A DNA stretch of 37,769 nucleotides from Candidatus Saccharimonadota bacterium (GTDB lineage Bacteria; Patescibacteriota; Saccharimonadia; Saccharimonadales; UBA4665), in the NCBI GenBank assembly GCA_027365445.1, contig DAHXNJ010000065.1, positions 1 to 37,769 of the forward strand, in the 5' to 3' direction. Position numbers and translations under genes: made by a program. Positions 1-37,769 of this stretch are shown piece after piece; position 1 is the first letter of the stretch; each line of letters opens with the position of its first letter. Below the pieces are notes generated by a model. The model worked only from the letters and a program-made list of their open reading frames with translations. It was not told where the DNA came from and did not search any database.

Positions 1-1
1 C

Positions 2-514
2 GTAGCAACAGTTCCTGCTTCAGTTACTACACCAAAATTAATCAACACTACACCTCCTACCGCTCCAGCATCGCTTAAAGTAGACATTGTCACCTCTACT
101 AGTGTAGATTTATCTTGGCAATCAAGTACCGATAGTGGAGCAACAGTAATTGGGTATAAGGTATACCGATCAGGGCAATATTTAACTACCGTTAAGTCAC
201 CTTCATTTACAGATAGTAATCTATCTCCAGATACCTCATATGTGTATACGGTCCAGGCACTTGCTAGTAACGGCACAACATCAAGTAATAGTAGTATTTC
301 GGTTAAGACCTTACCTAACCCTGTTAAAATTGTTGCTAGCTGTAGTTTAGATCTAAATCATGATGGCATAGTTGATGTATATGATGGATCAATCATGTTT
401 GCTCATTGGCATATACCTTCAGCAACTTGCGCTATGGGTGATTTTAATCATGATGGCATAGTTAATAGTCTAGATGCACAGATATTGTTTAGTCATTGGG
501 GTGAAAAAGTATGA
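2..514 (+). CDS. C-terminal part of a secreted/surface protein: fibronectin type III domain followed by a C-terminal dockerin type I-like domain (5' end outside window)
   Basis: Frame 2 is open from the window start to TGA at 512-514. FN3-like segment 'PASLKVDIVTSTSVDLSWQSSTDSG..VIGYKVYRSGQYLTTV..PDTSYVYTVQA'. Two dockerin Ca-binding-like repeats: 'DLNHDGIVDVYDGSIMFAHW' and 'DFNHDGIVNSLDAQILFSHWG'. Confidence 0.85.
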   Translation, partial: VATVPASVTTPKLINTTPPTAPASLKVDIVTSTSVDLSWQSSTDSGATVIGYKVYRSGQYLTTVKSPSFTDSNLSPDTSYVYTVQALASNGTTSSNSSISVKTLPNPVKIVASCSLDLNHDGIVDVYDGSIMFAHWHIPSATCAMGDFNHDGIVNSLDAQILFSHWGEKV

Positions 515-1848
515 TTAAAAATATTAAATATAATTGGCACATAGCTCGTTCTGTTGTGATCGTAGGGCTTATACTTATAATGCTAATCGCTTATCCTTTA
601 ATAACTAATAAGGAAGCTTCAGCCTCAACTCAAAGAGGCTCATTATACTTAACGTCATCAAATAGCAAGGCTTCTCTGGGAAATTTAGTGACTTTAACTG
701 TTTTTGAAAACAGTGAGCAGACACCAGTGAATGGAGTTCAGGTTAATTTAACTTATCCTTCGAATATACTTAGCTTCGTCTCGTATAATAGTAACGGCTT
801 GCCGTTTAATTACCCTGGCCCGACTCCAGCAACTACGCAGTCTAGCTTTAATTATGCAATTTTTAGTACTACTCCGCTTACTGGTAACAGAGCAGTCGTC
901 AATGTTGTTTTTAGGGTTGTTGGCTATGGAAGTGCTAATGTTAGTTTAGCTAATTCGATAGTTTCTAGTTCAAATGGTCTTAATATCGGAGATACACTAA
1001 ATGGTACCAATATTACTGTAGCTAAGCCGGTAATAGTTCCGCCAATTGTAGTTATAAAACCGACACACCCAGTTCATTCTGTTAAATCAACTCAAGTACC
1101 TTCTATAACTCAAGAATCTCAGCCATTACCAGCACCTCAAGCTCCTGCCAGAAAAGCAATGCCGGCCCCTGTTATCCATATATTCACTAAGCCTAGAGTT
1201 ACTTCTGTATCTTTCACTCCTCAGGGCAGTAGCCAGCCAGTTGTAGTATTGCCCCGCAATAACATAAAACTTATTGTACCGATTGTCGTTAGGCCAAATA
1301 TTGTTCAGCCAACTCATCAGTTTAGAAAAGTAACACCACCTGATCCAATAGTAAAAGTCGAGTATTTCTTAAATAATAAATTGGTTTCAGTGGTAACGAA
1401 AAGCCCTTATAAATATAAATTGCCGACAAATAATATCTTAAATGGAAACTATAATCTTACAATCAAAACATATAGAGCTGGAGGAGGTAGTTCTTCAACC
1501 CCAGAGCATTTAATAGTTGCTAATCCTTTTTCACTAAATCAAGTTCGTCTAGCGTCTCTACACTATAAATTTCAAGAATTGCTGACTTTAATTGTTATTG
1601 TATTGTTAATCGTCGCTTTCTACATGCGCAGCAGGGTGTCTAGTTTCTTAAACAAAAAACTTGTTAGTGAACCAGTAGTTATTAATGCTCCAAGGAAAGA
1701 CGATGACAATGTTAATAGATATGAAATGCAAACTCCACCATCAGGACCATCGCTAGACCAAAGATTGAATAACTTGCCTACACCTGTTCAGCCTCCTGGC
1801 TCAATTTATGGCCCTGATAATAATGAAGATGTAGATCATAGAAATTAA
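511..1848 (+). CDS. Membrane-anchored cohesin-domain protein with Pro-rich linker, bacterial Ig-like domain, C-terminal TM helix and cytoplasmic tail
   Basis: N-terminal hydrophobic segment. Cohesin-like beta pattern 'SKASLGNLVTLTVFENSEQTPVNGVQVNLTYPSNILSFVSY...AVVNVVFRVVGYGSANVSLANSIVSSSNG'. Ig-like 'IVKVEYFLNNKLVSVVTKSPYKYKLPTNNILNGNYNLTIKTY'. TM 'LLTLIVIVLLIVAFYM'. ATGA overlap with the upstream gene. Confidence 0.82.
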   Translation: MIKNIKYNWHIARSVVIVGLILIMLIAYPLITNKEASASTQRGSLYLTSSNSKASLGNLVTLTVFENSEQTPVNGVQVNLTYPSNILSFVSYNSNGLPFNYPGPTPATTQSSFNYAIFSTTPLTGNRAVVNVVFRVVGYGSANVSLANSIVSSSNGLNIGDTLNGTNITVAKPVIVPPIVVIKPTHPVHSVKSTQVPSITQESQPLPAPQAPARKAMPAPVIHIFTKPRVTSVSFTPQGSSQPVVVLPRNNIKLIVPIVVRPNIVQPTHQFRKVTPPDPIVKVEYFLNNKLVSVVTKSPYKYKLPTNNILNGNYNLTIKTYRAGGGSSSTPEHLIVANPFSLNQVRLASLHYKFQELLTLIVIVLLIVAFYMRSRVSSFLNKKLVSEPVVINAPRKDDDNVNRYEMQTPPSGPSLDQRLNNLPTPVQPPGSIYGPDNNEDVDHRN

Positions 1849-1862
1849 GGGTCTTTAAAAAA

Positions 1863-2489
1863 GTGTTAACTAACACAAGAGCTGATATCTTAAAGAAATT
1901 GAGATATTTTGCGACCCCGAGTTGGTTAAGCGGAATAATCGCTGTACTGTTACCGCTAATGACGATAATAGATTCAGGAATAACTGCTCATTTTAAACAG
2001 GTTTATGTTTACCCAGTTGGTTTCTTAATTAATCATGATACAACTGGTATATTCAATAAATACAATTTAATTGTTAAGCATCTGTCACATAATCAGATAT
2101 TGAATTCCTTGTATCTTTATCTTTTTTGGATAATCGTTGGCATAATTGTTTATTTTTTAACCAACAAAGTTGTCAGCTATTTTAAGCATGCAGTAGCAAT
2201 TGAAAAAGAGCTTTTTTATATGAATACTAACCGTAAAACTCTTCTCGGTAGTGTACTTAGAATCTTTGAAATCAGAATCATTGCTTTAATTATTATTTGG
2301 ATATTAGCTGCTATATCTCTTCATGATATTGTTCCGTATCTTTTTAGAGATGGACAAAATATATTTAAAACTTTAAATGTGATGAATGCTATAAATTTAT
2401 TACTTTATTTTTTATTACAAGTATTAGTTATTTTTGCAATAGACATGGCTTTTAGACTATTTTTTTTGAAACCGAGGTTATTTAGATAA
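1863..2489 (+). CDS. Multi-spanning membrane protein of unknown function
   Basis: GTG-start ORF, 14 nt after the cohesin gene; several hydrophobic stretches. Confidence 0.7.
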   Translation: MLTNTRADILKKLRYFATPSWLSGIIAVLLPLMTIIDSGITAHFKQVYVYPVGFLINHDTTGIFNKYNLIVKHLSHNQILNSLYLYLFWIIVGIIVYFLTNKVVSYFKHAVAIEKELFYMNTNRKTLLGSVLRIFEIRIIALIIIWILAAISLHDIVPYLFRDGQNIFKTLNVMNAINLLLYFLLQVLVIFAIDMAFRLFFLKPRLFR

Positions 2490-2506
2490 GCTAACATAAG
2501 TAAATA

Positions 2507-2537
2507 ATCCTATCATATTGGTGATAGGATATTTTTA
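2507..2537 (+). terminator. Rho-independent terminator
   Basis: 9-bp perfect stem ATCCTATCA/TGATAGGAT, 6-nt loop, followed by ATTTTTA, just after the stop of the 1863-2489 gene. Confidence 0.7.
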
Positions 2538-2647
2538 GCTAATTTCTATCAATATGAAGCTTTAGTATGTCGATTATGGATTAAGTATATTATCGTAAAT
2601 TAAGCATAAGAAACTTCTTGCTTTTGTTTTATTGGCGGACTACTCTT

Positions 2648-3922
2648 ATGAATAGAATGATCGCAATAGAAAAAGCAAAAGTATATGTTGGAGAATCGAT
2701 CCACCGTAAAAAGTACAATTTAATGCCTTCAGATGTATCGGCCGCTAGGGCATATATTAAGGAGTATTGGACTCATTTAATTAGAAATCATCCGGATGAT
2801 GAGGGTAGCTTAATTGGAGTTCCGTATCCGTATTTAGTTCCTTCTTATGCTGAAGGTCATGAATTTGATTATGATGAACTTTATTATTGGGATAGCTATT
2901 TTATGGCTCAAGGACTGTGGGATGAAGAACATAAAGATTTAATATTGGGCATCATTGAAGATCTAGTTTATCTATTTAATAGATTTAAAATTATACCTAA
3001 TTCTTCTCAATTCTATATGACTGGTAGATCGCAACCACCATTCTTAACATCTTTTATCTTAGAAGCTGAAGCTAATTATAAAATGGATATGAATTGGTTA
3101 AATCAGAAAATAGAAGTTGCTAAAGCTGAATATGAAGTTGTTTGGATGGGTCTTCGAAAACCAAATGCCCGACAGGTATATAGAGGCCTTAGTCGCTATT
3201 ATGACTATAATTATCTTAATGATATAGCTGAAACTGAAAGTGGATGGGACATGACACCTAGATTTAACCGTAAAGCCCTAAACTATTTACCGGTTGATCT
3301 CAATGCTTTGTTATTTAAATATGAGGCTGATTTTGCTAGTGTGGCTCGGCGAAACGATGATAAAGAAGAAGCAGATAAGTGGGATAAGGCGGCTGAGGCC
3401 CGTAAGCAAACTATGAATGAATTAATGTGGGACAAGTTTCGAGGCATGTATTTTGACTATGACTTTACTAGGCAAAAAAGGGGAAATGTTTCTAGTTTAG
3501 CCTCTTACTTTCCGATGTGGGCCGGAATGGTTAGCGAGGAACAGGCGGGGGCACTAGTCAAATCAATAAAAAAATTCGATAACAAGGGTGGGTTAGCTAC
3601 AACTGATTTTTCTCCTTTATCTCAATTTGTTTCTGGATCAATTCCTACTCAATGGGCTTATCCTAATGGCTGGGCACCACTTCAATTTATAACGGTTCAG
3701 GCTTTGAATAGATATGGTTATCATAAAGAGGCAAAGACAATAGCTACAAAATGGCTACGAGGTAATTTAGAATGGTTTAATGGCCATAATGTCTTTTTAG
3801 AAAAGTATAATGTTGTATCGCCGGAAAAACCTCCAATAAAAGGTCTATATCCTTCTCAGGTTGGTTTTGGATGGACTAATTCTATCTTTGAACGTTTTTG
3901 CAAAGACTATGTCGATATTTAA
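2648..3922 (+). CDS. GH37 trehalase-family glycoside hydrolase (predicted cytoplasmic)
   Basis: GH37 motifs: 'DELYYWDSYFMAQGL', 'ESGWDMTPRF' (catalytic Asp region), 'QWAYPNGWAP', 'EKYNV...GFGWTN'. ATG at 2648 chosen over the upstream TTG; no signal peptide evident. Confidence 0.88.
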   Translation: MNRMIAIEKAKVYVGESIHRKKYNLMPSDVSAARAYIKEYWTHLIRNHPDDEGSLIGVPYPYLVPSYAEGHEFDYDELYYWDSYFMAQGLWDEEHKDLILGIIEDLVYLFNRFKIIPNSSQFYMTGRSQPPFLTSFILEAEANYKMDMNWLNQKIEVAKAEYEVVWMGLRKPNARQVYRGLSRYYDYNYLNDIAETESGWDMTPRFNRKALNYLPVDLNALLFKYEADFASVARRNDDKEEADKWDKAAEARKQTMNELMWDKFRGMYFDYDFTRQKRGNVSSLASYFPMWAGMVSEEQAGALVKSIKKFDNKGGLATTDFSPLSQFVSGSIPTQWAYPNGWAPLQFITVQALNRYGYHKEAKTIATKWLRGNLEWFNGHNVFLEKYNVVSPEKPPIKGLYPSQVGFGWTNSIFERFCKDYVDI

Positions 3923-3952
3923 GTCTAGTTTATAATTACATTTTAACGGAGC

Positions 3953-4029
3953 GGGGCTATAGCTCAGTTGGCTAGAGCGCAGCATTCACATTGCTGAGGT
4001 CCATGGTTCAAGCCCATGTAGCCCCACCA
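3953..4029 (+). tRNA. tRNA-Val (anticodon CAC), CCA encoded
   Basis: Cloverleaf read by eye: acceptor GGGGCTA/TAGCCCC, D-arm GCTC..GAGC, anticodon stem CAGCA/TGCTG with loop TTCACAT, T-arm CATGG TTCAAGC CCATG, then A-CCA. Confidence 0.93.
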
Positions 4030-4204
4030 AAAGTTTTTATAGGTTTAGTTTAGTTCCTGTACGCAGATATATTAAAGAGCTAAGGCCTAAATTATGATTC
4101 TTAATTATTTGTAAGACTTTATTGTTAAAATTGAAAATAAATAGGTAGCAATTGTTAATTTAACCATTAGTAAGCTAAGATTGAATAAAAGAAGAGGGAT
4201 TTAT

Positions 4205-4633
4205 ATGTCGACACAAAAGCTTGAATGTTCGTTTTGCAAAATTAAGCCTGAAGTCCTAAAAGAAAATAAGAGAGCGCAGGCTTTTTTAAGCAATCCACGA
4301 AAAGTTCCTGGTCATTTCTTAGTAATCCCAAAGAGGCATATTGAGAAACCTTGGGAACTAACTAACGAAGAGCTAGTTGATATATTTGAACTTATTTTCT
4401 TTATAGAATCAAAATTGGTACAAAAGCTAGGAGAAGGTGCAGATATCCGACAAAATTATCGTCCTTTTATGCAAAGAAACAATTTAAAACAGGATCATGT
4501 TCATTTCCATGTCTATCCGAGGTATCGAGAAGATTATTTATATAAAGTATCTGAAAAATTTGAGACAGATTTATTTGTTGATTTAGACCCAAGTGAAATT
4601 AACGAATTCTCAAGACTTTTAAATGATGATTAA
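4205..4633 (+). CDS. HIT family protein
   Basis: HIT motif 'QDHVHFHVYPR'; 'FCKI' start; ATG 4205 preceded by AGAGG-type SD. Confidence 0.88.
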   Translation: MSTQKLECSFCKIKPEVLKENKRAQAFLSNPRKVPGHFLVIPKRHIEKPWELTNEELVDIFELIFFIESKLVQKLGEGADIRQNYRPFMQRNNLKQDHVHFHVYPRYREDYLYKVSEKFETDLFVDLDPSEINEFSRLLNDD

Positions 4634-5084
4634 AGATAGCGCTGGCATACTGGTCTTTAAGAAGATTGATGGCAAAATATATGTGTTATTGGTTCATCCC
4701 GGCGGACCGATTTGGGGGCCAAAGGATAATTGGACGATCCCAAAAGGACAAATCGAAGCTGGAGAATCAATGATCGATGCTGCCAGGAGGGAGTTTAGGG
4801 AAGAAGTTGGCTTAGAAGTTCCTAGTGGTGAACTATATGATTTAGGAGAAATAAAGAAGTCTTCAAATAAGACAAATCATATCTGGGCAGTGGCAGGGGA
4901 AATTGATGTTTCTAAGTTTAGTAGTAACCTGTTTAGTCTGGAATGGCCTCCACATTCAGGCATAATTCAAAACTTCCCCGAAGGAGATAAGGCTGAGTGG
5001 TTTGAAGTCAATATAGCCAAATCAAAGATTATTAAAAGCCAATCGGGTTTTTTAGATCGACTCGAAACGCTGATTTTAAACTAA
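4623..5084 (+). CDS. NUDIX hydrolase
   Basis: Nudix box 'GQIEAGESMIDAARREFREEVGLE' plus 'WTIPKG'. Confidence 0.92.
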   Translation: MMIKDSAGILVFKKIDGKIYVLLVHPGGPIWGPKDNWTIPKGQIEAGESMIDAARREFREEVGLEVPSGELYDLGEIKKSSNKTNHIWAVAGEIDVSKFSSNLFSLEWPPHSGIIQNFPEGDKAEWFEVNIAKSKIIKSQSGFLDRLETLILN

Positions 5085-5149
5085 AAGTTGCTAATATATA
5101 TAAAGGAAAGTATAAATCGATTATAAGAGATTTAGCTAAAAAATAAATT

Positions 5150-6592
5150 ATGAGCAAATATTACGTAACAACATCTATTCCCTATGTAAATGCCGGACCG
5201 CATATTGGGTTTGCCATGGAACTACTTTATGCTGATGTTTTAGCCAGAGCTGCTAGAGCAAGGGGTGATGAAGTTATTTTTTCAACTGGTACCGATGAAC
5301 ATGGAGGAAAGATAGCCGAAAAAGCCAAGGAACAAGGTAAGACTGTAAAAGAATATACGGATGAGATATCTGCTAGTTTTGCTAAATTAACAAATGTTAT
5401 TGAAGTTAGCAATAACCGTTTTATTAGGACGACAGATAAGGGTCATGAACAACGAGCCACTGAAATATGGAAAAGGTTAAAAAAAGATATATATAAGAAT
5501 AGTTATGTCGGTTGGTACTGCGTTGGTGATGAGGCTTTTTTTACCGAAAAGGAAGTAAAAGCGAACAATGGGGTATGTCCTGCCCATAATCGTCCTTATG
5601 AGAAGATTGAAGAAGAAAATTACTTTTTTAGGCTTAGTAAATACAATGATGTGATTAAAGAACAGATTGTCTCTAATCGGTTTATGATCTTACCAGAGAC
5701 TAGAAAAAATGAGATACTTTCTGTCATTAATCAGGGACTTGAGGACATATCGATTAGTCGACCGAAAGATAAGATCGATTGGGGTATACCTGTACCCGGT
5801 GACTCGACACAGGTAATGTACGTTTGGTTTGAGGCTTTAATGAATTACATCACTGTTCTTGGATATCCAGAACACGAAGATTTTAAAAACTATTGGCCAG
5901 CTAATGTTCAAGTAATAGGCAAGGATATTATTCGTTTTCATGCAGCCATTTGGCCAGCAATACTTCTATCTTTAGGCTTGCCCTTGCCTAAACAGTTATA
6001 TGTACATGGCTTTGTTACTGCCGATGGACAGAAAATGAGTAAATCACTAGGAAATGTAATTGATCCATTTCAGGTAGTAGAAGATTACGGCGTTGATGCT
6101 TTTAGATATTTTATGCTTAGGCACATACCTAGTTATGGTGATGGTGACTTTACTTGGCAAAGATTCCATGATGCATACAATAACGAGTTGGCTAATGAAT
6201 TAGGCAATTTGGTTCAGCGGATTATTGCTATGAGTGTTAAGTATCTAAAAGGCGATGTAAGTAATATTCCTCCTGCTGAACATGATATTTCGTCATATAC
6301 TGAGGCGCTTAATAATTGTCGTTTTGATCAGGCAATTGAAGAGGCGTGGGCTCAAGTGCGGAGCTTAAATCAATATATTGATGAAGAAAAGCCTTGGGTT
6401 ATAGCGAAAAGTGGAGATGTCGACCATATAAACGAGATAATGGGATACTTACTTAGTAGCTTAAATGAGATTGCTGAGCTACTGTTTCCATTTATACCGA
6501 CTAGTTGCAATAAGATTAAGCAAGCAATTAATCAAGAGCGGATAACTATTAATGACCAAACACTGTTTCCTAAGCACGAACTAAACGCATGA
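5150..6592 (+). CDS. metG: Methionyl-tRNA synthetase
   Basis: 'PYVNAGPHIGFA' (HIGH), 'GQKMSKSLGNV' (KMSKS), 'STGTDEHGGKI', 'YVWFEALMNY'. Confidence 0.96.
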   Translation: MSKYYVTTSIPYVNAGPHIGFAMELLYADVLARAARARGDEVIFSTGTDEHGGKIAEKAKEQGKTVKEYTDEISASFAKLTNVIEVSNNRFIRTTDKGHEQRATEIWKRLKKDIYKNSYVGWYCVGDEAFFTEKEVKANNGVCPAHNRPYEKIEEENYFFRLSKYNDVIKEQIVSNRFMILPETRKNEILSVINQGLEDISISRPKDKIDWGIPVPGDSTQVMYVWFEALMNYITVLGYPEHEDFKNYWPANVQVIGKDIIRFHAAIWPAILLSLGLPLPKQLYVHGFVTADGQKMSKSLGNVIDPFQVVEDYGVDAFRYFMLRHIPSYGDGDFTWQRFHDAYNNELANELGNLVQRIIAMSVKYLKGDVSNIPPAEHDISSYTEALNNCRFDQAIEEAWAQVRSLNQYIDEEKPWVIAKSGDVDHINEIMGYLLSSLNEIAELLFPFIPTSCNKIKQAINQERITINDQTLFPKHELNA

Positions 6593-7410
6593 TTTTAGTC
6601 GATACTCATTGTCATATTCAATCAAGCGCGACATCGGCCAAAAAAGACCATACTGCTGAATTGTGGCAGAAATCTAATCAAACTACCGATGAATTGGTGT
6701 CTAATGCCCTAATGGCTAATGTTAAAAAAATGATTTGTGTAGGCTGTGACTTAGAAGATAGTTATGCGGCAGTCGCCTTTGCAGCCGATAGAGACAGTGT
6801 CTATGCTTCAATTGGTATTCATCCTCATGAATCAACGGATTTTCTAAGCAATGCTAAAAACAAAGAACAGTTTATTGAACTTTTAGAGGGTATTAGCAAT
6901 AAAAAGATTGTTGCAATAGGAGAATGCGGCTTAGATTACTTTTATAATCATTCAATAGCTGAGGATCAGAAAGAAACATTGCGATTTCAGTTGGACTTTG
7001 CAGCTAAGTACGATCGGCCGGTTATCTTTCATGTTAGAGAAGCGTTTGATGATTTTTGGCCGATCTTTGATTCATATAGAGGCAATATTCGAGGAGTACT
7101 CCATAGTTTTACTGATAGCATCGAAACATTAGAAAAGGCTATTGATAGAGGCTTATATATAGGGGTGAACGGTATAGCGACCTTTACTAAAAGTAACATT
7201 CAATTAGAAATGTTTAAAAAGATTCCTATCGATCGATTATTGCTTGAAACGGACGCTCCTTACTTGACGCCAACCCCTTATCGTGGTACTATAAATGAGC
7301 CAAAACATATACTGACTATAGCAAAGTTTGCAGCTGAGTTGAGGGGTGAAGATATTCAATATATTGCTGAAACAACTACAACAAACTCACACTTGCTTTT
7401 TGGGATATAA
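6589..7410 (+). CDS. TatD family metal-dependent hydrolase/DNase
   Basis: 'LVDTHCHI', 'ASIGIHPHE', 'AIGECGLDY', 'PVIFHVREA', 'LLLETDAPYLTP'; ATGA overlap with metG. Confidence 0.93.
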   Translation: MILVDTHCHIQSSATSAKKDHTAELWQKSNQTTDELVSNALMANVKKMICVGCDLEDSYAAVAFAADRDSVYASIGIHPHESTDFLSNAKNKEQFIELLEGISNKKIVAIGECGLDYFYNHSIAEDQKETLRFQLDFAAKYDRPVIFHVREAFDDFWPIFDSYRGNIRGVLHSFTDSIETLEKAIDRGLYIGVNGIATFTKSNIQLEMFKKIPIDRLLLETDAPYLTPTPYRGTINEPKHILTIAKFAAELRGEDIQYIAETTTTNSHLLFGI

Positions 7411-7428
7411 TTAATAGGTTTTGAAGTT

Positions 7429-7866
7429 ATGAAACTAATACATTCCACACCATCTCAAGCTGAGGTTAAATTGCCACGGGCAAGTATTGAAGCTATACCT
7501 CGTAGAGTTGCTGAGGTAGAAAGAGATGCTGAAATTGCGGTAGCTGTAGCCCTAAGGGAATTAACGGCCAGAGGCATAAACATAAATCCTCAACTGAATA
7601 CACCTCCAGAAAATAAAGTAGTAGAGGTTAAGCTGAAGCAGGTTATTGATAGTATGGTACCGGTTAGCAGTAACGATAGTGTCGAAGCTGAAAAAATGGC
7701 TATTGCTGATCTTGTTAATAATCAACATACCGTTCAAGTAAGTGAATACCAAGAACCACCTAAGCAAGAAATAAGGGATACAACAGATAATGACGGTGGA
7801 ATATTGGATATAGACAATATACGAAAATTAATTCAAGATTCGCTTGACGAAGAAGAGGCAGCATAG
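7429..7866 (+). CDS. Hypothetical protein
   Basis: Full-length ORF in the operon direction; acidic C-terminus. Confidence 0.6.
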   Translation: MKLIHSTPSQAEVKLPRASIEAIPRRVAEVERDAEIAVAVALRELTARGININPQLNTPPENKVVEVKLKQVIDSMVPVSSNDSVEAEKMAIADLVNNQHTVQVSEYQEPPKQEIRDTTDNDGGILDIDNIRKLIQDSLDEEEAA

Positions 7867-7887
7867 CTTTTAGCAAGGATTATTCCT

Positions 7888-8259
7888 ATGATAAATTATA
7901 TTAAAAAAGCATTAAGCGTATCTCTTACCGATGAAGAAATTTATAAGGAAATTATTCATTATGAGGCCAAACTAGGTGGTCGTTTATTTGGTAAAATTCC
8001 ATCAAATCATCGCCGTGAATTCTTTTGTCTTGATGAGCATACCTGGGTATGGTACGAAGAGACGTTAGATAAAAATGGTAAACGCCATAATACTACTGTG
8101 AGATATGATGTCCGTCCTAATGGTATCTTTAAGGTTCATGAGAACTTAACTCATCGCCGTTTAAGTGATGAAGAGCTAAAGAATTTTTATTTGGCTGTGA
8201 GACTTTATGGGCAAAAGATACCTAAAGAATTACTCAAATTAGTCCCAGCCAATTCTTAA
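7888..8259 (+). CDS. Hypothetical protein
   Basis: ATG ORF in a compact gene string; no motif recognised. Confidence 0.65.
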   Translation: MINYIKKALSVSLTDEEIYKEIIHYEAKLGGRLFGKIPSNHRREFFCLDEHTWVWYEETLDKNGKRHNTTVRYDVRPNGIFKVHENLTHRRLSDEELKNFYLAVRLYGQKIPKELLKLVPANS

Positions 8260-8264
8260 GTATT

Positions 8265-9410
8265 TTGATGACTCAAAAAATTTATTTAGACTATGCAGCC
8301 GCTACACCAGTCGATCCATTGGTTTTTAAAGAAATGGAACCATTTTATAGTGTATATTTTTACAATCCCTCAGCAGATTATGCTTCGGCTAGATCTGTTA
8401 AGGTCAAGATTAACGAAGCTCGTAAAAAGATAGCGTATTGGCTGGGTTCTCAGGCTAACGAAATAGTTTTTACGGCTGGAGGGACAGAAGCTAATAATCT
8501 GGCTATTCATGGGATCATGAAACAGTATCCAAAATCCAATATGTTAATAAGTTCAATTGAGCATGAATCGATTATTAACAGCGCAAAACAATATAAATAT
8601 GGCGAAGTTAAAGTTAAGGGCGATGGTCGAGTCGATCTAGAGAGTCTTAAAAAACAGATTAATGATGATACAGTATTAATTAGTATCATGTATGCCAATA
8701 ATGAGATTGGCACCATTGAACCGATGGTTAAAATAGCCGATATTATTGCTAAGGTAAAAGCCGATCGTGTTCAGCGATCAATTGACCTACCGCTAATATT
8801 TCATAGTGACGCTTGTCAGGCTGTTAACTTTTTAGACTTACACGTACATCGCCTTGGGGTTGACTTATTAACTCTTAATGGCGGTAAGATATATGGTCCA
8901 AAACAAAGTGGGGCTCTTTATATAAGTCGAAACGTTAAATTATCTCCTATAATATATGGTGGTGGGCAAGAAAATAACCTAAGATCTGGGACGGAAAATG
9001 TACCGGCAGATATAGGGCTTAGTGTTGCTTTGGATATTGCTCAATTAAATAGAGACGAGCAGATTAAACAACAACAGAATTTAAGAGACTATTTCATTGC
9101 TAAGTTAATAAAAGAAATACCAGATTGTGTTATTAATGGATCATTAGATTACCGTTTAGCTAATAATATACATGCCACTTTTAAAGGCCAAGATAATGAA
9201 TATTTGCTTATAGCACTTGATCAGGCTGGAGTAATGGCTGCCGCAGGCTCAGCTTGTAGTGCATCAAAAGATGAATCGTCGCATGTATTATTGGCACTAG
9301 GCCTAAGCGATGATGATGCGCGCTCATCTTTGCGTTTTTCAATCGGTAAATACACTACTTCAGCCGAGATTGATCATACAGTAGCTTTATTGGCACGACT
9401 TATAAAGTAG
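8265..9410 (+). CDS. Cysteine desulfurase (NifS/IscS-like, PLP-dependent)
   Basis: 'YLDYAAATPVDP', 'FTAGGTEANNLAI', 'SSIEHESI', 'LLTLNGGKIYGPKQSGALY', 'GGGQENNLRSGTENV', 'AAGSACSA'. Confidence 0.94.
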   Translation: MMTQKIYLDYAAATPVDPLVFKEMEPFYSVYFYNPSADYASARSVKVKINEARKKIAYWLGSQANEIVFTAGGTEANNLAIHGIMKQYPKSNMLISSIEHESIINSAKQYKYGEVKVKGDGRVDLESLKKQINDDTVLISIMYANNEIGTIEPMVKIADIIAKVKADRVQRSIDLPLIFHSDACQAVNFLDLHVHRLGVDLLTLNGGKIYGPKQSGALYISRNVKLSPIIYGGGQENNLRSGTENVPADIGLSVALDIAQLNRDEQIKQQQNLRDYFIAKLIKEIPDCVINGSLDYRLANNIHATFKGQDNEYLLIALDQAGVMAAAGSACSASKDESSHVLLALGLSDDDARSSLRFSIGKYTTSAEIDHTVALLARLIK

Positions 9411-9506
9411 ATAACAGCAAAATAGATATTTTACTAATTAATAAAACTGAGGTATATTATTGCTTAAGCAGAAGCGTAATAATTAAGCTAATGGTGGGAT
9501 CATAAA

Positions 9507-10127
9507 ATGACAATTTGGTGGCTGGCCGTAATATTAATAGCTTTGGCAGCAGCCGGAGCGGCTTTTATCTGGTTAGCTGTAAAAATAAACAACATTGGTG
9601 CACCTAAGAATAAAGGTAACCAACAAATACTTGAAGGTGCCGATAGTGATATCGAGCACATCTTTAATGAAGATTTTCGTGAAGAATTAAGAAATCGTGG
9701 TAGGCTACACTTTGAGAAGATTATTGGCGAGAACGCCATGTTTCTTCAGCAAGACTTAAGACTCACCACTTCTCAACTCAATGAATATATGAAGCAGGAG
9801 TTGACTACCAAGCTTAAAGAAGAATTTTCAAAATATGAAGAATCAATTACCGATGCTAAACAAATGGCAATCGAATCAATTGAAAAAACCAAAGAGACCA
9901 TAGAAGAGCAGCGCCAGGAATTAGTAAATCACTTAAATGAAGAAATTGAATCCGAAAAAACTCGTTTACTTAATCGTTTTCAAGAAAATATGGCCGATAT
10001 TGTGAATCATTATGTTCTGGCCGCTATTGGTAAGCAAATAGATTTAAATGATCAATTGGAATACATAATTAGTGAGCTTGAGTCTAATAAACAAGCCATT
10101 GCTGAGGATATAAAGTATGGCGCATAA
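9507..10127 (+). CDS. atpF: F-type ATPase subunit b-like protein
   Basis: Single N-terminal TM followed by a long charged coiled coil; first gene of the F1 operon. Confidence 0.72.
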   Translation: MTIWWLAVILIALAAAGAAFIWLAVKINNIGAPKNKGNQQILEGADSDIEHIFNEDFREELRNRGRLHFEKIIGENAMFLQQDLRLTTSQLNEYMKQELTTKLKEEFSKYEESITDAKQMAIESIEKTKETIEEQRQELVNHLNEEIESEKTRLLNRFQENMADIVNHYVLAAIGKQIDLNDQLEYIISELESNKQAIAEDIKYGA

Positions 10128-10614
10128 TAATTGGACAATTCCACCTCATATTATATCTAGTGGTGACGTTAAGAGACTTAAAAGAGAGCTTGAGCAGCTT
10201 GAAGAATTTATAAAACAATCAAACTTAAGAAAGCCAGGTACTTTTTTAGAGAAGTTGCCTAAAACTTCACGTAGTTTATCTGATTTTGGTGAGCTTAATA
10301 AGTTAAATCTGTTATTGGAAAAAGATCGTTTGCTAGCTAATCAATTTTTAGCAGATTTAATAGATAAAGCACCAGTGGTAAATGTTGGACTAGCAACGGA
10401 ACCGTCAGTAGTATTTATGACTAAAATAGCTGCCTGGTTTAGAAACAATATTAACCCTTTAATACTTATTAATTTTGGTTTAGAGCCGACGATTGCTGCC
10501 GGATGTACCATAAGAACACTTAATAAATTTCATGATTTTAGCCTAAGAAAACATTTTGACGCCCAACATCCATTGCTGCTAAGTAAAATTAAGGAATCCT
10601 CAACTCAAGTATGA
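10117..10614 (+). CDS. atpH: F-type ATPase delta subunit-like protein (divergent)
   Basis: Position between b and alpha; C-terminal '[26 protein letters not shown]' resembles the delta C-terminal pattern. Confidence 0.6.
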
Positions 10615-12034
10615 GTGACAACCGACATTTTGACTATCTGGTAGAAAAAGGTAATCCGATTGGCGAGATAATCGGTATTGATCAATTCTTGATCAAAATT
10701 AAGGGAATGCAACCCGTTAATATTAGATCGCTAGTTATGTTTGAAGATGGATCTAAGGGCTATGTTCATGAAATAAGAGATGAATATGTAGTAGTGCTAT
10801 ACATGGGCACGGATCAGTTATTTGTCGGTATGAAAGTGGTATTACAGCATAATGAGTTAGTAACTAAGGTTGGCAAAGATTTCATTGGTCGGGTCATTAA
10901 TGTTTTTTGTGAACCGTTAGATGGCAAAGGTCCGATTGCGGCCGACGCAACCTGGCCAGTATTTAATACAGCTCCAAAGCTTTATGAGCGAGAAGGTCTA
11001 AGTGATCTTTTGCCGACAGGAGTTACTGTCTTAGATAGTTTATTGCCGATAGTTAAAGGACAGCGACTGGCAATATTAGGAGATAGTAAATCTGGTAAAA
11101 CTAGTTTAGCATTGCAAATAGCTACGAATCAGACAAAAACAGATGTAGTAGTTATTTATGTCTTGATAGCAAAGCGTCGTACCGACATAACTAATCTACT
11201 CAGTCGTCTGGAAAGCTCTAAGTCATTAGATAATTGTATTGTAATCGTTTCAACCATCTTCGAGTCGTTAATAGCAAGCTATCTTGCGCCATATATAGGA
11301 TGCGCCATGGGCGAATACCTATGGCAAAAAAATGATCAAGATGTTGCTATTATTTATGATGACTTAACTAGTCATGCTCATATATATAGGGAAATTTCGT
11401 TGCTTAGTAGAACTAGTCCCGGTCGTGATTCTTATCCTGGAGATATGTTTTATGCACACTCTTCCCTGCTTGAGCGAGCAGGCAAGTTAGTTCGAAACCA
11501 TAAAACCTTTACTACCCTTCCAGTAGTTTTAGCTGATGGTGGGGATATAGCAGCCTATTTACCGACGAATATAATGTCCATAACCGATGGTCAGTGGATA
11601 TTAGATATGAATGTTTTTAAGGATAGAATGCGTCCGGCTGTAAATGTTGGTTTGAGTGTGACCCGTGTTGGTGGCGTTGGGCATAATGATCGCCAAAAAA
11701 TACTGAATGCAGAGACAATGAAGTTGTTGGCAGCCTATAATGAAGCCCAAGAGTTTGCTCATTTCGGATCCGAATTAGCTTTAGAATCTCAGACAGCATT
11801 AAATAGGGGCAAGCAATTATTTCAATTAATGAATCAAACTCCTCAAGACCATTTCTCGGTGACCGCTCAAACTTTGATGATCGATATAATTCTTCATTCA
11901 TCAACAGATGTGCCACTAGACGTTCAATCACTTAAGAATCAAGCCGAAGCGGCAGCAGCGAAAATTAAAACTGATCAAGATTATGAGAAAATAAGAGATG
12001 AGTTACAAAAAAATAGTCTAGTGGAGCTAAAGAA

Positions 12035-12038
<4 letters not shown>
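10611..12038 (+). CDS. atpA: F-type ATPase alpha subunit
   Basis: '[17 protein letters not shown]' P-loop, '[28 protein letters not shown]', '[17 protein letters not shown]', '[15 protein letters not shown]' (Arg-finger region). Confidence 0.94.
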
Positions 12039-14468
<2,430 letters not shown>

Positions 14469-14470
14469 TA

Positions 14471-14533
14471 ATTTCATAGAAATAAATTAGGTGGGCATTA
14501 ATATGATTCCTAGTATTTATTTAGTTATGAAAT
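14471..14533. repeat. Long interrupted inverted repeat/hairpin
   Basis: ATTTCATA(14471-14478)/TATGAAAT(14526-14533), AATAAAT(14481-14487)/ATTTATT(14515-14521), TAGG(14488-14491)/CCTA(14509-14512). Confidence 0.7.
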
Positions 14534-14550
14534 AAAACAAAAGCTTGGTG

Positions 14551-14556
14551 TATAAT
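14551..14556 (+). promoter_or_regulatory. -10 box (TATAAT), 8 nt before the start codon at 14565
   Basis: Perfect TATAAT; spacing implies a TSS at or next to the ATG. Confidence 0.55.
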
Positions 14557-14564
14557 TCCTAAAA

Positions 14565-15470
14565 ATGACGATAAGTGATGTAGATGTAAGTTTTAATGAC
14601 GTACATGAATATAGGATGTATTGCCTAAAGTCTGCCAATGAATATTTGACTGGTCAAGCGACTGCAAGAGAAGCTATAGAACTATTGCCTCACGAGGGTT
14701 TATTTAGTGGCTTACTTATAGGGGAGATTGCGGTTGAAGAGGCTACTAAGGTAGACGCTACTTTTGCTTCAGGTTGGCTGTCGTTTGCTAGAAAGAAGCT
14801 AGATAAGGTTGCAGAAAGTAGTTATATAGATGATGAAAACGATGATACTAATGTGGCGCGAGCATTATTAAGATTGACCCAACTAGAAGCACTTGAGACT
14901 ATTTACTCTTATCATCAGATGCCGTCAGAAAACCAGGCGCTTGATATGTATCTGAGCCTAGGTCAACTAGGAGTCGATCTATTAGACAAAAGAAAAGTTG
15001 ATGAAAATAATCAAAGCCGTATCTCAAGTAATATAAAAGGAGTTCTTGGTGAGATGGCTGTTTTATTATTGATCGAGAGATATGCGTTAAAAGAAATAGG
15101 GGCAGATTCTTTCGTAGCCCTGCAGAGCATGCTAAGTGAAGATCATGGAGGAGATTGTATCCGATACGATATCTCTCCTTCGTGGGATATAAATATATTA
15201 ACTAGGCTTAGTTTAGAAGAAGCAATCGAAAAGACTTATCGTTTACAGATTAAGAATAGTAAATTTTACTTTCCTAATACGAAAAGAAATGATCTATTCG
15301 TAACTAATGTTTTTTTAGATCCAGATTTAGCGGTATATGAAAACGAACAAAACATATCGGAGCGAATTATTCGTGGCTGCTATATTGAGATGCATAATCT
15401 TGCTTCGTTAGAACGCTTAAGTAGTGAATTAGATAAGCGTAACGAACAATTACTAGAAATAATCGGTTAA
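14565..15470 (+). CDS. Hypothetical protein with possible PD-(D/E)XK-like nuclease domain
   Basis: 301-aa ORF. Pattern 'GVLGEMAVLLLIERY ... SPSWDIN ... YRLQIKNSK' resembles E / D / (E,Q)xK of the PD-(D/E)XK fold. Confidence 0.75.
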   Translation: MTISDVDVSFNDVHEYRMYCLKSANEYLTGQATAREAIELLPHEGLFSGLLIGEIAVEEATKVDATFASGWLSFARKKLDKVAESSYIDDENDDTNVARALLRLTQLEALETIYSYHQMPSENQALDMYLSLGQLGVDLLDKRKVDENNQSRISSNIKGVLGEMAVLLLIERYALKEIGADSFVALQSMLSEDHGGDCIRYDISPSWDINILTRLSLEEAIEKTYRLQIKNSKFYFPNTKRNDLFVTNVFLDPDLAVYENEQNISERIIRGCYIEMHNLASLERLSSELDKRNEQLLEIIG

Positions 15471-15484
15471 TACTAAGAATATAG

Positions 15485-15530
15485 CTAAAACTATCTGACT
15501 TTGTTTCTAGTGTTTTATTTATAGTTTTAG
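15485..15530. repeat. 10-bp perfect inverted repeat with 26-nt loop
   Basis: CTAAAACTAT (15485-15494) / ATAGTTTTAG (15521-15530). Confidence 0.7.
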
Positions 15531-15562
15531 TGAAATAACATTTTTTTGTTTAAAATGTATAG

Positions 15563-16612
15563 GTGACTAAAAATGTTTATGTCGGTATGTCTGGAGGAGT
15601 TGACAGTTCGCTTAGTGCGGCTTTGCTTGTAGAAGCTGGCTATAGCGTAACTGGCGTATATATGAAGAATTGGACTAGAGATTTGCCAGGGTTTATCTGT
15701 CCATGGAAAGAGGATTTTAAGGACGCTAAACAAGTAGCAGTAAGTTTAGGCATACCTCTAATCTCTTTTGATTTTGAAAATGAATATCGGCAAAAAGTAG
15801 TGGATTATATGGTTGAAAGTTATCTGCAGGGATTAACTCCTAATCCGGATATCGTTTGTAATCAGGAGATAAAGTTTAAACTATTTTTAAACACTGCCTT
15901 AGAACATGGCGCTGATATGATTGCAACTGGACATTATGCTAGAACAAAAGACGGAAAGCTATATAAAGGCCTAGATTCTAGTAAAGACCAAACTTACTTT
16001 TTATATCGAGTAAGTGAGGAAGCTTTAGATAAGACTATTTTTCCTCTTGGTGAGATGACTAAAAAAAGAGTCCGAGAAGAAGCAGCAAAAAGAAACTTAG
16101 TAACTGCTACTAAGCCAGATAGTCAAGGCATATGCTTTGTTGGGGAGGTGGGCATTAAGCAATTTTTGTTAAGTGAATTGGGTCCTCAGCCTCATGGTTC
16201 GATCGTAAATCAAAAAGGTGAAGAAATAGGTGAGCATGACGGGGCTATTTACTATACGATTGGTCAAAGACATGGCTTAAGTGTTGGAGGAGGTTTGCCT
16301 TATTATGTTACTCATAAGGATATGAGTAAAAATATAGTGTATGTGACCACCGAGTTGACCGATAAAAGATTATGGTCAAATCAAATACACACCAATAATT
16401 TATGGTGGATTAATAATAAACCGGAAGCTAACAAAACATATCAGGTTAAATGTCGTTATCGATCAGAAGATATAAAATGCAAGATTAATTTAAGTCAAGA
16501 TAATACTGCTGTTATAGAGCTTCAAGATGAAGTCAGAGCAATTAGTGCTGGTCAGTCAGCGGTTATTTATGATGGAGATTTAGTTATTGGTGGAGGGATT
16601 ATCTACTCTTAA
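15563..16612 (+). CDS. mnmA: tRNA-specific 2-thiouridylase MnmA
   Basis: 'VGMSGGVDSSLSAALL', 'NPDIVCNQEIKF', 'ATGHYAR', 'DQTYFLYR', 'DSQGICFVG', 'GQRHGLSVGGG'; GTG start. Confidence 0.95.
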   Translation: MTKNVYVGMSGGVDSSLSAALLVEAGYSVTGVYMKNWTRDLPGFICPWKEDFKDAKQVAVSLGIPLISFDFENEYRQKVVDYMVESYLQGLTPNPDIVCNQEIKFKLFLNTALEHGADMIATGHYARTKDGKLYKGLDSSKDQTYFLYRVSEEALDKTIFPLGEMTKKRVREEAAKRNLVTATKPDSQGICFVGEVGIKQFLLSELGPQPHGSIVNQKGEEIGEHDGAIYYTIGQRHGLSVGGGLPYYVTHKDMSKNIVYVTTELTDKRLWSNQIHTNNLWWINNKPEANKTYQVKCRYRSEDIKCKINLSQDNTAVIELQDEVRAISAGQSAVIYDGDLVIGGGIIYS

Positions 16613-16641
16613 GGCCGAAAGCTGTTAGAATATAAACGACT

Positions 16642-18528
16642 ATGAAAGCAGAAGAAATAAGAAAAGAATATCTGGCGTTTTTTAAACAGCAAGGTCATGC
16701 CATAATTCCAAGATCACTGTTGGTGCCAAAAGATGATCCGACAACCTTATTTACTGGTAGTGGCATGCAGCCACTGCTGCCATATCTCTTGGGTCAAAAT
16801 CATTCACTAGGTGGTCGTTTAGTGGATAGCCAAACTTGTTTAAGAGCCCAGGATATCGAAGAAGTAGGAGATAACCGACATACGACTTTTTTTGAAATGC
16901 TTGGTAACTGGAGTTTGGGAGATTATTTTAAAAAAGATCAAATTAATTGGCTATGGGAGTTTTTAACTACTAAAGTTGGATTAGATCCGACTCGGATTTT
17001 TGTTAGTTGTTATATAGGTAATGAATCGGCGGGTATTCCTAGAGATGTAGAAAGCGCTAATATCTGGAGTGAAATTTTTAAGGCTAGTCATATTGAACCT
17101 AAACAAGTAGATATGGATACACCAGAAAAAGGTGCAATGCTTGGTGATAGCGAAGGGCGAATATTTTATTATGGAGATAAAAATTGGTGGTCTAGAACTG
17201 GTACGCCTGATACGATGCCTGAAGGGGAGCCTGGTGGACCAGATACAGAGTTATTTTATCTTTTCCCTCAGGTCTTACATGATAAGTCTTATGGAGACAA
17301 GTGTCATATTAATTGTGACTGTGGCCGCTATATAGAACTTGGAAATTGTGTCTTTATGGAATACCTTAAATCGGCAGGGGGAGTATTTGCTAAGTTACCA
17401 AAACGTAACGTCGATTATGGAGGAGGGCTGGAGCGTATTGCCGCAGCTGCTTTAGATGATCCTGATGTCTATCGAATTAGTCTAATGTGGCCCGTAGTGG
17501 AAGAGATTGAAAAGATATCTGGTCGGAAATACGAAACTCAGACAGCCTCGATGAGGGTAATTACTGATCATATTCGAGCCGCTACTTTTCTGGCAGTTGA
17601 TGGTACTGTTCCTAGCAATAAAGAACAGGGCTACGTTATGCGTCGACTGATCCGTCGAGCAATAAGATTTGCCTTTGATCTTGGTATTGAGCAGAACTTT
17701 ATAAGCGACATAGTATCGGTAATTACTGGGTTATACGAACAAGACTTTAGCGATGTTGCTTCTAGTCGTGATAAGGTGATCGATGTTTTAACTAAAGAAG
17801 AAAAAGTTTTTCGCCAAACCTTACGAAAAGGGCTTAAACAATTGGATCGCTTGACAGCCAAAGGCGTGCTAGATGGGAAAGATGTATTTAGCCTTTACGA
17901 TACTTATGGATTTCCATTTGAACTAAGCATAGAAGAAGCTTATTCAAGAGGAGTAGAAGTTAGCAAAGATTGGAAAACTGTATTTAATGAGTTAATGGAA
18001 GAACAGCGTCGTCGGTCTCAAACAGCTGCTAAGGGAACATTTAAAGGTGGTTTAGGCGGGCATGGAGATATCCATAAGAAATATCATACTGCTACTCATT
18101 TATTATATAAGGCGTTGAGAGATAATTTAGGGGAGTCGGTCGTTCAGCATGGTAGCAATATAACAGAGGAGCGATTGCGATTTGATTTTAGCTATCCAAC
18201 CAAGTTGTCGCCAGAACAAATAAAGCTATTGGAAGAGACGGTAAATGAACAGATTAGTCGTGATCTAATGGTCTCCTTTGATGAATATGACACAACCGAA
18301 GCACTAAAGATGGGTGCATTAGGTGCGTTTGGTGATCGTTATGGAGACAGAGTAAAGGTATATAAGATGACTCCAAAGGACAGTTCTGAGCCTTATAGTA
18401 TGGAAATATGTGGTGGTCCTCATGTGGAGCATACTGCTCAGTTAGCTGAAAACGGTAAAAAATTCCATATTTTAAAGGAAGAATCATCTTCTGCTGGAAT
18501 TCGTAGGATAAAAGCCGCCTTAGTTTAG
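16642..18528 (+). CDS. alaS: Alanyl-tRNA synthetase, short form (aminoacylation + editing domain; no C-Ala/DHHA1 region)
   Basis: 'FTGSGMQPLLPYLLG', 'RAQDIEEVGDNRHTTFFEMLGNWSLGDYFK', 'HTATHLLYKAL', 'EICGGPHVEHT'; ends at 'SSSAGIRRIKAALV', 628 aa. Confidence 0.95.
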   Translation: MKAEEIRKEYLAFFKQQGHAIIPRSLLVPKDDPTTLFTGSGMQPLLPYLLGQNHSLGGRLVDSQTCLRAQDIEEVGDNRHTTFFEMLGNWSLGDYFKKDQINWLWEFLTTKVGLDPTRIFVSCYIGNESAGIPRDVESANIWSEIFKASHIEPKQVDMDTPEKGAMLGDSEGRIFYYGDKNWWSRTGTPDTMPEGEPGGPDTELFYLFPQVLHDKSYGDKCHINCDCGRYIELGNCVFMEYLKSAGGVFAKLPKRNVDYGGGLERIAAAALDDPDVYRISLMWPVVEEIEKISGRKYETQTASMRVITDHIRAATFLAVDGTVPSNKEQGYVMRRLIRRAIRFAFDLGIEQNFISDIVSVITGLYEQDFSDVASSRDKVIDVLTKEEKVFRQTLRKGLKQLDRLTAKGVLDGKDVFSLYDTYGFPFELSIEEAYSRGVEVSKDWKTVFNELMEEQRRRSQTAAKGTFKGGLGGHGDIHKKYHTATHLLYKALRDNLGESVVQHGSNITEERLRFDFSYPTKLSPEQIKLLEETVNEQISRDLMVSFDEYDTTEALKMGALGAFGDRYGDRVKVYKMTPKDSSEPYSMEICGGPHVEHTAQLAENGKKFHILKEESSSAGIRRIKAALV

Positions 18529-18591
18529 TACATTTATTAACCTAAATACTCACTAGAGATTAAACAAATTAAGGCGTAATATCTAATTATT

Positions 18592-18996
18592 ATGGATATA
18601 GAACACAATATGCCTGGAAGTGTAAAGCTGGAGTTATCTAATGAAGAAAGATCAGTATTAAACGACGCTTTATTTAAAAAGTTATTAGATGCAGCTACTC
18701 TAGGTCCGCAACTACAACCACGCGAAATTTTGACGGCTCTTGTGAGTCAAATGTTGGTGTCCAATAAAATATTGGCATGTCGTATTGATCGAGTAAATAG
18801 TGAAGCCTTATTCGTAATGGCCGAATGTCTTGAGAGATATAGTAATGGTGTTGAGGAGCCTAAACAGCTTGTCGCTGTAGATATGTCAAATTGTATGTTT
18901 ATGACAGCAAGAGAGCTATGTGAAGAAAAAAGACAAATTGAAATTGAGAATATTATATCTAACGTTACGATACCCGATAGCTTAGAAGAAATATAA
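18592..18996 (+). CDS. Hypothetical protein
   Basis: 134-aa ORF with its own plausible -10 box. Confidence 0.65.
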   Translation: MDIEHNMPGSVKLELSNEERSVLNDALFKKLLDAATLGPQLQPREILTALVSQMLVSNKILACRIDRVNSEALFVMAECLERYSNGVEEPKQLVAVDMSNCMFMTARELCEEKRQIEIENIISNVTIPDSLEEI

Positions 18997-19058
18997 TTAG
19001 TTATTATTAGGAATAATGAAAATACAAATTACTAAGCAATTTTATAGCTTGTAAGTGG

Positions 19059-19064
19059 TATACT
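19059..19064 (+). promoter_or_regulatory. Extended -10 (TGGTATACT) upstream of the FtsA-like gene
   Basis: TGnTATACT, 12 nt before ATG 19077. Confidence 0.5.
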
Positions 19065-19076
19065 TATGAAGTAATT

Positions 19077-20417
19077 ATGCTTAATAAATTTAAATCAGTC
19101 GGACAGCAAGCGGCAACCAAAGCAATGGCAGTATCCAAAGAAAAAGCCCTAAGTTTTCGAAGTAAAAACAAAAAGGGTGCGGCTAAAGGAGAGAAGTTTT
19201 TGGTGGCATTAGATATAGGTACCGAATTTGTTAAAGCACTGATTGGTAAAGTGAACAATGACGGTACTATTGATATTATTGGAGTGGGAAGAAGGCATCA
19301 AGCGTTAAGCGATATGCAGGCAGGAGCAATATCTGACATTGCCGCTGTAGTACAAAATTGTGATCAGGCATTATCTGATGCAGAAGCTCAAGCGGGAGTG
19401 AGTGAACGCCAAACTATTATTGGTATAGCTGGAGAATTAGTTAAAGGTACAACTACTACTATTAGGGTAGCTCGTAAGTCCGCTGATCAATCAATTGATA
19501 TAGAGGAAATGGAACGAATTATCCACCTCGTTCAACAGCGTGCTGAAATAAAGGCTAAAAAACAATTAGCTTGGGAAATGGGCGGTAAAGAAGTTGCTAT
19601 TAGGCTAGTTAACTCTGCTATTGTTAATTTAGAAATTGACGGTTACCCAGTGACTAACCCAATTGGCTTTCAGGGGCAGTATGTCGTCGTTCAGCTTTAT
19701 ACCGCCTTTGCACCTATGATTCATATTGGTGCTCTAGAGAAAACGGCCGAGGAGCTTGATTTAGAACTGATATCAGTTGCTGCTGAACCTTTTGCGGTGG
19801 CAAGGGCAGTAATTGGTGATCGTCAAAACCAAAATTTGAGTGCTATTTTAATGGATGTTGGCGGCGGAACAACAGACATAGCTGTTATTGATGATGGAGG
19901 GGTACAAGGGACGGAGATGTTTGGTATTGGCGGTAGAGCCTATACTCACGCGGTCGAAAGAGAAGCTGGTGTTTCTTTTGATCAGGCAGAGACTCTTAAA
20001 ATTTCTTTTGGAGCTAATCAGCTTCCTCCTCAAAAAAGACCGGCAGTCGAAGCTGCTTTATCTAGAACTGCTGATGTATGGATAAATGGAATTGAATTAG
20101 CGTTATCTGAATTTCCAAAATTAGATAATTTACCTCACCGAATGTTTTTATGTGGTGGAGGGGCTAGTTTGGATATGCTAATGGAAAGGCTCGAAGGGGA
20201 TGATTGGTATAAAAATTTGCCTTTAACTAGAAAACCAAGTGTTCATTTAATTCGTCCCGAGCAAGTAGTTGGAATTAAAGATACTACTGGTAAAATTACT
20301 GACCATACTTATATTACGGCCATGGGTTTGCTACGTGTTGGTCTAGATACTAAGCAGTTTGATACAAATGAAAATAGTAGTATTCGCGAGAAGTTGGATA
20401 GGATGTTAAGTGTATAG
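19077..20417 (+). CDS. FtsA/PilM-type actin-like ATPase
   Basis: 'VALDIGTEFVKALIGK', 'AILMDVGGGTTDIAVI', 'MFGIGGRAYTHAVE', 'MFLCGGGASLDML'; 1C-like insert 'VNSAIVNLEIDGYPVTNPIGFQG'. Confidence 0.85.
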   Translation: MLNKFKSVGQQAATKAMAVSKEKALSFRSKNKKGAAKGEKFLVALDIGTEFVKALIGKVNNDGTIDIIGVGRRHQALSDMQAGAISDIAAVVQNCDQALSDAEAQAGVSERQTIIGIAGELVKGTTTTIRVARKSADQSIDIEEMERIIHLVQQRAEIKAKKQLAWEMGGKEVAIRLVNSAIVNLEIDGYPVTNPIGFQGQYVVVQLYTAFAPMIHIGALEKTAEELDLELISVAAEPFAVARAVIGDRQNQNLSAILMDVGGGTTDIAVIDDGGVQGTEMFGIGGRAYTHAVEREAGVSFDQAETLKISFGANQLPPQKRPAVEAALSRTADVWINGIELALSEFPKLDNLPHRMFLCGGGASLDMLMERLEGDDWYKNLPLTRKPSVHLIRPEQVVGIKDTTGKITDHTYITAMGLLRVGLDTKQFDTNENSSIREKLDRMLSV

Positions 20418-20419
20418 AT

Positions 20420-22153
20420 ATGGCAGATAATAGCAAAGATACTATTTACGTAGATATAGATGATGAAATAACTACTCTTATTGATAAGGTTAGAACTTCT
20501 AACTCTCGTCTTGTTGCTTTAGTGCTGCCTAAAAGAGCAAGTGTATTGCAGTCTATTGTTAACATGAAGTTATTAAAACGTACTGCTGATTCAGAAAAAA
20601 AGAACATCGTTCTCATTACTACAGAGAATGGCTTACTTCCATTGGCTGGAGCCGTAGGCTTACATACAGCTGCTACTCTAACCTCTAAACCGGAAATACC
20701 TAAAGGTCCAGTGTTGGCTGCTGCCGGTCAAGAAACGGTCGATGAAGACATGGATTTACAGTTAGATGACGAAGAAGCTCCTGATTTAGCCAAAAAAGCT
20801 GGTTTAGCTGCTAGTGTGGGTGATTTAGCTGCCTCCGTCGAAAAACCGGTTAATTCCTTAAATGCAGTAGATAATCTAGAAACGGTCGATATGGCCGATG
20901 CTGAGTTAGCGCCTAGCGATGAAGAAGATCAACCTCCAGAAGACGTTAAGCCCAAAAAAGATAAACACCTAAAAGTGCCTAATTTTGATCGTTTTCGGAC
21001 TTTGCTTATTCTAGGAGTTTTGTTAATTCTTTTCTTAGGCATTCTTGGTTATTTTGTACTGGCTGTTTGGCCACATGCTACGATAGAAATCAAGACTGAC
21101 GCCAGTAACGTTAATACTAATGTTAGCGTGACGCTGGATACTGGAGCACAGACTGCTAGCATATCTACTGGAGATATACCTGCAACTCAGGTATCTCAGC
21201 AAAAGACTTATACACAAACCGTGAATACGACAGGTCAGAAAAATGAAGGAACGGCCGCTACTGGGTCAGTTACTATGACCGCTAGTGACTGTACTTCACC
21301 CTATACTTATAACGGAGCTTTTACGATCCCAGCAGGAACAGGAATAAGCTATAACAACCTTACCTATGTTACACAGAATGATACCCAGATGATGATACCC
21401 CAACACTACCCTTTTAAGGGCAGCTGTGTAAGCTACGTCGCCGCTAACTCAACACAAATAACGGCACAAAGCGGAGGATCATCATATAATGCTCAGATTA
21501 ACAACGGTACGGTTTCTGGATACCCTGAGGTAGTTGCTAACGGTTCGGCTAGTGGTGGTACAGATAATATAATTCAAATCGTAGCTCAAGCTGATATAAG
21601 TACTGCTACTTCTAAGATAAATACCAATGCTGGTAGTGTAAAACAGAGTTTAATTAATCAGCTTAAAGGCCAGGGGTTATATCCAGTTGATGTTACTTTT
21701 GCTAGTAGTACTCCACAGATTAGTGCTAATCCTAGTGTTGGTTCACCTTCAAATACGGTTACGGTAACAGAAACTGTGACCTATACTATGTTTGGTGCAA
21801 GTAAATCTAACCTTAATGCTTTACTGGATTCAAATATTAAGAGTCAGACTAGTAAAGGTCAAAATATTATTAGTAATGGCTTAAGTCAAAGCTCATTTAG
21901 ACAGGTTAGTGCTAATAGCTCTACTGATCAAGTATCTTTAAACACCTTTGCTGAGGTAGGTCCAAACATTTCCGTAGCAGGTATTAAGAAAGAGTCTTCT
22001 GGTCAATCACCAAAGATGATTATCTCAAAGATTAGAACTAATCCTGATGTAACCGGAGTGATTGTTAAACTAAATCCGTTTTATGTAACAACTGCTCCAA
22101 CTAACCAATCTAAAATAACTGTCAAAATTGCTAAGCCTACTAAGACGGCTTGA
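20420..22153 (+). CDS. Single-pass membrane protein with cytoplasmic N-domain and large extracellular region (baseplate-J-like character)
   Basis: Cytoplasmic 'DSRLVALVLPKRASVLQSI'-type domain, acidic linker, TM 'LLILGVLLILFLGILGYFVLAVW', then a Ser/Thr/Asn-rich beta-type region; 2 nt after the FtsA-like gene. Confidence 0.7.
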   Translation: MADNSKDTIYVDIDDEITTLIDKVRTSNSRLVALVLPKRASVLQSIVNMKLLKRTADSEKKNIVLITTENGLLPLAGAVGLHTAATLTSKPEIPKGPVLAAAGQETVDEDMDLQLDDEEAPDLAKKAGLAASVGDLAASVEKPVNSLNAVDNLETVDMADAELAPSDEEDQPPEDVKPKKDKHLKVPNFDRFRTLLILGVLLILFLGILGYFVLAVWPHATIEIKTDASNVNTNVSVTLDTGAQTASISTGDIPATQVSQQKTYTQTVNTTGQKNEGTAATGSVTMTASDCTSPYTYNGAFTIPAGTGISYNNLTYVTQNDTQMMIPQHYPFKGSCVSYVAANSTQITAQSGGSSYNAQINNGTVSGYPEVVANGSASGGTDNIIQIVAQADISTATSKINTNAGSVKQSLINQLKGQGLYPVDVTFASSTPQISANPSVGSPSNTVTVTETVTYTMFGASKSNLNALLDSNIKSQTSKGQNIISNGLSQSSFRQVSANSSTDQVSLNTFAEVGPNISVAGIKKESSGQSPKMIISKIRTNPDVTGVIVKLNPFYVTTAPTNQSKITVKIAKPTKTA

Positions 22154-22190
22154 TACACTAGCTTAATTAAAGAGGAAAAATACTAATAAT

Positions 22191-22634
22191 ATGGCCAGCA
22201 ACCCATCTTATATTTTAGGACTAGATATCGGTAGCGTTAGGGTTGGTTTAGCTAAATCACTGTGGCCGGGAGGTATACCTAGCCCATATATGACGATCAA
22301 AAATGACGATGCCTTCATGACTAATCTATTAGATATAGTTAATAAGGAAAACATTGTCATGCTTATAGCCGGTCAACCAAGAAATTTAAGTGGCGACGAT
22401 ACAAAACAAACCGATAAAGTAAGGGCTGTAGTAGAGCGAATTAAAACACATATCTCCATTCCTATTTATTACCAGGATGAAGCATTAACTTCAGTGAAGG
22501 CCGAAAAAGAGCTTAATGATAGGAAAAAGCCTTATAATAAAGAAGATGTCGATGCTCTAAGTGCGACATATATACTCGAAGATTTTATGAATGGGTATGA
22601 ACAAGGGGTAGGTCTTGAAATTAAATTTAACTAG
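22191..22634 (+). CDS. ruvX: RuvX/YqgF-type Holliday junction resolvase
   Basis: 'YILGLDIGSVRVGLAKS', 'AGQPRNLSGDDTKQT', 'YYQDEALTSVKAE', 'DVDALSATYIL'. Confidence 0.87.
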   Translation: MASNPSYILGLDIGSVRVGLAKSLWPGGIPSPYMTIKNDDAFMTNLLDIVNKENIVMLIAGQPRNLSGDDTKQTDKVRAVVERIKTHISIPIYYQDEALTSVKAEKELNDRKKPYNKEDVDALSATYILEDFMNGYEQGVGLEIKFN

Positions 22635-23664
22635 AAGGATTCCATTGAGACTTTGGCTTATAGGTATTGCATTAGTAGTATTATTTTTTGTATCAGTTGT
22701 AGGCATAAGAGAATATTATTATGCTAATTTAAAACCAGTAAGTAGTAATAGTAATGCTAAGACCATTATCTTGGCAGTGCCTAGTGGTGCGACTATTGCT
22801 CAGATAGGTAACTTGTTAGCTCAACGACATCTTATTCGATCATCATGGGTGTTTGATTGGTATGTACATAGTGCAAATCTATCTTCTAAATTAGAAGCTG
22901 GTACATTTGCCCTCTCGGCGAATAACAGTGTTCAGCACATAGCTAATGTAATTGCTAGTGGTCATGTGGCTGAAGGGGTAGTTACGATTCTGCCAGGTAA
23001 AACTTTAGCGCAAATCAAACAATCCTTAATTAATGATGGCTTTTCTGTCGCTAATGTTACTGCTGCATTAAATCCGTCTCTTTATTCGAATTTACCGATA
23101 ATTGCCGATAAACCAGCCAGTGTTAATACATTAGAAGGTTTACTTTATCCAGATTCATTTGATAAGACTTCAACTACTAGTGCTTCGGTAATAATTAGGG
23201 AATCATTAACTGAGATGGGTCAGCATATAACACCTTCGATGCAAAAAGCGTTTGCCAATGAAGGTTTGAGTGTATATCAAGGCATAACGTTGGCGTCAAT
23301 CGTTGAGCAGGAAGTATCTAAGCCATCAGATAGATCTCAAGTGGCCCAGGTGTTTTTATCAAGACTTAAACAAGGAATTCCTCTAGGTTCTGACGTTACT
23401 GCAAATTATGGTGCGGTGATTAATAACCAGCCACCATCTTTGAGCTATAACTCTCCATATAACACTTTACTAAATCCTGGCTTGCCACCTACTCCAATTG
23501 GTACCGTAAGCGATGGTTCGTTAAATGCAGTTGCTCATCCAGCTAACACTAACTGGCTGTATTTTGTAACAGGAGATAATGGGACAACTTATTTTGAACA
23601 AACGTTGCAGCAGCATAATGCCGACACCGCTCAGTATTGTCATAAGCTTTGCGCTCAACCATAG
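22615..23664 (+). CDS. mltG: Endolytic transglycosylase MltG (YceG-like)
   Basis: 'AVPSGATIAQIGNLL', 'EGLLYPDSF', 'LASIVEQEVSKPSDRSQVAQVFLSRLKQGIPLGSD', 'SPYNTLLNPGLPPTPI'; TTG start. Confidence 0.93.
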   Translation: MKLNLTRRIPLRLWLIGIALVVLFFVSVVGIREYYYANLKPVSSNSNAKTIILAVPSGATIAQIGNLLAQRHLIRSSWVFDWYVHSANLSSKLEAGTFALSANNSVQHIANVIASGHVAEGVVTILPGKTLAQIKQSLINDGFSVANVTAALNPSLYSNLPIIADKPASVNTLEGLLYPDSFDKTSTTSASVIIRESLTEMGQHITPSMQKAFANEGLSVYQGITLASIVEQEVSKPSDRSQVAQVFLSRLKQGIPLGSDVTANYGAVINNQPPSLSYNSPYNTLLNPGLPPTPIGTVSDGSLNAVAHPANTNWLYFVTGDNGTTYFEQTLQQHNADTAQYCHKLCAQP

Positions 23665-23715
23665 CCAGAAAAAGATAAATAATCTGTCTTTTAAGTGTTA
23701 CGTGTTGTGATTTTA

Positions 23716-24126
23716 CTATTCTGTAACTGAGCTTTGAGGGGTTGGATTTAATATATCATTAACTAGTTTGTCGATCTGGTCATTAACTAAGTTTGCCTTA
23801 ACTACATAGCCTTCTATCCCAAGTTGTCGTAAGTTAGGGGGCGCTTCACTCTCATTGAGATTAGATATAACCAGAACCTTAATGTCTTTGCCCCAATCGC
23901 TTTTTCTCATGGTTTCGAGAACTTTGCCACCTTCAATATCTGGTATCATTAGATCTAATAGGACTAGATCTGGAAGTTCATTCTGAATAAAATATAATCC
24001 TGTTATTCCGTTGTAGCCTATAAAGCAATCATAACCCTGTAATTCAAGCCTTGTTTTATATATTTCGCTTAAGCTTCTATCATCCTCTACTATTACTATT
24101 TTTTTAGTCGATGGTGAATTATCCAT
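23716..24126 (-). CDS. Stand-alone response regulator receiver domain
   Basis: 'IVIVEDDRSLSEIYKTRLE', 'DLVLLDLMIPDIEGGKVLE', 'GYVVKAN'; no output domain. Confidence 0.9.
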   Translation of the reverse strand: MDNSPSTKKIVIVEDDRSLSEIYKTRLELQGYDCFIGYNGITGLYFIQNELPDLVLLDLMIPDIEGGKVLETMRKSDWGKDIKVLVISNLNESEAPPNLRQLGIEGYVVKANLVNDQIDKLVNDILNPTPQSSVTE

Positions 24127-24198
24127 ATTGTTTTTAATTATAGGTTAGGTGGGGTTTATTTAATATCAAAATATAGATCTATGCCTTTGTTTAGGAAG

Positions 24199-24888
24199 TT
24201 ATGCGGCTTTAATGGTGACCGTTGAACCTACATTTAGCCAGCCATAAAGCCACTGAGCTGTCGCTAATGGTAATTCTACGCATCCATGAGACGCTTTTTT
24301 GGAGTTAGGGCTGATATGCCCAAACTCACTTGGCTTGACCCAATTAGCATCATGTAATCCATAAGCCCCATACTGATTAAAGAGAAAAGGCATCCAGTAG
24401 CTAACGTGTACATTCCAGCTACCTAATTGATCACTCCCGGTTAGCTCTACATTAGTATATTTTTTATAAATGTGGTATGTCCCTACTGGAGTTATGTCTG
24501 CGGCATATTGATCGTATCCAGTAACTACTGGTGAGTTATATAACGCCGAGCTATGGTCGCAGGCCCATAAGTGTTGTTTACTGATTATTACTACTACATC
24601 CTTGTCGAGTGTATTGCCACTACATTCATTTGATTCCTCTGTTTTTGATTTAACCGGTTTATTATTAGTCTTAACCGTTTTATTAATAGCAGACACATAG
24701 GTTGATTCATTGTCTGGTAGGCGAAAACTATATAGTGCACCGGCTATTAAGAGTAGAGCTATAGTTAGAGTTATTTTTGTTAAAACTTTAGACTTTTTAG
24801 GTTGATTTTGTTTTGAGATAGGTTGGTATCGACTAGGCTGATTAGCGTAGGGTGTATACGCTTTATTTTGCTTATATTTATTGGCCAT
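24199..24888 (-). CDS. L,D-transpeptidase (YkuD domain), membrane-anchored
   Basis: N-terminal TM; 'VTGYDQYAADITPVGTYHIY'; catalytic 'KKASHGCVELPLATAQWLY'. Confidence 0.92.
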   Translation of the reverse strand: MANKYKQNKAYTPYANQPSRYQPISKQNQPKKSKVLTKITLTIALLLIAGALYSFRLPDNESTYVSAINKTVKTNNKPVKSKTEESNECSGNTLDKDVVVIISKQHLWACDHSSALYNSPVVTGYDQYAADITPVGTYHIYKKYTNVELTGSDQLGSWNVHVSYWMPFLFNQYGAYGLHDANWVKPSEFGHISPNSKKASHGCVELPLATAQWLYGWLNVGSTVTIKAA

Positions 24889-25071
24889 TTAAATAATTAT
24901 AGCCACATAGATATTAAAAAGCTGAAAAAAAGATAAAAATTTTCGTATGTTAATGTTGAATACTCTTGTATTTTATATAAGGATTAGAATTTTTTGGTAG
25001 TTTTGCTAAAATATTAGTAGTCTTAGCCGGGATCTTAACCATTAGCCGGTAGACAAATAGGAGTAGTTAAT

Positions 25072-26169
25072 ATTAATAAAGCTATTTCACACAGTTTGGA
25101 ATTAGGTACTGCGGTACCACTTAAACAAACTAGGTCTTATAAAAAGTCATTTTATCGACGCTTTACCCATCGTCGTGTTCTTAAATATTCTTTACTTAGT
25201 GGCAATATACTACTTTTGCTAGCAGTTGTATTCTTTGTTGTTTCGGCGACTGGTAATAGTGCCACCACTAGCGTTGCACCATCTATAGGTAACGTTATTA
25301 ACCCTCTCGATCAGCTATCTTCAGCTTCTATTGCCTTAACAGTAGCTCGATTAGCTAATTTACCTGAAACTACTGCGGTAATGAATCAAGCTGATACTGA
25401 GCAGACACTTTTAGCTGTCGCACCAACCAATAATAGTGTTATTAGTAAACCTCAAGTAGTTGCTACTAAATATATTTCTAATAAAGATATTAAAACATAT
25501 GTAGTAGCTCGTGGCGATACGGTTTCTTCGATTGCTAAGAAGTTTAATATTTCTATAAATAGTATTCTCTGGTCTAATAATATTACTGGCAATGCGATAA
25601 CGCCTGGGGTTAAATTACTTATACCGCCTGTAAGCGGAATAGTCTATACGGTTAAAGCTGGCGATACTCCAGCTTCGCTCGCAACAAAGTTCCAGGCAAG
25701 CAAAAGTCTTATTATTTCTTATAATGACGCAGAATTAAAAGGTATCTATACTGGTGAACGAATAATTATTCCTAACGGCACTGAACCAAGCGTAAGCAAT
25801 TATTATGCAAGCAATAGTGCTACTTATGGCTGGGGAGCTCAAGCATATTACGGTTATAATGGCTATGATTTTGGTGAATGTACCTGGTGGGTAGCAAAAT
25901 TAAGAGCACAAGCTGGTGCTCCATTGCCTACTGATCTTGGCAACGCCGCAACATGGGGTATTAGAGCTGCAGCGTTTGGTCTGCCAGTAGGTACGACGCC
26001 ATCTGTTGGAGCGGCAGTAGTAATGTCTACTATTGGCTATGGACACGTTGCTTATGTTACTGCGGTCCATCCTAATGGTACGATCACAATTAGCGAGATG
26101 AATCGTGTTGGTTGGGATATGGTTGATACAAGAGTAGTACCAAGTGCCGGCTACACATATATCTATTGA
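25072..26169 (+). CDS. LysM (two) + CHAP domain peptidoglycan hydrolase
   Basis: LysM 'YVVARGDTVSSIAKKFNISINSILWSNNI' and 'YTVKAGDTPASLATKFQ'; CHAP 'YDFGECTWWVAKLRAQAG..GHVAYVTAV'. ORF track starts at TTG 25096; an in-frame ATT at 25072 has better SD spacing. Confidence 0.88.
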   Translation: MNKAISHSLELGTAVPLKQTRSYKKSFYRRFTHRRVLKYSLLSGNILLLLAVVFFVVSATGNSATTSVAPSIGNVINPLDQLSSASIALTVARLANLPETTAVMNQADTEQTLLAVAPTNNSVISKPQVVATKYISNKDIKTYVVARGDTVSSIAKKFNISINSILWSNNITGNAITPGVKLLIPPVSGIVYTVKAGDTPASLATKFQASKSLIISYNDAELKGIYTGERIIIPNGTEPSVSNYYASNSATYGWGAQAYYGYNGYDFGECTWWVAKLRAQAGAPLPTDLGNAATWGIRAAAFGLPVGTTPSVGAAVVMSTIGYGHVAYVTAVHPNGTITISEMNRVGWDMVDTRVVPSAGYTYIY

Positions 26170-26174
26170 TGACA

Positions 26175-26180
26175 TATAAT
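26175..26180 (+). promoter_or_regulatory. -10 box (TATAAT) upstream of obg
   Basis: Perfect hexamer, about 47 nt before ATG; GGGAGA-type SD at the start. Confidence 0.45.
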
Positions 26181-26227
26181 CTTAATCTGATAATAATTAC
26201 TCTATTAATGAAGAGTATGGGAGATAC

Positions 26228-27505
26228 ATGAATTTCATAGATCAAGCCGAGGTAACGGTTTTAGCCGGTAAAGGTGGCGACGGTAGAATAAGTTTTCATA
26301 AGGAAAAGTTTATATCGAAGGGCGGACCAGATGGTGGTGACGGTGGAAATGGCGGTGACGTTATTCTTAAAGCTAGCTTTAATCAAAATAGTTTGGCCGC
26401 ATATCGCTATAGTAAATATTTAGCTGCTAAACCAGGACAGCCTGGTAGTACGAACAATAAGCATGGTAAAAGTGGCGATAGTTTAATTGTGGCTGTTCCT
26501 GTGGGAACGGAAGTTATTGATGATCAAGGGATTGTCATTGCCGATCTAACGGCTAATGAACAGGCGATTGTAATTGCCAAAGGGGGAAAAGGCGGTTTTG
26601 GTAATGCGCACTTTGTTAGCTCAAAACGTCAAGCTCCTAATTTTGCCGATAAAGGTGAGCCCGGCGAAGAAAAGAAGATAAAGTTTGAATTAAAAATGCT
26701 AGCGGATATAGGGCTTGTTGGATTGCCTAATGCTGGTAAATCTACTTTACTTAAAGTTATAAGTAACGCAAAACCAAAAGTGGCAGATTATCCCTTTACT
26801 ACCCTTCAGCCGTCGGTTGGAGTTGTAGATATTGATAAATCGACTAGTTTATTATTTGCAGATATTCCTGGACTAATTGAAGGAGCAGCCGAAGGAAAGG
26901 GATTAGGTCATGACTTCTTGCGGCATATTGAAAGAACATCGGTTATTGTTCATCTCATAGATGCCTATTCAGATGATCCAGTCTTGGCTTACCTTACTGT
27001 CCGCAAAGAGTTAGAAGCCTATAAAAAAGAACTAATTAAACGACCAGAGGTTATTGCCATTACCAAGTGTGAAGGTTTAGATCAAGATATGACAAATGAC
27101 ATAGTAGCTAATCTAAGAAAAGTAGTAAAACCTAAAACAACACCTATTTTGGCTATATCTGCTTTTAGTAAAAGCGGGATAGATGATCTTATTAGAACAG
27201 TTCAAAAAGCTAAGCATCAACTATCGCTTAAAAAGGCAAAGAAAACTAAGCCCGAACTCTATGAGTATAGACTAGAAAGTGATGAGCGAGCTTGGAAGAT
27301 AGAGCAACAAGCTAAAGGGGTTTATATTATAACTGGAGATCAAATAAATAGATTTGCACTCAGAACAGATTTTAAAAATGACCAAGCGGTTGCCAGGCTA
27401 TTAGATATTTTAAAAAAACGTGGTGTGATGCATGCTCTTATTAGAAAAGGTCTTAAGCCAGGAGATAAGATCTTATTTAAGGATGCGGGCGAGATCGTAT
27501 ACTAA
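26228..27505 (+). CDS. obg: Obg/CgtA GTPase with OCT C-terminal domain
   Basis: Gly-rich Obg fold 'KGGPDGGDGGNGGDVI', G1 'GLPNAGKST', 'DIPGLIEGAAEGKGLGHDFLRHIERT', OCT-like end. Confidence 0.96.
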   Translation: MNFIDQAEVTVLAGKGGDGRISFHKEKFISKGGPDGGDGGNGGDVILKASFNQNSLAAYRYSKYLAAKPGQPGSTNNKHGKSGDSLIVAVPVGTEVIDDQGIVIADLTANEQAIVIAKGGKGGFGNAHFVSSKRQAPNFADKGEPGEEKKIKFELKMLADIGLVGLPNAGKSTLLKVISNAKPKVADYPFTTLQPSVGVVDIDKSTSLLFADIPGLIEGAAEGKGLGHDFLRHIERTSVIVHLIDAYSDDPVLAYLTVRKELEAYKKELIKRPEVIAITKCEGLDQDMTNDIVANLRKVVKPKTTPILAISAFSKSGIDDLIRTVQKAKHQLSLKKAKKTKPELYEYRLESDERAWKIEQQAKGVYIITGDQINRFALRTDFKNDQAVARLLDILKKRGVMHALIRKGLKPGDKILFKDAGEIVY

Positions 27506-27509
27506 CTCT

Positions 27510-28964
27510 ATGGATCAAACTTTATTTTTTTATGATCTAGAAACAACTGGGCTAAAGCCTGGTGAGGACAGAATTATGCAGTTCGCTGGTCAGCGAACGG
27601 ATAATAATCTTAATCCTATCGAAGAGCCTCATAATTATTTATTAAAATTAAGTGGTGACATCTTGCCTGAGCCCAGCGCAGTCTTAGTCCATGGTATTGC
27701 CCCTCAGCAGGCTAACTTGGACGGATTAAGTGAAAAAGAGTTTCTTGAATTATTTTATAAGAATATAGTTAAGCCGAATACAACCTTTGTCGGTTTTAAT
27801 AATATTCGGTTTGACGATAATTTCCTGCGCTTTTTAAATTATCGTAATCTTTATGATCCTTATAGTTGGAGTTATGAAAATGGTTGTTCAAGGTGGGACA
27901 TCTTAGATTTAGTTCGCTTAACTAGGGCACTACGCCCAGATGGAATTGTATGGCCAACTGATAGCAAAGGACGAAATACTAATAAATTAGTTGCAATGAC
28001 TGAGGCTAATAAGATAGATCATCAAGATGCACACGATGCTTTATCTGATGTTGGTGCCACTATTGCAATGGCTAAGTTAATTAAAACTAAACAGCCAAAG
28101 CTCTATGATTATTTATATAATCTAAGACAAAAAAAAGATGCTGCCAGTTTAGTTTTTTCAGGGATGCCCTTTATTTACTCCACTTCTCACTATTCTAATG
28201 ATCCTTTTAATACTTCTGTAGCAGTAAAGCTATTAAGTAAGAATGATTCTAATTCGGTAGTTACATATAACTTGAGATATGACCCTAGACCATATATAGA
28301 TATGTCTGGTCAACAGCTTGCTGAATTATGGAACAATGTTAAGGCAAATAAAGACGAACCGATAACTTTTCCATTTAAGACAATGAAATTAAATCGTTGT
28401 CCGGCCATTGCACCGGTTGGTGTAATTAAGGATGAGCAATCTCAGCAAAGACTTAATATAAATTTAGAAGAAGTTAATAAAAACCTTGAGTTAATAAAAA
28501 ACAACCAAACCAAACTAGTAGAACAGTTAACTATAGCTGTTGATATATTGGATAATGATCAGGAGGTTCGGTGGAGGGCTGATAATTTGGGTGTAGAGCA
28601 GCAAATATATAGTGGCTTCTATGGTATTAAGGATAGGAATACGATGAAGGAGTTACATAAAAACGAAACTCCAACAAAGATTAGGGAATATAAAGAACGG
28701 TTTGAAGACGAGAGACTGAAGCAATTATTAGAGCTTTATTTGGCCAGAAATTACTCTACTACCTTAACTAATGAAGAAAGAATATCTTGGGAAGATCATG
28801 TTAAAAAAAGTTTATTTGAGGGAGGGGATAATGCTAGGTTAGCTATTTATTTTCGGTCTATTAGTGATCTTTCTATAAAAAGAACTGATACTAAGAGTCA
28901 AATTTTGCTTGAGGATCTGCGACTTTATGGTGAATCGCTCATTCCTAGCGACATATCCGATTAA
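27510..28964 (+). CDS. sbcB: Exodeoxyribonuclease I (SbcB-type)
   Basis: 'FFYDLETTGLKPGEDRIMQFAGQRTD', 'GFNNIRFDDNFLRF', 'AHDALSDVGATIAMAKLI', 'LNRCPAIAP'; ATG at 27510 preferred to the upstream start overlapping obg. Confidence 0.88.
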   Translation: MDQTLFFYDLETTGLKPGEDRIMQFAGQRTDNNLNPIEEPHNYLLKLSGDILPEPSAVLVHGIAPQQANLDGLSEKEFLELFYKNIVKPNTTFVGFNNIRFDDNFLRFLNYRNLYDPYSWSYENGCSRWDILDLVRLTRALRPDGIVWPTDSKGRNTNKLVAMTEANKIDHQDAHDALSDVGATIAMAKLIKTKQPKLYDYLYNLRQKKDAASLVFSGMPFIYSTSHYSNDPFNTSVAVKLLSKNDSNSVVTYNLRYDPRPYIDMSGQQLAELWNNVKANKDEPITFPFKTMKLNRCPAIAPVGVIKDEQSQQRLNINLEEVNKNLELIKNNQTKLVEQLTIAVDILDNDQEVRWRADNLGVEQQIYSGFYGIKDRNTMKELHKNETPTKIREYKERFEDERLKQLLELYLARNYSTTLTNEERISWEDHVKKSLFEGGDNARLAIYFRSISDLSIKRTDTKSQILLEDLRLYGESLIPSDISD

Positions 28965-29156
28965 CTCGTGTCTAGTTAAGGGCTCGATCTTTATATAGGC
29001 TTTTGAGAATAATAAATCTACACTGTCTTTAAAAGCTGGTTTTCGAAGGTAGAAATATAAACAAAATAAAATAGTTATTAATAGGATGCACCATAACGCA
29101 AAGGTGATTTGAAAGTCGGTTCCTGGGATTTGACCCAAAACTAAGAAATTATCCAT
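28839..29156 (-). CDS. Small membrane protein, antisense overlap with the sbcB 3' end
   Basis: 'MDNFLVLGQIPGTDFQITFALWCILLITILFCLYFYLRKP': one clear TM in the non-overlapping part. Confidence 0.55.
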   Translation of the reverse strand: MDNFLVLGQIPGTDFQITFALWCILLITILFCLYFYLRKPAFKDSVDLLFSKAYIKIEPLTRHELIGYVARNERFTIKSQILKQNLTLSISSFYRKITNRPKINS

Positions 29157-29322
29157 TTTTACACCTATTCTCTAGCTAGTATAAGCAGCTATTAATAACA
29201 AAGTTCAATAATAACACTAAAATTACTTATAGTCAATATTAGTTTATTAGATTTAACTTAATTAATCTTTAAGAGATAGTAAAATCTGGATACTGGCATT
29301 TAGATAGTCCTCATCTAATATA

Positions 29323-29720
29323 CTAATTTCTTCTCATAGCATTAGCTATATTATTATGATCACGATTATTGTCTGCACTCATGACTGTCAGTGCTAACAA
29401 TCTATAATCTTCTTTGGGTTCACCTGATTGCAGTTTAGGAGATTTTATAGTACATAAAACTACCCTACTAGCACCATGAGCTTTCATTTTAAATTTTCGG
29501 AGACGGTGTTCTTTTTTATCACCGAAAGTATCAAAACCATAAAATACAAGAGTTTCTGGTAATTTTTTTCATCATGATCAATGCTTTGTTGATAAAATTC
29601 AGTTTCTTTAAGAGTGACTAATATTGTCATTAATTTAGCTGTATCACTAGCTATAACTTCTATATTGTAATCTATTGTTAAATCGGACAGAATATTGTGA
29701 TATCTTATATATAAATTGGT
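29323..29720 (-). pseudogene. Frameshifted gene (or programmed-frameshift gene) of unknown function, not in the ORF track
   Basis: Minus-strand frame A: 'SDLTIDYNIEVIASDTAKLMTILVTLKETEFYQQSIDHDEKN'. Frame B after the A7 run (plus strand T7 29563-29569): 'LPETLVFYGFDTFGDKKEHRLRKFKMKAHGASRVVLCTIKSPKLQSGEPKEDYRLLALTVMSADNNRDHNNIANAMRRN*'. No ATG at the expected N-terminus. Confidence 0.6.
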
Positions 29721-29732
29721 TTAGAAGTAATT

Positions 29733-30053
29733 ATGAAAATATTCAAGAGAAAAGAACGATCAAGGAAGCCGGAAACTGTTATTGTAAGCGAGCCTGAAGC
29801 GCAGCGTGAGCTTTCCATAGAAGAGATTGGACATGCTTCGAGACTTATAGCCACCCTACTAATGCATTACGAAGAATCAGGCAATCTAACCGTAGATAGG
29901 GCTTTTGATTGCTATTCAGAGGATCATGCGCTTCTTGATGATGCGCGCCAACAATTTACAGCCGATTTAAGTGTTGTCTGCCATTTACGAATGATTAAGG
30001 TTTTAGATGGGCAGATAATACCGTGGAACCTTACTAAAGACGAGATCTGCTGA
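29733..30053 (+). CDS. Hypothetical protein
   Basis: 106-aa ATG ORF; protein-like composition. Confidence 0.6.
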   Translation: MKIFKRKERSRKPETVIVSEPEAQRELSIEEIGHASRLIATLLMHYEESGNLTVDRAFDCYSEDHALLDDARQQFTADLSVVCHLRMIKVLDGQIIPWNLTKDEIC

Positions 30054-30112
30054 TAAGCAAATTCTCGATTTTACACCGGACACTCCTCAGCTCCCTGCAT
30101 TTATGCTCTTAG

Positions 30113-30217
30113 AATAATGCTATCCTGCTACAGATAACGACACTTCCATAGCCATAGTGCTGACTACGGTAACACTATTACTATCTAACCGATACTATTT
30201 CGGTAGCATTATTTTTT
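30113..30217 (+). ncRNA. Candidate structured RNA/terminator region upstream of uvrA
   Basis: Arms AATAATGCTATC (30113-30124) and GGTAGCATTATT (30202-30213) pair over 12 positions with one T.G wobble. Internal ATAGTG/CACTAT stem and an alternative ACCGA/TCGGT hairpin, ending in a T tract. Confidence 0.4.
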
Positions 30218-30256
30218 ATCTAAGAGGTCTATCTGTTATAAACTAATTAAAACCTG

Positions 30257-30262
30257 TATAAT
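30257..30262 (+). promoter_or_regulatory. -10 box (TATAAT) upstream of uvrA
   Basis: Perfect hexamer about 40 nt before uvrA; GGAG-type SD precedes the ATG. Confidence 0.55.
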
Positions 30263-30302
30263 TATTACTTTTAATAGGTGACTCTAATAGGAGTAGGTTT
30301 AA

Positions 30303-33113
30303 ATGCCTGAACAAATAACAGTACAGGGTGCAAGAGAGCATAATCTAAAAAATATTAATGTAACTATACCGAGGAATCAATTAGTAGTAATTACTGGTTT
30401 ATCCGGTTCCGGTAAATCATCGCTTGCTTTTGATACCATTTATGCCGAAGGTCAGCGAAGATATGTGGAGAGCTTGAGTTCATATGCACGGCAATTCTTA
30501 GGGTTAATGGAAAAGCCTGATGTTGATCAAATCGATGGGCTTAGTCCAGCAATCTCGATTGATCAGAAATCGACCAGTCGTAACCCTAGATCTACGGTAG
30601 CTACGGTAACTGAGATATATGATTATTTAAGACTATTGTATGCTCGCATCGGTATACCTCATTGTCCAATTGATGGTGTGGTGGTTGAGAGACGAACGAT
30701 TGAAAGTATAATTAACCAAATCGAGGAAGTTCATCGAGATAAAAGAATTGTAATTCTCTCCCCTTTAGTGATAGATAAAAAGGGTGCATTTGAGCATATA
30801 TCTGAACAATATTTAAGAGCAGGTTATGCTAGGGTCCAGGTAGATGGAGTCATTTATGCTTTGGAAGAATTCCCAGAACTAGACAAAAATTATAAACATA
30901 ATATTGAATTGGTCATTGATCGATTAGTCTTAGGTTCAGAGAGTCGTGGTCGATTAGTTCAAAGTGTTGAGCAGGCATTGGATGTTTCAGAAGGTAACGT
31001 ATATATATTTGATGCCGATTCAAGTGCAACTACTACATATAGTCTTAAGTATGCTTGCCCTAACCATCCGGAGGTTGCTATACCGGACCTTGAGCCGAGA
31101 ACTTTTAGTTTCAATAGTCCTCATGGAGCATGTCCAGTTTGTACTGGCATTGGTTCTAGGTTAGAAGTTGACCCTACTTTAGCTATACCTAACGGACGGT
31201 TAACCATTGCCGAAGGAGCTATTAGGCCGTATAACCGTATAAATGTGGATAATTGGTACATGAAAAAACTGGCAGCCGTGGCTGATCGTTATAATTTTTC
31301 TCTCCATGTTCCAACTGGAGAATTAAGCGAAGAACAGATTCATTTAATACTATATGGTACCGGTAATGAAACATATAAGATCAAGTTAAGTGCAGGTCGA
31401 AGTTTTGAGACTACTTACGAAGGAGTTATTCCTAATCTTGAACGTCGACATAGAGAGACTGATAGTGAATTTATTCGTCGTGACATTGAAAGGTTTATGC
31501 AAGAAAGGCCATGTCATAAATGTAATGGTTTAAGACTTAAACCAGAGGTATTAGCGATTACCATTCAGGACTCTTCAATTATGGATATTTGTCAGTTGTC
31601 TATTACAAAAGCTAATGAATGGATATCTAATCTTAAGTTAAATACCAATGAAGCCCATATTGCTAAATTAATAATTAAAGAAATTTCTGCTAGATTACAG
31701 TTCTTAGTGGATGTCGGGCTAGATTATTTAACACTTTTAAGAAGTGCTACCACGCTAAGTGGAGGAGAGGCGCAACGAATACGACTTGCTACTCAGATAG
31801 GCTCTGGTTTGATGGGTGTGTTATATGTTTTAGATGAACCTAGCATAGGTTTACATCAAAGGGATAATGCCCGTCTTATTGAAACACTTAAGCGCCTACG
31901 ATCTATTGGCAATAGCGTAATCGTTGTTGAGCATGATGAAGAAACAATTAGGACAGCTGACTATTTATTGGATATCGGCCCAGGGGCTGGTATTCATGGC
32001 GGTGAAGTTGTTGCTGCAGGTAAACCAGATGAAGTTATTAAGACTAAAGGTAGTATTACAGCTGAATACTTATCAGGTAAAAAAGAAATTAGTGTACCTA
32101 AAAAAAGGCGTCAAGGTAATGGTAAAGTTTTGGTTATTAAAGGAGCAAGCGAAAATAATCTTAGGAATATCGATGTTACTATTCCGTTAGGAAAATTAGT
32201 AGTAGTTAGTGGAGTTAGTGGCTCTGGCAAATCGAGCTTAATAAACGATATTTTGGCAAAAGAATTATTAGCACGACTTCACCGAGCTAATACTGTTCCG
32301 GGTCGGCATGAAGATATTGAAGGCATAAAGCAGTTGGATAAAGCCATTATTATTGATCAAAGTCCGATAGGACGAACTCCTAGGTCAAACCCGGCGACCT
32401 ATACAGGCTTATTTACTCCAATAAGAGAATTATTTGCATCAGTACCTGAGGCCAAATTACGCGGTTATTCTGCCGGAAGATTTAGTTTTAATGTTAGAGG
32501 TGGTCGCTGCGAAAATTGTCGAGGTGACGGAATTATTAAAATAGAAATGCACTTTTTGCCAGATGTTTATGTGCCATGCGAAGTTTGTCAGGGTAAAAGA
32601 TATAACCGAGAGGCTTTGGAGATACACTACAGGGCTAAAAATATAGGTGACATTTTAGCAATGACTTGTGAACAAGCATTAGACTTTTTTATGAATGTTC
32701 CCTTGATTAGTCGCAAACTACAGACCTTAGTTGACGTTGGACTTGGTTACATAACTTTGGGACAGCCAGCTACTACCTTAAGTGGTGGTGAAGCACAAAG
32801 AATAAAACTAGCTAGTGAGCTAAGTAGGAGACCAACGGGACGTACTTTGTATATTCTTGATGAACCAACAACTGGTCTACATATGGCTGATGTAGATAAA
32901 TTATTAGATATGTTACATGCCTTAGTTGATGTCGGTAATAGCATGATAGTAATTGAACATAATCTAGATGTTATTAAAAACGCTGATTATTTAATAGATA
33001 TGGGGCCAGAAGGAGGCCAAGCTGGAGGTTTGGTTATTGCTAAGGGTACGCCAGAAGAAGTTGCACTCAACCAAAAAAGCTATACGGGACAATACTTAAA
33101 AAAGATGCTTTAA
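30303..33113 (+). CDS. uvrA: Excinuclease ABC subunit A
   Basis: 'GAREHNLKNINVTIPRNQLVVITGLSGSGKSSLAFDT', two ABC signatures 'LSGGEAQRIRLA' / 'LSGGEAQRIKLA', Zn-binding CxxC pairs. Confidence 0.98.
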   Translation: MPEQITVQGAREHNLKNINVTIPRNQLVVITGLSGSGKSSLAFDTIYAEGQRRYVESLSSYARQFLGLMEKPDVDQIDGLSPAISIDQKSTSRNPRSTVATVTEIYDYLRLLYARIGIPHCPIDGVVVERRTIESIINQIEEVHRDKRIVILSPLVIDKKGAFEHISEQYLRAGYARVQVDGVIYALEEFPELDKNYKHNIELVIDRLVLGSESRGRLVQSVEQALDVSEGNVYIFDADSSATTTYSLKYACPNHPEVAIPDLEPRTFSFNSPHGACPVCTGIGSRLEVDPTLAIPNGRLTIAEGAIRPYNRINVDNWYMKKLAAVADRYNFSLHVPTGELSEEQIHLILYGTGNETYKIKLSAGRSFETTYEGVIPNLERRHRETDSEFIRRDIERFMQERPCHKCNGLRLKPEVLAITIQDSSIMDICQLSITKANEWISNLKLNTNEAHIAKLIIKEISARLQFLVDVGLDYLTLLRSATTLSGGEAQRIRLATQIGSGLMGVLYVLDEPSIGLHQRDNARLIETLKRLRSIGNSVIVVEHDEETIRTADYLLDIGPGAGIHGGEVVAAGKPDEVIKTKGSITAEYLSGKKEISVPKKRRQGNGKVLVIKGASENNLRNIDVTIPLGKLVVVSGVSGSGKSSLINDILAKELLARLHRANTVPGRHEDIEGIKQLDKAIIIDQSPIGRTPRSNPATYTGLFTPIRELFASVPEAKLRGYSAGRFSFNVRGGRCENCRGDGIIKIEMHFLPDVYVPCEVCQGKRYNREALEIHYRAKNIGDILAMTCEQALDFFMNVPLISRKLQTLVDVGLGYITLGQPATTLSGGEAQRIKLASELSRRPTGRTLYILDEPTTGLHMADVDKLLDMLHALVDVGNSMIVIEHNLDVIKNADYLIDMGPEGGQAGGLVIAKGTPEEVALNQKSYTGQYLKKML

Positions 33114-33118
33114 CTTTT

Positions 33119-33146
33119 TTGCAATGAATAAGCAAAAGCATATAAT
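33119..33146 (+). promoter_or_regulatory. Promoter for the small ORF at 33174
   Basis: TTGCAA (33119-33124), 16-nt spacer, TATAAT (33141-33146). Confidence 0.5.
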
Positions 33147-33173
33147 GGTTAGTATTAAAGAGAAGATAAAAGG

Positions 33174-33377
33174 ATGAAAAATAAAACTGCTGAAGTCGAA
33201 CGAAGAGAAAAAACACTATCTGAAGCTAGGGATGTGTTAAATAATTCAGCTGAATTTATGAGTCATATCTCACAAATATTAGATGAGTGCGGTGTCGTCT
33301 TTTGTCCAGAGACAAATAAATCTCTACCTAAACTACAACCATTAGAAGCAGGTTTTGATTCTGGAATTACTTGGTAG
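33174..33377 (+). CDS. Small hypothetical protein
   Basis: 67-aa ORF with SD (AAAAGG) and a plausible promoter. Confidence 0.5.
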   Translation: MKNKTAEVERREKTLSEARDVLNNSAEFMSHISQILDECGVVFCPETNKSLPKLQPLEAGFDSGITW

Positions 33378-33520
33378 ATTAAGTTTCTTTGGTTTAAATT
33401 GACCTGACTAATGTTTTTTATTTATTCTCTTAAAAAAGCTGCTATAATTAAATATATTAAATCACTCTTCTAAAGACTTATATTAATCACCTAACATTAG
33501 ATAAGAAGGAAGCTAAAAAT

Positions 33521-34201
33521 ATGGCACAGGAAACTATAAACTTAACATTGGAACCAAGAACAGTGCTTGGTAAGGCGGTTAAGCACATAAGGAAAGAGGG
33601 CAGAGTCCCGGCGGTCATACACGACCACGGTCAGGCTTCAATAATTGTGCAGGGTGATAGTTTAACATTGTTAAGGGTATTTCAACAGGCTGGTAAACAT
33701 CACCCAATAACAATTAGCACTAATGGTAAGACCTATACTGCGATGATAAAATCGGTTGAATTTGAACCAAGAAAACATGAATTAACGCATGTAGTATTTA
33801 ATTCTGTTGCGGCGGACCAAGTAGTAGAGGCCGAAATACCGATTGAAGCAAAGTATGATGAAGGTGATGAAGCGACTCCAGCTGAAAAAGCCGGCTTAAT
33901 TGTATTGAATAATCTAGAAACGATAGATGTTGAAGCATTACCAAAAGATTTGCCTGACGTTCTATATTATGATGCTAATAAATTAGTCAATATAGGTGAT
34001 CACATAACGGTTGCTGATTTATTGGTACCAGCAACAGTTACAGTCAAGACAGATCTTTCCCAATCAGTTGCTACGGTATATGAGCCAAGTGCATTAGCTG
34101 CAGCTAATGATGCTGCTGGTGGAACTGAAGAGGCTACTGAAGCGATCGAAACGGAAGAGTCAGCTGAAACTACAGATAGTGAAGTTAAAGCCGAAGCTTA
34201 G
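33521..34201 (+). CDS. rplY: 50S ribosomal protein L25/general stress protein Ctc
   Basis: 'LTLEPRTVLGKAVKHIRKEGRVPAVIHDHG', 'IKSVEFEPRKHELTHVVF', L25 beta domain, acidic C-tail; GGAAGC-type SD. Confidence 0.93.
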   Translation: MAQETINLTLEPRTVLGKAVKHIRKEGRVPAVIHDHGQASIIVQGDSLTLLRVFQQAGKHHPITISTNGKTYTAMIKSVEFEPRKHELTHVVFNSVAADQVVEAEIPIEAKYDEGDEATPAEKAGLIVLNNLETIDVEALPKDLPDVLYYDANKLVNIGDHITVADLLVPATVTVKTDLSQSVATVYEPSALAAANDAAGGTEEATEAIETEESAETTDSEVKAEA

Positions 34202-35982
34202 TCTTCCATGAAGCCACCAGATTGGTGACTCCATAATTCAGCATAAATTCCATTTAACCTTAGTAGTTCTTTATGTGTTCCTTCTTCGGCTATTTTGCCT
34301 TTGTTTAAGACGATTATTCGATCCATTTGCTGGATTGTGCTAAGTCGATGGGCGATAATAATTGTTGTTCGATTATTCATGAGCGTCCACAAAGCATCTT
34401 GTATTAGTATTTCGCTGACACTATCGAGAGCCGATGTAGCCTCATCAAGAACAAATATTGGTGCATTTTTAATCATAGCTCTAGCAATAGCTATGCGCTG
34501 TCGTTGACCACCAGATAGTTTAATACCACGTTCGCCAACTAAAGTGTCATAACCTTCATTTAAGGAGTCGATAAACTCATTGGCGTGAGCCATTTTAGCT
34601 ATAGCTTCAATTTCATTTTGTTTAGCTTCTAAGTCGCCGTAGCTTATGTTTTCCTTTATGCTTCGATGGAAAAGCATTGGTTCTTGAGGAACGTAAGCTA
34701 TTCTTTGCCTTAAGCTTTGTTGTCCAATCGTGGCTATATCTTGGCCATCAATAAGTATGCGACCAGCTTGAACGTCCATGAATCTTAGTAACAGTTTGGT
34801 AATCGTTGTTTTTCCGCCACCACTAGGTCCAACTAAACCAACTTTTTCACCAGGTTTAATTCTTAGACTTAAGCCATTAAAAAGAGGATCATTTTCCCGG
34901 TTAGGGTAGTGAAAAGTTACGTTATCAAAAACAATTCCACCTCTATTTATTCTTGTTTTTAACACCCTTGCCTGGTCTTTGATCTCTGGTTCTAGGGCTA
35001 GAATTCTGGTCATTTCAACTGAATCGCCCAGGCTTCGATTAACATTCCTAACTAATCGGCTGAATTGTAAAATTTGACTAACTATTGATTGGGTATAGCT
35101 AATTAATAAATACAATAAGCTTATGTCGGCATTAGTAGTAGTTACTGCAATTAATCCACCAATGACAGCAATTACTTGGAATGTATTAGTTTGTATTTGA
35201 CTTAATGCCTCACTTTTAAATACTTCTTTTGATAGAATATTTGAGGCATTTAATACTTTTTGGGCCGCCTGTTTAAATCGTTCATTCTCATAGTCCTCAT
35301 TACCGAAAGCTCGAATGGACTCAATATTAGTCATTGCATCTGCTAAGGCGGCTGTTTCTTCGCTTTCGGCTTCAGCTACTTGGGTATTAACGGATAACTG
35401 CTTAGTAATGCGGCGATACATGATAGCAATGTATACCAAACTTATCGCTAACATTGCTATTGCATAGATAGGAGATATATACCCCAGAACAATAACTGAA
35501 AAAATCAAAGTAGCTAGCCCAGGAACAATGCTCCAAATAAAGTCGTCGACCATGCGTTCGTAGGCATGTACATATTTACTGGCCTGTGAGACTAAAGCGC
35601 CAGAAAAACGATCAGCATGGAATCTTTGACTCATTCTATTAAGGTGTTTAAAAATAGTCTGAATCATATCGCTCATGGTCCTAATTTCTAGTTGCCAGGT
35701 GTAATAACTTTGAATACGCCAAAGTACAACTCCTGCTAACATTGTTAGGGCATAATAGATTAGATAAGGAGTAAAACTAGATAGGTGTATCGGCGAAGAG
35801 TGTTTATAGCTAGTTTGTAGCCTAGCAAAAATTCGAGAAACAATTAGTGGTGCAATAATGCTTTGTGCTACTACTGCTAACATTGCTCCTATCGAGCCGA
35901 CATAAAAATTCTTCTTGTACTTTTTGGTAAATTTCCAAAACCCGCCAAGGGTTTGGTTAGTTAACTGCCTATCTTTTTTCAT
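34198..35982 (-). CDS. ABC exporter (fused TMD-NBD, MsbA/multidrug-like)
   Basis: Walker A 'GLVGPSGGGKTTITKLL', signature 'LSGGQRQRIAIARAM', Walker B 'IFVLDEATSALD', multiple TM helices. Confidence 0.94.
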   Translation of the reverse strand: MKKDRQLTNQTLGGFWKFTKKYKKNFYVGSIGAMLAVVAQSIIAPLIVSRIFARLQTSYKHSSPIHLSSFTPYLIYYALTMLAGVVLWRIQSYYTWQLEIRTMSDMIQTIFKHLNRMSQRFHADRFSGALVSQASKYVHAYERMVDDFIWSIVPGLATLIFSVIVLGYISPIYAIAMLAISLVYIAIMYRRITKQLSVNTQVAEAESEETAALADAMTNIESIRAFGNEDYENERFKQAAQKVLNASNILSKEVFKSEALSQIQTNTFQVIAVIGGLIAVTTTNADISLLYLLISYTQSIVSQILQFSRLVRNVNRSLGDSVEMTRILALEPEIKDQARVLKTRINRGGIVFDNVTFHYPNRENDPLFNGLSLRIKPGEKVGLVGPSGGGKTTITKLLLRFMDVQAGRILIDGQDIATIGQQSLRQRIAYVPQEPMLFHRSIKENISYGDLEAKQNEIEAIAKMAHANEFIDSLNEGYDTLVGERGIKLSGGQRQRIAIARAMIKNAPIFVLDEATSALDSVSEILIQDALWTLMNNRTTIIIAHRLSTIQQMDRIIVLNKGKIAEEGTHKELLRLNGIYAELWSHQSGGFMED

Positions 35983-36156
35983 AGTTTTCCCTAAGATAAA
36001 TTGATTATCTATCTAATATTTAGTTTGTAGTGCTTGTAATATAAATTAAGTTAATTATCGAGATTATTTAGCTTTATTTATTGAGAGTTTAGTGTTGACC
36101 ATATTGCCGCCTGTATTATTAAATTTACACGGGCTTTATCTAAACCCTTAAAAAAA

Positions 36157-36186
36157 TTGCTTGTTACGTATATTACATCGTATAAT
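36157..36186 (+). promoter_or_regulatory. Promoter upstream of the 36235 gene
   Basis: TTGCTT (36157-36162), 18-nt spacer, TATAAT (36181-36186). Confidence 0.5.
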
Positions 36187-36234
36187 AAAGTGTTAATTCT
36201 TGCAACAAATTAAACAAAAGTTTAGGTAAAAGAT

Positions 36235-37769
36235 ATGGAAGATCTACCTTTTTCGCTGCCTTCCCCTGAAGAGGACGACGATGATGATGACGATGACAGT
36301 ACGACTAAAAAATCTAAAAAGAAATCTTTTCTAGAAGATGTTCTAGCAGCTGATAATAAAGATAAGAAAAAAATAGGACAAGAAATTGCTAAATCTTTAT
36401 TTCAAAAACCTAAAACAGAGGAAGAGTTAGACGATAAAAAGGAAGATAATAAAGATAAGCTAAAAGATAGTAGCGAAAAATCTGAAGAAATTTCTGATGA
36501 TGAAGAGGCTTATATTAATCAGGCTATTGCAAATGAGCATTTGCAAAATCCAGTCACTGAAGAGACGCCTGAACCGCCAGTTAATGAATTTCTAGATAGG
36601 GTTGTTGATGGAGAAGATCCTAATGGTGCCTATGATGAAACAATTAACCACATTGACCAGCCTGAGCAAATCGAACAAGATAATCCTAATAATCAATCTT
36701 TAGCAACTGAACAGGAGTCAATAGCAGAAGAATCTGTTATTGATACCCCAATAGTGGAAGAGCCTGTTATTGATAGCCCAATAGCGGAGAACACTCCTCT
36801 TCAGCCGATAGAAAACATTCAAGCTGCTGAATATATAATGAAACAACATGAAGCTGCTCAAACGGTAGCTAATTTGACCAATACCGAAAGTCCAGTTATG
36901 TCTAGTCAATTAACAAGTCCCTATGAGGCAGCTTCAGTTAATCGATTATCAAAGGCAGAAAATAATCAAATGAAAGCAAAGCATACTCCGTTAGTTAGTG
37001 AGTTGACTGCTTATATAATTGGTAAAAGAGTGGGTAAAAAACAATCAAAAGAAAAGGCTATAAAAATTCAAAAAAGGTTAGAAAAAAAAGTTCAGCAAAT
37101 AGAGAAAGAGTTGACTGTCAAAGAGCTAGCGTTGCAGCAAATAGCCAAAAATAAGAATGTCCAGATTAGTCAACAAAATCTGGAATTTACTGAGGAGCCA
37201 AAAGCTACCTTAGTAAAAGAAAAGCCACTAAATTCTGTTCGATCATCTGTTCTACCAGAACGGGCAACATCAAAGGTTATGGAGAGTAGACTAAACTTAT
37301 CTAAACCGGAACTTAGAGCTGAACGATTGGGCCAAGTTTCAATAGCCGCTCAACAAAAACCGATAGAAAAAATGATTCGCCCTAATAGTATTAAAGAGTA
37401 CTTTCGCCCTGAACATGTACGTACTATGCGCCGTCAGGATCTACTTGATATAAGTGAAAAAATATTGGTAGAAGGTGCAAGTCTAAAGCATATGTATGAC
37501 AATAATTTATTTAGTGAGCGTGCTTTGAGGAGACTAGTTAGCGAATATCTAGCTGGAAAAGATATAATGCCGCATTTAAGGCAAGAAATACTTGAAAAAC
37601 AAATAGATTACGAAAGAGATCCGTTATTAAGAGACCGTAAGCCACCTGAGAAAAAAACAGCTAAAAAAGTTTTTGATTATATGTTAGCAGGAAGTCGTAG
37701 TAATCAGCCTCAAGATATTCAACAAGCTAGTGGCGATGCTTCACAGGCGGTAAAAGAAAAATCTAAAAA
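36235..37769 (+). CDS. Partial CDS (runs off window): acidic low-complexity N-terminal protein of unknown function
   Basis: ATG at 36235, open to the window end; starts 'MEDLPFSLPSPEEDDDDDDDDSTTKKSKKK'; later charged/coiled-coil and helical segments; absent from the ORF track because it has no stop in the window. Confidence 0.85.
   Translation, partial: MEDLPFSLPSPEEDDDDDDDDSTTKKSKKKSFLEDVLAADNKDKKKIGQEIAKSLFQKPKTEEELDDKKEDNKDKLKDSSEKSEEISDDEEAYINQAIANEHLQNPVTEETPEPPVNEFLDRVVDGEDPNGAYDETINHIDQPEQIEQDNPNNQSLATEQESIAEESVIDTPIVEEPVIDSPIAENTPLQPIENIQAAEYIMKQHEAAQTVANLTNTESPVMSSQLTSPYEAASVNRLSKAENNQMKAKHTPLVSELTAYIIGKRVGKKQSKEKAIKIQKRLEKKVQQIEKELTVKELALQQIAKNKNVQISQQNLEFTEEPKATLVKEKPLNSVRSSVLPERATSKVMESRLNLSKPELRAERLGQVSIAAQQKPIEKMIRPNSIKEYFRPEHVRTMRRQDLLDISEKILVEGASLKHMYDNNLFSERALRRLVSEYLAGKDIMPHLRQEILEKQIDYERDPLLRDRKPPEKKTAKKVFDYMLAGSRSNQPQDIQQASGDASQAVKEKSK
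36727..36786 (+). repeat. Two tandem copies of a 30-bp coding repeat
   Basis: gaagaatctgttattgataccccaatagtg / gaagagcctgttattgatagcccaatagcg, encoding EESVIDTPIV / EEPVIDSPIA. Confidence 0.8.

Follow-up and report, generated by a model that had tools for sequence, protein, structure and literature searches.

An adjacent dockerin protein and membrane-anchored cohesin in a Saccharibacteria genome, a likely two-component surface display unit

INTRODUCTION

Cohesins and dockerins bind each other in a calcium-dependent manner, which is a trait of the family. In clostridial cellulosomes, anchoring is typically via SLH or sortase. Non-cellulosomal modules were reportedly treated by Peer et al. in 2009.

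Closer to the DNA studied here, Starr et al. 2018 described a two-subunit cellulosome in Ca. T. rhizospherense, a member of the Saccharibacteria, and read it as serving cellulose degradation (PMC6031116), so a cohesin/dockerin pair in this group has been known since 2018 and is not unprecedented. Cohesin and dockerin genes were found to be expressed in a Microgenomates bacterium in a 2022 study (PMC9123182), and in S. epibionticum, the dockerin protein SEML1_0315 proved essential in the Tn-seq of Wang et al. 2023, who proposed that it targets glycans (PMC10633639). SEML1_0315 is, like the protein reported below, a dockerin envelope protein of a Saccharibacterium, whereas no cohesin is mentioned in the main text of Wang et al. 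(PMC10633639). In the open-access literature on dockerins and cellulosomes in Saccharibacteria and Patescibacteria, no account was found of a general pair, of its anchors, or of cargo swapping.

In the genome of Ca. T. rhizospherense (G022), one dockerin gene (L091:3992-5419) is followed by one cohesin gene (5422-6348) with a C-terminal transmembrane (TM) helix, which is likely the two-subunit cellulosome meant by Starr et al. The dockerin protein consists of CBM_4_9 and a polysaccharide deacetylase, with no recognisable cellulase. The locus reported here comes from the same bacterial family and has the same two-gene arrangement, a dockerin gene directly before a TM-anchored cohesin gene, but its cargo differs, being FN3 with the rest absent.

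RESULTS AND DISCUSSION

General features of the locus

The window, the whole stretch of DNA analysed, is an entire contig of 37,769 bases (C1 of assembly G000), and the genome of 834,540 bases in 67 contigs is 83.6% complete. The following features were recognised at its 5' end.

2..514, + strand: dockerin-bearing cargo gene, 170 aa visible, 5' end absent at the contig edge
62..292, + strand: fibronectin type III (FN3) domain (Pfam fn3, E 4e-11)
350..487, + strand: type I dockerin of two repeats (Pfam Dockerin_1)
350..385, + strand: Ca-binding loop 1, DLNHDGIVDVYD (from the sequence; fits the consensus of about 160 repeats)
440..475, + strand: Ca-binding loop 2, DFNHDGIVNSLD (from the sequence; fits the same consensus of about 160 repeats)
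511..514, + strand: ATGA stop/start overlap
511..1848, + strand: membrane-anchored cohesin gene, 445 aa (Pfam, family profile, AF2, Foldseek)
511..627, + strand: signal/hydrophobic N-terminus ending in ASAS (sequence; AF2 helix 3-32)
631..1035, + strand: cohesin domain, aa 41-175 (family profile and fold match; below the Pfam cut-off)
1036..1230, + strand: Pro-rich linker (sequence; low pLDDT)
1342..1464, + strand: Big_7 bacterial Ig domain, with modelled strands to about 1518 (26.6 bits, cut-off 24.1; AF2)
1570..1626, + strand: C-terminal TM helix (hydropathy 2.39 at aa 354-372; AF2 helix 342-382)
1627..1845, + strand: C-terminal tail, presumed cytoplasmic (sequence; mostly disordered in the AF2 model)
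1863..2489, + strand: probably the operon's third gene, for a small membrane protein (separated by 14 bases; homologue at L106:601-1233, close to the G009 pair, phmmer 1.8e-15)
2507..2530, + strand: terminator-like hairpin, possibly the end of the unit (10-pair stem and T run; consensus match only)

The first open reading frame (ORF) begins upstream of the contig start, so its N-terminal cargo is incomplete and a single FN3 domain is readable; the absent 5' piece was searched for across the rest of the genome, and none was found. The dockerin forms the extreme C-terminus of the product, after FN3, and its Pfam score of 26.8 bits for PF00404 exceeds the cut-off of 22.9. Both of its Ca loops are canonical, with a complete set of ligands (D1-N3-D5-D12), and no anchor is visible in the readable part of the protein. 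Pfam thus agrees with the initial annotation, made from the sequence alone, that an FN3 protein ends here in two dockerin repeats. The overlap of its TGA with the ATG of the next gene was also correctly placed by that annotation, and all the parts that it had listed for the downstream product, a cohesin, a Pro-rich linker, an Ig-like domain, and a C-terminal TM helix, are present. TM calls were based solely on hydropathy and the AF2 helix.

The ORF at 1863-2489 was considered as a fixed third component of the system and rejected, as its family occurs in 26 of 100 genomes, usually distant from the pair. A member of this family lies directly 3' of a different dockerin gene in G043 (G043:C6:230222-230797). 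Promoter-like sites were no commoner in the window than expected by chance, and a search for a plasmid match found none. Elsewhere in the window, a 434-aa trehalase-family protein (2618-3922) lacks homologues among the ORFs at the related pair loci compared, a LysM and CHAP protein (25096-26169) is likely a peptidoglycan hydrolase, and a 577-aa ORF (20420-22153) following an FtsA-like gene has no Pfam match at 1e-6.

Identification of the cohesin domain

The domain at aa 41-175 of the 511-1848 product scored below the Pfam gathering threshold for Cohesin (PF00963), the whole protein reaching 12.9 bits and the domain 16.8 bits (E 0.008) against a cut-off of 24.1. With the anchor protein as a single sequence, a search of the PDB matched no cohesin, and a contig scan of the genomes with the whole protein as the query gave no matches. 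Iterated searches seeded with the cohesin domain gathered 50 non-redundant domains from related genomes; the diversity within a 32-row alignment was too great for search patterns to be drawn from it. For 43 of the 46 aligned relatives, the E value against Pfam Cohesin was 0.01 or lower, 1.3e-14 being the best, and when the profile built from these 46 relatives (A1) was compared with all PDB sequences, cohesins ranked on top (3l8q, 3.7e-10; 2vn5, 1.9e-9) with nothing better. The AF2 model of the protein has a pLDDT of about 90 to 98 over the domain, and Foldseek matched it to PDB cohesins with TM scores of 0.71 to 0.74, the fold being the all-beta jelly roll of cohesins. Because the family profile matches PDB cohesins and the modelled fold matches cohesins, we regard the identity of the domain as established. 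A Pfam search by itself would have missed the cohesin that the initial annotation had proposed, and the family profile and fold match bore it out.

Distribution and gene order in related genomes

Among 100 related genomes, a cohesin was found in 27, a dockerin in 27, and both in 23 (Fisher p 1e-14), and among 380 genomes across the phylum, the corresponding numbers were 111, 149, and 75 (odds ratio 5.5, p 6e-13). Addition of the window genome and of G027, a genome found with the window protein and missed by Pfam, gave 25 genomes with both. The two genes lie within 5 kb of each other in 24 of these 25, about 1.3 being expected by random placement, and in all 25 if G009 is counted, the dockerin of which was recognised by homology to that of the window. 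Conservation of the pair in relatives, which had been suggested as a check on the original proposal, is therefore nearly complete among these genomes with both parts. In the genomes with a single dockerin and a single cohesin, the two genes are neighbours in 14 of 14.

The dockerin gene precedes the cohesin gene, within 600 bases, in 17 genomes, the order is reversed at L210-L212, and the genes are convergent at L187-L189, L213, and L214; since all three arrangements are found, the pairing is not merely one inherited operon. The genes overlap by 4 bases in G043 and G057, as in the window, and by 7 bases in G009, while for the remaining pairs measured, the spacing lies between a longer overlap and a gap of 31 bases. 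In the genus of the window, either part occurs in only 2 of 19 genomes (G000 and G009), each of which has both. In G009, four cohesin matches were found, and a frame resembling a cohesin but interrupted by a single TGA (G009:C3:29770-30192, L222) is possibly a decaying extra copy. In another family of Saccharimonadales (G435, L149/L218; G403, L140/L216; G292, L219), no cohesin was detected by Pfam; a tailored profile located one adjoining the dockerin gene in G435 and one about 2.4 kb off in G403.

Anchors and tiers

Anchors are divided unevenly between the two kinds of protein. When complete, non-redundant proteins were counted and TM segments were called by hydropathy, a C-terminal TM candidate was present in 42 of the 49 cohesin-only proteins versus 1 of the 34 dockerin-only proteins (p 6e-15). 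An N-terminal hydrophobic segment was found in 30 of the 34 dockerin-only proteins, and the one further TM candidate in this set was weak; further candidates in cohesin-only proteins were nearly always C-terminal. In total, 10 proteins carry both cohesin and dockerin domains. At L170, L171 (Ca. Woykebacteria), and L180, dockerin proteins, a cohesin-dockerin adaptor, and a TM-anchored cohesin protein lie in a row and make up three tiers, resembling the adaptor and anchoring scaffoldins of clostridia. Multi-cohesin versions occur in G043, G073, and G085. In distant Patescibacteria (L204 in G165 and L205-L207 in G191), arrays of dockerin genes accompany a two-cohesin scaffold protein, and the dockerin gene examined in these arrays is GH5/apiosidase-like.

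Does the dockerin bind its neighbour?

The assembly contains one dockerin and one cohesin, adjacent to each other, and the scan for further dockerin proteins that had been proposed at the outset found none; further partners may be absent from the assembly because the genome is 83.6% complete. Distances among dockerin domains correlate with those among the neighbouring cohesin domains (r 0.55 over 26 pairs, and r 0.68 with p 2e-4 when one pair per genus was taken in the family of the window), both values being taken before any correction for species phylogeny. Because the two domains are the sole copies in the assembly, their adjacency is conserved, and their divergence is correlated, the window dockerin and cohesin are probably partners.

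An unlikely alternative is that there is no binding between the two, the dockerin being a Ca-stabilised tail and the cohesin binding some other target, such as a protein of a partner cell. It would accord with an AF2 co-fold of the in-frame dockerin and cohesin of G047 (P0003, with a single stop read through), which gave no confident docked pose and is not taken as support for docking: both domains are confident in themselves (pLDDT 90.6), and the pTM of 0.64 is about the value of two unplaced domains, the signal helix having been kept as the linker and the sequences being mostly unpaired. It would also accord with the genomes that carry a cohesin or a dockerin alone according to Pfam, but Pfam misses divergent cohesins beside dockerins, as the tailored profile revealed in G435. 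Adjacency in nearly all relatives with both parts, the split into anchored and anchorless proteins, and the correlated divergence argue against it.

We consider it likely that the pair is a two-component surface display unit, in which a secreted cargo docks on the anchored cohesin of its neighbour. The upstream protein would be secreted with its cargo at the N-terminus, its dockerin at the C-terminus, and no anchor of its own, and the downstream protein, once exported, would stay in the membrane through its C-terminal TM helix. Its one cohesin would face outward on a stalk formed by the Pro-rich and Ig regions. The start codon of the cohesin gene overlaps the upstream stop, which may couple translation of the two proteins. 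The dockerin would then bind the adjacent cohesin, presumably in the Ca-dependent manner of the family, and the cargo would thereby be fixed noncovalently at the cell surface. The initial annotation had the dockerin docking on its neighbour. Domains, fold, and adjacency uphold that this Saccharibacteria genome encodes a dockerin and a cohesin side by side, with the cohesin anchored and the dockerin protein lacking a visible anchor. The two are probable partners, and the docking itself is proposed.

Cargo of the dockerin proteins

The sole other pair in the genus, in G009, has the adhesin-like arrangement Big_7-FN3x3-dockerin, and cargo of Big_7 and FN3 only is also found in G032, G048, G056, and G034. 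Other cargo includes subtilases (G091, G057, and G053), M10/M11 metalloproteases (L180 and L171), polysaccharide deacetylases (G022, G096, and G435), a peptidoglycan amidase with four PG_binding_1 domains (G085), GH16 (G057 and G073), and CBM6 (L191). G057 additionally has a ricin-type lectin with BSP peptidase, glucuronyl esterase, metallophosphoesterase, and CAP. Judged by sequence, the docking part is constant and the cargo exchangeable across relatives. At the locus L100:978-6457 of G085, one gene encodes an N-acetylmuramoyl-L-alanine amidase with four peptidoglycan-binding repeats, PA14, and a dockerin, and it directly precedes a gene for a two-cohesin TM-anchored protein, a layout suggestive of a surface-held wall hydrolase. 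The 1.1-Mb genome of G057 (Saccharimonadia DFJ.1; L195-L203, L101/L183) has about ten scattered dockerin proteins and few cohesins, a multi-cargo system.

Since FN3 is the visible cargo in the window, binding of a host or surface ligand would be a plausible role and the likeliest one, the cargo being incomplete. A narrower form of the display reading, in which the unit serves adhesion only and the anchor carries a docked FN3/Big_7 fibre that attaches to the host cell, stands at about even chances. The G009 pair and the other FN3/Big_7-only cargo speak for it, as does the essential dockerin protein of the epibiont S. epibionticum (PMC10633639). However, the window cargo is truncated at the 5' end and there is no known host, and at L171, L180, and L213, FN3 and Big_7 are spacers between enzymes and dockerins. 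The original suggestion of adhesion rather than cellulose degradation is thus strengthened by the adhesin-like pair of G009 and weakened by the incomplete window cargo and by the enzymes in the same slot in relatives. Because proteases, deacetylases, an amidase, and GH16 occupy this slot, the module is better termed cargo-neutral surface display.

Comparison with cellulosomes

Like the clostridial cellulosomes of C. thermocellum, A. cellulolyticus, and R. flavefaciens, the pair has a type I dockerin with a duplicated Ca loop, the cohesin fold, and a surface-anchoring cohesin, and adaptor cohesin-dockerin proteins are shared as well, here at L170, L171, and L180. Unlike them, it has a single cohesin, a scaffold without a carbohydrate-binding module (CBM), a TM helix as the anchor, and hydrophobic positions 10/11 in the dockerin loop, and the cargo is mostly non-cellulolytic. 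Cohesins of Archaeoglobus fulgidus (2xdh, TM score 0.73 against the window model) and of Clostridium perfringens GH84C (2jh2, TM score 0.74; also 2w1n) likewise have the cohesin fold outside cellulose degraders; the window differs from these in that its cohesin is TM-anchored, belongs to a conserved and probable display unit of two genes, and comes from an ultra-small bacterium.

Of the features that define a cellulosome, a multi-cohesin scaffoldin is missing, with one cohesin in the whole assembly; in place of several dockerin-bearing plant cell wall enzymes there is one dockerin protein lacking its N-terminus in the 83.6% complete assembly; and no CBM was found on the scaffold, for which Pfam gives Big_7 and a weak Cohesin only. 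By these features, as read from the sequence, the window pair is not a cellulosome, though in its mode of working it is probably similar to a minimal one. A true minimal cellulosome, with a complex that would bind plant or microbial polysaccharide and break it down in line with the proposal for Ca. T. rhizospherense, is unlikely. That reading draws on the published interpretation of the Ca. T. rhizospherense pair (PMC6031116) and on the GH16, CBM6, polysaccharide deacetylase, or GH5/apiosidase-like cargo of some relatives, but the visible window cargo is FN3 only, the one dockerin of the assembly faces a single cohesin with neither a CBM nor a scaffoldin array, and even the dockerin protein of Ca. 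T. rhizospherense has no cellulase domain.

Implications

The window pair is one case of a widespread pattern, a TM-anchored cohesin/dockerin assembly, usually with one cohesin and with mostly non-cellulolytic cargo. We tentatively propose, as a possibility somewhat short of probable, that in Saccharibacteria and other Patescibacteria a general cargo-neutral cohesin/dockerin display, with tiered versions, is a main route by which adhesins, proteases, and wall-active enzymes are fixed for attachment to and attack on hosts or neighbours, and not for cellulose use. Because much of the cargo is non-cellulolytic, the published "cellulosomes" of the group may have been misread. In addition, Pfam under-detects these cohesins, which calls for caution. 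For the question of how ultra-small, host-dependent Saccharibacteria hold on to and exploit their hosts, the plug-and-socket unit is a concrete, testable candidate.
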